Assembly (NCBI RefSeq): GCF_001999285.1
Contig: NZ_MLHN01000016.1
Coordinates: forward strand, 1 to 64,000
From: Rodentibacter genomosp. 1
GTDB taxonomy: Bacteria > Pseudomonadota > Gammaproteobacteria > Enterobacterales > Pasteurellaceae
Length of the DNA: 64,000 nucleotides
Reading direction: 5' to 3'
Part shown: positions 1-64,000 of the stretch, in pieces
How the letters are laid out: each line of letters opens with the position of its first letter
How positions within the stretch are numbered: position 1 is the stretch's first letter
Notes under the pieces: generated by a model
Databases searched by the model: none
The model's input: the letters and a program-made list of their open reading frames with translations, nothing else
What the model was told of the DNA's origin: nothing
Made by a program: the position numbers and the translations under genes

Positions 1-196
1 AGTTCACCGTATCAGCAACGAATACTTACTTAACTATGCTAATGAAATTGCGTACCGTGAGGACAATCGCCGTACCTCAAATAAAGCGCAGTTTATTGAT
101 GTATTAAGCCGATGTTTGAAAACCGCCAATGATAACAATGAATGGTGCGGTTATTGGCAACGAAAAATTATTCATCAAGAAGTGATTTGGCAGTAG
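1..196 (+). CDS. IS1595-type transposase, C-terminal fragment (gene starts before the window)
   Basis: An open frame enters from the left edge (first full codon at base 2) and ends with TAG at 194-196, leaving the last 64 residues. The fragment contains HRISNEYLLNYANEIAYRED followed by an NRR motif. This resembles the end of ISXO2-like DDE transposases of the IS1595 family, where a tyrosine-rich helix is followed by E-x-x-x-R-x-x-x-R. The catalytic triad would lie upstream of the window and cannot be checked. The stop is only 4 bp before the next ATG, so the two genes are probably co-transcribed. A matching right terminal repeat is found at 1173-1199. Family assignment is by pattern from a short piece; whether the full gene is intact is unknown. 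Confidence 0.7.
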   Translation, partial: VHRISNEYLLNYANEIAYREDNRRTSNKAQFIDVLSRCLKTANDNNEWCGYWQRKIIHQEVIWQ

Positions 197-200
197 ATAT

Positions 201-623
201 ATGGCATACAACCTAGATAAGAAGCTCAAAGAATTTGAGTTTGAACGTAAACAAGTATTGCATCATCTTGCGTTACTCGATGCGAACATTGCCACATTAA
301 AACGTGCTATTGAGCTTACTCAACAGGAAAGTGATGTAGCCCTTTATAATACGGACAATTTTGTGTACCGTTCCAAATATAAGCTCTTTAAAGGGAAAAT
401 TCGTAAATACATCGTACAAATGATGCGAGAAGCACCTAATAAAGCCTTTACAATTGCCGAGCTTACGCAGCGCATTTTTGATATTGAACAAAATCCTGAG
501 ACACCGTCTGAAAAGCATCTTGATTCCGTTCGTAAACAACTGAATGAGTTTTATAAAAGGGAATGGATTAATAGAGTTCAAATCAGCCGAAATGAGGTTC
601 ACTGGCAATGGAAACAAAAATAG
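201..623 (+). CDS. Small coiled-coil/winged-helix-like protein, probable passenger gene of the IS1595-type element
   Basis: This 140-residue protein has no function I recognise. Residues 1-45 are charged and heptad-like (likely coiled coil). Residues 60-140 look like a small helix-turn-helix/winged-helix domain: a helix ending in REAPNKAFTIAELTQRIFDIE, a further helix around DSVRKQLNEFYKRE, and a C-terminal strand with HWQW. The start lies 4 bp after the transposase stop without a clear ribosome binding site, which suggests translational coupling. The convergent gene at 645-1109 has the same order of parts and a similar central motif, so the two look like distant paralogues. A role in regulating or assisting transposition is inference only. 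Confidence 0.65.
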   Translation: MAYNLDKKLKEFEFERKQVLHHLALLDANIATLKRAIELTQQESDVALYNTDNFVYRSKYKLFKGKIRKYIVQMMREAPNKAFTIAELTQRIFDIEQNPETPSEKHLDSVRKQLNEFYKREWINRVQISRNEVHWQWKQK

Positions 624-646
624 CGGTATTTCTACCGCTATTTACT
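616..646. terminator. Bidirectional terminator between the two convergent small genes
   Basis: A perfect 11-bp inverted repeat, AAATAGCGGTA (618-628) and TACCGCTATTT (633-643), has a 4-base loop. It overlaps the stop of the plus-strand gene and abuts the stop of the minus-strand gene. The A/T arms give a T-run on both strands, as expected of a shared terminator. Confidence 0.7.
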
Positions 647-1109
647 ATCCTTGCTCAAGTGTTCTCAATCGCCAATGTTGTGAGTTATCTATTAAGCATT
701 TTTCCACTAACGATTTATACTTTAAATAGTTTAATGTACAAGCAATCGTTTGTGATTGTTTATACGGTATGACTTCTTCAATCTCTTGCCCATCTAACTT
801 CATTGCCAGATATGTAATCTCCTTCACACTTAACCATTTTGAAGGCTCTTGTTTTAGTACCTGAGCAATCAACTGTTGAGGTGAAGTTTTGAAGCGAAGA
901 TTTCTAAATTTGGGGTTTGAAGGTAAAGGCGGTTCTTCTCGACCTCTTGCGTGATTTAATACTACACGATAGTCGGAAATCTTCCGATCAAGATCTTTTA
1001 ATTCTTTATAGAGTTGCTTGATTTGCGCTGCAATTTCTTTCTTTTCGGTTTCAATTTCTTCAATTGCTTCTTCAAGCGCATTTTCCAAAGTTGATTTTTG
1101 TTTTGTCAT
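645..1109 (-). CDS. Small coiled-coil/winged-helix-like protein, second probable passenger gene
   Basis: This 154-residue protein starts with an acidic/basic coiled coil (residues 5-55, rich in E, K and I/L heptads). A short linker with REEPPLPSNP follows, then a compact helical domain with the segment IAQVLKQEPSKWLSVKEITY and a C-terminal HWRLR. Its central part matches the 140-residue neighbour position by position (I-x-Q-M/V-x-x-E-x-P-x-K-x-x-x-x-E-I/L-T), and both end in H-W-x-x-R/K. I do not recognise a named family. It is convergent with its neighbour, and its upstream region runs into the element's right terminal repeat at 1173-1199, so it sits inside the mobile element. DNA binding is inferred from fold appearance. 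Confidence 0.65.
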   Translation of the reverse strand: MTKQKSTLENALEEAIEEIETEKKEIAAQIKQLYKELKDLDRKISDYRVVLNHARGREEPPLPSNPKFRNLRFKTSPQQLIAQVLKQEPSKWLSVKEITYLAMKLDGQEIEEVIPYKQSQTIACTLNYLKYKSLVEKCLIDNSQHWRLRTLEQG

Positions 1110-1172
1110 TGACTATTCTTACCTTTTGTACATAAAAGATAAGAAAATGTAGCAGAAACAACAAATTAAATC

Positions 1173-1199
1173 TTTGTGCAACTGCTACATAATACCGAA
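1173..1199 (-). repeat. Right terminal inverted repeat of the IS1595-type element
   Basis: These 27 bases are identical to the right end of the short element at 52689-52715, and they match its left end (read on the other strand) at 25 of 27 positions. The repeat ends in CATAATACCG at 1197 and is followed by AATTTTTT (1198-1205), the same 8 bases that flank the short element on both sides. The left end of this copy would be upstream of the window. The repeat fixes the right boundary of the mobile element that carries the transposase and two small genes. Confidence 0.65.
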
Positions 1200-1298
1200 T
1201 TTTTTTACCGCACTTTATTTTTCATGTGCTTTATTTTGCGAAATCAGTCGAAATGTGGTACTTTTCCGCGCTAGTTTGGACTTTCAAAACAAAACAAT

Positions 1299-2195
1299 AT
1301 GAGTGACGGACAACATTTAATTCAATCGGAAAATTCTAAAAAATCTTTTTTCCAATCTTTATTTGGACGCTTTTTTCAAGGCGAATTAAAAAATCGCGAA
1401 GATCTTGTGGAGGTCATCCGTGATTCCGAGCAAAACGATTTAATCGATCAAAATACGCGTGAAATGATTGAAGGCGTAATGGAAATTGCAGAACTTCGTG
1501 TGCGTGACATTATGATCCCCCGTTCTCAAATTATCTTTATTAAAGATGAACAAGATTTGAATGCTTGCTTGAATACCATTATTGATTCTGCTCATTCCCG
1601 TTTTCCTGTGATTGCCGATGCGGATGATCGGGACAATATCGCAGGGATTTTACATGCTAAAGATTTACTCAAATTCTTGCGTGAAGATGCGGAACAATTT
1701 GATATAGAGAAGCTTCTTCGACCAGCGGTGATCGTGCCGGAAAGTAAACGTGTCGATCGCATGCTAAAGGATTTCCGTTCAGAACGTTTCCATATGGCGA
1801 TTGTGGTGGATGAATTTGGTGCGGTGTCCGGTTTAGTGACGATTGAAGATATTTTAGAGCAAATTGTGGGCGATATTGAAGATGAATTTGACGAAGAAGA
1901 AATTGCAGATATTCGTCAACTTTCCCGCCATGCCTATGCCGTGCGTGCATTGACTGATATTGATGATTTTAATGAACAATTTAATACACATTTTGATGAT
2001 GAAGAAGTGGATACCATAGGGGGGCTTGTCATGCAAGCCTTTGGCTATTTACCAAAACGTGGTGAGGAAATTGTTTTAGGTAACTTACAATTCAAAGTGA
2101 CTTCTGCAGATAGCCGCCGTTTAATTCAGTTACGTGTCACTGTGCCGGATGAGCACTTGTCGGATATGACAACGACAGAAGAACAAACAGAGTAG
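1299..2195 (+). CDS. corC: CorC/HlyC-family CBS-domain protein (magnesium and cobalt efflux protein CorC)
   Basis: The 298-residue protein matches the soluble CorC (YbeX) type. It has two CBS domains, about residues 72-130 (beginning [11 protein letters not shown]) and 137-195 (containing [20 protein letters not shown]). A C-terminal CorC_HlyC domain follows at about 205-285, with [19 protein letters not shown]. It has no membrane-spanning segment, unlike the larger YfjD-type relatives. It lies directly upstream of lnt, as in enterobacteria. The family is linked to magnesium/cobalt homeostasis, but the biochemical role of the soluble form is not settled. The ribosome binding site is weak, so the start is chosen on family length. 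Confidence 0.9.
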
Positions 2196-2216
2196 TGCCT
2201 TTTGGTAAAATTGTTT

Positions 2217-2244
2217 TCCCCCTTGGTATTGAGGGGGATTTTTG
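2217..2244 (+). terminator. Rho-independent terminator after corC
   Basis: The arms TCCCCCT and AGGGGGA surround an 8-base loop and are followed by TTTT. This may only partly separate corC from lnt, which starts 16 bp later. Confidence 0.6.
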
Positions 2245-2259
2245 TGATATTGAAATAAA

Positions 2260-3798
2260 ATGAAAAATTTATTGACTTATTTCATTGCCATTTTTTCCGG
2301 TGTTATCGGTGTTTTCGCCTTTTCCCCTTTTGATTATTGGGGAATGGCGTATGTATCCTTATTTGGGCTACTTTATGTCGCTAAAACACCGAAAAAATCT
2401 ACCGCACTTTTAGGTACTTTCTTATGGGCAATGGGCTTTTTCTGTTTTGGTGTCAGTTGGCTGAATGTCAGTATTCATCAGTTTGGCGGCGCATCGCTTG
2501 GGGTGAGTTATTTCCTTGTAGGATTACTTTCAGCCTATCTTGCTCTTTACCCGATGCTTTTCACCTATCTTGTTCAACGTTTTAAGGTTAAAAGTGCCGT
2601 TATTTTTGCGGTAATTTGGACATTCACAGAATTTTTACGGGGATGGGTCTTCACCGGCTTTCCTTGGTTACAATTTGGTTACACTCAAATAGATAGTCCA
2701 TTTGCAGGTATTGCACCAATATTCGGTGTGGATGGACTAACTTTCTTTACCTTATGGGCAAGTGCGGTCATTTTTAATGGTACTTTTGCGGTATTGAAAG
2801 AAAAAAATATCAAGTTGTTAGTAGTCAATGTTCTACAGCTTGCTGTTGTTGGTTGTTTAGCTACTTATACGAAAAATATCACTTTTGTAAAATCTGTTGA
2901 GGATAAAGCTCTGACGGTCACTCTTGCCCAAGGTAATATTGAGCAAAATCTCAAGTGGGATCCGGCGTATTTCTATTCAACCTTAGAAATCTATCAAAAA
3001 TTAATCGCAGAAAATTTAGGCAAAAGCGATCTTATTGTGTTACCTGAATCAGCGCTGCCGACTTTGGAAAATCATATTGTCCCATTTTTTGAAAGTCTTG
3101 ATCGGGTGGCACAAGAAAAGAAGACGGAGATTATGATTGGCACGGTATATCAAGATATTGAATCGGGTAAATTGCTTAACTCTATTGTTAGCGCAGGTAA
3201 TCCTGATTTTCCTTACCGATTGTCCACAAATAATCGGTATAGTAAGCATCATTTAGTTCCCTTTGGTGAATATGTTCCTCTGGAAACGTGGTTGCGCCCG
3301 CTAAATTCCGTGTTTAACTTACCTATGTCTGCTTTTCAACGTGGTGAGGCAATACAGCCTTCTTTTATAGCAAAGCAACGCGCATTTTCACCGGCAATTT
3401 GTTATGAAATTATTTTTGGTGAGCAAGTGCGTCAAAGCGTCAAAAAGGACACAGATTATTTACTGACGATTTCTAATGATGCTTGGTTTGGTGATTCTAT
3501 TGGCCCTTGGCAGCATCTACAAATGGCGAGAATGAGAGCGTTGGAATTAGGTAAACCTTTAATTCGTGCAACTAATACAGGGATTTCGGTGTTTATTGGG
3601 GCAATGGGGGAGGTTTTGGCACAAGCGTCGCAATTTGTCGAAACCACTTTAACCTATACAATTGCACCGACTGAAGGCAAAACACCTTATTCAGTGTTGG
3701 GGAATATGCCGCTTTATGGTTTGTCGTTGTTGTTTTTAATGTTACGTGGTCTGATGATGTTTATTCGTCGCCGTATGAACCTTTCAGAAAAACAATAG
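2260..3798 (+). CDS. lnt: Apolipoprotein N-acyltransferase
   Basis: Lnt transfers the third acyl chain from phospholipid to the N-terminal cysteine of lipoproteins at the periplasmic face of the inner membrane. The 512-residue protein has about six hydrophobic segments in the first 205 residues, then a nitrilase domain and a final membrane segment near residues 483-500. The catalytic triad is visible: Glu263 in VLPESALP, Lys329 in SKHHLVPFGEYVP and Cys381 in AICYEIIFG. Length and motif order match E. coli Lnt. It follows corC after a 64-bp gap that contains a hairpin. It would also mature the lipoprotein encoded at the right end of this window. Confidence 0.97.
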   Translation: MKNLLTYFIAIFSGVIGVFAFSPFDYWGMAYVSLFGLLYVAKTPKKSTALLGTFLWAMGFFCFGVSWLNVSIHQFGGASLGVSYFLVGLLSAYLALYPMLFTYLVQRFKVKSAVIFAVIWTFTEFLRGWVFTGFPWLQFGYTQIDSPFAGIAPIFGVDGLTFFTLWASAVIFNGTFAVLKEKNIKLLVVNVLQLAVVGCLATYTKNITFVKSVEDKALTVTLAQGNIEQNLKWDPAYFYSTLEIYQKLIAENLGKSDLIVLPESALPTLENHIVPFFESLDRVAQEKKTEIMIGTVYQDIESGKLLNSIVSAGNPDFPYRLSTNNRYSKHHLVPFGEYVPLETWLRPLNSVFNLPMSAFQRGEAIQPSFIAKQRAFSPAICYEIIFGEQVRQSVKKDTDYLLTISNDAWFGDSIGPWQHLQMARMRALELGKPLIRATNTGISVFIGAMGEVLAQASQFVETTLTYTIAPTEGKTPYSVLGNMPLYGLSLLFLMLRGLMMFIRRRMNLSEKQ

Positions 3799-3896
3799 TC
3801 AAAACGACCGCACTTTATTTGATGGGCTTGCTCATCACAGATTGAATAGTATTGGTGGGGTGATAATTCCATTCCGCCTAAAAGAATGAGATTTTA

Positions 3897-4691
3897 ATGA
3901 GTCAAAATCTAATTGAAGTAAAAAACCTCACCTTTAAGCGAGGCGAACGGGTGATTTACGATAACCTGAATTTAAAAGTCCAAAAGGGCAAAATTACGGC
4001 AATTATGGGGCCGTCAGGAATCGGAAAAACAACCTTGCTAAAATTAATTGGTGGGCAGTTGCAGCCTGAGAAAGGCGAAATTTGGTTTGATGGTAAAAAT
4101 ATTTGTCGTCTTTCTAATCGTGAATTGTACGAACTACGTAAACGCATGGGAATGTTGTTTCAATCCGGTGCACTTTTTACCGATATTTCTACCTTTGATA
4201 ATGTTGCGTTCCCTATTCGTGAGCACACACGTTTGCCGGAAACGTTAATTCGTCAAATTGTATTGATGAAATTAGAAGCAGTTGGATTGCGCGGTGCTGC
4301 ACAATTAATGCCTTCTGAACTTTCCGGTGGTATGGCACGCCGTGCAGCATTGGCGAGAGCCATTGCGTTGGATCCCGACTTGATTATGTTTGATGAACCT
4401 TTTACAGGACAAGATCCGATTAGTATGGGGGTTATTGTCAGTTTAATTAAACGGTTAAATGAAGCGCTTAATTTGACATCAATTGTGGTTTCACACGATG
4501 TACAAGAAGTATTAAGTATTGCAGATTACGCCTATATTATTGCCGATAAGCAGGTCATTGCAGAAGGGACTTCAGCACAATTACTCGAAAGCCAAGATCC
4601 ACAGGTATTACAGTTTTTAAAAGGTGAAGCTGACGGACCGGTGAAATTTCATTATCCGGCTAGCAATTATGTGGAGGCGTTATTCCAATGA
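3897..4691 (+). CDS. mlaF: Phospholipid ABC transporter ATP-binding protein MlaF
   Basis: MlaF is the ATPase of the Mla system, which moves phospholipids between inner and outer membranes and keeps the outer-membrane surface asymmetric. The 264-residue protein has the Walker A motif GPSGIGKT at residues 38-45, the ABC signature SGGMARR at 143-149, Walker B with Asp166-Glu167 ([12 protein letters not shown]), and the switch histidine in VVSHD. It is the first gene of mlaFEDCB-ibaG-murA. Its stop overlaps the mlaE start by 4 bp (ATGA). The order mlaF-E-D-C-B is that of E. coli and H. influenzae. Confidence 0.97.
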
Positions 4692-5473
4692 TGATTGAAA
4701 CGATTTCTTCTCTTGGACGTAAGGTTATCCGTTTTTTTCGTGCTTTAGGGCGTGCCGGTTTAATGCTGTTTGGAGCGTTGGTGGGGAAACCTCAAATTCG
4801 CCAACATTTTCCACTTTTGATTAAACAGCTACACGTTTTGGGCGTACAATCTTTGCTGATTATCCTTCTTTCCGGTTTGTTTATCGGAATGGTATTAGGA
4901 TTACAAGGTTACGTGGTGCTCGTGGATTTTTCCGCTGAAACCAGTCTTGGACAGTTGGTGGCATTATCGCTTTTACGGGAATTAGGCCCCGTTGTGACCG
5001 CACTTTTATTTGCCGGGCGCGCAGGTTCGGCTTTAACGGCAGAAATTGGTTTAATGAAAGCGACCGAGCAGCTTTCAAGTCTTGAAATGATGGCTGTGGA
5101 TCCTTTGCGTCGGGTCATTGCTCCGCGTTTTTGGGCGGGTGTGATGGCGATGCCGATTCTTTCCGTTATTTTTATTGCTATTGGTATTTGGGGCGGGTCA
5201 CTTGTGGGCGTAGATTGGAAAGGCGTAGATGCAGGGAGTTTTTGGTCTGTGATGCAAAATTCTGTCAGCTGGAGCTATGACATTCTCAATGGATTTATTA
5301 AAAGTCTGTTTTTTGCCATTGCGGTGGTATGGATTGCATTATTTAACGGCTATGATTGTGTCCCCACTTCGGAAGGTATTAGTCAAGCCACAACTCGAAC
5401 CGTTGTACACGCTTCGTTAGTGGTACTCGGATTAGATTTCATCTTAACTGCCATTATGTTTGGGGCAGGTTAA
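4688..5473 (+). CDS. mlaE: Phospholipid ABC transporter permease MlaE
   Basis: The 261-residue integral membrane protein has five or so hydrophobic segments (about 55-80, 97-120, 150-175, 200-220 and 240-260). It carries the MlaE-family stretch [20 protein letters not shown] near residues 95-115. Two MlaE copies form the channel that contacts MlaF inside and the MlaD ring outside. It is translated from an ATG that overlaps the mlaF stop, so the two are coupled. The next gene, mlaD, follows after 12 bp. A reverse-oriented uptake signal lies inside the gene at 4997. Confidence 0.96.
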
Positions 5474-5485
5474 AAGGGTATTTTT

Positions 5486-5992
5486 ATGCGACAAACTGTT
5501 AAATATGAATTTTGGGTCGGATTATTCTTATTGCTTGGCATTGGTGCACTCGTATTTTTAGGTTTACGTGTAGCAAATGTGCAAGGTTTCGGTGAGAATA
5601 AATCTTATATGGTTACTGCAACTTTTGACAATATTGGCGGACTAAAAGTCCGTGCGCCGTTAAAAGTAGGAGGGGTTGTGATTGGTCGGGTAAGTAGTAT
5701 TGAACTGGATGAGAAAACCTACTTACCAAAAGTGAATATTGCTATTAATGAAGACTATAATGAAATTCCGGAAAATAGTTCATTATCCATCAAAACATCA
5801 GGGCTTTTGGGAGAGCAATATATCGCATTAACGATGGGATTTGATGATGGAGAGACCGCCATGTTGAAAAACGGTAGCCAGATTCAAGATACAAAATCAG
5901 CTATGGTATTGGAAGATCTGATAGGTCAGTTCCTCTATGGCGACAAAAAATCTGAAGGAAATGCGGAAAACGCAGAACCGGCAGCAAAATAA
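5486..5992 (+). CDS. mlaD: MCE-domain phospholipid transporter subunit MlaD
   Basis: The 168-residue protein has one N-terminal membrane anchor (about residues 9-28) followed by an MCE domain (about 38-116), recognised by TFDNIGGLKVRAPLKVGGVVIG and TSGLLGEQYIAL. Six copies form a hexameric ring around MlaE through which lipid passes to periplasmic MlaC. The C-terminal 30 residues are polar and low in complexity. It sits between mlaE and mlaC, with 12 and 24 bp gaps. Confidence 0.95.
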   Translation: MRQTVKYEFWVGLFLLLGIGALVFLGLRVANVQGFGENKSYMVTATFDNIGGLKVRAPLKVGGVVIGRVSSIELDEKTYLPKVNIAINEDYNEIPENSSLSIKTSGLLGEQYIALTMGFDDGETAMLKNGSQIQDTKSAMVLEDLIGQFLYGDKKSEGNAENAEPAAK

Positions 5993-6016
5993 TAACAATG
6001 TTTAATTAGGAGATTT

Positions 6017-6664
6017 ATGATGAAAATCACTCAGTTGAGAAAATGGTTTGCAATTTTAGCCTTTGCAATGACCGCACTTTTTGTTACTCGTACAGTAATG
6101 GCTGAAACCAGCCCTTATGTCTTAATGCAACAAGCCTCAGACAAATTGTTTGCAGATATTAAAAACAATCAAACGAAAATTAAACAGAACCCAAACTATC
6201 TTCGTACCATTGTACGTAATGATTTATTACCTTATGTACAAGTGAACTACGCCGGTTCCTTAGTGTTAGGATCACATTTTAAATCAACCACGCCGGAACA
6301 ACGTGAAAAATTTTTCAAAGCCTTTGGTGATTTTATTGAGCAAGCCTATGCTCAAGTTTTGACGGCATACAGCAATCAGAATATTCAAATTGAACCTGCA
6401 AAAGAGGTGGGGGATAAAAACTTAGTGAGTATTCGTGTAAATATTATTCAAAGTGGTGGTGCAGCGCCGATTAAATTAGATTTTAAATGGCGTAAAAATA
6501 GCAAAACAGGGGAATGGCAGGCTTATGATATGGTCGCAGAAGGCGTAAGTATGGTTGTGACGAAACAAAATGAATGGAGCGGTATTTTACGCCAACAAGG
6601 TATTGATGCATTAACGGCTCAAATTCAAAAATCAGCGGCTCAACCTGTTACATTAAGCAAATAA
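6017..6664 (+). CDS. mlaC: Periplasmic phospholipid-binding protein MlaC
   Basis: MlaC carries phospholipid across the periplasm between MlaFEDB and the outer-membrane MlaA complex. The 215-residue precursor has a signal peptide ending near Ala30 (VTRTVMA, then ETSPYVLM) and the Tgt2/MlaC domain with PNYLRTIVRNDLLPYV and DMVAEGVSMVVTKQNEW. A strong ribosome binding site (AGGAG) precedes two adjacent ATG codons at 6017 and 6020; the first is used here. An uptake signal at 6071 falls within the signal-peptide codons. mlaB follows after 3 bp. Confidence 0.95.
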   Translation: MMKITQLRKWFAILAFAMTALFVTRTVMAETSPYVLMQQASDKLFADIKNNQTKIKQNPNYLRTIVRNDLLPYVQVNYAGSLVLGSHFKSTTPEQREKFFKAFGDFIEQAYAQVLTAYSNQNIQIEPAKEVGDKNLVSIRVNIIQSGGAAPIKLDFKWRKNSKTGEWQAYDMVAEGVSMVVTKQNEWSGILRQQGIDALTAQIQKSAAQPVTLSK

Positions 6665-6667
6665 TCC

Positions 6668-7003
6668 ATGACAACATTAAATTGGGATTTCGTTCAAAAG
6701 AATGATAAGATAGCGCTCCGATTTTTTGGGGAGCTATCTCGTAACACGTTGCTAGCCTTGTGGCGGCGACGTGCTTCTTTTTTATCAGAGGCTAAGTTAA
6801 ATCGGTCAATTATTGAATGGGATTTAACGGAGATAACAAGAATTGATTCCGCAGGCTTTGCTTTGCTTTGTGATTTCTTATATACCAGTCAACAATTGCC
6901 AAACAAAACAGTATGCTTAGTTAATCCTCCTCAACAATTATTAACCCTTGCAGATTTAGCCAATTTATCTGATTGGCTCACTGCTTTTGTTGAATATCAT
7001 TAA
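6668..7003 (+). CDS. mlaB: STAS-domain protein MlaB
   Basis: MlaB is the small cytoplasmic STAS-fold subunit that binds MlaF and is needed for stability and activity of the MlaFEDB complex. The 111-residue protein has the STAS core EWDLTEITRIDSAGFALLCD, including the conserved D-S-A-G turn. It starts 3 bp after mlaC without a strong ribosome binding site, as expected for coupled translation. It is shorter and more divergent than its neighbours, which is normal for this subunit. Confidence 0.9.
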   Translation: MTTLNWDFVQKNDKIALRFFGELSRNTLLALWRRRASFLSEAKLNRSIIEWDLTEITRIDSAGFALLCDFLYTSQQLPNKTVCLVNPPQQLLTLADLANLSDWLTAFVEYH

Positions 7004-7016
7004 AATGGAAACCTGA

Positions 7017-7274
7017 ATGGAACTGAAAGAAATTGAACGAATTTTAAAAGAATCGTTAAATGTTGATGAAGTGTACGCACAAGGTGAAAATGCGCATTTC
7101 GGCGTGATTGTGGTGAGTGATGAAATTGCTGCATTATCCAAATTAAAACAGCAACAAGCTGTTTATGCCCCTCTTATGTCCTACTTTAGTACCGGTGAAA
7201 TTCATGCCTTAACCATTAAAACTTACACCACTGAAAAGTGGAAAATGGATCGTCTTTTACATCAATTCAGTTAA
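7017..7274 (+). CDS. ibaG: BolA-family protein IbaG (YrbA)
   Basis: The 85-residue protein has the BolA fold pattern: an N-terminal helix, HFGVIVVSDEIAALSKLKQQ, and the C-terminal EIHALTIKTYTTEKW. IbaG proteins pair with monothiol glutaredoxin Grx4 and bind [2Fe-2S] clusters. The position between mlaB and murA is the same in E. coli, which separates IbaG from BolA proper. It is 13 bp after mlaB and 18 bp before murA, within one operon. Confidence 0.92.
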   Translation: MELKEIERILKESLNVDEVYAQGENAHFGVIVVSDEIAALSKLKQQQAVYAPLMSYFSTGEIHALTIKTYTTEKWKMDRLLHQFS

Positions 7275-8573
<1,299 letters not shown>

Positions 8574-8602
8574 CGTTTTCTTCTAGATAGATGTTAGAAA
8601 AG

Positions 8603-8628
8603 AGCGGTCAAATTTGGCCGCTTTTTTT
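8603..8628 (+). terminator. Terminator after murA
   Basis: The hairpin AGCGGTC-AAATTT-GGCCGCT is followed by seven T residues. It ends the mla-murA operon, facing the convergent DUF455 gene. Confidence 0.85.
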
Positions 8629-8647
8629 ACCCTTGTTTTATACAATC

Positions 8648-9505
8648 TCATTTCTGGATATAAGATTTCAATGTTTGCTCCACCTCATAAATCCAATCTA
8701 ATTCATATTGGGTAAAGCCTGCTTGAATACGTGCATCAGTATTAATTACACCTTTAAAAATCACAATGCGATATTTATGCAACAATTCAGTGAAACATTT
8801 CATTGCATCTAATCCGCGTTTCTCAGAAAGTGCGTGATACCAATGATTGCCAATATAAACATGACCAATCTCATCTTGCAAAATGATATCCAAAATATCA
8901 ACGGCAGCGAAGTCTTTACGTTGGGCAATTTTTTCTTGTAATACAGGGGTTGCATCTAAACCACGGGCTTCCAAGACTCTTGGGACGAGTGCCATTCTCT
9001 CCCAAATATCGTGAGCGGTGGCTTGTGCCATTTCCCATAAACCGGCATGGGCTTCAAAGTCTCCGTATTGATAACCCAATGTTTTCAAATGCTCATTGAT
9101 CAAACTAAAGTGCGTGCTTTCTTCACGTGCGACGCGCAACCAATCTTTCACAAAAGCCTGTCCTTCACCCAATTCTTCTTGGGCATTTCGCCCGAATCGC
9201 CAGGCTGCATCTAAGCCTAGATTAATTGCATTAAATTCAATATGCGCAATGGCATGCAAGGTGGCAGCATAGCCTTCTTTTGATGCAAAAGAACGTTTAG
9301 GAACATCTTTTGGCGCAACTAAAATAGGCGTTGAAGGGAATCTGGCAATATTTTGCTCAACACTAATTTGTGGAAAATCATTGATTTCCAAGAGTGAGAT
9401 TGTCGGTAAAATTTCATCATAGAGTTGATTAACAAACGTACATTTAGTGTTCGGATCGGTTTCTTGCAAGGCTTCAGTGACCTTATGCCAAAATTCTTTT
9501 TTCAT
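8648..9505 (-). CDS. DUF455 family ferritin-like protein
   Basis: The 285-residue cytoplasmic protein belongs to the DUF455 family. It carries a ferritin-like di-iron pattern: Glu in HAIAHIEFNAI, then E-x-x-H in REESTHF and E-x-x-H in DEIGHVY, on long helices. This suggests a di-iron or radical-oxygen enzyme, but the reaction is not known to me. It is minus strand, immediately downstream of tesB (17 bp) and convergent with murA. H. influenzae has the same tesB neighbour. I give no gene symbol because function is unassigned. Confidence 0.88.
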   Translation of the reverse strand: MKKEFWHKVTEALQETDPNTKCTFVNQLYDEILPTISLLEINDFPQISVEQNIARFPSTPILVAPKDVPKRSFASKEGYAATLHAIAHIEFNAINLGLDAAWRFGRNAQEELGEGQAFVKDWLRVAREESTHFSLINEHLKTLGYQYGDFEAHAGLWEMAQATAHDIWERMALVPRVLEARGLDATPVLQEKIAQRKDFAAVDILDIILQDEIGHVYIGNHWYHALSEKRGLDAMKCFTELLHKYRIVIFKGVINTDARIQAGFTQYELDWIYEVEQTLKSYIQK

Positions 9506-9522
9506 TATTTCCTCAAGTGCGG

Positions 9523-10383
9523 TTATTTTTGATAACGAATTAAGCCTTCTTGTTGTGTGGTTGCAACTAATGTTCCATCCAGTGAAAAAATTTGCCCACG
9601 AGCTAATCCACGTCCGGCAAAAGCGTTATTACTTTCGATTGCATGAAGATGCCAATTATTCAAGTCAAATGGGCGATGAAACCAAATACTGTGATCAATC
9701 GTCGCCACTTTCATTCCCTGTTGTAGAAAACCTTTCTCATGAGGGTGAAGTGTGGTCAAGAGACAGTGAAAATCAGAAAAATAGGCAAGCAAACACTGCT
9801 GTATGGCAAGATCAAGATATGCCTTACCCTGTGTTCTAAACCATGAATATTGTTCCGCCGGTAATTTCACACCATTGAACGGATTATTGAGATATTTTGT
9901 CTGTATCTCAAAAGGACGTTCAGCCATAAATTTCTCTTTTAATGATTCAGGCAGGGCGGATGCCATTTTTTGTATCATTGCGTTTTCGTCAATGAACTTT
10001 TCAGGTAACTCGACATCCGGCATTTTATTTTGATGATCAAAACCTTCTTCATATACTTGGAAGGATGTGGTGATATGACAAATAGGCTTGTTATGCTGAA
10101 CTGCTTTTACCTTAAGAGTTGAAAAGTTTCTCCCTTCACGTAGCGTTTCCACATCGTAAATAATTGGATATTGACTATCACCCGGTGCAAGAAAATAGGC
10201 ATGGCATGAATGTAAAAGTCGATCTTTCGGCGCAACCTGCATCGCCGCAGACAGCGCCTGTGCCACCACTTGCCCGCCAAATACTTGACGAAGCCCTAAA
10301 TCTTGGCTTTCTCCACGAAAAATCAAATCATCAATTTGTTTAAGTTTAAGCAGATGAATTAAATGATTAAGCGCTCCTGACAT
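9523..10383 (-). CDS. tesB: Acyl-CoA thioesterase II
   Basis: TesB hydrolyses medium- and long-chain acyl-CoA to free fatty acid and CoA. I place the start at the ATG at 10383 (MSGALNHLIHLL), preceded by an AGGGAA ribosome binding site. This gives 286 residues, the same as E. coli TesB; the frame stays open 20 codons further upstream across an uptake signal, which is unlikely to be coding. Double hot-dog fold motifs are visible: FRGQ-like FRGESQDLGLRQVFGGQVV near the N-terminus, IDHSIWFHRPF, and the C-terminal TTQQEGLIR that holds the catalytic glutamine. Confidence 0.95.
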   Translation of the reverse strand: MSGALNHLIHLLKLKQIDDLIFRGESQDLGLRQVFGGQVVAQALSAAMQVAPKDRLLHSCHAYFLAPGDSQYPIIYDVETLREGRNFSTLKVKAVQHNKPICHITTSFQVYEEGFDHQNKMPDVELPEKFIDENAMIQKMASALPESLKEKFMAERPFEIQTKYLNNPFNGVKLPAEQYSWFRTQGKAYLDLAIQQCLLAYFSDFHCLLTTLHPHEKGFLQQGMKVATIDHSIWFHRPFDLNNWHLHAIESNNAFAGRGLARGQIFSLDGTLVATTQQEGLIRYQK

Positions 10384-10497
10384 TTTGCTTTCCCTGTTGA
10401 ATAAAAGTGCGGTTATTTTAACGAAGATTTTAGGGAATACCAAAAGTTAACAGATGGAGTTTCAATCCCTTTAGAGCGGGCGGGGACTTTCGACTTA

Positions 10498-10538
10498 ATA
10501 AAAAAGCGATTGTAAATTTTATATGATTCCAATCGCTT
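10498..10538 (-). terminator. Terminator after nrdD
   Basis: The arms AAGCGATTG (10504-10512) and CAATCGCTT (10530-10538) form a hairpin with a T-run on the minus strand, 20 bp beyond the nrdD stop. Confidence 0.75.
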
Positions 10539-10556
10539 GTGCGATTAAGTGTCAGG

Positions 10557-12680
10557 TTATAGGTGTTTCACTCGACGTTTCACCTCTTCCTGTTTTCCGG
10601 CATTAAAAGGGCGTGCATCAGGGCTGCCTAGATAACCGCATACACGGCGGGTAACCGATACTTTACTGCTGTCGTGATTACCGCATTTCGGGCAAACGAA
10701 ACCTTTGCTGGTGCATTCAAATTCCCCGGTGAAACCGCATTCGTAGCATTCGTCAATTGGCGTGTTGGTACCGTAATAAGGGACACGGTCGTAGCTGTAA
10801 TCCCACACATCTTCCAGTGCTTTTAAGTTATGTTGGATATTCGGATATTCGCCATAGCAAATAAATCCACCACTGGCTAAAGGTGGGTAAGGCATTTCAA
10901 AATCCAATTTATCGTAAGGATTGACTTTCTTTTCTACATCTAAATGATAGCTGTTGGTATAGTAGCCTTTATCTGTGACACCCTCAATCACGCCAAATTG
11001 TTTGGTATCCAAACGGCAGAAACGGTCGCATAAATTTTCACTCGGTGTGGAATAGAGGCTGAAAGCATAGCCCGTTTCTTGTTGCCATTGTTTCACAGCA
11101 CGATGCAAATGACGAACAATCTCAATTCCTTTTTCACGTAATTGTGCATCATCAAAAATATGGCCTTTGTGATAAAGAGCATTGACGGTTTCGTGAATAC
11201 CAATGTAACCGAGTGAAATGGAGGCTCGTCCATTTTTGAAAATTTGGGCAACATGATCATCGGCATTTAAACGTACCCCACAAGCGCCTTCCATATAAAG
11301 AATTGGCGCGACACGGGCTTTCGTATTTTCAAGTCGGGCTATTCTTGTCATTAAGGCTTTTTTGGCGATAGCAAGGCGCTCATCCAAAGTGCGGTAGAAT
11401 TCTGTCTCATTTTTTGATTCTAAAGCGATACGAGGTAGATTCAGGCTTACCACGCCCAAATTGTTACGCCCATCGTGAATTTCCTTACCCTGTTCTTCAT
11501 AAGCGCCTAAGAAACTCCGACAGCCCATTGGCGCTTTGAAAGAACCTGTTACTTTCACGACCTGATCGTAATTAAGAATATCCGGATACATCCGTTTAGA
11601 GGCACATTCAAGCGCCAGTTGTTTAATATCATAATTTGGCTCGCCTTTTGCTTGGTTAAGCCCTTTTTTAATGGTGAACACGAGTTTTGGAAAAACCGGT
11701 GTTTTATGATTTTTACCCAAACCACGAATACGGTTTTTTAAAATCGATTGTTGAATTAAACGGGCTTGCCAACTTGTGCCTAGACCGAATCCAAAGGTCA
11801 CAAAAGGCGTTTGCCCATTTGAGGTATGTAAGGTGTTCACTTCATACTCTAGAGATTGAAAGGCATCAAAGCATTCTTTTTCAATCAACGCTTTTGCATA
11901 GCCTTCTGCATCCGGTACTTGCCATTCTTGGGCATTTTTTAAATGCTTTTCATAACTTAACTGTACATAGGGGGCCAGTACTTCATCAATACGATTAATG
12001 GTGGTGCCACCGTAAATATGGCTGGCAACTTGTGCAATGATTTGTGCCGTCACAGCGGTTGCCGTACCAATGGATTTGGGTGGTTCAATTTCGGCATTGC
12101 CCATTTTGAACCCTTGGGAGAGCATGCCTTTTAAATCCACTAACATACAGTTGAACATTGGGAAAAACGGTGCATAGTCCAAATCATGATAATGAATTTC
12201 TCCTTTTTCGTGTGCTTCGACTACATCACGTGGCAGGATATGATGTTTGGCGTAATGTTTTGCCACAATACCGGCGAGTAAATCCCGTTGGGTCGGAATG
12301 ACTTTTGCATCCTTGTTAGCATTCTCATTTAATAATTCTACATTGCTTTGCTCAATTAATCCCTCAATCTCCTTGGTGAGTTTGCTGCGTTTTTCACGGG
12401 CTAAATCGCGATCATGGCGATATTCAATATAAGCACGTGCTATTTGAGGATAGCGACTTGCCATTAATTTATCTTCAACGATTTTTTGAATTTGATTGAT
12501 GTCGATTTCTTGTTGATGATGGGTAAAAATTTCATTTCCCACGTCATGTCCAATTTGATGACAATAAAATTCATCATGAATATTGACCGCACTTGAGGCT
12601 TTTTTGATGGCGTGAATAATGCGTTGAATTTCAAAGTCCGCACGTGAGCCATCGCGTTTGATAACGCTAAAACTATTCAT
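10557..12680 (-). CDS. nrdD: Anaerobic ribonucleoside-triphosphate reductase (class III)
   Basis: NrdD reduces ribonucleoside triphosphates to deoxy forms under anaerobic conditions using a glycyl radical. The ATG at 12680 has a TTGGAG ribosome binding site and gives 707 residues; a TTG four codons upstream is not preferred. An ATP-cone spans about residues 5-95 (SFSVIKRDGSRADFEIQRI). The C-terminal zinc site has two C-x-x-C pairs (CYECG and CPKCG), and the radical loop RRVCGYLG places the radical glycine at residue 682. The activase gene nrdG is not adjacent. Two NrdR boxes and an FNR-like site lie upstream. Confidence 0.97.
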   Translation of the reverse strand: MNSFSVIKRDGSRADFEIQRIIHAIKKASSAVNIHDEFYCHQIGHDVGNEIFTHHQQEIDINQIQKIVEDKLMASRYPQIARAYIEYRHDRDLAREKRSKLTKEIEGLIEQSNVELLNENANKDAKVIPTQRDLLAGIVAKHYAKHHILPRDVVEAHEKGEIHYHDLDYAPFFPMFNCMLVDLKGMLSQGFKMGNAEIEPPKSIGTATAVTAQIIAQVASHIYGGTTINRIDEVLAPYVQLSYEKHLKNAQEWQVPDAEGYAKALIEKECFDAFQSLEYEVNTLHTSNGQTPFVTFGFGLGTSWQARLIQQSILKNRIRGLGKNHKTPVFPKLVFTIKKGLNQAKGEPNYDIKQLALECASKRMYPDILNYDQVVKVTGSFKAPMGCRSFLGAYEEQGKEIHDGRNNLGVVSLNLPRIALESKNETEFYRTLDERLAIAKKALMTRIARLENTKARVAPILYMEGACGVRLNADDHVAQIFKNGRASISLGYIGIHETVNALYHKGHIFDDAQLREKGIEIVRHLHRAVKQWQQETGYAFSLYSTPSENLCDRFCRLDTKQFGVIEGVTDKGYYTNSYHLDVEKKVNPYDKLDFEMPYPPLASGGFICYGEYPNIQHNLKALEDVWDYSYDRVPYYGTNTPIDECYECGFTGEFECTSKGFVCPKCGNHDSSKVSVTRRVCGYLGSPDARPFNAGKQEEVKRRVKHL

Positions 12681-12718
12681 TGTATACTCCAAGATATAGT
12701 ATGTTTAAAATGCGTGGC

Positions 12719-12734
12719 ATACTATATATAGGTA
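12719..12734. promoter_or_regulatory. NrdR box 1 upstream of nrdD
   Basis: ATACTATATATAGGTA matches the NrdR consensus ACACWATATATWGTGT at 12 of 16 positions. Its centre is 32 bp from box 2, about three helical turns, the usual spacing for paired NrdR boxes. NrdR represses ribonucleotide reductase genes in response to dATP/ATP. Confidence 0.75.
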
Positions 12735-12750
12735 AAATAATATAATCAAC

Positions 12751-12766
12751 ACACAATATGTAGTGT
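12751..12766. promoter_or_regulatory. NrdR box 2 upstream of nrdD
   Basis: ACACAATATGTAGTGT agrees with the NrdR consensus at all but one position and is a near-perfect palindrome. It is paired with the box at 12719-12734. Confidence 0.85.
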
Positions 12767-12868
12767 TTTTTGTTTTGTTTTACAGATAGAAATAGGGTAG
12801 TGCCTTGATTTCAAAGGGGAGAGGTGAATTTTTTGTATGAGAATTAATCTCAAATAAATGTTATTTTT

Positions 12869-12882
12869 GTGATCTTGATCAA
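12869..12882. promoter_or_regulatory. FNR-like site upstream of nrdD
   Basis: GTGATCTTGATCAA matches the FNR consensus TTGAT-N4-ATCAA at 9 of 10 fixed positions. It lies about 190 bp before the nrdD start in the nrdD-grpE gap. Anaerobic activation of nrdD by FNR is known in E. coli; here it is inferred. Confidence 0.55.
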
Positions 12883-12907
12883 GATTTTATATAAGAACAG
12901 CGGAGCA

Positions 12908-12938
12908 ATAAAAAACGGTCGAAAAATCGACCGCACTT
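12908..12938 (-). terminator. Terminator after grpE that incorporates an uptake signal
   Basis: The arms CGGTCGA and TCGACCG form a hairpin with an A-run on the plus strand, which is a T-run after grpE on the minus strand. The right arm overlaps the uptake signal at 12930-12938. Confidence 0.75.
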
Positions 12939-12956
12939 TTATTTCAGTTACAAAGA

Positions 12957-13541
12957 TTATGCTGCGACCATCACCATGGCGGGACGAATAACACGCCCGT
13001 TTAAAGTATAGCCTTTCTGTAAAACTGTCGTAATTTGGTTAGATTCAAATCCTTCAGCCGGTTGCATTGAAATAGCTTGGTGTAAATCAGGGTTGAATAC
13101 CTCACCGACTACACCTACCGCTTCAACACCAAAGCGACCGACAGTTGAAATGAGTTCTTTTAAGGTGAGTTCTACGCCATCAAATAACGCCTTTATACTT
13201 TCATCCTCGGTGTTAGCCGGCGTAGCAAGTGCTCGTTCTAAATTGTCAATCGTATTTAAAATATCTTTTGAGAATTTTTCTAAGGCAAATTTATGGGCTT
13301 TTTCTATGTCTTGCTCTGTACGGCGACGAATATTGTCAATTTCTGCACGGGTACGGAGTAAAAGATCTTGCTCTTTTTTAGCGGTTTCTTCAACTTGTGC
13401 TTTAAGTTGTTCCTCAAGCTCCTGAACACGGGCAATGGCTTCTTCTAAAGGATCATCGGATTGTGCTTGCTCAACATTCTCTTGTTGCGTTTCTTCAACA
13501 ATTTCTTCATTCGCATTAAATTTTTGTTCTTGTTCAGACAT
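12957..13541 (-). CDS. grpE: Nucleotide exchange factor GrpE
   Basis: GrpE releases ADP from DnaK and so drives the Hsp70 cycle. The start at 13541 ([13 protein letters not shown]) has a GGAGA ribosome binding site and gives 194 residues; an upstream in-frame ATG would add 11 residues. Residues 1-45 are acidic and disordered, 45-110 form a long coiled coil ([20 protein letters not shown]), and the C-terminal beta domain shows [20 protein letters not shown] and [11 protein letters not shown]. It is divergent from nadK, as in H. influenzae and enterobacteria. I saw no clear heat-shock promoter. Confidence 0.96.
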
Positions 13542-13658
13542 TTTGTTCTCCATTAATTCAAAAATTGGCGACATTTTAGCAAAATTAAAGTGCTATGTAA
13601 TATAATGGCAAAAATTTTGAATTCAAGTGCGGTTGATATTCCGCCTAAATTAATGAAG

Positions 13659-14549
13659 ATGAACGAACTACATAACTCCTTTAAAATTATTGGCTTAGCA
13701 GGGAAACCACGTAATGACGTGAATCTGCAAATGCACAAAAATGTGTACCATTGGCTAATTGAGCGTGGCTATCAGGTATTAGTTGAAAAAGAGGTCGCAG
13801 AAAAACTTGAGTTTCCTGAACACACACTGGCGACATTAGAGCAAATCGGGCAGCTGGCACAGCTTGTGATTGTAATTGGGGGAGATGGTAATATGCTTGG
13901 ACGTGCGCGTATTCTTGCAAAATATAATATTCCTCTTATCGGAATTAACCGTGGTAACCTTGGTTTTTTAACGGATATCGACCCGAAAAATGCTTATGCC
14001 CAATTAGAAGCCTGTTTAGAACGAGGCGAATTTTTTGTGGAAGAGCGTTTTCTCTTTGAAGCCCAAATTGAGCAAAATGGAGAAATTATTGCTAAAGGAA
14101 ATGCAATTAATGAGGCTGTTATTCACCCTGCAAAAATTGCACATATGATTGATTTCCATGTGTATATTAATGATAAATTTGCTTTTTCTCAGCGTTCTGA
14201 CGGGTTAATTGTTTCGACCCCAACAGGATCAACGGCTTATTCCCTTTCCGCTGGAGGGCCGATTTTAACACCAAATTTAAATGCGATTGCGTTAGTGCCA
14301 ATGTTTCCTCACACACTTTCATCACGCCCTCTCGTTATTGATGGCGACAGTAAAATTTCTATCCGTTTTGCCGAGCATAATACCTCTCAGTTGGAAGTGG
14401 GGTGTGATAGCCAAATTGCATTGGGCTTTTCACCGGATGATGTGGTTCATATTGAAAAAAGCAAACATAAATTACGTTTGCTTCATCTAAAAAATTATAA
14501 TTATTACAACGTATTAAGTACAAAGTTGGGCTGGTTAAAAAATTTCTAA
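13659..14549 (+). CDS. nadK: NAD kinase
   Basis: NadK phosphorylates NAD to NADP. The chosen ATG ([17 protein letters not shown]) gives 296 residues and lines up with the E. coli start (292 residues). The frame stays open to a GTG at 13590 and an ATG at 13605, but that stretch contains an uptake signal at 13625 and lacks family similarity. Motifs seen are the [11 protein letters not shown] loop, NEAVIHP and [16 protein letters not shown]. No strong ribosome binding site marks any of the candidates, so the start is less certain than the gene. Confidence 0.93.
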
Positions 14550-14559
14550 ATAAAATCTT

Positions 14560-14579
14560 TACTGTATATTGAAACAGTA
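14560..14579. promoter_or_regulatory. LexA (SOS) box upstream of recN
   Basis: TACTGTATATTGAAACAGTA matches the enterobacterial LexA consensus TACTGTATATNNANNCAGTA at every fixed position. It is 37 bp before the recN ATG, so recN is very likely SOS-induced. A second, one-sided half site (ATATACAGTA at 14592-14601) follows between the box and the gene. Confidence 0.93.
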
Positions 14580-14616
14580 TTAATATAATAAATATACAGT
14601 AAACAAGGATTTTATT

Positions 14617-16293
14617 ATGCTTACCCAACTTACTATTAATAATTTTGCGATTGTTCGTCAGCTAGATGTTGAATTCGCCAAAGGAATGTCTGTGATTACC
14701 GGTGAAACCGGTGCCGGTAAATCCATTGCTATTGATGCTTTGGGTTTATGTTTAGGACAACGTGTAGAAAGTTCAATGGTAAGAGATGGGCAAGAACGTG
14801 CTGAGATTTGTGCGAGTTTTCACCTTGCTCCCCATAATCCTGCTTATCATTGGTTACAGGAACAAGAATTACAGGATTCCGAAAATCCTTTCGAATGTAT
14901 TTTACGCCGGGTGATCAATGCTGACGGTCGCTCCAAAGCATTTATCAATAGCACACCTGTTTCTGCGGCTCAACTTAAAGAAATTGGGCAGTATCTTATT
15001 CATATTAATGGCCAACATGCCTCCCAACTTCTACTTAAAAATGACTACCAACTTCAATTAGTCGATAGCTTTGCACAACATGCTGATTTGCTCAACCAAA
15101 TGCGTGATGACTATCGGGCATGGAAAAATTTACAAACTCAAGTTAAGACATTTCAGCAAAAAATAGCGGAAAATGAATCAAGAAAGCAACTGTTACAATA
15201 CCAAGTTGAAGAATTAGATGAATTTAATCTTCGTCCAAATGAATACCTCGAATTAGAAGAAGAACAATGTCGTTTATCGAATAGTGAACAGCTTACTCAG
15301 CTTTCTCAATCTGCCTTACAAATTTTAAGTGAAAATGAAACGGTGAATATTGATACGATGCTATATCGTACTACTCAATATATTGATGAGCTTGTTGAGC
15401 TTGATCCCCGTTATGCGGATGTGCAAAATTTATTAAATGAAGCGTTGATTCAAGTGCAGGAGGCCACAAATGAAGTGCAGCATTTGTCATCAAATATTGA
15501 ACAAGATCCCATGTTATTGCAAGAAATCGAACAGCGTATGGGGCAAGCATTACAGCTGGCAAGAAAACATAATGTAAAACCTGAAGAATTGGTCGAGTGG
15601 CATAAAAAATTAAAAGAAGAATTGACCGCACTTTTAGATTTTTCTGAAAGTGAAGAATGGTTGATTGCACAAGAAAAAGTGGCTTTTACACAAATGCAAG
15701 CAACAGCGGGGGCATTAACCGCAAGCCGGCAAAAATCAGCCAATACATTAGCAAAACAAGTGACCGCTTCCATTAAACAGCTTGCAATGGAAAATGCGGA
15801 ATTTTATGTAGAAGTCAAAACTGATGATGAAAAAATCACTTCTAACGGTGCGGATCAAATTATTTTTACTTTACGCAGTAACTTAGGACAACAGCCTCAA
15901 CCATTGGCAAAAGTCGCCTCGGGTGGTGAGCTTTCCCGAATTTCATTGGCTATTCAAGTATTAACTTCAGATCAATCTGCGATTTCTACGCTAATCTTTG
16001 ATGAAGTGGATGTAGGAATTAGCGGTTCAACGGCGAGTGTTGTGGGGAAATTATTACGTCAGTTGGGAAATAAATGCCAAGTGCTTTGTGTCACGCATTT
16101 ACCACAAGTTGCTTGTTGTGGGCATCACCAATTTAATGTTGAAAAATTTACAGTCGATGAAAAAACAGAAACTAAAATGACCGCTCTTTCACAGGAAGAA
16201 CGCATTTCTGCGTTGGCTCGTTTACTAGGGGGAAGCCAAGTAACAGAGCTTGCATTGGCAAATGCGAAAGAAATGTTGGATTTAGTGGTGTAG
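14617..16293 (+). CDS. recN: DNA repair protein RecN
   Basis: RecN is an SMC-like ATPase that acts early in recombinational repair of double-strand breaks. The 558-residue protein has Walker A GETGAGKS at residues 29-36, a central coiled coil of about 150-350, the ABC signature VASGGELSRISLAIQV, and Walker B with Asp462-Glu463 (LIFDEVDVGISG). Length matches the E. coli protein (553). A perfect LexA box precedes it. It lies 67 bp downstream of nadK, as in E. coli. Confidence 0.97.
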   Translation: MLTQLTINNFAIVRQLDVEFAKGMSVITGETGAGKSIAIDALGLCLGQRVESSMVRDGQERAEICASFHLAPHNPAYHWLQEQELQDSENPFECILRRVINADGRSKAFINSTPVSAAQLKEIGQYLIHINGQHASQLLLKNDYQLQLVDSFAQHADLLNQMRDDYRAWKNLQTQVKTFQQKIAENESRKQLLQYQVEELDEFNLRPNEYLELEEEQCRLSNSEQLTQLSQSALQILSENETVNIDTMLYRTTQYIDELVELDPRYADVQNLLNEALIQVQEATNEVQHLSSNIEQDPMLLQEIEQRMGQALQLARKHNVKPEELVEWHKKLKEELTALLDFSESEEWLIAQEKVAFTQMQATAGALTASRQKSANTLAKQVTASIKQLAMENAEFYVEVKTDDEKITSNGADQIIFTLRSNLGQQPQPLAKVASGGELSRISLAIQVLTSDQSAISTLIFDEVDVGISGSTASVVGKLLRQLGNKCQVLCVTHLPQVACCGHHQFNVEKFTVDEKTETKMTALSQEERISALARLLGGSQVTELALANAKEMLDLVV

Positions 16294-16337
16294 TAAAATC
16301 GTAGAGAATAAAAGGTACAGTAAATTTAAGAAGTTGT

Positions 16338-16343
16338 TATAAT
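16338..16343 (+). promoter_or_regulatory. Possible -10 element for the DUF441-DUF423-hrpA genes
   Basis: A perfect TATAAT lies 50 bp before the DUF441 gene. The -35 region at the right spacing (GTACAG) is weak, so this is only a candidate. Confidence 0.3.
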
Positions 16344-16393
16344 CCACGACCTTATATTTCTAAAACGCACTTTATCAGTCATTTAGGAGAGGT

Positions 16394-16843
16394 ATGTCAT
16401 TACAATTCAATATGATCGCCTTATTATTGGTGATCCTCATTATTCTCGGTATTGTAAGCCATAACAGTGCCATCACTGTTTCCGCCGCCGTGTTGTTGAT
16501 TATGCAACAAACTTTTTTATCTGAATATATCCCGTTCTTGGAAAAATACGGTTTAAAAATTGGTATTATCATTCTTACTGCCGGTGTATTAAGTCCGCTG
16601 GTTTCAGGAAAAATCAAACTCCCTAATTTGGCGGATTTTCTAAGCTGGAAAATGGCGCTTTCTATTATTGTTGGCGTATTTGTGGCATGGTTGGCTGGAA
16701 AAGGCGTTTCGCTGATGGGAGAACAACCTGTATTAGTTACCGGGTTATTAATTGGCACAGTGGCAGGCGTAGCCTTTCTTGGAGGGATTCCCGTTGGACC
16801 GCTTATTGCAGCAGGTATGCTGGCACTATTATTAGGAAAATAA
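16394..16843 (+). CDS. DUF441/UPF0756 membrane protein (YeaL family)
   Basis: The 149-residue protein is very hydrophobic, with four to five membrane segments (about 5-40, 52-72, 85-105 and 112-147). It shows the family stretches [13 protein letters not shown] and [20 protein letters not shown]. Length and pattern match E. coli YeaL (148). Function is unknown. An AGGAGAGG ribosome binding site lies 5 bp before the ATG. The next gene starts 3 bp after its stop, so the two membrane proteins are probably made from one transcript. Confidence 0.9.
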
Positions 16844-16846
16844 TAA

Positions 16847-17221
16847 ATGAAAAACAAATGGTTATTTATTGCCGCATTAAGTGGCTTTTTCGGCGTAGCG
16901 TTAGGCGCATTTGCTGCTCATGGATTAACTCATATTTTGGATCACAAAGCGCTTGAATGGATTGATACCGGTCTGAAATATCAGCTGTTTCATACTTTAG
17001 CGATTTTAGCTGTCGGGCTGTCGGTATGGCAAAATGACAAATTTGCAAACTTAGCTGCAATGGCGTGGTCAGTGGGAATGGTATTTTTCTGTGGAAGTTT
17101 ATATGCCCTTGCCTTTGGTGTAAGTAAGATGGTCGTTTGGATGACACCAATTGGCGGGACTTTATTTTTAGTTGGCTGGTTTAGCCTAGCCTACGGCAGT
17201 TTCAAAAGTAAATCAGAATGA
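16847..17221 (+). CDS. DUF423 membrane protein (YgdD family)
   Basis: The 124-residue protein has four membrane segments and the DUF423 pattern: LSGFFGVALGAFAAHGL near the N-terminus and FHTLAILAVGL in the middle. Function is unknown. Its stop overlaps the hrpA start by 4 bp (ATGA). Confidence 0.9.
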   Translation: MKNKWLFIAALSGFFGVALGAFAAHGLTHILDHKALEWIDTGLKYQLFHTLAILAVGLSVWQNDKFANLAAMAWSVGMVFFCGSLYALAFGVSKMVVWMTPIGGTLFLVGWFSLAYGSFKSKSE

Positions 17222-20200
17222 AGAAAAGAACGATAAAATCCGAATTTAATTCTTTACAACAATCTCTTTTTTCTCAACTTGATAACTTGATGCTTGTGGA
17301 AAAGCGTCGGTTATTTTCGTGTATTCAGGGTATCGGTAAAATTAAAAACCAAGATACACAGCAAGCAGTGGCATTAGAAATTGAACAGCAAATTCAACAG
17401 GCAAAATTGCGTGTAGAACGGCGTGAAAGTGAGGTTAAAAATCCTATTGTTTTTCCTGAAGATCTCCCGGTTAGCCAACGTAGAAAAGAAATTGAAAAAC
17501 TGTTATCTGAGCATCAGGTTATTGTCGTAGCAGGGGAAACGGGATCGGGTAAAACGACACAATTGCCTAAAATGTGCTTAGAGTTAGGATTAGGTCGATT
17601 AGGGATGATCGGGCATACCCAGCCCCGCAGAATTGCTGCCCGTTCTGTTGCAACACGCATATCGGAAGAATTACAGACGGAGTTGGGCGATTTGGTGGGA
17701 TATAAAGTCCGTTTTAATGACCAAATCAGTGAGAATACCCAAATTAAACTCATGACCGATGGGATTTTGTTGGCAGAAATTCAAACAGATCGTTTCCTCA
17801 ATCAATATTCCTGTCTGATTATTGATGAAGCCCACGAACGCAGTTTAAATAATGATTTTATCCTCGGTTATCTCAAACAGCTTTTGCCACGTCGTCCGGA
17901 TTTAAAAGTCATTATTACTTCTGCAACCATTGATGTGGAACGCTTTTCTAAACATTTCAACCATGCACCGATCATTGAGGTATCCGGTAGAACTTATCCT
18001 GTGGAAGTGCGTTATCGCCCAATTGTTGATGAGGAAGATCAAGATCAGCTACAAGGCATTTTAAATGCAGTAGATGAGCTTCAGGCAGAAGGCCGAGGCG
18101 ATATTTTAATTTTTATGAATGGTGAGAGAGAAATTCGTGATACAGCAGAAGCGTTACAAAAACAAAATTTAAAACATACGGAAATTTTACCGCTCTTTGC
18201 TCGTCTTTCTGTTCAGGAACAAAACAGAATTTTCCATCCTAGTGGATTGAATCGTATCGTTCTTGCAACAAATGTGGCAGAAACCTCTCTTACTGTACCG
18301 GGGATTAAATATGTGATTGACCCTGGCACAGCTCGGATTTCCCGTTATAGCTATCGAACAAAAGTTCAACGTTTACCGATTGAACCGATTTCACAGGCTT
18401 CCGCTAATCAGCGTAAGGGGCGTTGCGGTCGTATGAGTGAAGGCATCTGTATTCGTCTTTATTCGGAAGAAGATTTTAATTCTCGCCCGGAATTTACCGA
18501 TCCGGAAATTCTACGCACGAATCTGGCTTCCGTGATTTTACAAATGACGGCATTAGGGTTAGATGATATTGAAGCATTTCCCTTTGTCGATGCACCGGAC
18601 AGACGGCATATCCAAGATGGGGTGAAATTGTTGGAAGAATTGGGTGCATTTGAAACCATTAAAACAAAGTTTGGTGAAAAACGACGATTGACCCAAACCG
18701 GTCGCCGGCTCGCCCAACTTCCAGTTGATCCTCGATTGGCAAAAATGTTGTTAAGTGCGGTCAATTTTGCCAGTGTTTATGAAGTGATGGTGATTGTTTC
18801 TGCGTTATCCATTCAAGATCCGCGTGAACGCCCAACAGAAAAACAGCAAGCGGCAGATGAAAAGCATCGTCGTTTTGCGGATAAAAAATCTGATTTCTTA
18901 GCTTTTTTGAATCTTTGGAATTATATTCAAGAACAGCAAAAAAACTTGAGTAAAAATCAATTCCGCCGCCAGTGTCAAAAAGACTTTTTAAATTACTTAC
19001 GCATCCGGGAATGGCAGGATATTTATCATCAAATTCGTCTTTCTGTGCGTGAAATGGGGCTACCGATTAATTCTGAAAAAGCAGAATATCAGCAAATTCA
19101 TACCGCACTTTTAAGTGGTTTATTGTCCCATATCGGACTGAAAGAGGTCGAAAAACAACAGTATCTTGGCGCGCGTAATGCCCATTTTGCAATTTTCCCT
19201 AACTCCGTACTTTTCAAAAAACAGCCGAAATGGGTGATGGCAGCGGAATTGGTGGAAACCTCAAAACTTTGGGGACGTATGGTGGCAGAGATTGAACCGG
19301 AATGGATTGAACCGCTTGCAGCGCATTTAGTGAAAAAATCTTATGCCGAGCCTCGGTGGTCAAAATCTAGAGGGGCTGTGATTGCGGATGAAAAAGTGAG
19401 TTTATACGGTGTGCCGATTGTTGTGGCAAGACCGGTAAATTATGGTGCTATTGATCCTGTTGTAAGCCGAGAGATTTTTATTCAATCTGCTTTAGTGGAA
19501 GGAAATTGGCATACTAAACATCATTTCTTCAAACAAAATCAACGGTTGATCAATGAAATAGAAGAACTGGAACACAAAAGTCGTCGTCGGGACATCTTGG
19601 TTGATGAGCGAACCCTTTTTGAATTTTACGATCAACGTATCGGTACAGAAGTGGTATCGCAAAAACATTTTGATACTTGGTGGAAAAAAGCCGCAAAACA
19701 GGATGCAGAGTTACTGAATTTTGAACGTGCGTTTCTGATTAATGAAGGGGCGGAGAAAGTAAGTCAACTGGATTTCCCAAATTTCTGGCATCAGGGGGAT
19801 CTGAAGTTCAAGCTCACTTATCAATTTGAGCCGGGGATAGAGGCGGATGGGGTAACGGTACATATCCCGTTGCCATTGCTGAATCAAGTAGAGATGACTG
19901 GATTTGACTGGCAAATTCCCGGGTTACGTGAGGAATTAGTGATTGCGTTGATTAAGTCACTGCCAAAATCATACCGACGTAATTTTGTTCCGGCTCCAAA
20001 TTATGCTCAAGCTTTTTTAGGCCGTGCGGTTCCTTTAGAAAAACCGTTATTGGATACGCTTATCTATGAATTGCGGCGGATGACGGGCGTCACCGTAGAT
20101 GCAGAGCATTGGAATTGGGTACAAATTCCAAGCCATTTAAAAATGACTTTCCGTGTTGTTGATGAAAAAGGGAAGAAAATTGCCGAATCTATGGATTTGG

Positions 20201-21129
20201 ATGCGCTCAAATTTGATCTCAAAGAGCGTGTACAAGAAAGCATTTCTGCTGTAGCGGATGATGCTATTGAACAGACGGGTGTACATATTTGGAACTTTGC
20301 TGATTTACCGCAATTTTATGAGCAAAAAAAACAAGGTTTCAGTGTGAAGGCGTTTCCTGCCCTAGTGGATGAAAAAGAATCGGTGGGGATCAAGCTTTTT
20401 GAAACGGAGTTTGAGCAAAAGGTGGCAATGCAGCAAGGGTTACGCCGATTATTGCTACTTAATGTCCCTTCACCGATTAAATATCTACACGAAAAATTAC
20501 CCAATAAATCCAAACTTGGTCTTTATTTCACGCCTTTTGGACGGGTATTAGATTTAATTGATGATTGCATTGCTTGTGCAGTGGATAGACTTATCATGGA
20601 TTTTGGCGGTTTTGTTTGGACTGAAGAGGGCTTTGAAAGACTACGGGATTTCGTGCGTGAAAATCTGAATGATGTGACCGTTGATATCGCACAAAAAGTA
20701 GAGCAAATTCTCACTTTTAATCATGCATTAAACCAACGTTTAAAAGGCAAAATGGATTTTACTATGGCGTTCGCTCTTTCGGACATTAAATCACAATTGA
20801 GCGGGTTGGTGTATCAAGGCTTTGTGCAAAAAAGCGGCTATCATCGTTTGCCGGATTTATTGCGTTATTTACAAGCTATTGACAAACGCATTGACAAACT
20901 GACTCAAGATGTGAATCGTGATCGTGCGTCAATGCTGCGTGTGGAACAAGTGCAACAAGCCTATCAGCAACTATTGGCAAAATTACCCAAATCCAAACCG
21001 ATTTCTGATGAAGTGGCGGAAATTCGCTATATGATCGAAGAATTGCGGGTGAGCTTATTTGCTCAACAGTTAGGAACAAAATATCAAGTATCGGATAAAC
21101 GGATTTTGAATTTGATTGCGGAGTATTAA
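17218..21129 (+). CDS. hrpA: ATP-dependent RNA helicase HrpA
   Basis: HrpA is a large DEAH-box RNA helicase that in E. coli resolves collided ribosomes and affects fimbrial mRNA processing. The 1303-residue protein matches the E. coli length (1300). Walker A GETGSGKT is at residues 106-113 and the DEAH box at 203-206 (IIDEAHERS), followed by motif III SATID and motif VI QRKGRCGR. The helicase-associated and OB-fold regions follow, and a long C-terminal DUF3418 region fills the last half. The start overlaps the DUF423 gene. A strong terminator follows about 85 bp downstream. Confidence 0.97.
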   Translation: MKKRTIKSEFNSLQQSLFSQLDNLMLVEKRRLFSCIQGIGKIKNQDTQQAVALEIEQQIQQAKLRVERRESEVKNPIVFPEDLPVSQRRKEIEKLLSEHQVIVVAGETGSGKTTQLPKMCLELGLGRLGMIGHTQPRRIAARSVATRISEELQTELGDLVGYKVRFNDQISENTQIKLMTDGILLAEIQTDRFLNQYSCLIIDEAHERSLNNDFILGYLKQLLPRRPDLKVIITSATIDVERFSKHFNHAPIIEVSGRTYPVEVRYRPIVDEEDQDQLQGILNAVDELQAEGRGDILIFMNGEREIRDTAEALQKQNLKHTEILPLFARLSVQEQNRIFHPSGLNRIVLATNVAETSLTVPGIKYVIDPGTARISRYSYRTKVQRLPIEPISQASANQRKGRCGRMSEGICIRLYSEEDFNSRPEFTDPEILRTNLASVILQMTALGLDDIEAFPFVDAPDRRHIQDGVKLLEELGAFETIKTKFGEKRRLTQTGRRLAQLPVDPRLAKMLLSAVNFASVYEVMVIVSALSIQDPRERPTEKQQAADEKHRRFADKKSDFLAFLNLWNYIQEQQKNLSKNQFRRQCQKDFLNYLRIREWQDIYHQIRLSVREMGLPINSEKAEYQQIHTALLSGLLSHIGLKEVEKQQYLGARNAHFAIFPNSVLFKKQPKWVMAAELVETSKLWGRMVAEIEPEWIEPLAAHLVKKSYAEPRWSKSRGAVIADEKVSLYGVPIVVARPVNYGAIDPVVSREIFIQSALVEGNWHTKHHFFKQNQRLINEIEELEHKSRRRDILVDERTLFEFYDQRIGTEVVSQKHFDTWWKKAAKQDAELLNFERAFLINEGAEKVSQLDFPNFWHQGDLKFKLTYQFEPGIEADGVTVHIPLPLLNQVEMTGFDWQIPGLREELVIALIKSLPKSYRRNFVPAPNYAQAFLGRAVPLEKPLLDTLIYELRRMTGVTVDAEHWNWVQIPSHLKMTFRVVDEKGKKIAESMDLDALKFDLKERVQESISAVADDAIEQTGVHIWNFADLPQFYEQKKQGFSVKAFPALVDEKESVGIKLFETEFEQKVAMQQGLRRLLLLNVPSPIKYLHEKLPNKSKLGLYFTPFGRVLDLIDDCIACAVDRLIMDFGGFVWTEEGFERLRDFVRENLNDVTVDIAQKVEQILTFNHALNQRLKGKMDFTMAFALSDIKSQLSGLVYQGFVQKSGYHRLPDLLRYLQAIDKRIDKLTQDVNRDRASMLRVEQVQQAYQQLLAKLPKSKPISDEVAEIRYMIEELRVSLFAQQLGTKYQVSDKRILNLIAEY

Positions 21130-21215
21130 CTAGGAGAAAAAATAAGGTTTTTACAGGGTCATAGCTATGATATGGATTTTTAATTACCTTGTTTTTACAT
21201 ATGCTGCTTTCGTTA

Positions 21216-21256
21216 AAAACCAGTGATCATAAATCAATCACTGGTTTTTATTTTTT
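21216..21256 (+). terminator. Terminator after hrpA
   Basis: AAAACCAGTGAT (21216-21227) and ATCACTGGTTTT (21237-21248) form a 12-bp hairpin followed by an A/T-rich T-run. Confidence 0.85.
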
Positions 21257-21353
21257 GTGAGCAATGTCAAAGTTTCAACAAAAAGTATAAACCTTTTATT
21301 TGTTTTATCGTCTTTTGAGCGTATGATTTTTACCTTAGTATTTGGAGAGAAAG

Positions 21354-21980
21354 ATGTCTAAAATTCAACAATTTAATCAGCGTGATATTGAGATTCTTAA
21401 TGAGGATGTTGTGTATGAGGGTTTTTTCACGCTCAAGAAAATTCAATTTAAACATAAACTTTTTGCCGGTGGTGAAAGTGGCGTTGTTACACGTGAATTG
21501 CTTATCAAGGGGGCAGCTGCCGCAGTGATTGCTTATGATCCGAAGGAAGATTCGGTAGTGTTGGTCGAACAGGTTCGTATTGGGGCGGCTTATCATCCTG
21601 AACCAAATCGTTCTCCTTGGCTGTTGGAGCTAATTGCCGGTATGGTGGAAAAAGGTGAACGACCTGAGGATGTGGCACTCCGCGAAAGTGAAGAAGAAGC
21701 GGGCGTGACTGTGAAGAACCTTACTCATTGCTTAAGTGTGTGGGACAGTCCCGGTGGCGTTGTAGAACGGATTTATTTATTTGCAGGGGAAGTGGATAGT
21801 ACACAAGCAAAAGGGATTCACGGTTTGGCTTGCGAAAATGAAGATATTCAAGTGCATGTTGTGAAACGTGAACAGGCGTATCAATGGATGTGCGAAGGGA
21901 AAATTGATAATGGCATTGCAGTAATGGGATTGCAATGGCTTCAGTTAAATTATGTGCAGTTGCAACAACGTTGGCAATGA
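21354..21980 (+). CDS. nudF: ADP-ribose pyrophosphatase
   Basis: NudF hydrolyses ADP-ribose to AMP and ribose 5-phosphate. The ATG at 21354 has a GGAGA ribosome binding site and gives 208 residues, against 209 in E. coli; a TTG 4 codons earlier is not preferred. The Nudix box reads G-(x5)-E-(x7)-RESEEEAG, in GMVEKGERPEDVALRESEEE. The motif PGGVVERIYLF downstream is typical of the ADP-ribose subgroup. cpdA follows after 15 bp, the same pairing as in E. coli. Confidence 0.95.
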   Translation: MSKIQQFNQRDIEILNEDVVYEGFFTLKKIQFKHKLFAGGESGVVTRELLIKGAAAAVIAYDPKEDSVVLVEQVRIGAAYHPEPNRSPWLLELIAGMVEKGERPEDVALRESEEEAGVTVKNLTHCLSVWDSPGGVVERIYLFAGEVDSTQAKGIHGLACENEDIQVHVVKREQAYQWMCEGKIDNGIAVMGLQWLQLNYVQLQQRWQ

Positions 21981-21995
21981 AATTGGGAGTCATCT

Positions 21996-22820
21996 ATGAG
22001 AAATACGTTTGTTTATCGTTCGGGTAAACCGATTGTGAAATTGCTACAAATTACTGATTCGCACTTATTTAAAGATGAAAACAATGAATTATTAGGTGTG
22101 AATACACAGACTAGTTTTGCACAGGTTTTGAAGGAAATTCAGCAAGAAAATACTGAATTTGATGTCATATTAGCCACTGGTGATTTAGTGCAAGATAGCA
22201 GTGATGAGGGGTATCAGCGTTTTGTGAATATGGTAAAACCTTTTGGATTACCCGTCTTTTGGATTCCTGGTAATCATGATTTTCAACCTAAAATGGTTGA
22301 AAATCTCAATCAGCCACCAATGGAGAAAGCAAAACATATTTTGTTGGGGGAGTATTGGCAGGTTTTATTGCTAGATAGTCAAGTTTATGGGGTAGCTCAT
22401 GGTGAATTGAGCCGGTATCAGTTAGATTTGTTAAAAACAACATTGGAAAAATATCCTGATCGCCACACTTTAATTGTATTCCATCATCATGTATTACCGA
22501 CTAATTCCGCTTGGCTTGATCAGCATAATTTACGGAATTCCCATGAACTATTTGATGTGCTTGCGCCGTTCAAAAATGTGAAAGGTATTTTATATGGACA
22601 TATTCATCAACAAGTGGATAGTTGCTGGCAGGGCTATAAAGTGATGGCAACCCCTTCAACTTGTATTCAGTTTAAAGCCGATAGCCAACATTTTGCCTTA
22701 GACGACGCTCAACCGGGGTGGCGGGAAATTGAATTACATTCGGATGGCGTTATTGTGACGAATGTGAAACGAATCCGGCAGGCAGTATTTTTACCTAATA
22801 TGCAGGAAGAGGGCTACTAA
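21996..22820 (+). CDS. cpdA: 3',5'-cyclic-AMP phosphodiesterase
   Basis: CpdA degrades cAMP and so limits CRP activity, which in Haemophilus also affects competence. The 274-residue metallophosphoesterase has the metal-binding blocks TDSHLF, ATGDLVQD, GNHD, FHHHVLP and GHIHQ in the proper order. Length matches E. coli CpdA (275). It is co-transcribed with nudF and followed by a terminator made of two inverted uptake signals. Confidence 0.94.
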   Translation: MRNTFVYRSGKPIVKLLQITDSHLFKDENNELLGVNTQTSFAQVLKEIQQENTEFDVILATGDLVQDSSDEGYQRFVNMVKPFGLPVFWIPGNHDFQPKMVENLNQPPMEKAKHILLGEYWQVLLLDSQVYGVAHGELSRYQLDLLKTTLEKYPDRHTLIVFHHHVLPTNSAWLDQHNLRNSHELFDVLAPFKNVKGILYGHIHQQVDSCWQGYKVMATPSTCIQFKADSQHFALDDAQPGWREIELHSDGVIVTNVKRIRQAVFLPNMQEEGY

Positions 22821-22824
22821 ATTT

Positions 22825-22858
22825 AAAAAAGTGCGGTTAAAAATGACCGCACTTTTTT
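22825..22858 (+). terminator. Terminator after cpdA formed by two inverted uptake signals
   Basis: AAAAAAGTGCGGT (22825-22837) and ACCGCACTTTTTT (22846-22858) form a 13-bp perfect hairpin with a T-run. Both arms are full uptake signals, a known dual use in Haemophilus. Confidence 0.9.
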
Positions 22859-22866
22859 TACTTTTC

Positions 22867-22980
22867 CGATATTATGTCGCCAATGTGTAAAAAGTAAATT
22901 TTAGCAAAATCTAGGGACAAAATGCGCGTGTCCCTACAAGAGAACAAAAAACAACGTTGTGTCGTTGCTACATAATATTG
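22867..22980. repeat. MITE-like element, degenerate short copy
   Basis: The ends CGATATTATG and CATAATATTG are inverted relatives of the complete element at 52545-52713, and the inside contains the shared AGGGACA...GTGTCCCTAC core. Flanking octamers TACTTTTC (22859-22866) and TCGTTTTC (22981-22988) agree at 6 of 8 positions, a possible decayed target duplication. The cpdA-miaB gap (22821-23083) otherwise holds only the terminator above. Confidence 0.6.
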
Positions 22981-23083
22981 TCGTTTTCAATCGTAGCAAA
23001 AGTAAATTTTGACTGGTAAGAGTGGGAACAAATTTGTACAATAGCCGACTGTTTTTATTGAATTGACTCACAATTTTAGAAAG

Positions 23084-24508
23084 ATGACGCAAAAATTACA
23101 TATTAAAACTTGGGGCTGCCAAATGAATGAATATGATTCATCAAAAATGGCTGATTTGTTATTAAGCACCCATGGACTTGAATTAACAGATATTCCTGAA
23201 GAAGCGGATGTCCTGCTATTAAATACCTGCTCTATCCGTGAAAAAGCACAAGAGAAAGTATTCCATCAGCTAGGGCGTTGGAAAGAGTTAAAGAAAGAAA
23301 ACCCTAATTTAGTGATTGGTGTCGGGGGGTGTGTTGCCTCGCAAGAAGGTGAACATATTCGTCATCGAGCGCCTTATGTGGACATTATTTTCGGGCCGCA
23401 AACATTACACCGTTTACCCGAAATGATTAATCAAATCCGTGGCGGTAAAAGCTCGGTGGTAGATGTCAGTTTCCCTGAAATTGAAAAATTTGATCGTTTA
23501 CCTGAACCTCGTGCGGAAGGACCGACAGCATTTGTTTCTATTATGGAAGGGTGTAACAAATACTGTACTTTCTGTGTGGTGCCTTACACCCGTGGTGAAG
23601 AAGTTAGCCGTCCGGTAGATGATGTATTATTTGAGATTGCCCAACTGGCGGAACAAGGTGTACGTGAAGTTAATTTACTTGGTCAAAATGTGAATGCCTA
23701 CCGTGGACCAACTCATGATGGACAGATTTGTAGCTTTGCTGAATTACTTCGCTTAGTCGCCTCAATTGATGGGATCGACCGCTTACGTTTTACCACAAGT
23801 CATCCAATTGAATTTGCCGACGATATTATTGATGTCTATCGTGATACACCAGAACTTGTGAGTTTTCTACATTTGCCTGTTCAGTCCGGTTCCGATCGTG
23901 TTCTGACGATGATGAAACGTGGTCATACCGCCTTAGAATATAAATCCATTATTCGTAAATTACGTGCAGTTCGCCCTGAGATTCAAATTAGCTCTGACTT
24001 TATTGTAGGGTTTCCGGGGGAAACGGCAGAAGATTTTGAGCAAACCATGAATCTTATCGCGCAAGTGAATTTTGATATGAGTTTCAGCTTTGTCTATTCC
24101 GCACGGCCGGGAACGCCGGCTGCAGATATGCCTGATGATGTGACGGAAGAGGAGAAAAAACAACGCTTATATGTCTTGCAAGAACGTATTAATCAGCAGG
24201 CTGCACAATTTAGCCGTCGTATGTTGGGCACTGAGCAACGGGTGTTAGTTGAAGGACCATCGAAAAAAGATGTGATGGAGCTTACCGGTAGAACGGAAAC
24301 GAATCGTATTGTGAATTTCCAAGGTTCACCTGATATGATTGGAAAATTTGTTGATGTGAAAATCACTGATGTCTATACCAATTCTTTACGTGGCGAGGTC
24401 GTTCGGACTGAAGAAGAAATGGGATTACGTATTGCACAATCACCACAAGAAGTGATGAACCGAACACGAAAAGAAGATGAACTCGGTGTGGGGCGTTATC
24501 ACGGATAG
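23084..24508 (+). CDS. miaB: tRNA-2-methylthio-N6-dimethylallyladenosine synthase
   Basis: MiaB is a radical-SAM enzyme that adds a methylthio group to i6A37 of tRNAs reading U-starting codons. The ATG at 23084 ([12 protein letters not shown]) gives 474 residues, exactly the E. coli length; an ATG 7 codons upstream is not conserved. Three N-terminal cluster cysteines are present: Cys12, then those in LLNTCSIRE and GVGGCVAS. The radical-SAM motif is GCNKYCTFC, and a C-terminal TRAM domain includes [16 protein letters not shown]. It stands alone, upstream of a bidirectional hairpin. Confidence 0.97.
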
Positions 24509-24515
24509 TTTTAAT

Positions 24516-24543
24516 AGGCTGGTTTTATACCAGCCTTTATTTT
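24516..24543. terminator. Bidirectional terminator between miaB and the ligase gene
   Basis: AGGCTGGT (24516-24523) and ACCAGCCT (24529-24536) form a short perfect hairpin followed by TTTATTTT on the plus strand. It lies between two convergent genes. Confidence 0.65.
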
Positions 24544-24545
24544 GA

Positions 24546-25358
24546 TTATTCGCTTTCTCTTACACGCCAGTAAGTAGCAAATCGAGGTTTACCGGAATTT
24601 GTTAATCCTCGGTATTTATAGGTGATAACCGAGCCTATTGATGGGGGATTTTCACGTTCATTAAGATTAAATCCTGAACCGATTTTGAATTCTCCTCGAT
24701 GATTTTTGCAGGTTAATGATCCCATCACATTTTCAAATTGCCCTTTACCTTTGTGGTGAGCAATGACGGTACATTCTTCATCGTGAGCCGTTTTCAATTT
24801 GAGTATTTGTGAACTACGTTTTCGTTCATAGGGCGTATTAGGATTTCGGACTACCACACCTTCCCCTTGTTGGGCTTCGACTTCTTTTAAAAATTCATAC
24901 AAATGGGCTTTGTCCCGTACAGGGATTTGTTCAATGATTTGAATATAGGGCGTAGGCTGTGTTGAAAGATAGGTTTTTAGAATGTTGAGCCGTTCAAATA
25001 AATTTCCTTTTGCGTTTGGTACATCAAATACGTACAGCTTAAGTTTTTCCCAGTGCTCGCCTTTAAAGGATTTAGTGATGGAGGATATGTCTTCAAAATG
25101 GTTGCGTTCGCTAAACAACTCGCCATCAATGGCGAAAGGCGGAAATCCTTTAATAAAGTAGGCAGGTGGCGACAAGGGTTGCCCTTGACGTGTTAATAGT
25201 TGTGTCCCATCCCAATAACCACGGACTCCGTCAAGCTTTTCGGACATCACCCAGCCTTCAATATTTTGACCTTCATAGTTTTTCAAAAGCATCACATCAA
25301 TATTGGCGTAAGTTTTTATACTAAAAAATATTATGAAAATCGCAAGGACTAAGTTCAT
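24546..25358 (-). CDS. ligA: ATP-dependent DNA ligase with signal peptide (periplasmic type)
   Basis: The 270-residue protein is the small ATP-dependent ligase first known from H. influenzae. The start at 25358 has an AAGGGA ribosome binding site. The frame is open for another 68 codons, but these cross an uptake signal and lack similarity. Residues 1-18 form a signal peptide (MNLVLAIFIIFFSIKTYA). The nucleotidyl-lysine is Lys41 in SEKLDGVRGYWDG; other motifs are FAIDGELFS, GEGVVVRNP and ILKLK. It seals nicks using ATP and is exported, so a role with incoming DNA during natural transformation has been suggested; that role is inference. The NAD-dependent replicative ligase is elsewhere; the shared symbol ligA is ambiguous. 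Confidence 0.9.
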   Translation of the reverse strand: MNLVLAIFIIFFSIKTYANIDVMLLKNYEGQNIEGWVMSEKLDGVRGYWDGTQLLTRQGQPLSPPAYFIKGFPPFAIDGELFSERNHFEDISSITKSFKGEHWEKLKLYVFDVPNAKGNLFERLNILKTYLSTQPTPYIQIIEQIPVRDKAHLYEFLKEVEAQQGEGVVVRNPNTPYERKRSSQILKLKTAHDEECTVIAHHKGKGQFENVMGSLTCKNHRGEFKIGSGFNLNERENPPSIGSVITYKYRGLTNSGKPRFATYWRVRESE

Positions 25359-25525
25359 AAGATCCCTTCTTAATTTATCGATCAAAAACTGAATAAAGGT
25401 TAAAAAAGTGCGGTTGTTTTTTAAAGTATTTTGAACGTGTTTTGCGATCTTGATCGAGAAAATAAGACTTGATGAGTAAAAACAAAGGTTTTCTGACCCT
25501 AGATAAAAGATGATATCTACTATAG

Positions 25526-26149
<624 letters not shown>

Positions 26150-26180
26150 AGTGCGGTTGCTTTTGATACTATTTTGTAAA

Positions 26181-26208
26181 ATCCCAAAATATTTTGGGAT
26201 TTTTTTAT
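26181..26208 (+). terminator. Terminator after gmhA
   Basis: A perfect 20-base palindrome, ATCCCAAAATATTTTGGGAT, is followed by TTTTTTATTT. Confidence 0.85.
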
Positions 26209-26216
26209 TTTAAACT

Positions 26217-26234
26217 ATTGCATAAATATGCACA
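26217..26234. promoter_or_regulatory. Candidate ArgR box upstream of artP
   Basis: ATTGCATAAATATGCACA resembles the E. coli ARG box (WNTGAATWWWWATTCANW), with one mismatch in each half (TGCAT and ATGCA). It is 44 bp before artP, in the place expected for arginine repression of the transporter. Only one box was found, whereas ArgR usually needs two. Confidence 0.4.
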
Positions 26235-26277
26235 AAAACGTAATATTTGTTCATCTTGTCAAGTATAGAGAATTGAA

Positions 26278-27009
26278 ATGGCTATTCGTGTTAAAAATTT
26301 AAACTTTTTCTATGGGGCTTCCCAAGCATTATTTGATATTAATTTGGAGGCGGAAGAAGGGGATACCGTGGTATTACTGGGTCCAAGTGGAGCAGGCAAA
26401 AGTACGTTAATCCGAACCTTGAATTTATTAGAAGTGCCGACCTCAGGGCAATTAAGTATTGCCAATAATGAATTTGATTTATCAAAAGCAACGGCTAATC
26501 CGAAAGCTATTCGTCAGTTACGCCAAGATGTAGGAATGGTATTTCAACAGTATAACCTTTGGCCACATTTAACCGTGATTGAAAATTTAATTGAAGCGCC
26601 GATGAAAGTGTTGGACATTAATGAAACCACAGCAAAAGCAGAAGCAATGGAGTTACTAAAACGTTTACGTTTGGAGGAATATGCTGATCGTTTTCCCCTA
26701 CATTTATCGGGGGGGCAACAACAACGGGTGGCGATTGCTCGGGCATTGATGATGAAACCGCAGGTGTTACTATTTGATGAACCAACCGCAGCGTTGGATC
26801 CGGAAATTACTGCACAAGTAGTTGATATTATTAAGGAGTTACAACAAACCGGTATTACACAAGTGGTGGTGACTCACGAAGTGAATGTCGCACAAAAGGT
26901 GGCAACTAAAGTGGTATATATGGAACAGGGCAAAATTGTGGAAATGGGCTCTGCAGATTGCTTTGAACATCCACAAACCGAGCAATTTAAACAATATCTT
27001 TCCCATTAA
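26278..27009 (+). CDS. artP: Arginine ABC transporter ATP-binding protein
   Basis: ArtP is the cytoplasmic ATPase that drives arginine uptake. The 243-residue protein has Walker [10 protein letters not shown] at residues 35-43, the Q-loop in [10 protein letters not shown], the signature [15 protein letters not shown], Walker [15 protein letters not shown] and the H-loop VVTHE. It leads artPIQM, the E. coli gene order apart from artJ, which is absent. Confidence 0.94.
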
Positions 27010-27024
27010 AAATAAGGAGAAACT

Positions 27025-27744
27025 ATGAAAAAATTACTTTTAACAGCAGTATTATTCGGATCCGCTACAATGGTCAATGCACAGGATATTACTTTCGCTA
27101 TGGAGCCAAGTTATCCCCCGTTTGAATTTACGAATGAAAAAGGTGAGATCATTGGCTTTGATGTGGATGTTGCAAATGCAATCTGTAACGAAATTAAAGC
27201 TACCTGTAAATTTAAAGGTGAAGCTTTTGATGCATTAATTCCAAGTTTAAAAGCAAAACGTTTTGATGCAGCGATTTCTGCGATGGATATTACCGAAGTG
27301 CGGTCAAAACAAGTGTTATTTTCGGATGCTTACTATGACAGCACGGCAAGCTATGTGGCGTTAAAAGGTAAAGCCACGTTAGAAACAGCAAAAAATATTG
27401 GTGTGCAAAATGGTACCACCTTCCAACAATATACAGTCGCTGAAACAAAACAATATGCTCCAAAAGCCTATGCGAGTTTACAAGATGCGATTTTAGATTT
27501 AAAAAATGGGCGTATCGACATTATTTTTGGTGATACTGCGGTATTGGCTGATATGATTAATAAAGAGCCTGACATTCAATTTGTCGGTGAGAAAGTGACT
27601 GACAAAAAATATTTTGGTAATGGATTAGGCATTGCTATGAATAAATCAAATAAAATACTTGCCGAAAGTTTAAATAAAGGTTTAGCGGCAATTAAAGCAA
27701 ATGGTGAATACCAAAAAATCTATGATAAATGGATGACGAAGTAA
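27025..27744 (+). CDS. artI: Arginine ABC transporter substrate-binding protein
   Basis: The 239-residue precursor has a signal peptide ([19 protein letters not shown]) and the family-3 solute-binding fold, with [42 protein letters not shown] and [10 protein letters not shown]. It binds arginine in the periplasm; specificity is inferred from operon context. An AAGGAG ribosome binding site precedes the start. An uptake signal at 27296 overlaps codons for TEVRSK. Confidence 0.94.
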
Positions 27745-27747
27745 TCT

Positions 27748-28413
27748 ATGTTTGCTGATTTTCTTTCTCTAATGTTTACGGCAGCCCTAATGACACTAGG
27801 GCTTGCAGTTTGTTCCTTGGTGGTTGGTCTGTTATTGAGCGTGATATTCGCTTTATTGGAAGCCAATCGATTAGTCGGGAAACCGATGGCGGTTTTTGTC
27901 GCATTATTGCGGGGATTACCGGAAATTCTTGTTGTTTTACTTGTGTATTTCGGTTCAACGGAAATTATCGAAATGTTGACTGGCGAATACATTGAGTTTG
28001 GGGCATTTGGCTGTGGGGTATTTGCGTTATCCCTTATTTTTGCGGCCTATGCTTCACAAACGTTGCGTGGTGCGATTCAGGCTATTCCCAAAGGTCAGTG
28101 GGAATCGGGAGTCGCATTGGGATTAAACAAAAGCTATACCTTCATTCATATTGTTATGCCGCAAGTTTGGCGTCATGCCCTGCCGGGGTTAAGCAATCAA
28201 TGGTTGGTATTATTGAAAGATACTGCATTAATTTCCCTTATCGGTGTCGATGATTTAATGCGTCAAGCACAGTTAATTAATACTAATACCCATCAACCCT
28301 TTACTTGGTATGGTATTGCGGCGTTAATTTATTTGGCGGTGACATTAATCAGTCAGTTTGGTATTCATCGTCTAGAGAGACGTTTTACCCGCTTTGAGAG
28401 AGGAGTAAAATAA
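27748..28413 (+). CDS. artQ: Arginine ABC transporter permease ArtQ
   Basis: This 221-residue inner-membrane permease has about five membrane segments and the EAA motif [20 protein letters not shown], which contacts ArtP. It starts 3 bp after artI, and its stop overlaps the artM start by one base. It pairs with ArtM as a heterodimer. Confidence 0.93.
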
Positions 28414-29096
28414 TGTTTCAGGAATATTTATCAGTCATTGCACAGGGAATTCCAACGAGTTTATTGCTGACTGTGGTTTCACTATTCATTGCTTTTTTCC
28501 TAGCCTTATTCCTCACATTTTTACTTTCTATGGAAAAGAGATGGATAAAAAGTGCGGTCAATTTATACCTAACTTTGTTTACCGGCACGCCATTGCTTGT
28601 ACAATTCTTCCTGATTTATGCCGGCCCGGGTCAATTTGAATGGATAGTGAAGAGCCCTTTTTGGCAGCTATTATCGAACGCTTGGTTTTGTGCCGCTTTA
28701 GCATTGGCATTAAACAGTGCGGCTTATTCAACGCAATTGTTTCATGGTGCGGTCAAAGCTATTCCAAAAGGGCAATGGGAAGGTTGTGTAGCATTAGGGT
28801 TAAGCCGAGTGCAAACATTGAAAATTTTGATTCCTTACGCATTAAAACGGGCATTGCCTTCTTATAGTAATGAAATTATTTTGGTATTTAAGGGAACGGC
28901 GTTGGCATCAACGATTACGATTATGGATATTATGGGATATGCTCGTCAGCTTTACGGCACGGAATATGATGCTCTCACAATTTATGGTATTGCTGGTGGT
29001 ATTTACCTAGTGATTACCGGGGTCGCAACGTTATTATTGCGTAAACTTGAAAACAAAGTTCTCTCTTTTGAACGTTTGGATATAAAAAAAGCGTAA
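28413..29096 (+). CDS. artM: Arginine ABC transporter permease ArtM
   Basis: This 227-residue permease is the second membrane subunit, with segments near residues 10-45, 55-75, 85-110 and 190-210. Its EAA motif reads GCVALGLSRVQTLKILIPYA. It ends the art operon and is followed by a hairpin terminator. Family-typical SFERLDIKKA closes the protein. Confidence 0.93.
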   Translation: MFQEYLSVIAQGIPTSLLLTVVSLFIAFFLALFLTFLLSMEKRWIKSAVNLYLTLFTGTPLLVQFFLIYAGPGQFEWIVKSPFWQLLSNAWFCAALALALNSAAYSTQLFHGAVKAIPKGQWEGCVALGLSRVQTLKILIPYALKRALPSYSNEIILVFKGTALASTITIMDIMGYARQLYGTEYDALTIYGIAGGIYLVITGVATLLLRKLENKVLSFERLDIKKA

Positions 29097-29124
29097 AGGG
29101 CGGTCAGTATTTTAAGAGAATCAG

Positions 29125-29150
29125 TGGGTTGCGGTTGCAACCCATTTTTT
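29125..29150 (+). terminator. Terminator after artM
   Basis: The hairpin TGGGTTGC-GGTT-GCAACCCA is followed by six T residues. It lies against the stop codon of the convergent zinc-ribbon gene. Confidence 0.8.
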
Positions 29151-29382
29151 ATGGTTGAGTAATGAAACTTGCAATGAGAATGAATAAGGCAAATATGCAA
29201 AACCAAATTAAGTGTAATTTTGTGCTTTTTCGGTTAATTTCTGCATTTTGCAGACGTCTTTCTTCTAATTTTTGTTTATAGATTTCCAAATCTTCTTGCT
29301 TAAAAGAGAATCCACAATTTGGGCAAGTTTTTGCGTATTCGATAATTTTTTTTCGACATTCAGGACAGAGGGTAAGAGCCAT
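29149..29382 (-). CDS. Small zinc-ribbon membrane protein
   Basis: The 77-residue protein begins with a zinc ribbon of two C-x-x-C pairs: Cys6 and Cys9 in CPEC, Cys20 and Cys23 in CPNC. A charged helix follows (about 28-50, EDLEIYKQKLEERRLQNAE), then one C-terminal membrane segment (about 56-74). Function is unknown. The layout suggests a membrane-tethered adaptor with the ribbon and helix in the cytoplasm. A weak AGGATT stands before the start. It is convergent with artM. Confidence 0.75.
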   Translation of the reverse strand: MALTLCPECRKKIIEYAKTCPNCGFSFKQEDLEIYKQKLEERRLQNAEINRKSTKLHLIWFCIFALFILIASFITQP

Positions 29383-29449
29383 TTTTTAATCCTTATTAGG
29401 TATTATTTGTAAGATATTATTTTATCGTTAAAATTGAAGTAGCAGTTAA

Positions 29450-29465
29450 TGTGATATTTATCACA
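29450..29465. promoter_or_regulatory. CRP-cAMP site upstream of cstA
   Basis: TGTGATATTTATCACA is a perfect TGTGA-N6-TCACA palindrome, 114 bp before the cstA start and 67 bp upstream of the divergent zinc-ribbon gene. cstA of E. coli is activated by CRP on carbon limitation, so the site fits its likely target. Confidence 0.85.
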
Positions 29466-29579
29466 ATTTTGTGGAAATTTCGTAAATTAAATTTTTTGTT
29501 TAGTGGAATTTAGCATAGAATACCCCGGCTTGTTTAGAGCGTTTTAAACAACCGTATGATTATTTCTTGAGGTGCTTCT

Positions 29580-31172
29580 ATGTTGTGGTTTTTCTTCTGT
29601 GTAGCCATTTTGATTCTTGGCTATCTTATTTATGGAAAAATTATCGAAAAAATCTTTGTCATTAATCCTAAGCGTCAAACGCCGGCTTATCAAATCAATG
29701 ATGGCGTGGATTATATGCCAATGTCTAAAACCAAAATTTGGTTAATTCAGTTATTAAATATTGCAGGAACAGGCCCTATTTTCGGACCGATTCTTGGGGC
29801 ATTATACGGGCCGGTTGCCATGCTTTGGATCGTGATCGGTTGTATTTTTGCCGGTGCAGTACATGACTATTTTTGTGGAATGTTAAGTATTCGCCATGGT
29901 GGCGCAACAATGCCTTACTTGGCCGGTAAATTTTTAGGTCGTCCTGTAAAAGTATTTATCAATATTCTCGCATTAGTGCTGTTATTATTGGTTGGTGTTG
30001 TATTCGTTGCAAGCCCAGCACAATTAATGGGGACGATTACCATGGATGTACTCGGTGCTTCTCAAGGCGCATTACAATTGGGCGATGCCGAGGCCGTTCA
30101 TCAGGCTGTAGAAGCCGGAGGTGTAAAAGTATGGGGAATGGATAAAGCGACAGTTGTTGCTGTCTGGACTGTGATTATTTTCGCTTACTACATTCTTGCC
30201 ACTTTATTGCCAATTGATAAGATTATTGGTCGAATTTATCCACTTTTTGGAGCTTTATTGCTCTTTATGTCTGTGGGAATGGTATATGGTTTGGTATCGG
30301 CTCATTTCAGTGCGGTCGATCCAATTGAATTTTTCCGTACTGTTAATGCTGACGGACAGGGGTTAACATGGGAAAAATTTGCACAAAATTTCCAAGTGAA
30401 AGGTGATGTGCCGATTTGGCCGTTACTGTTCTTAACCATTTCCTGTGGCGCACTATCCGGTTTCCATGCAACACAAACACCGTTAATGGCTCGTTGTGCA
30501 GAAAATGAGAGTGAAGGTCGTTTTATTTTCTATGGGGCAATGATTACAGAGGGAATTATTGCATTAGTATGGTGTATGGTTGGGCTGGCATTCTATGAAA
30601 ATCCACAAGCATTACAAGATGCGATTTCAGCAGGTTCCCCGTCTAAAGTTGTATATGACAGTTCGTTGCATTTCCTAGGATTTATTGGCGGTATCTTCGC
30701 TGTACTAGGTGTGGTTGTGCTTCCAATTACATCCGGTGATACAGCATTCCGCGCAGCACGTTTGCAATTAGCAGAAATCTTCAATATTGATCAACGTTCT
30801 CTTTCCAAGCGTTTAGTGATTGCGGTTCCATTGTTTGTATTAGGGTATTTTGTATCAACGATCGATTTTAGTCTCTTATGGCGTTACTTCACTTGGGCAA
30901 ACCAAATGACTGCAATGGTAATGTTATGGACTGCGGCAGCGTATTTATATCGCTATCATAAATTCCACTGGGTTGCCTCTATTCCGGCTTGGTTTATTAC
31001 TACGGTATGTGCCACTTACTTGTACTACAATAAAATTGGCTTCAATCTAGATTATCAATTATCCGTGTATCTTGGCTTGGCAACAACGGTTGTGTGTATC
31101 GTACTATTCTTCACCTTGTTAAAACCATTAGGTGAGAGTGATGAAGAAGCTTATGTAAACACAACAAAGTGA
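29580..31172 (+). CDS. cstA: Carbon starvation protein CstA family (peptide/pyruvate transporter)
   Basis: The 530-residue protein belongs to the CstA/BtsT family of large membrane transporters, reported to carry peptides or pyruvate. It has more than ten membrane segments. It shows the N-terminal NDGVDYMPMSKTKIWLIQLL and the family core IAGTGPIFGPILGALYGPVA. It is the short form (E. coli CstA and BtsT are about 700 residues), and the shortening appears as missing C-terminal segments. The upstream CRP site supports induction when preferred carbon runs out. Substrate cannot be assigned from sequence. Confidence 0.88.
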   Translation: MLWFFFCVAILILGYLIYGKIIEKIFVINPKRQTPAYQINDGVDYMPMSKTKIWLIQLLNIAGTGPIFGPILGALYGPVAMLWIVIGCIFAGAVHDYFCGMLSIRHGGATMPYLAGKFLGRPVKVFINILALVLLLLVGVVFVASPAQLMGTITMDVLGASQGALQLGDAEAVHQAVEAGGVKVWGMDKATVVAVWTVIIFAYYILATLLPIDKIIGRIYPLFGALLLFMSVGMVYGLVSAHFSAVDPIEFFRTVNADGQGLTWEKFAQNFQVKGDVPIWPLLFLTISCGALSGFHATQTPLMARCAENESEGRFIFYGAMITEGIIALVWCMVGLAFYENPQALQDAISAGSPSKVVYDSSLHFLGFIGGIFAVLGVVVLPITSGDTAFRAARLQLAEIFNIDQRSLSKRLVIAVPLFVLGYFVSTIDFSLLWRYFTWANQMTAMVMLWTAAAYLYRYHKFHWVASIPAWFITTVCATYLYYNKIGFNLDYQLSVYLGLATTVVCIVLFFTLLKPLGESDEEAYVNTTK

Positions 31173-31192
31173 TAAATTTTCAAGGTTAATAA

Positions 31193-31226
31193 AACCGTTC
31201 AAGTGAAAACTTGGACGGTTTTTTTC
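31193..31226 (+). terminator. Terminator after cstA
   Basis: AACCGTTCAAGT and ACTTGGACGGTT (one G-T pair) enclose a GAAA loop and are followed by a T-run. Confidence 0.85.
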
Positions 31227-31300
31227 TTGCTAAAAATTTACCGCATTTTACATTGGAATAGCTTGCAACTTTGCCTTACAACCGATAAACTTACAAACAA

Positions 31301-31325
31301 GTGGTGAAAAGTGGTTTTTTGTGGT
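31301..31325 (+). promoter_or_regulatory. Triple GTGGT repeat, probable MraZ-binding site
   Basis: GTGGT occurs at 31301, 31311 and 31321, exactly every 10 bp, 36 bp before mraZ. MraZ of E. coli binds TGGGN repeats with 5-bp spacers in its own promoter. The spacing here is the same, with TGGTN in place of TGGGN. Confidence 0.65.
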
Positions 31326-31361
31326 GATTTTTCCAAAGTTTTAATTTTAAAGGCTTAAAAA

Positions 31362-31820
31362 ATGTTTCGTGGTGCGGCAGCGGTAAATTTAGATTCTAAG
31401 GGACGGGTTGCAATCCCGACTCGCTATCGTGCTGAAATCATTGAAAAAAATCAAGGTCAAATGGTTTGTACTGTCGATATTCGTCAGCCTTGTTTGTTAC
31501 TTTACCCTTTAGATGAATGGGAAAAGATTGAGCAAAAACTCCTCTCATTATCCAATTTTGATCCCAATCAACGACGTTTACAGCGTGTGATGCTTGGTTA
31601 TGCCACAGAATGTGAAATGGATGCCCAGGGGCGTATTCTACTTAGTGGTCCATTGCGCCAGCATGCAAAATTAGAGAAAGGTTTAATGTTGGTTGGGCAA
31701 TTAAATAAATTTGAAATTTGGAGCGATTCTGAATGGAACGCTCAAATTGAAGAAGATATTGCTGTGGCAGGAACCGCTGAATTTGCAATGGACTCGAATT
31801 TAAATATGCTGTCACTCTAA
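31362..31820 (+). CDS. mraZ: Transcriptional regulator MraZ
   Basis: MraZ is a ring-forming DNA-binding protein of the AbrB-like fold that represses the dcw operon. The 152-residue protein has two SpoVT/AbrB-like repeats, [15 protein letters not shown] near residues 9-23 and [18 protein letters not shown] near 86-103, each with the D-x-x-G-R signature. It is the first gene of the cell-wall and division cluster and lies just behind a three-copy repeat that is likely its own operator. Length equals that of E. coli MraZ (152). Confidence 0.97.
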
Positions 31821-31853
31821 ATTAAATTAGAAAAAGAACAGCAGCACTAGCAG

Positions 31854-31885
31854 GATAATCGGTGCTTTGCACCGAATTATCTTTT
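31854..31885 (+). terminator. Possible attenuator between mraZ and rsmH
   Basis: A 12-bp stem with one bulge (GATAATCGGTGC with GCACCGAATTATC) is followed by TTTT. A partial terminator here would let mraZ be expressed more than the rest of the cluster. Confidence 0.5.
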
Positions 31886-31916
31886 CCCCCAATTTATTTT
31901 TTATTAACTAACGTTT

Positions 31917-32885
31917 ATGACTACGCAACATCCCTTTTCTTCACCGGAACATACCACGGTTCTACTTCATGAAGCTGTGGAAGGTTTGGCTTTGAAAGAA
32001 AATGGTATTTATATTGATGGTACGTTTGGACGTGGTGGGCATTCTCGTTTAATCCTCTCAAAACTTTCTCAACAGGGGCGGCTCATTGGGGTTGACCGTG
32101 ATCCCCGAGCGATTGCTGAAGCGTTAAAAATACAAGATGCCCGTTTTCATATTGAACATAACAGTTTCTCTCATATTCCCGATATCTGTGAAAAATTAGA
32201 TTTGGTAGGCAAAGTCGATGGTATTTTGCTCGATCTTGGCGTGTCTTCCCCACAGCTTGATGAGGCTGAGCGTGGCTTTAGTTTTATGAAAGACGGTCCA
32301 TTGGATATGCGTATGGATCCAACCCAAGGTTTATCCGCTGCTGAGTGGTTAAAACAAGTTTCAGAGGACGATTTGGCTTGGGTATTAAAAACCTTTGGTG
32401 AAGAGCGTTTTGCTAAACGCATTGCAGCCGCTATCGTAGAATACAATAAAAGTGCGGTCAAAAATGGTGGAGAATGTTTATCTCGTACTTCTCAATTAGC
32501 CGAATTAATTTCACAAGTTGTGCCTTTTAAAGATAAATATAAGCATCCAGCTACCCGTAGTTTTCAAGCAATCCGAATCTTTATTAATTCTGAACTGGAT
32601 GAGTTAGAAAGTGTGTTAAATTCTGCCTTGGATATGCTTGCACCCGAAGGGCGTTTATCAATCATTAGCTTCCATTCTTTAGAAGATCGAATGGTTAAAC
32701 ATTTCATGAAAAAACAAAGTAAAGGGGAGCCGATTCCTAAAGGTTTGCCTCTACGGGAAGATCAAATTCAACGAAATCAAAAATTAAAGATAATTGGTAA
32801 AGCAATTCAGCCATCAGAAGTAGAAATTCAAACTAATCCTCGTTCAAGAAGTGCGGTATTACGCATTGCGGAAAAACTAAGTTAG
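31917..32885 (+). CDS. rsmH: 16S rRNA (cytosine-1402-N4)-methyltransferase
   Basis: RsmH methylates N4 of C1402 in the ribosomal P site. The 322-residue protein has the SAM-binding loop [14 protein letters not shown], the family motif [22 protein letters not shown], and the C-terminal [16 protein letters not shown]. It follows mraZ after 96 bp that include a hairpin, and precedes ftsL by 8 bp. Two uptake signals (32450 and 32849) lie inside the gene. Confidence 0.97.
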
Positions 32886-32893
32886 AGGAAAAA

Positions 32894-33214
32894 ATGTTAG
32901 AGAACAGCGAGCGTTACCCTTTACAAAATATTTTAGTGGAAGATTTATTTTCATCTAATAAATTAGCTATCTTACTGTTATCGCTGATTTTAATTTCTGC
33001 GATAGCGACGATTTGGGTGACACATCAAACCCGAGGATTAATATCTGAAAACGGTCAGTTGATTTTACAACATCAAGCACTAGAGGATGAATACCGGAAT
33101 CTGCAATTGCAAGAGGCAACGGAGGGTGATAGTACAAGAGTTGAATCTATCGCAATTGGGACATTAAAAATGAAAAGAATTGAGAGTGACCAAGAGGTTG
33201 TAATTTTGGAGTAA
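32894..33214 (+). CDS. ftsL: Cell division protein FtsL
   Basis: FtsL is a small bitopic membrane protein that, with FtsB and FtsQ, activates FtsWI at the septum. The 106-residue protein has a cytoplasmic tail (1-25), one membrane segment (about 26-46, [19 protein letters not shown]) and a periplasmic coiled coil (about 52-100). Sequence identity in this family is low; the assignment rests on topology, length and position between rsmH and ftsI. Confidence 0.92.
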
Positions 33215-33243
33215 GCATAGTAGTTGGAATAGGATAATAATAA

Positions 33244-35082
33244 ATGGTTCGGTTTAATTCGCCAAAAAAATCAAATAAATCTAAAAAGACGATTAGAAAA
33301 CTCGCAACATCCACAACGGCAGTAAAATCCAATAAGCCTAAAACGGTGTTTGAGAAGTGTTTTTTACGTGGGCGTTATATTATTGCGACAGGTGCTATTT
33401 TTTTAGGATTAGTTGCATTGGTTACTCGTGCCGCTTATGTTCAATCCATTAATTCCGATATTCTTTCCGGTGAAGCGGATAAGCGCTCCTTACGTAAAGA
33501 TGAAGTTCTTTCTGTTCGTGGTTCAATTTTAGATCGTAACGGTCAATTATTATCTGTCAGCGTGCCGATGAGTGCGGTTGTGGCAGATCCTAAACGTATC
33601 TTTAAAGAAGGTTCTCTTAATGACAAAGAACGAATTAAGGCTCTCGCTGAAGTATTGGGTATCAGTTATAACGAGTTAGTAAAAAAAATTGAGAAAAATC
33701 CAAAATCAGGCTTTTTATATTTAGCCCGTCAAGTTGAAGCCGGTAAAGCACAATATGTTAGAGAGTTAAAAATTAAGGGCATTTCTTTAGAAAATGAGCC
33801 AAGACGTTTTTATCCTCGGGTAGAGGAGACTGCACATCTAATTGGTTATACCGATATTGATGGTAATGGCATTGAAGGCATTGAAAAGAGCTTTAATTCT
33901 ATGCTTGTTGGGAAAGATGGGGCACGTTTAGTCCGTAAGGATAAGCGTGGAAATGTGGTTGAACATATTGCCGATCAGAAAAAATACGATGCCCAAGATG
34001 TGACGTTGAGTATTGATGAAAAGTTGCAATCTATGGTGTATCGTGAAATTAAAAAAGCCGTGACTGAAAATAAAGCTGAATCAGGTACTGCTGTGCTTGT
34101 TGATGTCAGAACAGGTGAAGTGCTGGCTATGGCAAATGCGCCTTCTTATAACCCGAATAATCGTGTTGGGGTTAAAGCCGAACTTATGCGTAATCGTGCG
34201 ATCACTGATGTCTTTGAACCGGGATCTACGGTAAAACCTTTTGTGGTTTTGACCGCACTTCAACGAGGTGTCGTGAAACGTAATGAGGTGATTAATACGG
34301 GGTCTTTTGTTGTAAGCGGAAAAGAAATTATGGATGTTGCTCCCCGAGCCCAGCAAACATTAGATGAAATTTTAATTAACTCTAGTAACCGTGGTGTGAG
34401 TCGCCTTGCTTTACGTATGCCGCCAAGCGCATTGATGGAAACCTATCAATCTGCCGGTTTAGGGAAAGCGACCGATTTGGGATTGATCGGAGAGCAAGCG
34501 GGTTTGCTAAATGCTAATCGTAAACGTTGGGCTGATATTGATCGGGCAACCGTTGCCTATGGCTATGGTATTACTGCAACGCCATTACAAATGGCGCGAG
34601 CCTATGCTACATTGGGAAGTTTTGGCATTTATCGCCCTCTTTCTATTACCAAAGTTGATCCGCCTGTGATTGGGCAACGGGTTTTCTCTGAGAAAACGAC
34701 AAAAGAAATTGTGAATATGCTAGAACAAGTTGCGGTCAAAAATAAACGGGCTATGGTAGAGGGATACCGAGTGGGCGTGAAAACCGGTACCGCACGTAAA
34801 ATTGAAAATGGTCGTTATGTGAATAAATATGTCGCATTTACCGCAGGTGTTGCGCCAATTAGTGATCCGCGTTATGCGCTTGTTATTTTAATTAATGATC
34901 CAAAAGCCGGACAATATTATGGGGGCGCAGTATCTGCACCGGTATTCTCAAGTATTATGGGTTATGCCTTGCGTACAAATGGTATTGCACCGGATGCTGA
35001 AAGCACAGAAAAAACCGCAAAACGTACAGTTCGTATTACACCTCGTAAAGTTGAACAAAATCAAGTAGAACGGGTAAATTAA
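33244..35082 (+). CDS. ftsI: Peptidoglycan D,D-transpeptidase FtsI (PBP3)
   Basis: FtsI cross-links septal peptidoglycan. The 612-residue protein has one membrane anchor near residues 40-60, the non-catalytic pedestal, and the transpeptidase domain with S-x-x-K at Ser328 (PGSTVKPF), SSN at 380-382 and KTG at 513-515. Numbering is one above H. influenzae. The equivalents of H. influenzae Arg517 and Asn526 are the ordinary Arg518 and Asn527. The equivalent of Met377 is Ile378. It is co-transcribed with ftsL and murE. Confidence 0.97.
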
Positions 35083-35091
35083 GGAAAAACA

Positions 35092-36558
35092 ATGAAAAAA
35101 TTAACTGCACTTTTTAATTTGCCGTCACTTCCGGAACTTGATATTCATGAATTGGTTTTAGATAGCCGAAAAGTGAAAGCCGGTGATTTATTTGTTGCAA
35201 TAAAAGGGCAACAAGTTGACGCAACTCGCTTTATTGAACAAGCCATTTTAGCTGGGGCAAGTGCGGTTGTCGCTGAAACCGATTCGGTAGATGAGCATCT
35301 ACGTATAAAATATCAACAGCAGGTACCGGTTATTTACTACGATAATTTATCGGCAAAGTTATCTGAAATTGCGGATAAGTTTTATGATTATCCTTCTAAA
35401 AAATTGACCCTTGTTGGGGTAACAGGTACAAATGGAAAAACGACAGTTTCTCAGTTGTTAGCACAGTGGGTTCAACAGTTAGGGCATAAACCTGCGGTGA
35501 TGGGAACAATTGGAAACGGATTATTAGGGCACATTGTTGAAGCTAAAAATACTACCGGGTCACCTGTTGAAATTCAATCTTCACTTGCTTCGTTTGTTGA
35601 GGCAGGGGCGGATTTTGCTGCGATTGAGGTATCTTCCCACGGCTTAGTTCAACATCGTGTAGAAGCACTTGATTTTAACGCCGCAATTTTTACTAATTTA
35701 AGCCGTGATCATCTAGATTATCACGGAACCATGGAAAACTATGCTCAAGCTAAAAAACGTTTTCTTTTTGAACTAAATCCCGAACTGAAAGTTGTGAATG
35801 CGGATGATTCTGTTGGTGCTGCATGGTTAGATGAATTACCAAAGGGTATTGCTGTCAGTATTCATGTAAATTTTCAACCAAAGACTGAGAAATGGTTAAA
35901 AGCGACATCAGTGAATTTTACCCAAGAAGGTGCAATCATTGATTTTGAATCCAGTTGGGGAAATGGAACGTTAAATAGCCCATTAATTGGGGCATTTAAT
36001 GTGAGTAATCTGTTGCTGGTAATGGCAACGTTATTGGCATTGGGTTATTCATTGGATGACTTAATAAGTCATATTTCAAAATTAAAAGGAGTTCGTGGAA
36101 GAATGGAAATGATTAAAGTAAACGGAAAACCAGCTGTTATTGTTGACTATGCGCATACACCGGATGCGTTAGAGAAGGCGCTTATTGCTGCACGTGAACA
36201 TTGCACAGGAAAACTTTGGTGTATTTTTGGTTGTGGCGGTGATCGTGATATAGGTAAACGCCCGTTAATGGCAAAGGTCGCAGAGCAATTTGCGGATATG
36301 ATTATTGTGACCAAAGACAATCCCCGTACAGAAGATCCTGATAAGATTGAAGCTGATATTGTTGCCGGTTTTAGCGATATGAATAAAGTAGGCTTAATTT
36401 CTGATCGTGAGCAGGCTATTGAATTTGCGATTCAAGGTGCGGGTGAAAATGATCTGATTGTGATTGCAGGAAAAGGGCATGAAGAGTATCAAATTATTGG
36501 TAACGAAACTTTGCATTTTTCTGATCAAGAAACCGTCATGTTTTACTTAAATCAATAA
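35092..36558 (+). CDS. murE: UDP-MurNAc-tripeptide synthetase (meso-diaminopimelate adding)
   Basis: MurE adds meso-diaminopimelate to UDP-MurNAc-L-Ala-D-Glu. The 488-residue Mur ligase has the ATP loop [13 protein letters not shown], the central THE-like segment [14 protein letters not shown], and the DNPRTEDP motif, which selects diaminopimelate over lysine. The gene begins 9 bp after ftsI, with an AAGGAA ribosome binding site. An uptake signal lies at 35259. Confidence 0.97.
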
Positions 36559-36575
36559 ACGTATTTGACTTATTT

Positions 36576-37949
36576 ATGATTAATTTAACCACGCAACAAC
36601 TTGCTGAAGTTGTTAATGCTTCGTTGATGGGTAATGGGCAGATTGTTGTTGAGAATATCAATACGGATACACGTCAATCTGTGCCAAATCACGTGTTTTT
36701 TGCATTAAAAGGCGAAACATTTGATGCTCATCAGTATCTTCATCAAGCAGTAGCACAGGGGGCTACTGCTTTGGTCGTTCAGAAAGCCGATCCTACGATT
36801 CATATTCCACAACTTGTGGTTGAGAATACTCGGTTGGCATTGGGGCAATTGGCTAAATGGTTGCGTGAAAAAATTAACCCTCGTACAGTGGCAATGACAG
36901 GGTCTTCCGGTAAAACGACTGTAAAAGAAATGACAGCGAGTATTTTGCAACAAGCCGTAGGAAATCCGGAAGCGGTACTTTTCACTCAAGGCAATTTCAA
37001 TAATGATATTGGAGTACCGCTCACTTTGTTACGTTTAGAAGAAAAACACCGTTTTGCGGTCATTGAACTAGGGGCAAATCATCAAGGTGAAATTGATTAT
37101 ACGGCAAAGCTTGCTCAGCCTGATGTGGCACTGATCAATAATATTGCTCCTGCTCATTTAGAAGGCTTTGGCTCTCTAGAGGGGGTTGCAAAGGCTAAAG
37201 GTGAAATTTATAGGGGATTAACATCTAATGGTATTGCGATTATCAATGCAGAGCATAATTACCTTGATATTTGGCAAAAAGAAATAGGTGAGCATCCGAT
37301 CCAATATTTTAACGGAAAGGATTTTTACGCTGAAAATCTTCAATATCATGAACAAGGTTCGAGTTTTACATTAGTTTCACCGAAAGGAAAAGTTGAAATT
37401 AATTTACCTTATTTAGGTGTACATAACGTAAAAAATGCCTTGGCAGCGACCGCACTTTCAATGAATGTGGGGGCGGCTTTAACGGATGTAAAAAAGGGAT
37501 TAGAGCAACGTTCTCAGGTAAAAGGTCGTTTGTTCCCTATTCAAGTTAATCACAATTTGCTCCTATTAGATGATACCTATAATGCGAATCAAGATTCACT
37601 GTGTGCGGCAATTGATGTACTCAAAAATTATCCGGCCTTCCGTATTTTATGTGTGGGGGATATGAAAGAGTTGGGCGAAGATTCTCTTGATATTCATCGT
37701 AAAGTAGGGCTGTACGCTAAGGAGGCTGCTTTGGATTTAGTTTGCTCTTTTGGCAATGAAAGTGCGGTCATTTCTGAGGCTGTTTTGGGAAAACATTTTG
37801 TCGATAAAGCCGAAATGGTAGATTTCTTGGTTCCGCTTATTGAGGAAAAATTGAAACAAGATCAATATGTTGTGGTACTAGGAAAAGGTTCCCGTTCAAT
37901 GAAAATGGAAGATGTGATTTATTCATTAAAGGATAAAATTAAATGTTAG
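36576..37949 (+). CDS. murF: UDP-MurNAc-tripeptide-D-alanyl-D-alanine ligase
   Basis: MurF joins D-Ala-D-Ala to the tripeptide, completing the UDP-MurNAc-pentapeptide. The 457-residue protein has the ATP loop [27 protein letters not shown] and [12 protein letters not shown], as in E. coli MurF (452). The D-Ala-D-Ala it uses is made by DdlB, encoded 6 kb downstream. Its end overlaps the mraY start by 7 bp, so translation is coupled. Two uptake signals lie inside the gene. Confidence 0.97.
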
Positions 37950-39025
37950 TTTGGCTTGCTGAATTTCTTGTTCGTTATGAAACGGCGTTTAACGCAATCT
38001 CATATATTACCGTGCGCGCAATTCTTTCGTTATTGACCGCACTGATTATTTCACTTTGGATTGGCCCAAAAGTTATTAAACGCTTGCAAATTTTAAAATT
38101 TGGCCAAGAGGTACGTAACGACGGTCCGGAAAGCCACTTTGCTAAAAAAGGCACGCCAACGATGGGGGGCGTGATGATCCTTTTTTCCATTGGTGTCAGT
38201 ACACTACTCTGGGCAAATTTAACCAATCCCTATGTGTGGGTTTGTCTATTTGTATTATTTGGTTATGGGGCAATCGGTTTTGTTGATGATTATCGTAAAA
38301 TTACTCGAAAAAATACGGATGGTCTAATTGCTCGTTGGAAATATTTTTGGATGTCAGTTGTGGCGCTGGTAGTGATTATTTGGTTGTACTGGCTTGGACA
38401 TGATACTGATGCAACTCGTTTAGTTGTTCCTTTCTTTAAAGATATTATGCCTCAATTAGGCTTGTTTTATATTGTGCTATCTTATTTTGTGATTGTTGGT
38501 ACGGGGAATGCAGTAAATTTAACCGATGGACTAGATGGTTTGGCAATTATGCCGACCGCATTGGTCGCAGGGGCGTTTGCATTGATCGCATGGGCAACAG
38601 GGAATGTAAATTTCGCTGGATACTTACACATTCCTTACATTAAATATAGCTCAGAGGTTGTTGTATTTTGTACCGCAATTGTTGGGGCTGGGTTAGGTTT
38701 TCTTTGGTTTAATACTTATCCTGCACAAGTGTTTATGGGGGATGTGGGCTCATTAGCATTAGGTGGTGCATTAGGTGTTGTTGCAATTTTAGTTCGTCAA
38801 GAGTTCTTATTAGTGATTATGGGCGGTGTGTTTGTGGTTGAGGCACTTTCTGTAATTCTACAAGTTGGCTCTTATAAGTTGCGTAAACAGCGTATTTTCC
38901 GCATGGCGCCTATTCATCATCATTTTGAATTGAAAGGTTGGCCGGAACCAAGAGTGATTATTCGGTTCTGGATCATTTCGTTGATATTAGTATTGATGGG
39001 ACTGGTCACACTAAAACTACGTTGA
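37943..39025 (+). CDS. mraY: Phospho-N-acetylmuramoyl-pentapeptide-transferase
   Basis: MraY transfers phospho-MurNAc-pentapeptide to undecaprenyl phosphate, forming lipid I at the inner membrane. The 360-residue protein has ten membrane segments and the catalytic aspartate motifs [13 protein letters not shown] and [14 protein letters not shown], plus the histidine cluster [12 protein letters not shown]. Length equals E. coli MraY. The following 95-bp gap to murD is the largest in this part of the cluster. Confidence 0.98.
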
Positions 39026-39120
39026 TATTTATTGGGTTTCGCTCTGTCCTTATTGAGGGAAGTTAACTTTAACCGAAACCTGACCGAATCATTATAAAGA
39101 ATCAAAAAAGAAGAAATAAA

Positions 39121-40431
39121 ATGAGTCATTACCAAAATAAAACGATTACGGTTATTGGTCTAGGTAAGACAGGCTTATCTTGTGTTGATTATCTCCAATC
39201 TCAACATGCCAATATTCGTGTTATGGATACGAGAAAAAATCCGCTAGGTGCTGATAAACTTGCCAAAAATATTCCGCTTCACACGGGAGGGTTAAATCAA
39301 CAGTGGTTGAATGAAAGCGATATAATCATTATCAGCCCAGGACTTTCGGTAAAAACACCGGAAATTCAGACCGCACTTTCTGCCGGCGTGGAAGTTATCG
39401 GTGATATTGAATTATTCTGCCGAGCTGCGACTAAACCTATCGTGGGAATTACAGGATCAAATGGTAAAAGCACGGTAACGACACTCGTGTATGAAATGGC
39501 AAAGTCGGCAGGCATAAAAGTGGGAATGGGGGGAAATATCGGTATTCCCGCTTTATCGTTATTAAAAGAAGATGATGAGCTTTATGTGTTGGAATTATCA
39601 AGTTTCCAGTTAGAAACGACTTATAGCTTAAAAGCCTCCGCAGCAACGGTGCTAAATGTGACAGAAGATCATATGGATCGTTACGAGAATTTGGAAGAAT
39701 ATCGCCAAGCCAAATTACGTATCTATCAGAATGCGGATGTCGCCGTTGTGAATGGCGAAGATCAACTAACTGTTGGCGAAGGTGAAAATCAAGCAGAACA
39801 GATTTTGTCTTTTGCAGAACATCATGGGGATTATTGGATCAGAACAGAAAAAGGTAAACAGTATTTAATGGTGAAAAATGAGGTGCTTTTACCTTGCGAA
39901 GACGTGGGGCTTGTTGGGCGGCATAATTATATGAATATTCTTGCGGCAACGGCGTTAGCACAATCGGTAGGGATAGATCTAGAAGCAATTCGTACCACAC
40001 TTCGTCACTTTAAAGGCTTGGATCACCGTTTTCAACTGGTGCATAACGCAAATGGGGTACGCTGGATCAATGATTCTAAGGCAACAAATGTTGGTAGTAC
40101 TATCGCCGCACTGACGGGGTTATTTGTAGAAGGCAAATTGCATTTGTTACTAGGGGGAGATGGTAAAGGCGCTGATTTTTCAGAATTGGCAACCTTGATT
40201 AATCAACCCCATATTATTTGTTATTGTTTTGGTCGTGATGGGGCGGAATTAGTAAAACTTTCTTCGCAAGGCTATTTGTTTGAAACCATGGAACAAGCGA
40301 TTGAGTTTTTACGCCCAACACTAAAAACCGGTGATATCGTATTATTGTCACCGGCTTGTGCAAGTCTTGATCAGTTTGCTTCTTTTGAAAAGCGTGGTGA
40401 GGAATTTAGCCGTTTAGCAAAATTAAATTAA
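39121..40431 (+). CDS. murD: UDP-MurNAc-L-alanine-D-glutamate ligase
   Basis: MurD adds D-glutamate, the second residue of the stem peptide. The 436-residue protein shows the N-terminal Rossmann-like VIGLGKTGLSCVDYL, the ATP loop GITGSNGKSTVTTL and NDSKATNVGSTIAAL. Length is the same as E. coli MurD to within two residues. ftsW follows after 11 bp. Confidence 0.97.
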   Translation: MSHYQNKTITVIGLGKTGLSCVDYLQSQHANIRVMDTRKNPLGADKLAKNIPLHTGGLNQQWLNESDIIIISPGLSVKTPEIQTALSAGVEVIGDIELFCRAATKPIVGITGSNGKSTVTTLVYEMAKSAGIKVGMGGNIGIPALSLLKEDDELYVLELSSFQLETTYSLKASAATVLNVTEDHMDRYENLEEYRQAKLRIYQNADVAVVNGEDQLTVGEGENQAEQILSFAEHHGDYWIRTEKGKQYLMVKNEVLLPCEDVGLVGRHNYMNILAATALAQSVGIDLEAIRTTLRHFKGLDHRFQLVHNANGVRWINDSKATNVGSTIAALTGLFVEGKLHLLLGGDGKGADFSELATLINQPHIICYCFGRDGAELVKLSSQGYLFETMEQAIEFLRPTLKTGDIVLLSPACASLDQFASFEKRGEEFSRLAKLN

Positions 40432-40442
40432 TAAATAGAACG

Positions 40443-41627
40443 ATGGAATTTATTCAGAAAATTAAACACAATCTTGATGATTGGACTCGAATTACGCCTC
40501 AAGGATTGCTATATGATCGGGCATTATTCTTGCTTTTTGTAATTTTATTAATTGTTGGTTTGGTTGCAGTAACATCTGCTTCTATCCCTTATAGTTCAAG
40601 ATTATTTAATGATGCTTTTTATTTTGCAAAACGTGATGCACTTTATGTTTCTCTTTCTCTTTTGACTTGCTATTTCACCATGCAAATTTCCACCCAGAAA
40701 TGGGAAAAATGGCATGTAAATATCTTTTTCCTGGCCATCGCTTTGCTGATTGCTGTACTCATTGTGGGCTCATCTGTAAATGGTGCAAAACGTTGGATTT
40801 CCCTCGGAATCCTTAATTTCCAACCGGCAGAGTTTGCTAAACTTGCACTAACCTGTTTTTTAGCCGGTTATTTTACCCGACGTTATGATGAGGTGCGGGT
40901 AAATAAGCTAAGTGCTTTTAAACCCTTTATTGTAATGGGCGTACTGGGAGTTTTCTTACTGAAACAACCAGATTTAGGTAGTACCGTGGTATTGTTTGTG
41001 ATTACCTTTGGGATGCTTTTTATTGTTGGCGCAAACTTTTGGCAATTTATCGGTTTAATTGGAACCGGTACATTATTATTTATATGGTTAGTCATTTCCG
41101 AATCTTATCGTTTTAACCGTTTTATTGGTTTTCTAGAGCCTTTTAAAGATCCTTATGGAAAAGGTTTCCAACTTACCAATTCACTGATGGCATTTGGTCG
41201 TGGAGAAATTACGGGAGAGGGGCTCGGTAACTCTATTCAAAAATTAGATTACTTACCGGAAGCGCATACGGATTTTATTATGGCAATTATTGGTGAAGAA
41301 TTCGGGTTTATCGGTATTTTAGTCGTCGTGTTTTTATTAGGATTATTAGTATTCCGAACACTAAAAATCGGGCGTGAATCGTTGTTGTTAGAACAGCGTT
41401 TCCGAGGATTTTTTGCCTTTGGTATCGGTTTTTGGATTTTCTTCCAAGGTTTTGTGAATTTAGGAATGGCACTTGGGATGTTGCCAACGAAAGGGTTGAC
41501 TTTCCCATTAGTGAGTTACGGCGGTTCGAGTATTATGATTATGTCGGCCACCATTGGTATTTTGCTTCGTATTGACCACGAAAACCGTTTACAACATGGT
41601 GGACAAGCACACTTGCGTGACGATTAG
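40443..41627 (+). CDS. ftsW: Peptidoglycan glycosyltransferase FtsW
   Basis: FtsW is the SEDS-family polymerase that works with FtsI at the division site. The 394-residue protein has ten membrane segments and the family motifs [32 protein letters not shown] and [11 protein letters not shown]. The extracellular catalytic aspartate region [18 protein letters not shown] is present. It lies between murD and murG with gaps of 11 and 8 bp. Confidence 0.97.
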
Positions 41628-41635
41628 GAATAAAA

Positions 41636-42694
41636 ATGAATAAACAGAAAAAATTATTAGTTATGGCTGGGGGAACGGGAGGTCATATTTTTCCTGCTGT
41701 TGCGGTAGCGCAAACTTTACAAAAGCAGGGGTGGGATATTTGTTGGTTGGGGACAAAAGATCGAATGGAAGCCCAAATTGTCCCTAAGCATGGTATTCCG
41801 CTCCGTTTTATTCAAATTTCCGGTTTACGTGGTAAAGGGATTAAAGCACTACTTACGGCACCTTATGCTATTTTTCGGGCAGTGCTTCAAGCGAAAAAAA
41901 TTATTCAAGAGGAAAAGCCTGATGCGGTGCTTGGTATGGGCGGTTATGTTTCCGGGCCGGGTGGTGTGGCAGCAAAACTTTGTGGGGTACCCATTATTTT
42001 ACACGAACAGAATGCAATTGCGGGTTTAACAAATAAATGGCTTGCCAAAATTGCAACTCGTGTATTACAAGGTTTTCCTAATGCATTTCCAAATGCTGAA
42101 GTGGTTGGGAATCCGGTTCGTCAGGATTTCTTTAATATGGTTATACCTGAGGTGCGTTTTGCTGACCGTAGTGAAAAACTAAGAGTGCTAGTGGTGGGCG
42201 GTAGTCAGGGGGCGCGTGTATTGAACCACACATTGCCAAAAGTGGTTGAACAACTAGCAAGTAAATTAGAGGTTCGCCATCAAGTCGGGAAAGGTATGGT
42301 CGAAAGTGTGATGGCGCGCTATGGTGAAAATGCATCGCAAGTAAAAATAACAGAATTTATTGATGATATGGCTGAGGCTTATTCATGGGCGGATGTTGTA
42401 ATTTGTCGTTCAGGAGCCTTAACCGTGTGTGAAATTGCGGCAGTAGGGGCGGCAGCAATTTTTGTTCCATTTCAGCATAAGGACAAACAACAATACCTTA
42501 ATGCCAGATATCTCGCTGATGTAGGGGCGGCTAAAATTGTGGAACAGGCCGATTTAACACCTGAAATTTTGATTAATTATTTGCAGAATTTTACTCGAAA
42601 TGAGCTTTTACAAATGGCAATGAAAGCCAAGACCATGTCCACACCATTTGCTACACAGCGTGTTGCTGACGTGATTATTGAAAATGCAAAATAA
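41636..42694 (+). CDS. murG: MurG, lipid II-forming N-acetylglucosaminyltransferase
   Basis: MurG transfers GlcNAc from UDP-GlcNAc to lipid I on the inner face of the membrane, giving lipid II. The 352-residue GT-B protein has the N-terminal G-loop [37 protein letters not shown], and the C-terminal sugar-nucleotide site [15 protein letters not shown]. murC follows after a 77-bp gap that holds an uptake signal. Confidence 0.97.
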
Positions 42695-42771
42695 TATAAA
42701 AATCCTTTGGAATTTTGACCGCACTTTTGGAAAAGGTGACAATTTTTATTAAAGGATATAAGGAAAAGAAA

Positions 42772-44199
42772 ATGAAACATTCTTACGAAGAAATTAGAAA
42801 AATAATCCCCGAAATGCGACGTGTTCAACAAATTCATTTTATTGGCATTGGCGGTGCAGGTATGAGTGGTATTGCTGAAATTCTTTTAAATGAAGGTTAT
42901 CGAATTTCAGGCTCGGATATTGCCGATAGCGTGGTGACGCAACGTCTTGTACAAGCCGGGGCTAAGGTTTTTATTGGACATTCAGCCTCAAATATTGAGG
43001 GGGCAAGCGTTGTGGTGGTATCCAGTGCGATTTGTGAGGATAATCCTGAACTTATTGCCGCAACACAAAAACGTATTCCTGTTATTCAGCGAGCGCAAAT
43101 GTTGGCAGAAATTATGCGTTTCCGCCACGGTATTGCAGTGGCTGGAACCCATGGAAAAACAACCACGACTGCGATGATTTCAATGATTTATACCCAAGCG
43201 AAATTAGACCCAACATTTGTCAATGGTGGGTTAGTGAAATCAGCCGGAAAAAATGCACATCTTGGTGTAAGTCGTTATTTAATAGCGGAAGCGGATGAAA
43301 GTGATGCGTCCTTCTTACATTTGCAACCTATGGTATCGGTAGTGACCAATATGGAGCCGGATCATATGGATACTTATGAAGGCGATTTTGAAAAAATGAA
43401 AGCCACTTATGTGAAATTTCTACACAATTTGCCCTTCTATGGTTTATCGGTAATGTGTGCCGATGATCCGGTATTGATGGAATTAGTGCCAAGAGTAGGA
43501 CGACAAGTGGTGACTTATGGTTTTAATGAGAACGCTGATTATCGAATAGAGGATTATGAACAAACCGGTTTCCAAGGACATTATGTAGTCATTTGTCCGA
43601 ATGGCGAACGTATTAATGTGTTGTTAAATGTACCGGGTAAACATAATGCGTTAAATGCAACAGCGGCACTTGCAGTAGCAAAAGAGGAAGGGATTGGTAA
43701 TGAAGCAATTTTGGAAGCTCTCGCCGATTTCCAAGGTGCAGGGCGTCGTTTCGATCAATTAGGTGAATTTATTCGTCCAAATGGAAAAGTTCGTCTAGTG
43801 GATGATTATGGACACCACCCGACGGAGGTTGGGGTCACGATTAAGGCAGCCCGTGAAGGCTGGGTGGGGAAACGTGTTGTGATGATTTTCCAACCGCACC
43901 GTTATTCACGTACCCGTGATTTATTTGATGATTTTGTTCAAGTCCTTTCACAAGTGGATGCGCTCATTATGCTAGATGTCTATGCTGCCGGCGAATCGCC
44001 AATTGTTGGGGCAGACAGCAAAGCACTCTGTCGCTCAATCCGTAATTTAGGAAAGGTTGATCCGATTTTAGTTTCTGATACCGAACAATTAGGTGAGGTA
44101 CTTGATCAAATTATTCAAGATGGTGATTTGGTATTGGCACAAGGGGCGGGGAGCGTGAGTAAAATTTCTCGTAATTTAGCCGAATCTTGGAAAAATTAA
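42772..44199 (+). CDS. murC: UDP-N-acetylmuramate-L-alanine ligase
   Basis: MurC adds the first stem-peptide residue, L-alanine. I start it at 42772 ([17 protein letters not shown]), which has an AAGGAA ribosome binding site and gives 475 residues. The frame is open 19 codons further upstream across an uptake signal at 42718, and that part is unlikely to be coding. Motifs are [17 protein letters not shown], the ATP loop [23 protein letters not shown] and [10 protein letters not shown]. Confidence 0.97.
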
Positions 44200-44273
44200 T
44201 GTTGTGATATGAATTAATGTTCATATATGAAAAGCCAAATCGTAACAAAAAATTATAATGGTAGGATAAAAAG

Positions 44274-45194
44274 ATGAATTTAAAACAAGAAAAAATAGCT
44301 GTTTTATTAGGAGGAACATCTGCTGAACGTGAGGTTTCGTTAAATTCCGGTAAAGCAGTATTAGACGCTCTTATCGCTCAAGGTTATGATGCTCATCCGA
44401 TTGATCCGAAAGAATATAATGTGGCAAATCTTAAAAAAGACGGTTTTGATCGTGTATTCAATATTTTGCATGGTCGGGGCGGTGAAGACGGTACGATGCA
44501 GGGGTTGTTGGAGCAAATTGGTTTACCCTATACCGGTTGTAGCGTGATGGCATCCGCGTTAACGATGGATAAAATGCGTACCAAAATGTTATGGAAAGCC
44601 TTTGGTTTACCTGTGGCTGATATGGAAGTGGTAACACGCGAGACTATTGAGCAGTTAGATACGAAAGCAATTGTGGAAAAATTAGGTTTACCCTTAATGG
44701 TTAAACCTTCATTAGAAGGATCGAGCGTAGGATTAACAAAGGTTAGCCGTGAAGAAGATCTGAAAAGTGCGGTCGAATTTGCACTTAAATTTGATAATAC
44801 TATCCTGATTGAAGAATGGCTTGCAGGTGATGAATTGACCGTACCGGTTTTAGGTGAGCAAGTGTTACCGGCAGTACGTATTGTACCTGAAGGTGAGTTT
44901 TACGATTACGAGGCAAAATATATTTCCGATAATACCCAGTATTTTTGCCCTGCCGGCTTGACACCCGAACGTGAGCAGGAATTAGCTGTATTAGTGAAAC
45001 GGGCATATGATGCAGTAGGGTGCCGAGGGTGGAGTCGTATTGATGTGATGTGTGATGCAAAAGGTGATTTTCGTTTAGTTGAAGTTAATACTAATCCGGG
45101 GATGACAAGCCATAGCTTATTTCCTAAATCAGCGGCGACAGTGGGCATTTCTTTTGAACAACTGGTTGTGAAAATTTTGGAGCTGAGTGCGTAA
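44274..45194 (+). CDS. ddlB: D-alanine-D-alanine ligase B
   Basis: DdlB makes D-Ala-D-Ala for MurF. The 306-residue ATP-grasp protein has [17 protein letters not shown] at the N-terminus, [25 protein letters not shown] and the metal-binding [15 protein letters not shown]. Tyr in [11 protein letters not shown] indicates the D-Ala-D-Ala type and not D-Ala-D-Lac. Length matches E. coli DdlB (306). ftsQ starts within its stop codon (one-base overlap). Confidence 0.97.
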
Positions 45195-45958
45195 TGAATG
45201 TACTGAAACGCAAAAGTACGTCAAATGTTCGATATGGTGAATCAACCTTTAAATATCTTATACAAATTCGCTTGTTGATTGTGCTATTGTGTGTCGGGGT
45301 TGGCTATTTCGTTTATTCAAATTGGCAGGATTGGTTAGAAAGTTTTGATTCAAAGCCGATTACTGCCTATGCATTAGTCGGGAAAACAGAATTTACGGAT
45401 TATGCGGATGTGAAAGACGTACTTCTGAAAATGGGGGATCTAAAAGGTTTTTGGGGACAAGATGTTAAGGCTGTTCAAGAACAGCTGGAAACGTTACCTT
45501 GGGTGAAAGGGGCGGTTGTTCGTAAGGTTTGGCCTAATCGTCTGAGTATTTGGTTGACGGAGTATATGCCGGTGGCAATTTGGAATAAAACAGAGTTCGT
45601 TACAAAAGATGGGACAGTTTTTCAGTTGCCAATGGAACGTTTGAAAAATAAGACATTACCTTATTTAGGCGGGCCTGATTACCAGAGCTTAAAAGTACTT
45701 GAAGCTTGGAACCAGATTTATGCAGACTTTAAAGCAAAAAATTTAAACGTAAAAGGCATCACAATTGACGAGCGGGGCGCATGGCAAGTGACTCTTGATA
45801 ATGATATAGTACTGAAACTTGGGCGAGGCGCATGGAAATCAAAATTGGAGCGTTTTGTGACAATTTATCCACAAATTGAAGTATCGGAAAATAAACGAAT
45901 TGGCTATGTGGATTTACGGTATAGCTCGGGCGCTGCGGTGGGAATGGTCGATAAATAA
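45194..45958 (+). CDS. ftsQ: Cell division protein FtsQ
   Basis: FtsQ links early and late division proteins and binds FtsL-FtsB. The 254-residue bitopic protein has a short cytoplasmic tail, one membrane segment (about 28-47) and a periplasmic POTRA domain (about 57-125), then a beta domain. Family features are LETLPWVKGAVVRKVWPNRLSIWLTEYMPVA and YVDLRYSSGAAV. It overlaps ddlB by one base and precedes ftsA by 23 bp. Confidence 0.95.
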   Translation: MNVLKRKSTSNVRYGESTFKYLIQIRLLIVLLCVGVGYFVYSNWQDWLESFDSKPITAYALVGKTEFTDYADVKDVLLKMGDLKGFWGQDVKAVQEQLETLPWVKGAVVRKVWPNRLSIWLTEYMPVAIWNKTEFVTKDGTVFQLPMERLKNKTLPYLGGPDYQSLKVLEAWNQIYADFKAKNLNVKGITIDERGAWQVTLDNDIVLKLGRGAWKSKLERFVTIYPQIEVSENKRIGYVDLRYSSGAAVGMVDK

Positions 45959-45981
45959 AAATTCGGTGGGTGTAATAGATA

Positions 45982-47256
45982 ATGGCAAAACTAGTTGAAA
46001 CAAAAGCAATTGTCGGACTTGAAGTGGGAACGTCAAAAGTTGTAGCTGTCGTAGGGGAAGTCTTACCCGATGGCGTGGTGAATGTACTTGGCGTGGGAAG
46101 CTGCCCCTCAAAGGGAATTGACCGTGGAAGCATTACAGATTTAGATGCAGTCGTCAATGCTATTCAGCGTGCGATTGAAGCTGCAGAATCAATGGCAGAT
46201 TGTCAAATCATGAGTGTTACTTTAGCGATTACCGGGGAGCATATTCAAAGTTTAAATGAAAGTGGATTTGTTCCTATTGGTGAAACGGAGGTGACCCAAG
46301 ATGAAGTTGATTCCGCTTTATATAATGCGAGTACAATCAAATTGCCCGAAGGCGTTTCTTTATTACATGTGATCCCACAAGAATATGCGGTGGATCGTCA
46401 ATTAAATATTAAAAATCCGCTTGGTTTGCAAGGGGTTCGCTTAAATGCCCATGTCCATTTAATTACTTGTCATCAAGATTGGCAAAATAATCTGAAAAAA
46501 GCAGTGGAGCGTTGTGGCTTACAGGTCGATAAAGTGGTGTTTTCTGGTTTTGCTGCAACCCATTCGGTTTTAACTGACGATGAAAAAGATCTTGGTGTTT
46601 GCTTAGTTGATTTTGGTGCCGGTACAATGAATGTTATGGTGTTTACTAACGGTGCATTACGTTTTAGTAAAGTCATTCCTTATGCGGGAAACATTGTGAC
46701 CAATGATATAGCCCATGCTTGTACGATTTCTCGTGCTGAAGCAGAACGTGTTAAGGTCAATTACGCAAGCGCAATATATCCTGCGCGTTTACAGGGTGAT
46801 AAGAAAATTGAAGTCGCGGGTATTGGTGGACGAGCCCCTCGATCTTTAACGAAAAGCGATTTATCTTTAATTACATCAGCCCGTTATACGGAACTTCTTG
46901 GCGTTGTAAAGGACGAATTAGATAAATTAAAAGCAGATTTAGAACGTAAACATATTAAGTTTGAATTAATTGCTGGAGTGGTGATTACCGGTGGTGGGGC
47001 ACAAATTGAAGATCTGAGAGAATGTGCGATGGATGTTTTTGGTTGCCAAGTGCGAATTGGTAGCCCGCTAAATATTACCGGCTTAACCGATTATGTGAAT
47101 CGTCCACAGTATTCAACTGTTATAGGTTTATTACAATACAGTCATAGCAACAGTGATGATGAACTTATTGGTGGTGATCATTCTGAAAGCAATCTTCTAA
47201 GTACACTCTGGTCTTGGATTAAAAAAATTGCAAATAAAGTGAAGTCAGAGTTTTGA
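45982..47256 (+). CDS. ftsA: Cell division protein FtsA
   Basis: FtsA is the actin-like ATPase that tethers FtsZ to the membrane. The 424-residue protein has the phosphate-1 loop [17 protein letters not shown], a 1C domain, phosphate-2 [14 protein letters not shown], and [14 protein letters not shown]. The C-terminal amphipathic helix that binds membrane is visible ([16 protein letters not shown]). It directly precedes ftsZ. Its usual partner sequence at the FtsZ C-terminus is not recognisable here (see FtsZ). Confidence 0.97.
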
Positions 47257-47339
47257 TTATTTTGATTTTTCATCTACAATACAAAAAATTTAACTTTTAT
47301 TAATGTGCTAGCAGAGTATTAGCGGAACGGAGAACATAA

Positions 47340-48644
47340 ATGTTATACCCAGATTACGGTGATTTTGAAGAACAATCAGGTGCACTGATTAAGGTGGTCG
47401 GTGTTGGCGGTGGTGGCGGTAACGCTGTTAACCATATGGTTGCTAATATGATTAAGCAAGACATCGGTGGTACTTTTCTTGGGGAAAATTCGTTTGATAG
47501 TGAGGAACATGGAAAAATTATTTTCTATGCAGTGAATACTGATGCACAAGCATTACGTAAAAGCCAAGTTCAACAAACTGTGCAGATCGGTGGTGCGACG
47601 ACAAAAGGACTTGGTGCTGGGGCCAATCCTAATGTGGGTCGTAAAGCGGCTGAAGATGATCAAGAAGAAATCCGTAAAATGCTTGAAGGCGCTGATATGG
47701 TCTTTATTGCTGCCGGTATGGGTGGTGGTACAGGGACAGGGGCTGCCCCTGTTGTTGCTAAGGTTGCAAAAGAATTGGGTATTTTGACTGTCGCTGTTGT
47801 AACAAAACCTTTTGCTTTTGAAGGCAAAAAACGTATGCAGTTTGCAGAGTTAGGTATTAAGGATCTCGCACAATATGTTGATTCAATGATCATTATTCCT
47901 AATCAGCAAATTCAGAAAGTTCTCCCTAAAAATGCAACGTTAATTGATGCATTTGCTGCTGCAAATGACGTATTGCGTAACTCTGTGATGGGTATTTCCG
48001 ATATGATTACCTCGCCTGGTATGATTAACGTGGATTTTGCAGATGTTAGAACTGTTATGTCCGAAATGGGGCAAGCAATGATTGGATTTGGTTCTGCAAA
48101 GGGCGCGCCAGGTGAAGGTCGAGCCGAAGAAGCCGCGAGAATTGCAGTTCGTAACGATTTATTAGAAAAAGTAGATTTAACGAATGCTAAAGGTATTTTG
48201 ATCAATATTACCGGTGGTTTTGATATTGCATTTGATGAATTCAATGTCGTGGGTGATACCATTCACAGCTTTGCCTCGGAAGATGCAACTATTGTTGTTG
48301 GTACAACCTTGGTACCGGAAATGAGTGATGAAATTCGAGTGACTATCGTTGCTACGGGATTGGGGGAAATTGCACCTAATGAAAGTATTCAGGTTCAAAA
48401 AACAATTCAGCCGTCACAGCCACCGCTTCATCACCCGAGTGAAAATGTTCAAGGAATTTCATTAAGAACACAAGAACAAACAACGACATCATTCAGACAA
48501 CCTGAGCCAATTCGCTCTTCTTATTCTCAAGACTCGATTCCGCAGCCTAAAGAATATCGTAGCGAATTGGAAAAACCGATTACTGAGCGTTTGTCTTCTT
48601 TTCAAAAGTTTGATCCAAAAGTAATGGATCAAAATGATAAATAG
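47340..48644 (+). CDS. ftsZ: Cell division protein FtsZ
   Basis: FtsZ is the tubulin-like GTPase that builds the Z-ring. The 434-residue protein has KVVGVGGGGGNAV, the tubulin signature GMGGGTGTGAAP and NVDFADVRTVMSEMG. It is longer than E. coli FtsZ (383). About 20 residues (roughly 38-58, QDIGGTFLGENSFDSEEHGK) are inserted between helix H1 and the second strand, and the linker is longer. After residue 375 I find no match to the conserved C-terminal DIPxFLR peptide that binds FtsA and ZipA. The protein ends LSSFQKFDPKVMDQNDK. No alternative frame near the end supplies the missing peptide. Confidence 0.97.
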   Translation: MLYPDYGDFEEQSGALIKVVGVGGGGGNAVNHMVANMIKQDIGGTFLGENSFDSEEHGKIIFYAVNTDAQALRKSQVQQTVQIGGATTKGLGAGANPNVGRKAAEDDQEEIRKMLEGADMVFIAAGMGGGTGTGAAPVVAKVAKELGILTVAVVTKPFAFEGKKRMQFAELGIKDLAQYVDSMIIIPNQQIQKVLPKNATLIDAFAAANDVLRNSVMGISDMITSPGMINVDFADVRTVMSEMGQAMIGFGSAKGAPGEGRAEEAARIAVRNDLLEKVDLTNAKGILINITGGFDIAFDEFNVVGDTIHSFASEDATIVVGTTLVPEMSDEIRVTIVATGLGEIAPNESIQVQKTIQPSQPPLHHPSENVQGISLRTQEQTTTSFRQPEPIRSSYSQDSIPQPKEYRSELEKPITERLSSFQKFDPKVMDQNDK

Positions 48645-48681
48645 CAAATAAGATCTTGTTGTCAAACAATAAGGCAAAAAT

Positions 48682-49599
48682 ATGATTAAACAAAGAACGT
48701 TAAAACAAAGCATTAAAGTGACGGGTGTTGGCTTACACAGTGGTAAAAAAGTGACATTAACCTTGCGTCCTGCAATGCCGAACACGGGGGTTATTTATTG
48801 TCGTACGGATTTAAATCCACCGGTAACTTTCCCTGCAAATGCTGAATGTGTACGAGACACAATGCTTTGTACAGCTCTTGTAAATGAACAAGGTGTCCGT
48901 GTTTCAACCGTTGAACACTTAAATGCAGCATTGGCAGGACTTGGTATTGATAATATCATTATTGAGGTGGATGCGCCTGAAATTCCAATTATGGATGGTA
49001 GTGCAAGTCCATTTATCTATTTATTATCAGATGCCGGTATTGAGGAACAAAATGCTGCGAAAAAATTTATTCGTATCAAACAAAAAGTGCGGGTAGAAGA
49101 AGGTGATAAATGGGCTGAATTTAAACCTTATAATGGTTTTCGTTTAGATTTCACTATAGATTTTGAGCACCCTGCGATTGGTAAAAATGTGCGAAATTAT
49201 GTCATGGATTTTTCCACTCAAGCATTTATTCACCAAATTAGTCGCGCAAGAACCTTTGGTTTTATGAAAGATATTGAATATCTTCAATCACAAGGTTTGG
49301 CATTAGGCGGAAGTTTAGATAATGCCATTGTGTTGGATGATTATCGTATTTTGAATGAGGAAGGCTTGCGTTTTAAAGATGAATTAGTACGTCATAAGAT
49401 GTTAGATGCGATTGGTGATCTTTATATGGCAGGTTATAACATCATTGGTGATTTTAAAGCTTATAAATCCGGTCACGGATTAAATAACAAATTACTTCGT
49501 GCTGCCTTGGCAAATCAGGATGCATGGGAGTTTGTGACTTTTGAAAATAAGGAACAAGTACCTCATGGATATGTTACTCCTGTTCAAGTACTAATCTAG
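48682..49599 (+). CDS. lpxC: UDP-3-O-acyl-N-acetylglucosamine deacetylase
   Basis: LpxC is the committed zinc deacetylase of lipid A synthesis. The 305-residue protein has the zinc-site stretches [18 protein letters not shown] and [15 protein letters not shown], and the substrate-site [13 protein letters not shown]. Length matches E. coli LpxC (305). It closes the dcw cluster as in E. coli and is followed by a strong terminator. Confidence 0.98.
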
Positions 49600-49610
49600 T
49601 TATGTTTTGT

Positions 49611-49647
49611 AAAAAAGCTATATTTCCACAAGAAGTATAGCTTTTTT
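49611..49647 (+). terminator. Terminator after lpxC, end of the dcw cluster
   Basis: AAAAAAGCTATA (49611-49622) and TATAGCTTTTTT (49636-49647) form a 12-bp hairpin ending in a T-run. Confidence 0.85.
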
Positions 49648-49694
49648 GTTTGTGTTTGCTCGAGAAAAGAGCGGTTAATTTAGGATGAGTTTTC

Positions 49695-51344
49695 ATGAAA
49701 AAATTATTGACTGTTTTACCTTTAGTTCTTGTAACCTCTGCTGCAATGGCATATGAACAAGACAAGACCTACCATTTCACACTTCTTCATACTAATGATA
49801 CTCACGGGCATTTTTGGCCAAACAGTAAAGGCGAGTATGGTTTTCCTGCTCAAAAAACAATCATTAATCGTGTGAAAGCGGAAGTAGAAAAGAAAGGTGG
49901 ATCAGTGATTTTATTAAATGCCGGTGACTTTAATACGGGGGTACCTGAATCTGATATGCAAAATGCAGAACCTGATATCCAAGCGATGAATGCAATGGGG
50001 TATGAAGCGACGGTATTGGGTAATCATGAATTTGATAACCCTCTACAAATGCTTGCTATGCAAGAATCTTGGGCTAAATTTCCGTTCTTATCGGCAAATG
50101 TATTTAATAAGAAAACTAATCAACCACTTGTTAAACCCTATACAATTTTAGATAAACAAGGATTGAAAATTGCAGTGGTGGGATTAACAACAGAAGACAC
50201 AGCAAAATTGGGTAATCCAGAATATACCGGTAACGTGATTTTTAAAGATCCGACAGAATCTGCGAAAGAAACCCTTAAAATGCTAAGTGAAAATGAAAAA
50301 CCGGATGTGAAAATTGCATTAACGCATATGGGCTACTATTACGATGCCCAATATGGATCCAATGCACCCGGTGATGTTTCACTTGCCCGTAATTTAGATA
50401 AAGGGGCATTTGATATGATTGTGGGGGGACATAGCCATGATCCCGTATGTGTAGATGAAAAAGGCGTATGGGTTAAGGATTATAAACCGACTCAGCCCTG
50501 CAAGCCGGATTTCCAAAATGGTACTTGGATAATGCAGGCATACGAATGGGGAAAATATGTAGGACGTGCGGATTTTGAGTTCAAAAATGGTGAATTAAAA
50601 CTTGTGAATTACGAATTAATTCCGGTGAACCTGAAGAAAAAAGTCACAAAAGAAGATGGTAAAATCGAGTATGTCAATTATGGTGAAGTGATTCCTCAAG
50701 ATCCAGAAATTGAGAGCTTATTAAAAGTTTATCAAAATAAAGGTGATGAATTATTGGGACGTGAACTAGGCGAATTAAAAGGCAAGCTGGAAGGTGATCG
50801 TACTATTATTCGTTTTCAGCAAACCAATCTTGGCCACTTAATTGCTGAAGCGCAACGTGAACGTGCGGGGGCGGATGTTGGAATTATGAATTCAGGTGGA
50901 ATTCGGGATTCGATCCAATCGGGTAAAGTGACTTATCGTGATATTTTAAAAGTTCACCCATTCGGCAATATTGTGAGCTATGTGGATTTTACAGGCAAAG
51001 AGTTGATTGATTATTTGAATGTAGTGGCATTAAAAGAAGTGGATTCAGGTGCTTATGCACAATATTCCGGCATTTCTATGGTCGTGAACAAAGAGGCACA
51101 AAAAGTCGAAAATGTTAAAGTTCAAGGTAAGCCACTAGATTTAAATAAAACTTATCGTGTTTCTTTACCAAGCTATAACGCCGCCGGTGGAGATGGTTAT
51201 CCGGTTGTAACAAAAAATCCAACATTCTTAAATACTGGTTTTATTGATGCGGAAGTACTTGCTAAATATATTTGGAAAAATTCACAAAAAGCCCCGCTTG
51301 ATGCATCGAAATATGATCCAAAAGATGAAATAATCTTTAAATAA
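49695..51344 (+). CDS. ushA: Periplasmic 5'-nucleotidase / UDP-sugar hydrolase
   Basis: The 549-residue precursor has a signal peptide ([19 protein letters not shown]). The metallophosphatase domain shows [33 protein letters not shown] and GGHSHD in order. A C-terminal 5-nucleotidase domain has [10 protein letters not shown] and [10 protein letters not shown]. UshA-type enzymes hydrolyse external nucleotides and UDP-sugars. In Haemophilus a related enzyme (NucA) helps release nicotinamide riboside from NAD; whether this protein does so is inference. pheA follows after 8 bp. Confidence 0.92.
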
Positions 51345-51352
51345 GGATGAAT

Positions 51353-52510
51353 ATGGCGTTAGAATTATCTGAAATTCGGCAGCTCATTACACAAATTGAT
51401 CGACGTCTTTTAAAGTTATTGTCTGAACGCCATCGTTTGGCTTTTGATGTGGTAAGAAGTAAAGAAATCACTCAAAAAGCCTTACGTGATGCAGAACGGG
51501 AGCAACAACTTTTGCAAGATCTTGTGCAATTTGCGGAAAATGAAAATTATCAGCTTGAGCCACAATATATTACGTCTATTTTTCAAAAGATCATTGAAGA
51601 TTCGGTATTGACTCAGCAGGTTTATTTACAAAATAAACTGAATGAACAACGTAGCCAAAATTTGCATATCGCTTTTTTAGGAAAACGAGGCTCCTATTCC
51701 AATTTAGCAGCCCGTAATTATGCTGGACGCTATCAAAAGCCGTTTGTGGAAGTTGGATGCCAGTCGTTTGAACAAGTATTTGAAAAAGTGAAAAATGGCG
51801 AAGCTGATGTTGGTGTTCTGCCCTTAGAAAATACGACATCAGGTGCGATTAATGAAGTTTATGATCTGCTTCAGCATACTGACTTATCGCTTGTTGGTGA
51901 ACTTGCTTATCCGATTAAGCATTGTGTTTTAGTCAATGGAACAACGGATTTAAGTCAAATTGATACCTTGTATAGTCACCCACAGGTGATTCAACAATGT
52001 AGTCAATTTATTCATAGCTTAGAGCGTGTTCATATTGAGTATTGTGAAAGCAGTTCGCATGCAATGCAGTTGGTATCAAGTCTGGATAAGCCAAATATTG
52101 CCGCACTTGGAAATGAGGATGGCGGAAAGTTATATGGATTAACGATGTTGAAAAGTAACATCGCGAATCAAGAAAATAACCTAACTCGATTTATTGTGGT
52201 ATCAAGAGAACCACAAGAGGTTTCCCCACAAATTCATACAAAAACCTTATTGCTGATGACGACACCACAGCAGGCAGGCTCTTTGGTTGATGCGCTTTTG
52301 GTATTCAAAAAATATCAAATTAATATGACTAAACTTGAATCCAGACCCATTTATGGAAAACCTTGGGAAGAAATGTTCTATTTGGAAATTGAGGCGAATA
52401 TTCATCATCCTGATACACAAAAAGCTTTGGAAGAATTGAAAGCTTATAGCCATTACTTAAAAATTTTAGGTTGTTATCCCAGTGAAATAGTTAAACCTGT
52501 TAATCTTTAA
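51353..52510 (+). CDS. pheA: Bifunctional chorismate mutase / prephenate dehydratase
   Basis: PheA converts chorismate to prephenate and then phenylpyruvate. The start at 51353 fits an AAGGA ribosome binding site at 51343-51347 and gives 385 residues; an ATG two codons earlier overlaps that site. Residues 1-90 are the chorismate mutase helices ([20 protein letters not shown]), 100-280 the dehydratase ([34 protein letters not shown]), and 290-380 the ACT domain with [19 protein letters not shown]. Feedback by phenylalanine is expected through the ACT domain. Confidence 0.96.
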
Positions 52511-52536
52511 GAAAAAAGGGCGGTCATAAAAACATG

Positions 52537-52721
52537 AATTTTTTCGGTATTATGTAGCAAATGCACAAAATATAAATTTCAGCGATATGTAGGGACACAC
52601 TGTGTGTCCAAATTTTAACCTGTTGAAATAACTTGATTTTTATAACGGACACACGCAGTGTGTCCCTACAAGATAACCCAAAAACAGATTTGTGCAACTG
52701 CTACATAATACCGAATTTTTT
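52537..52721. mobile_element. MITE-like element with terminal inverted repeats and 8-bp target duplication
   Basis: The element runs from 52545 (CGGTATTATG) to 52713 (CATAATACCG), 169 bp. The terminal repeats are about 25 bp and differ at two internal positions. AATTTTTT lies directly outside both ends (52537-52544 and 52714-52721), a perfect 8-bp duplication as made by IS1595-type transposases. Inside are two palindromic GGACACAC...GTGTGTCC blocks facing each other. There is no open reading frame of note. The right end is identical to the repeat at 1173-1199. It occupies most of the 307-bp pheA-gyrA gap. Confidence 0.75.
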
Positions 52722-52770
52722 GGCCGCTCTTTTTATAAGATAAGGGAATAGGGGGAGAAATCCGGTACCA

Positions 52771-52805
52771 AAAAAAGGACTTCACTCGTACTTTGAGTGA
52801 AGTCC
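52771..52805 (-). terminator. Terminator after gyrA
   Basis: GGACTTCACTC (52777-52787) and GAGTGAAGTCC (52795-52805) form an 11-bp perfect hairpin, with a run of T on the minus strand just beyond. Confidence 0.9.
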
Positions 52806-52817
52806 TAGCTTTTAGAG

Positions 52818-55463
52818 TTATTCTTCTGTTATCCCTGTTTCTTCTGAGGTCTCTTCATCATCCATATCGCACACTCGCTCAAGGCTGACCACTTGTTCAT
52901 TTTCTGCTGTACGGATTAGGCGTACACCTTGAGTATTGCGTCCGACAATTCCCACTTCGCTGACACGAGTGCGAACAAGCGTACCGGCGTCAGTGATTAG
53001 CATAATTTGATCAGTTTCTTCCACTTGGGTGGCGGCGACGACTTTTCCGTTGCGTTCACTTACCTTAATCGAAATCACCCCTTTTGTATTACGGGATTTA
53101 GTTGGATATTCGCTTAATTGAGTGCGTTTACCGTAGCCGTTTTGTGTAGCCGTTAAGATGGTACCTTCACCTTTTGGAATAACCAAGGAAACCACTTTGT
53201 CGATATTGAGATCCAAAGACTCTTCTGTGTTTTCATCAGAAACTTCTTCAATTTCGACCGCACTTTGGTCTTCTGACATATCATTGGTTAAGGCGAGTTT
53301 AATGCCACGAACTCCGGTTGCTAAACGCCCCATTGCACGCACGGCAGTTTCAGCGAAACGCACTACACGGCCTTGAGAGGAGAACAACATAATTTCATTG
53401 TTACCGTCCGTAATATCGACACCGATTAACTCATCTTCATCACGTAAATTTAAGGCGATGATACCGCTTGAACGTGGGCGGCTAAATTCGGTGAGGGCAA
53501 TTTTCTTCACAATACCGCCGGCCGTTGCCATCACTACAAATTTATCTTCTTCATAAGCGGAAACCGGTAAGATGGCGGTGATACGTTCATTTTCTTGTAA
53601 CGGCAGAATATTCACAATTGGACGACCACGTGCGCCACGGCTGGCTTGTGGAAGTTGGTAAACTTTCAGCCAATATAAGCGTCCACGGCTTGAGAAACAG
53701 AGAATCGTGTCGTGGGTATTGGCAACCAGTAGTTTTTCGATGAAATCTTCTTCTTTCATCTTCGTCGCTGATTTTCCTTTCCCACCACGGCGTTGCGCTT
53801 CATAATCGGTCAGCGGTTGATATTTCACGTAACCTTCGTGGGAAAGTGTCACCACCACATCTTCTTGAGCGATCAGATCTTCTAAATCAATATCGCCCGA
53901 AGCCGTAGTAATTTCCGTTAAACGTTCATCACCAAATTGTGATTTCACTTCCTCTAATTCTTCACGGATCACTTCCATTAAACGTTCAGCACTGCCCAAA
54001 ATATGAAGAAGATCGGCAATTTTTACCAATAATTCTTGGTATTCTTTCACCACTTCTTCAAAAGCGATGCCGGTTAAACGGTGTAAGCGAAGTTCTAAAA
54101 TTGCATTGACCTGTGCCGGTGATAAATAATATTGTTCGCCTTGAATGCCTAGGTTTTCCTCAAGATCGTCCGGACGTGCAGTAATATCAAGTAGATTGAT
54201 AATATCGCTGTGCAATGCCCAAGAACGAGAGCTAATGGCATTAGCTGCGTCCTCTCGGTTTTTGGAATTGCGGATAATGGCGATCATTTCATCAATATTA
54301 GAACGAGCCACCGCTAAGCCTTCTAAGATATGGGTACGCTCACGGGCTTTACGAAGTTCAAAAATTGAGCGACGTGTCACGACCTCACGGCGGTGCAATA
54401 CAAAGGCTTCAATGATTTCTTTCAGGTTGAATAAACGTGGCTGACCGTGATCCAAGGCAACCATATTGATACCAAAGGTGACTTGCATCTGGGTGAGAGA
54501 ATAAAGGTGGTTTAATACCACTTCACCGACGGCATCACGTTTGATGTCGATCTCAATACGAATCCCTTCTTTGTTGGAAAGGTCGGTAATATTGCTGATC
54601 CCTTCAATTTTTTTCTCGCGAATAAGTTCGGCAATTTTTTCCACCAGTTTTGCCTTGTTGACTTGGTAAGGCAATTCAGACACGATAATTTGTTCGCGAC
54701 CTTTATCATTGGTTTCGACAGTCGCCCTTGCACGAACATAGACTTTACCACGGCCGGTACGATAGGCTTCTTCAATACCCTTACGTCCATTGATTAAGGC
54801 CGCAGTAGGGAAGTCCGGCCCTGGAATATATTGCATTAATTCATCAATCGTGATGTCATTGTTATCAATATAAGCTAAACAACCGTTTAATACTTCGTTT
54901 AGGTTGTGAGGCGGAATATTGGTTGCCATTCCCACAGCAATACCGGACGAACCGTTTGCAAGCAATGCGGGAATACGGGTTGGCAATACATCAGGAATCA
55001 TTAATTCGCCGTCATAGTTTGGTGAGAAATTGACGGTTTCTTTATCCAAATCCGTGAGCAATGCCTGTGTAATTTTTTGCATACGTACTTCGGTATAACG
55101 CATTGCCGCAGGTGCATCACCATCAATTGAACCAAAGTTACCTTGCCCGTCCACCAACATATAACGTAGTGAGAAAGGTTGTGCCATACGGACGATCGTG
55201 TCATACACGGCAGAATCACCATGAGGGTGATATTTACCGATCACATCCCCGACCACACGAGCAGATTTGACGTATTTTTTATTAGCCGTATTGCCTTCAC
55301 GATCCATAGAAAATAGCACGCGGCGATGTACGGGTTTTAAACCGTCACGGACATCAGGTAAAGCACGTCCGACAATCACGGACATCGCATAGTCAAGGTA
55401 GGAGGATTTGAGTTCTTCTTCAATATTGACAGGGGTAATAGAGGATTGGATTGAATCCGTCAT
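52818..55463 (-). CDS. gyrA: DNA gyrase subunit A
   Basis: GyrA cuts and rejoins DNA in negative supercoiling. The start at 55463 ([17 protein letters not shown]) has an AAGGA ribosome binding site and gives 881 residues; 21 extra open codons upstream are not conserved. The active tyrosine is Tyr123 (AMRYTEVRM). The quinolone region has Ser84 and Asp88 in [10 protein letters not shown], the unmutated state. The GyrA box QRRGGKG is present, and the C-terminal beta-pinwheel follows with an acidic tail. It is a single-gene unit, with terminators at its own end and at the end of htrA upstream. Confidence 0.98.
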
Positions 55464-55527
55464 GGGTAGTCCTTTTTTGATCAAAAAATTGGGCGAATTG
55501 TAGCATAAAAGCGGTATTTTTCCCATG

Positions 55528-55565
55528 AAAAAACGGTGCTTTACGCTTGATAAAACACCGTTTTT
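55528..55565 (-). terminator. Terminator after htrA
   Basis: AAAAACGGTG (55529-55538) and CACCGTTTTT (55556-55565) form a 10-bp hairpin with T residues beyond on the minus strand, between htrA and gyrA. Confidence 0.75.
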
Positions 55566-55600
55566 ATAAAATTGCTGTCAAACAGACCGCACTTTTAATC

Positions 55601-56992
55601 TTATTGCACGAGTAAATAGAAATTGCTGTTACCACGCAAAATATTTAATGCCACTGCGGAAGGTTTATCTTCTAAAACCTTACGTAAATCTTGGGTTGAT
55701 TCCACCGCTTGGCGATTTACCCCAATGATAATATCGCCAACTTTTAATCCTCGTTGTGCAGCAAGGGAATTCGGTTGAATTTTACTGATTTCAATCCCTT
55801 TTATCCCTTTCTCATTGTAGTTATTTAATTCTGCACCGTCTAAGGCTCGCAATTCAATACTGCTTGCACTTTGACCTTTTCCGTCATCCGCTTGTAATTT
55901 CACCTTCACATTTTGTGATTTACCATCACGTAAATAGGTGAGCTCAATTTCTTTTCCTGCGCCAGATGTCGCAATTTTGGCACGCATTTCTGCAAAACTT
56001 GAGATTTTTTGACCGTTCATTGCAGTGATTACATCACCGGCTTTGATTCCGGCTTTTTCTGCAGCGGAATGAGGTAATACTTCACTCACAAATGCACCTT
56101 GTTGAGCATTAACATTGAAGACTTTTGCGAGATCGGCATTTAATTCACCGCCTTTAATTCCTAATAATCCACGACGTACTTCACCAAATTCTAAAATTTG
56201 TTGAACGATATTGTTCGCTTGGTTACTTGGAATTGCAAAAGCAATGCCGGCATTACCGCCACTTGGTGAAATAATCGCAGTATTGATACCGATTAGCTCA
56301 CCATTTAAATTTACCAGTGCGCCACCGGAATTGCCACGGTTTACCGCGGCATCCGTTTGAATATAGTTTTCATAAGCGCCACTATCAGAACCCGTTGAAC
56401 GCCCGAGTGCGGAAACAATACCTGAGGTTACTGTTTGACCTAAACCAAATGGGTTACCAATAGCAATGGTGAAATCACCCACACGCAATTTGTCAGAATC
56501 GGCAAATTTAAGTGCGGTCAAATTTGATGGCTTTTCAATTTGAATTAACGCAATATCTGACTGTTCGTCTTTCCCGACTAATTTTGCTTTAAACTCTCGC
56601 CCGTCTTGTAAGGTCACATTGATTTTATCTGCATCATTGATGACGTGATTATTGGTTAATACATAGCCTTTATCTGCATTAATAATCACACCTGAACCCA
56701 ATCCTCGGAAGTTGCGTGAACTGCCACGGTGACCAAACTGTTCTGCGAATTGATCACCGAAGAAAAATCTAAACTCCTCTGGAATATCATCCGGAAGTGC
56801 TGAACGACTATTTCGTTTTGCTTTGCCTTCCACGGAAATGGTCACCACGGCCGGCTGTACTTTTTCAAGCATAGGAGCAAGGCTATTTTGTTCACTGATA
56901 AAACTCGGCAAACTTGCTTGTGTACTAATAGATGTGCCTAGAACACTTAAACCTAATGCAATACTGCTTAATAAAAAATGACTTTTTTTCAT
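55601..56992 (-). CDS. htrA: Periplasmic serine protease/chaperone of the DegP/DegQ (HtrA) family
   Basis: The 463-residue precursor has a signal peptide ending near Ala27 (GTSISTQA). The trypsin-like domain has the triad His116 (TNNHVIND), Asp146 (EQSDIAL) and Ser222 (GNSGGAL). Two PDZ domains follow at about 255-345 and 365-450. It degrades or refolds damaged envelope proteins. The loop after the signal is short, as in DegQ, so the DegP/DegQ choice is open. A sigma-E-like promoter lies upstream, which would tie expression to envelope stress. Confidence 0.95.
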   Translation of the reverse strand: MKKSHFLLSSIALGLSVLGTSISTQASLPSFISEQNSLAPMLEKVQPAVVTISVEGKAKRNSRSALPDDIPEEFRFFFGDQFAEQFGHRGSSRNFRGLGSGVIINADKGYVLTNNHVINDADKINVTLQDGREFKAKLVGKDEQSDIALIQIEKPSNLTALKFADSDKLRVGDFTIAIGNPFGLGQTVTSGIVSALGRSTGSDSGAYENYIQTDAAVNRGNSGGALVNLNGELIGINTAIISPSGGNAGIAFAIPSNQANNIVQQILEFGEVRRGLLGIKGGELNADLAKVFNVNAQQGAFVSEVLPHSAAEKAGIKAGDVITAMNGQKISSFAEMRAKIATSGAGKEIELTYLRDGKSQNVKVKLQADDGKGQSASSIELRALDGAELNNYNEKGIKGIEISKIQPNSLAAQRGLKVGDIIIGVNRQAVESTQDLRKVLEDKPSAVALNILRGNSNFYLLVQ

Positions 56993-57038
56993 AGAATCTC
57001 CAAGTAAAAATATAGACAGTCTCTAAATATGTGCTCGG

Positions 57039-57066
57039 TTAGACAAGGATATGGGGAAAATGTTCA
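57039..57066 (-). promoter_or_regulatory. Candidate sigma-E promoter for htrA
   Basis: On the minus strand TGAACAT (57066-57060) and GTCTAA (57044-57039) are separated by 15 bp. The -10 agrees fully with the sigma-E consensus and the -35 (GGAACTT) at 5 of 7 positions. It is about 50 bp before the htrA start. Confidence 0.55.
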
Positions 57067-57130
57067 GAAATACAAGGGAGAAGAAGGTGGCTATCTAGTA
57101 GAAATATGATGAAATGCCCCCTATTTTAGA

Positions 57131-57165
57131 TAAGCAAAAAGGCGAATCTACTGCGATTCGCCTTT
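57131..57165 (-). terminator. Terminator after gshF
   Basis: AAAGGCGAATC (57138-57148) and GATTCGCCTTT (57155-57165) form an 11-bp hairpin with extra T residues on the minus strand, 14 bp past the gshF stop. Confidence 0.9.
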
Positions 57166-57178
57166 AGTATTAGAGACA

Positions 57179-59452
57179 TTATTTCAATTCTGGAAACAAC
57201 ATGTTCAGTACATTTTGCGTGACCCTGCGGGATTGCCCCATATAAGGGAAAATATGCATCATCATCATAGGATTGAAATTGGCTTCAATTACGCCCCAAG
57301 ACCCCAAATGCGGCTCAGCGGGTTTGGTGAGATCTGGGATAATTAAATCCACGCCACACACCGCCGCTCCCATCGCCTTAGTGATGCCCACTGCAAGTGC
57401 TTTATAACTTGGATGCATTTGATCGGTCATATCAATTGAATCACCACCGGTACTGATATTGGAATTGGCTCTTAATTGCACCAACTGATCTTTTGGCGGT
57501 ATGCTATCAGCCGTCAAGCCTTGTTCTTTTAACTGTAATTGTTCAATATCGCCTAAGGTAATTTTCTTCAGTGGCGTACGGCTACCATCACCACGCAGAG
57601 GGTGATCGTTTTTCTGAGCAACTAATTCCGCTACTGTATGCACGCCATCACCGATGACATTAGCCGGAACCCGTAATAACACAGCCAAGGTTTCATCGCC
57701 TAAGACAAAGAAGCGATATTCGGTACCGCTGAGATAATCTTCCACCATAATTTCTTTGTCTTCACGGAAAGCGATTTCAATGGCTTTGGCAAAATCCTCA
57801 CGATCATGCACGCTTTGTTGGAAAATGCTGATACCTAAACCATAATTGGTAGATTTTGGTTTGATCACCACGGCACGTCCCGCAAATAAAGGGTAGCCGG
57901 CAATAGCTTGTTTTATATCGGTAAATTCTACGCTCTGAGGAACATTAAAGCCGGATTTTGCCAACACCTTTTTGGTGACGACTTTATTTTCCATGATAAG
58001 TGGTGAAATATAGCTATCGTGCGAAGTCATATTGCCGTTTTTTACATATTCCAAATGATCACCGAATTGCAGACTGAGGAATTGATCCCGCTCATCTAGA
58101 ATTTCAATTTTTAGCCCTTTTTGGATCGCATCAAACATTAAGGCTTGAGTAGAAAGCTCCATATTATCAAAGGCAGACAACGCATAAAAACGTTCAAATG
58201 CCTGTTCTTTATAGCGTATCGCCAGTTTTGCCCCCAGTTTTTGATAACTGCCATGTTCTTCAATCGCTTTTACTAAACGTGCGCTGAGGGTTTGAGTTGG
58301 ATTGGCAAATTGCGTGAGTTTATCCTTAACAATATTTTTGATTTTCTCATCGCTATGAATGTCTGCCAACATAGCTAGCAGTTGGTGTAAAACCTGTTCT
58401 CCTTCCGCTTGAAACGCAGTGGGAGATAATGGATCTTCCAAGGCTACTTGTGCTAATTTTTCTTTGCCTAAATTGACCGCACTTTCGGTGGATTCTTCAT
58501 CCAGCCAAGCCATAAGTAAAATGAAATAATGCACGAACTTTGCATCGTTCAAGCCGATGCCATAAGGCTCAAATGGATTCAAATCAAACAGTCTGAATTC
58601 TAAATATTGGATACCGTTTTGAAGCAGTTCTCGGGCATGTTTTGCGCCACGCAAACGGACGTTGGAGTACAACTCTTTTTCTGCAATTAACTGACCGCTA
58701 TTAACCGCATGTTCCAGCGTGTTCACATAATCTTGTAGGCTATCGTAAGAAATTTTTACACTTGGATCATTCACATAACCGTATTGGCTGGAACGCAAAC
58801 TGCGTACATATTGCCCCGGTTTGAGTGGCGTACCGTCGCGAAAATAATTGGTATCAACAGTTGGTGTTGCTGCCAGTAAATAAACAAGAATCCATTGATA
58901 ACGCAAGAAATTACGGGCAATTTTCAGATATAAATCATTTTGAAAATCTACCGCACTTTGGTAGTCATTTTGCCCGCTAAAGAGCTGTTGAACTAAGGTA
59001 GGATCGAGTTGAAAGTTATAGTGAATACCGCTCACCATTTGTTTACTTTTTCCGTAAGACTTTACCAAGTGCTCACGGTATGCTACATCCACCGGGTTTT
59101 CCAATTGTGCCACTTTGATTTGATCTTCCCGAGGCAACTTTGCCGGCATACTTAACGGAAACACATATTCATCTTGCGGCATAGTACGCAATACCACTTC
59201 ATGAATGGCTGACAGCCAGCGGAAGGTGTCTTCAATGTTTTTATTTGGTGGCGTAATTAATTCAAGCTGGCTTTCGGCAAAATCTGTTTGGATATAGGGG
59301 TGATAAGCGCGATCGCCAAAACTTTTCGGGTGTTCAGTCACGACGATGGATCCATCTGCATATACACGTTGACTTTCTTTTTCAATCCCAAAAGAGCCTT
59401 GCTGAAACAGCAGAGCCAACCGATTTTCTTTTATAACCTGCTGAATTTTCAT
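57179..59452 (-). CDS. gshF: Bifunctional glutamate-cysteine ligase / glutathione synthetase (GshF/GshAB)
   Basis: GshF makes glutathione in two ATP-dependent steps on one polypeptide. The start at 59452 has a GGAGA ribosome binding site and gives 757 residues, the length of the Pasteurella multocida enzyme. Residues 1-480 are the GshA-like ligase (GSFGIEKESQRV, YLEFRLFDLNPFEPYGI). Residues 490-757 form an ATP-grasp domain unlike classical GshB (AVVIKPKSTNYGLGI, EYRFFVLGDETLAV, VIEANFNPMMMMHIF). The fused enzyme is mainly found in Gram-positive bacteria and Pasteurellaceae. Confidence 0.96.
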   Translation of the reverse strand: MKIQQVIKENRLALLFQQGSFGIEKESQRVYADGSIVVTEHPKSFGDRAYHPYIQTDFAESQLELITPPNKNIEDTFRWLSAIHEVVLRTMPQDEYVFPLSMPAKLPREDQIKVAQLENPVDVAYREHLVKSYGKSKQMVSGIHYNFQLDPTLVQQLFSGQNDYQSAVDFQNDLYLKIARNFLRYQWILVYLLAATPTVDTNYFRDGTPLKPGQYVRSLRSSQYGYVNDPSVKISYDSLQDYVNTLEHAVNSGQLIAEKELYSNVRLRGAKHARELLQNGIQYLEFRLFDLNPFEPYGIGLNDAKFVHYFILLMAWLDEESTESAVNLGKEKLAQVALEDPLSPTAFQAEGEQVLHQLLAMLADIHSDEKIKNIVKDKLTQFANPTQTLSARLVKAIEEHGSYQKLGAKLAIRYKEQAFERFYALSAFDNMELSTQALMFDAIQKGLKIEILDERDQFLSLQFGDHLEYVKNGNMTSHDSYISPLIMENKVVTKKVLAKSGFNVPQSVEFTDIKQAIAGYPLFAGRAVVIKPKSTNYGLGISIFQQSVHDREDFAKAIEIAFREDKEIMVEDYLSGTEYRFFVLGDETLAVLLRVPANVIGDGVHTVAELVAQKNDHPLRGDGSRTPLKKITLGDIEQLQLKEQGLTADSIPPKDQLVQLRANSNISTGGDSIDMTDQMHPSYKALAVGITKAMGAAVCGVDLIIPDLTKPAEPHLGSWGVIEANFNPMMMMHIFPYMGQSRRVTQNVLNMLFPELK

Positions 59453-59654
59453 AGAGTCTCCTTTCTCCTTATTGGGTAAGGCATTGATATTGCCCGGTTG
59501 GAATTTATTTTGATATGACCAAATTATCAAAATTAATTTATCTCAACGCAAATAAAAAAATCGCCTTAGCTATAAGGAATAGTTATAAGAGAATGGAGAA
59601 ATATTTTTAGGTGTAGGAAACATATTGTAAGAAAAAGGAAGAAGAAAATAACGT

Positions 59655-59820
59655 CGATATTATGTAGTGGCGTTAAACTGGTTGGTTTTGGGTTCTGTTG
59701 TCGGGACTGCTTGTGTCCATTTTTTCTATATTGAAATCATTTGATTGATATGAGACGCACACTATGTATCTCTATATTCGTTGGAAATTTCAGTTTTTTG
59801 GAATGTGCAACATAATACGG
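59655..59820. repeat. MITE-like element, degenerate full-length copy
   Basis: The left end CGATATTATGTAGTGGCG and the right end TGCAACATAATACGG correspond to those of the element at 52545-52713. The interior aligns along its length, including a CGGGACTGCTTGTGTCC block and a TTGAAATCATTTGATT centre. Length is 166 bp against 169. Many substitutions and the absence of a matching flanking duplication suggest an old insertion. Confidence 0.55.
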
Positions 59821-59874
59821 GGATAAAGAGTATCGGCGAAATAAAAAATCATTCCAATATGGTAAAGGGCATCT

Positions 59875-59897
59875 GTATGATGCCCTTAAACGCATTA
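59875..59897 (-). terminator. Hairpin after hpt
   Basis: AAGGGCATC and GATGCCCTT form a 9-bp perfect hairpin with a 5-base loop just past the hpt stop. The T-run is weak, so terminator strength is uncertain. Confidence 0.6.
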
Positions 59898-59902
59898 TGC
59901 TC

Positions 59903-60442
59903 TTATTCTTCCAAGATGACTTTACCAATGTAACCTAAATTACGATGGCGTTGGGCGTAGTCAATACCGTAGCCAACAACAAATTCATCGGGGATTTCAA
60001 ATCCGACCCACTCCACCGGCACGCTAACCTCACGGCGTGATGGTTTATCTAATAGGGTACAAATCGCTAGGCTTGCAGGATCTCGTAAATTTAGAATTTC
60101 CCGGACTTTTTCAAGAGTGTAACCCGTATCAATAATGTCTTCTACGATTAGTACGTGTTCACCACGAATATCGCCTTCCAAATCTTTTGTGATCTTCACA
60201 TCATGGTTAGTCGTTATACCGCTACCGTAACTTGAGGTTGTCATAAATTCAATTTCGACCGGCAGTTTTAATTCACGGACTAAATCTGCCATAAACATAA
60301 ATGAACCACGTAATAAACCGATAACGATCAGTTTATTGATTTGTTTTTCTTGATAAAAAGCGGTAATTTCTGCACCTAAAATCGCAATACGTGCTTTGAC
60401 ATCAGATTCAGAAATGAGGACATCAACGTGATGTTTTTTCAT
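59903..60442 (-). CDS. hpt: Hypoxanthine phosphoribosyltransferase
   Basis: Hpt salvages hypoxanthine (and guanine) to IMP (GMP) using PRPP. The 179-residue protein has the PRPP-binding motif [15 protein letters not shown], an N-terminal [15 protein letters not shown], and the C-terminal purine site [18 protein letters not shown]. Length matches E. coli Hpt (178). It stands alone between terminators. Confidence 0.96.
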
Positions 60443-60490
60443 TGTGTTTCCTTTTGGGGTATAAGACGAATAAACCTCGCTATTCTACAA

Positions 60491-60525
60491 AAAAAAGCCT
60501 GAGGTTTAAACTGTCAGGCTTTTTT
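60491..60525. terminator. Terminator after moeB (symmetrical)
   Basis: AAAAAAGCCTGA (60491-60502) and TCAGGCTTTTTT (60514-60525) form a 12-bp hairpin with A/T tails on both sides. It lies 30 bp past the moeB stop and upstream of hpt. Confidence 0.85.
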
Positions 60526-60554
60526 CAATGGCTGAGTGAGAAAATATTGGTCTG

Positions 60555-61295
60555 TTAGCTGGCAGGAATTGCTATTTTAGGTAATGTCACTTCTCGTATG
60601 TGCATTGAGAATCCGTCAATCATCAATAACCGACCGCATAAATTTTTGCCGATATTTAACCGCACTTTAATGGCTTCTAAGGCTTGGATCGAACCTACAA
60701 CACCCACAATTGGCGCAAGTACGCCGGCTTCGACACAGCTCAGTCTATTTTGACCAAAAAGTTGGCTGAGATCACGGTAGGTTGGGGTATGAGGTTCATA
60801 GGTAAATACCGAGACCATCCCCTCCATACGAATCGCTGCACCGGAAATTAAGGGGATTTTTGCTTTTTCACACTGGCGATCAAGTTCATTTCGGCTCTCA
60901 ACATTATCGGTGCAATCTAACACCACATCAAAGTGCGGTAGAATTTCGGCGAGTTTTTCCTCATCCATTTTCGCATTGATTGTCTTGATTTCAATATGGG
61001 GATTGATTTGTTCAAGGGCGATTTTGGCGGACTCGACTTTAGCCATATTAAGTCGGGAATCACAGTGCAATACTTGACGTTGAAGATTAGAAAGGGAGAC
61101 CGTATCAAAATCCAACAGGGTCAAATGCCCAATACCTGCCGCAGCCAGATACTGTGCCGCTGCACAGCCCAAGCCACCTAAGCCGACAATAAGCATCTTG
61201 GTTTCTTTGAGTTTTTCTTGACCGTCAAAATCCACTGCCTTGAGGATAATTTGGCGATTGTAGCGTAATTCTTCTTCGTAATTGAGTATTGTCAT
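60555..61295 (-). CDS. moeB: Molybdopterin-synthase adenylyltransferase MoeB
   Basis: MoeB adenylates the C-terminus of MoaD so that sulfur can be loaded for molybdopterin synthesis. The 246-residue protein has the ATP loop VGLGGLGCAAAQYLAAAG, LSNLQRQVLH, DCTDN at 127-131 and Cys187 in LSCVEAGV. All four zinc ligands of E. coli MoeB are absent: Cys172 and Cys175 are Thr172 and Asp175 (PTYRDLSQLF), and the C-terminal C-x-x-C pair is missing because the protein ends KIAIPAS. It lies 3 bp after moeA. Confidence 0.94.
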   Translation of the reverse strand: MTILNYEEELRYNRQIILKAVDFDGQEKLKETKMLIVGLGGLGCAAAQYLAAAGIGHLTLLDFDTVSLSNLQRQVLHCDSRLNMAKVESAKIALEQINPHIEIKTINAKMDEEKLAEILPHFDVVLDCTDNVESRNELDRQCEKAKIPLISGAAIRMEGMVSVFTYEPHTPTYRDLSQLFGQNRLSCVEAGVLAPIVGVVGSIQALEAIKVRLNIGKNLCGRLLMIDGFSMHIREVTLPKIAIPAS

Positions 61296-61298
61296 TTT

Positions 61299-62513
61299 TT
61301 AACCTAATAAATGATTAAAAGGTTCGATGGTGACGGTTTCACCGGCGTTCACATTGCCTCTGTCTTGTTCTAATACAATAAAACAATTGCTTTTCACAAA
61401 GGCACTGAATAAATGTGAACCTTGAAATCCTACCGGTTGCACTTCAATTTTTCCTTCCGAATTGATCTGATAAAAACCACGTTGGAAATCTAAACGCCCC
61501 GGTGTTTTTTTCAAATTTGTGGCTGCGATAGACGAAAAGTGCGGTGGTTTTTTCCAACATTTTTGCCCTTGAAGTTTCGCAATTAAGGGTTGAACCAGTT
61601 GATAAAAGGTCACCAAGGCTGAAACCGGATTGCCCGGTAATCCACAGAACCACGCATTTTCAAGTTTGCCAAAGGCGAAAGGTTTCCCCGGTTTGATCGC
61701 CAGTTTCCAAAAATTAATTTTTCCTACTTTCTCTAACACGGTTTTTGTAAAATCCGCTTCTCCCACAGAAACGCCACCGCTGGTTATCACAAGGTCTGCT
61801 TGTTTTTGAGCATTGATAAAGGCTTTTTCAAATTCGGCTTCATTATCGGGGAGTAAACCAACATCAATCACATCACAATGTAACGCCTCAAGTAATAATT
61901 TAATCGTGAAACGATTGGTATCATAAATTTGACCGGTTTGAAGCGGTTTCCCCACTTCAACCAATTCATCACCGGTGGAAAGTATGGCGACTTTCAAACG
62001 TGGATAGCACTTTACTTCGGCAATACCGAGAGAGGCTAATAAGGGCAAAGAAACCGCATTTAAAGGCGAACCTTGCGTCAAAACAATCTCGCCTTGTTTC
62101 ACATCTTCACCGATACGGCGAATATTTTGGTTTGGTTGGGGAAGCTCGGAAAAGGTGGCGGTGCCATCTGCATTCAGTGTTACTTGCTCTTGCATAATGA
62201 CGGCATCCGTGCCTGCCGGAATCATTGCTCCTGTCATTATTCTGACCGCACTTTGTGGCGCCCACTCGTCTTGGAAAGGATTGCCCGCAAAGGATTTACC
62301 CGCAACAGAAAGCGTGAGGGATTGTTGTAAATCTGACAAACGCACTGCATAACCGTCCATTGCGGAATTATCAAAAGAAGGCACATTAATCGGGGAAATC
62401 ACATTTTCCGCACAAACTCGATTTGCTGCATCTTGTAAATTAACGGTTTCGGTAATTGAGGGAGCGGAGAGTTGTTCCAGCATTTGATTGCGTGCTTGAT
62501 CCAAGGTGAGCAT
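61299..62513 (-). CDS. moeA: Molybdopterin molybdenumtransferase MoeA
   Basis: MoeA inserts molybdate into adenylated molybdopterin. The 404-residue protein has FDNSAMDGYAVR near residue 50, VRIMTGAMIPAGTDAVIMQE, the MoCF domain LSTGDELVEVGKPL, TSGGVSVGEADFT, and GLPGNPVSALVTF. Length is close to E. coli MoeA (411). It heads the moeAB pair. An AAGGA ribosome binding site lies 8 bp before the ATG. Three genes for molybdoenzymes are not in the window, but their cofactor pathway evidently operates. Confidence 0.96.
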   Translation of the reverse strand: MLTLDQARNQMLEQLSAPSITETVNLQDAANRVCAENVISPINVPSFDNSAMDGYAVRLSDLQQSLTLSVAGKSFAGNPFQDEWAPQSAVRIMTGAMIPAGTDAVIMQEQVTLNADGTATFSELPQPNQNIRRIGEDVKQGEIVLTQGSPLNAVSLPLLASLGIAEVKCYPRLKVAILSTGDELVEVGKPLQTGQIYDTNRFTIKLLLEALHCDVIDVGLLPDNEAEFEKAFINAQKQADLVITSGGVSVGEADFTKTVLEKVGKINFWKLAIKPGKPFAFGKLENAWFCGLPGNPVSALVTFYQLVQPLIAKLQGQKCWKKPPHFSSIAATNLKKTPGRLDFQRGFYQINSEGKIEVQPVGFQGSHLFSAFVKSNCFIVLEQDRGNVNAGETVTIEPFNHLLG

Positions 62514-62650
62514 AGGAAAATCCTTATTGGAGAAAAATTGTCGGCTATTTTATCCCTAAAGATTCATTCATTCAAATAAGCAATTTTTCTCATTTTACGA
62601 TCGGTTTATCCTTTGCTAGAATACCGCATCATTTTTTTAGGAAGACTGTT

Positions 62651-63307
62651 ATGAGCGAAATTTCACCCGATGCCCTAAGTGTTCGAGATGCTTTAAGAGA
62701 AAAAGGCATTGAAACCCCAATGATTGACCCGAGCAAAAATAAAGATGAACGCCGTATTGGCATTGCCAAACATATGAATGAAGTGATGAAACTCATTGGG
62801 TTAGATTTGGCGGATGACAGTTTGGAAGAAACGCCTCATCGTTTGGCAAAAATGTTTATTGATGAAATCTTCAGTGGAATGGATTATGCCAATTTCCCGA
62901 AAATGACAAAGATTAAAAATCAAATGAAAGTGAGTGAAATGGTACAAGTGAATGACATCACACTTACCAGCACTTGCGAACATCATTTTGTCACCATTGA
63001 CGGCAAAGTTTGTGTGGCATACTACCCGAAAGATTGGGTGATTGGTCTGTCTAAAATCAACCGAATTGTGTCCTTTTTCGCCCAACGTCCACAAGTGCAA
63101 GAGCGATTAACAGAACAGCTTCTCACCGCCTTTCAAACCATTTTGGAAACCGATGATGTGGCGGTTTATGTGAAAGCCACCCACTTTTGTGTAAAAGCCC
63201 GTGGTATTAAAGACACCCACAGCTACACCGTCACCTCCGCTTATGGCGGTGTATTCTTAGAAGACCGGGATACACGCAAAGAATTTCTCGCCACTGTTCA
63301 AAAATAA
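62651..63307 (+). CDS. folE: GTP cyclohydrolase I (zinc type)
   Basis: FolE converts GTP to 7,8-dihydroneopterin triphosphate, the first step of folate synthesis. The 218-residue protein has the zinc-site [14 protein letters not shown] and the second zinc cysteine in [13 protein letters not shown], plus [10 protein letters not shown] and GLSKINRIV. Length is near E. coli FolE (222). It is divergent from moeA. No terminator is evident downstream; the following gap contains a MITE-like core. Confidence 0.97.
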
Positions 63308-63739
63308 ATCCTAAATTCCTAAACGATAAAGCGTAAGGACACACCGCGTGTGTCCGTTATAAAATCAACCAATTTCAATAGGTTATAAACGGACACACGC
63401 AGTGTGTCCCTACCGTTTTCCCTAAAATCACATTTTCAGCAGCTAAAAATCTAAAATTTAGCCCTATTTTCGACCGCACTTTTCTCCGATTTATTCCTCC
63501 ATTTCTTGAAAACCAAATGCGCCCTTTATCCCACGATTCCCACAGGTCAGTTTGTTGAAAAATCACAGGCAAATTTTAAGCCATTAATGGTTTCTTGCGC
63601 CAAATCATTGGGTTGAATTGTTTTTGCTCAAATTGTTCAATTTTTGCTTTACTTTTGTTTTTTTTTTGTACGATATTGCCGTTTTTGCTTGCAAAAACAG
63701 AAACATACTCACAGAAATTGATTTAATTTGGAGGTAACA
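63308..63739. other. Intergenic gap between folE and the lipoprotein gene
   Basis: This 432-bp gap holds a MITE-like core at 63332-63413, an uptake signal at 63473 and an A/T-rich leader with long T-runs near 63640-63675. The open frames in it are short and unsupported; I see no gene. Confidence 0.7.
63332..63413. repeat. Core-only copy of the MITE-like element, inverted
   Basis: Two palindromic GGACACAC...GTGTGTCC blocks are separated by about 38 bp. Read on the minus strand, the 82 bases align to positions 52589-52669 of the complete element, with a stretch of about 24 identical bases next to GTGTGTCCCTAC. The outer terminal repeats are missing. Confidence 0.65.
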
Positions 63740-64000
63740 ATGAACGTTACGATGAAAAAAACAGCAGCGGCAGCGATTGTGGCTTTAATGTTGAGCGGAT
63801 GTAAAATTTTTGGTTCTTCCGGTAGCCATACACCTCAACCGATTGAACCTGTTCCAACAGTGAAAGCGATTGATTACAGCAAACAATCCGTACAACAGCT
63901 TGAGCAAAGTGCGACAACAGCACAAAAAGTACTAAGCGATAGCCAAACCAAACTTACCCAAGTGGAAACTCAAATTACGGAAATTAACCGTCGTATTACC
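63740..64000 (+). CDS. Putative outer-membrane or inner-membrane lipoprotein, N-terminal part (runs past the window)
   Basis: The gene begins with a strong GGAGG ribosome binding site and ATG at 63740. The frame is open for all 87 codons to the window end. The first 21 residues are a lipoprotein signal ending in the lipobox LSGC, so Cys21 would be acylated (finally by Lnt). Residues 22-45 are a Pro/Ser-rich linker, and from about 50 onward the heptad-rich SVQQLEQSATTAQKVL and TQVETQITEI predict a coiled coil. I do not recognise the family. Confidence 0.8.
   Translation, partial: MNVTMKKTAAAAIVALMLSGCKIFGSSGSHTPQPIEPVPTVKAIDYSKQSVQQLEQSATTAQKVLSDSQTKLTQVETQITEINRRIT

Follow-up and report, generated by a model that had tools for sequence, protein, structure and literature searches.

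Features at the pheA locus

The window analyzed here, a stretch of 64,000 nucleotides, carries in the gap between pheA and gyrA a 169-bp MITE with CGG...CCG ends (52545–52713, plus strand), bounded by two copies of an 8-bp target duplication, AATTTTTT (left copy, 52537–52544; right copy, 52714–52721). Its left terminal inverted repeat occupies 52545–52569 on the minus strand and its right one 52689–52713 on the plus strand, the latter identical to the end of a large transposon at 1173–1197. Counted from 52543 and 52715, the arms (52543–52569 and 52689–52715) match at 25 of 27 positions, and the right arm is exactly identical to 1173–1199. The first-pass annotation had reported the perfect duplication, the match count, and this identity, and all were reproduced. 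Matches to the MITE end at three mismatches or fewer numbered three in the window, against 0.00 expected in shuffles. A second inverted repeat, which the earlier annotation missed, is nested inside the MITE, where arms at 52588–52607 and 52651–52670 delimit a REPIN-like core (52588–52670) composed of a GTAG-tagged palindrome, a spacer, and the inverted palindrome. Because two inverted repeats are thus nested (the ends and the inner pair), the 185 bases of the MITE and its duplications form a very stable fold as RNA (−72.7 kcal/mol versus −30.5 in shuffles; z −11). Its six Rfam matches were all to eukaryotic-type miRNA and snoRNA families, fell far below gathering scores, and were rejected. NCBIfam models named gyrA, corC, galM, hisH, and hisA above their cut-offs; pheA scored below its cut-off (519.5 vs 577), with its chorismate mutase domain above cut-off.

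Outside the duplications lie the arms of the pheA terminator that the MITE interrupts. The left arm (52513–52532, plus strand) is a degenerate copy of the DNA-uptake signal (USS) with its GCGGT core at 52520–52524, 25 bp from the junction, and the right arm (52722–52734, minus strand) reads GGCCGCTCTTTTT. Empty sites, which the earlier annotation had proposed to seek in sister strains, were read downstream of pheA in 12 of 14 relatives, each with a hairpin there (−17 to −31 kcal/mol; for example, AAAAAGAGCGGTCGTAAAAATCCGTGTTTTTATGACCGCTCTTTTT in relative G123), and the other two (G120 and G130) retain end remnants. It is from the plain hairpin in these 12 relatives that the pheA terminator is recognized, by sequence comparison, as the site that the MITE entered. 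These empty sites are defined by pheA-side terminators and not by pheA–gyrA synteny; among the relatives read, both genes fell on one locus in G120 alone, with a decayed copy of the element, and no syntenic pheA–gyrA empty site was found. In relative G119, an end-like fragment lies just beyond the pheA terminator.

A truncated transposon with the same ends

The left edge of the window contains part of a large transposon, truncated by the start of the contig, a circumstance that the earlier annotation also passed over. It consists of the C-terminal part of an IS1595-type transposase (2–196, plus strand; type B by position and by eye), accessory gene 1, which encodes a predicted coiled coil and winged helix and is conserved next to transposase B (201–623, plus strand), accessory gene 2, conserved between accessory gene 1 and the transposon end (645–1109, minus strand), and the right terminal inverted repeat (1173–1197, plus strand). 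The target duplication AATTTTTT follows at 1198–1205, and beyond it lies ACCGCACTT, a USS arm of the galM–corC terminator (1207–1215, minus strand) whose core ends 14 bp from the junction. The outer flank of this end, on contig C7, and the flank at L076 4828–4835, outside a transposon end on contig C6, are reverse complements of each other; C6 runs on into galM, and C7 into corC. Transposon ends on contigs C11 and C25 pair likewise, with duplication GAAATTCA. The halves were joined because their duplications match (C7 with C6, C11 with C25). No left end of a host-genome transposon was present on the three contig starts scanned. The left-hand transposon is thus read as inserted in the galM–corC terminator, with AATTTTTT duplicated.

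The two genes lie on one short locus in seven of 10 relatives, and the gap between them is variously occupied: by an intact USS hairpin in G118 and G125, by one with a single arm base changed in G127, by MITE sequence in G117 and G119, and by other sequence in G128 and G129. Of the remaining three relatives, one (G123) has corC preceded by a transposon end; the other two (G120 and G130) have neither. With MITE sequence in two relatives and a transposon end in a third, the galM–corC terminator has probably taken more than one insertion.

Full-length transposons and their genes

Full elements were found in other genera as perfect end pairs bounding large segments. Thirty-one are distinct after dropping two repeats (L160 = L118, L159 = L114); 30 measure 6.2–10.5 kb and one 3.4 kb, and three (L172, L192, and L197) come from Pseudomonas- or Streptococcus-titled records that are possibly mislabelled. 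An element of 10,210 bp is common to relative G118 and to NZ_BBXJ01000001.1 (Rodentibacter caecimuris). The scan of named genomes for transposase B returned 49 loci, of which 40 are titled Pasteurellaceae, one Moraxella bovoculi, two Pseudomonas stutzeri, and one a Streptococcus metagenome bin, the other five being weak matches in other bins. Matches of transposase B to plasmids were all below 60% identity (best, 45%).

Each end carries 0–1 mismatch, and an exact 8-bp duplication bounds 25 of the 30 distinct elements with flanks (L197, which has none, is left out); L114 has a 7-bp duplication, and L167, L169, L191, and L195 have none in register. Two outward-facing IS1595-type transposases, A and B, are present in 26 of the 31 elements, some of them broken (L172, L198); no transposase A was detected in four, and L117 is without both. 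Loci from L156 onward were found by the search for B, so that its presence in them is built in; of the eight elements detected solely through their ends (L111–L118), seven have both transposases. Accessory gene 1 and an HTH gene each occur in 31 of 33 entries, accessory gene 2 in 28, and accessory gene 3 in eight, a tally that counts L160 = L118 and L159 = L114 twice.

The transposases fall into three types, B and the partners A1 and A2, with 60–97% identity within types and 40–51% between them; as A1 and A2 are as far apart from each other as from B, transposase A is a class by position and partner rather than an established clade. The D, D, and E columns, which we take to be the catalytic residues, are invariant in all 14 aligned transposases. 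Short A1-like fragments adjoin A2 in L111, L115, and L156, as if A1 had been replaced by A2. One A and one B transposase matched both PF12762 and PF12760 above cut-off, and two A and one B matched NF033547, which together with the terminal inverted repeats and the 8-bp duplication places the elements in the IS1595 family. They do not belong to its IS1016 subgroup: the transposon ends read CGGTATTATGTAGCAGTTGCAC, not GGGGCTGTACTAGA, and the aligned transposases are 344–390 residues long. Two further IS1595-family loci of the host genome (L080 and L081), 96.6% identical over 713 bp, are perhaps IS1016-like. The structure predicted for accessory protein 1 (mean pLDDT 83, pTM 0.54) runs from a long helix into a winged helix. 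Fur proteins head the list of the most similar solved folds, in which TM-scores are near 0.4 and no match has an E value of 0.001 or better.

Cargo is variable and mostly anti-phage. A PADLOC scan of the largest cargo proteins from 29 elements gave matches for 24, and for 21 of these the match was to restriction or methyltransferase models; L112, L114, L157, L167, and L190 gave none. A second cargo protein of L112, outside the PADLOC scan, is a DNA methylase by Pfam. In the host genome, AbiL-like genes are found on C25, and one gene on C11 has restriction-modification matches.

The 3.4-kb element L117 (644–3995) has the same ends and no transposase, and carries DoxX, MbnB/TglH-type, and DUF2063 genes. 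A metagenome contig of 9677 bases (L197, 1–9676) consists entirely of one transposon, which would be expected of a multi-copy or circular form.

Copies of the MITE and length of the duplication

In the host genome (2.35 Mb, 50 contigs), the 185 bp have 76 matches with both strands counted. The 27-mer end occurs at 27 sites and the inner palindrome in 110 matches, some counted on both strands (three mismatches or fewer in each case), and the reversed patterns gave 0 in both. The order end, palindrome, palindrome, end recurs at many places in a map of 192,757 bases of this genome. Fifty-four end pairs of MITE size were collected, 18 of them from the host genome, and pairs were merged only if 15 + 15 flanking bases agreed; spurious pairs inside large transposons account for at least two of the 54 (L157, L160), and some insertions may be shared. 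Flanking identity spans exactly 8 bp in 21 pairs, 7 bp in one, and 5, 6, 9, 10, or 11 bp in none of the 54; 30 are within one mismatch over 8 bp, against 0 or 1 in off-register comparisons.

Near-invariant ends of 22–27 bp, CGGTATTATGTAGCAGTTGCACAAA, are common to the MITEs and the large transposons, so the small element shares its ends with an autonomous one and has, in addition, both a target duplication and a natural empty site. With one mismatch or fewer, these ends occur in 23 of 34 Pasteurellaceae genomes sampled and in none of 360 other sampled genomes of the same order. Elsewhere in the window (22868–22980), next to an intact USS terminator (~22829–22857), the same family is represented by a decayed MITE with a single palindrome.

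The earlier proposal of ends and an 8-bp duplication common to the MITE and an IS1595-family element is borne out. Its further proposal, that the MITE is a non-autonomous derivative of the element at the left of the window, holds in part: the ends and duplication are shared, but the partner is a large cargo transposon rather than a simple insertion sequence, and the MITE is no plain deletion derivative, having within it a REPIN-like element that other genera carry without the ends.

The inner REPIN-like element

The inner element combines a GTAG tag, a palindrome, inverted pairs, and high copy number, as REPINs do. GTAGGG or CCCTAC is present near the expected place in 46 of the 54 MITE-size pairs, and both motifs in 35. 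Palindrome types differ between genomes: GTAGGGACACAC in the host genome, GTAGGGTGCGTTAG in G117, GTAGGGGCGGAC in G003 (the same element in G007, L122), GTAGGGGCGGGG in G056 and G007, GTAGGGACGCC in G040, and GGTCGCTGAGCTTGTCGA in G017. The tag is found in five of these six types, the exception being GGTCGCTGAGCTTGTCGA.

Most REP pairs of the host genome lie by eye inside or beside end remnants, as they would if the inner palindromes were merely part of the MITE and no separate mobile element. We consider this very unlikely, because host-type REP pairs stand free of the ends at six loci in three other genera (L094–L098, L104), where the best end match has 9–11 mismatches of 22 (L088 and L099 are too short to judge), and because in other genomes these ends surround five further types of palindrome. 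The window itself holds a REP pair without recognizable transposon ends (63333–63413), possibly a free or eroded REPIN.

A second alternative makes the MITE an ordinary deletion derivative of the transposon to which REPs were added later by local RAYT insertion. Matches to Y1 transposases in all 20 genomes searched would provide for this, as would the eight of 54 MITE-size pairs that have no GTAGGG/CCCTAC motif. The motif is nevertheless present in the other 46, the REP pair of the host genome sits by eye at a nearly constant distance from the ends, and the only Y1 match of that genome (L079, 1100–1543, on G000:C49, between hisH and hisA) contains an interrupting stop codon and lacks a neighboring REP of this kind; on balance we regard later addition as somewhat unlikely. 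A RAYT beside host-type REPs was also sought among 26 Y1 loci and judged unconvincing, such REPs being within the locus in two (L212, L217) and tightly flanking in none.

Capture of REPINs by a common MITE frame, or their exchange within it, is the reading that we prefer. By eye, the spacers that separate end from palindrome seem related across some genomes, which would favor exchange. The inner pair also seems, by eye, to face either way with respect to the outer spacers (L002 and L127 vs L015 and L090).

Insertion in register with USS terminators

In Pasteurellaceae, inverted USS pairs serve as intrinsic terminators, and the extended USS has AT tracts, according to the available part of PMC1852404. 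Target sites (n = 84; 30 of transposons, 54 of MITEs) were compared with 1066 AT-rich intergenic positions for a USS core, GCGGT/ACCGC, in both USS dialects. A correctly oriented core lies within 50 bp of 61 of the 84 sites (21 transposon, 40 MITE) versus 156 of the 1066 control positions, and both arms are present at 30 sites (16 transposon, 14 MITE) versus eight control positions, the control being non-independent positions from the window, and so from one species, which makes P values computed against it too small. Of 20 MITEs in the host genome, 18 have a USS within 45 bp at one mismatch or fewer and six lie between inverted arms. Wrongly oriented cores are also present within 50 bp (four near transposons, 17 near MITEs, eight of the latter at 20 bp), as when an element lies beside, and not inside, a USS pair.

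The nearest core lies 14 bp away at 21 sites, 21–25 bp at 27, and 32–35 bp at eight, with another distance at five. Around the first of these distances the register is sharp, with one site at 12 bp and none at 13 or 15. These modes, which were set after seeing the data, take in 91% of 91 arm distances, against 41–46% predicted from the AT content of USS neighborhoods; the AT profile therefore explains part of the register, not all of it. The two nearer distances correspond approximately to the AT tracts of the extended USS as given in the available part of PMC1852404, and AT preference together with selection explains part of the pattern.

When the sites were joined without their elements, a strong hairpin was predicted at 21 of 30 transposon sites, 16 of 54 MITE sites, and 95 of 1066 control positions. 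Pair counts alone (22 of 25, 13 of 30, and 392 of 1066, respectively) made a weak test, because AT-rich control DNA also pairs, and energy was added for this reason. One full transposon, L118, lies within the transposase gene of another.

The target preference suggested in the first-pass annotation exists, although not for the octamer AATTTTTT as such: AATTTTTT/AAAAAATT occurs 29 times in the window, the insertion sites included, so that its presence at both copies is weak evidence alone. What is preferred is AT-rich octamers at set distances from a USS core. Transposons and MITEs share one target, AT-rich DNA beside or between inverted USS arms.

Terminator loops are dispensable, AT-rich intergenic DNA, and clustering at USS terminators could arise by survivorship, if transposition were random within AT-rich DNA and only insertions in terminators persisted. 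The 87% A+T of the exact duplications agrees with this, as do the AT tracts described for the extended USS (PMC1852404, available part). Survivorship alone is unlikely in our judgment: AT-rich intergenic control positions rarely have the core that most insertion sites have, the register is sharp at 14 bp, and three of the 30 transposon sites (L157, L161, and L165) lie in a strong non-USS hairpin. These three full transposons share one hairpin type, and hairpin form may matter as well as the USS.

Discussion

The explanation that best accounts for the whole of these observations, to which we assign a probability of about 0.8, is that large Pasteurellaceae transposons of one family carry the 169-bp element along as a non-autonomous passenger. 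Speaking against it are the 23 of 84 sites at which no USS core in the correct orientation lies within 50 bp, the wrongly oriented cores, the transposon nested in another (L118), the four elements in which no transposase A was detected and the one without either transposase, and the small share of MITE sites (16 of 54) that fold into a strong hairpin. As this explanation would have it, the MITE is mobilized in trans by the machinery of the transposon, whose two DDE transposases, encoded near both ends, would bind these and carry out cleavage and joining in a mixed or paired complex. Accessory protein 1, with its coiled coil and winged helix, or one of the transposases, could read the USS and set the register. 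Landing in a terminator would spare genes and leave the insert flanked by uptake signals, which might favor spread by natural transformation. REPINs may have been captured by, or exchanged inside, the common MITE frame and so amplified via the transposon's machinery. The pairing of the transposases, the reading of the USS, and the register mechanism are all proposed from sequence. The fullest version, in which transposons throughout the Pasteurellaceae read the USS via the winged-helix factor, insert at fixed helical registers inside terminators with cargo flanked for spread by competence, and have MITEs that multiply captured REPINs, is offered tentatively, its chances being slightly below even.

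If correct, this account would tie transposition to both transcription termination and natural competence, with mobile and mostly anti-phage cargo homing to the same motif by which DNA is taken up. The USS register would provide a simple and testable target code; the elements would also show that one IS1595-type element can hold two divergent transposases and that one class of mobile element, the REPIN, can be nested in another, the MITE. Literature searches, with subscription papers mostly outside their range and the sources represented in part, listed among their matches no USS terminator as a transposon target and no REPIN within a MITE; the two-transposase backbone, USS-registered targeting, and REPIN-in-MITE nesting seem absent from those listed matches.

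The large transposons resemble the IS1595 family (PF12762, NF033547) in their DDE_Tnp_IS1595 and zinc-ribbon domains, above curated cut-offs, and in the 8-bp duplication. Siguier et al. 2009 reportedly described IS1595-family members with passenger genes. The present elements differ from the family in mostly having two divergent transposases, conserved accessory genes, a length of 6–10 kb, and a USS-terminator target. ISApl4, of the IS1016 subgroup, shares with them the IS1595 family, a Pasteurellaceae host, and 8-bp AT-rich duplications but, in contrast to the large transposon, has 712 bp, a single 217-residue transposase, and 14-bp ends GGGGCTGTACTAGA (PMC12561309, available part). The inverted pairs that form USS terminators are the same ones that serve as the target here, and the available part of PMC1852404 gives no account of them as a transposon target. 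The inner element resembles REPINs and GTAG-tagged REPs in its tag, its palindrome, its inverted pair of ~83 bp, and its many copies, as far as these are described in the available parts of PMC3116915 and PMC3733652. It is unlike REPINs in being enclosed here by DDE-transposon ends that make 8-bp duplications. Tn7 is a cargo transposon with a heteromeric transposase that inserts safely at a fixed distance near a recognized sequence. The likeness to Tn7, as generally described, is in logic only (cargo, and fixed-distance insertion near a recognized sequence); the present elements have many dispersed target sites and two transposases of IS1595 type.
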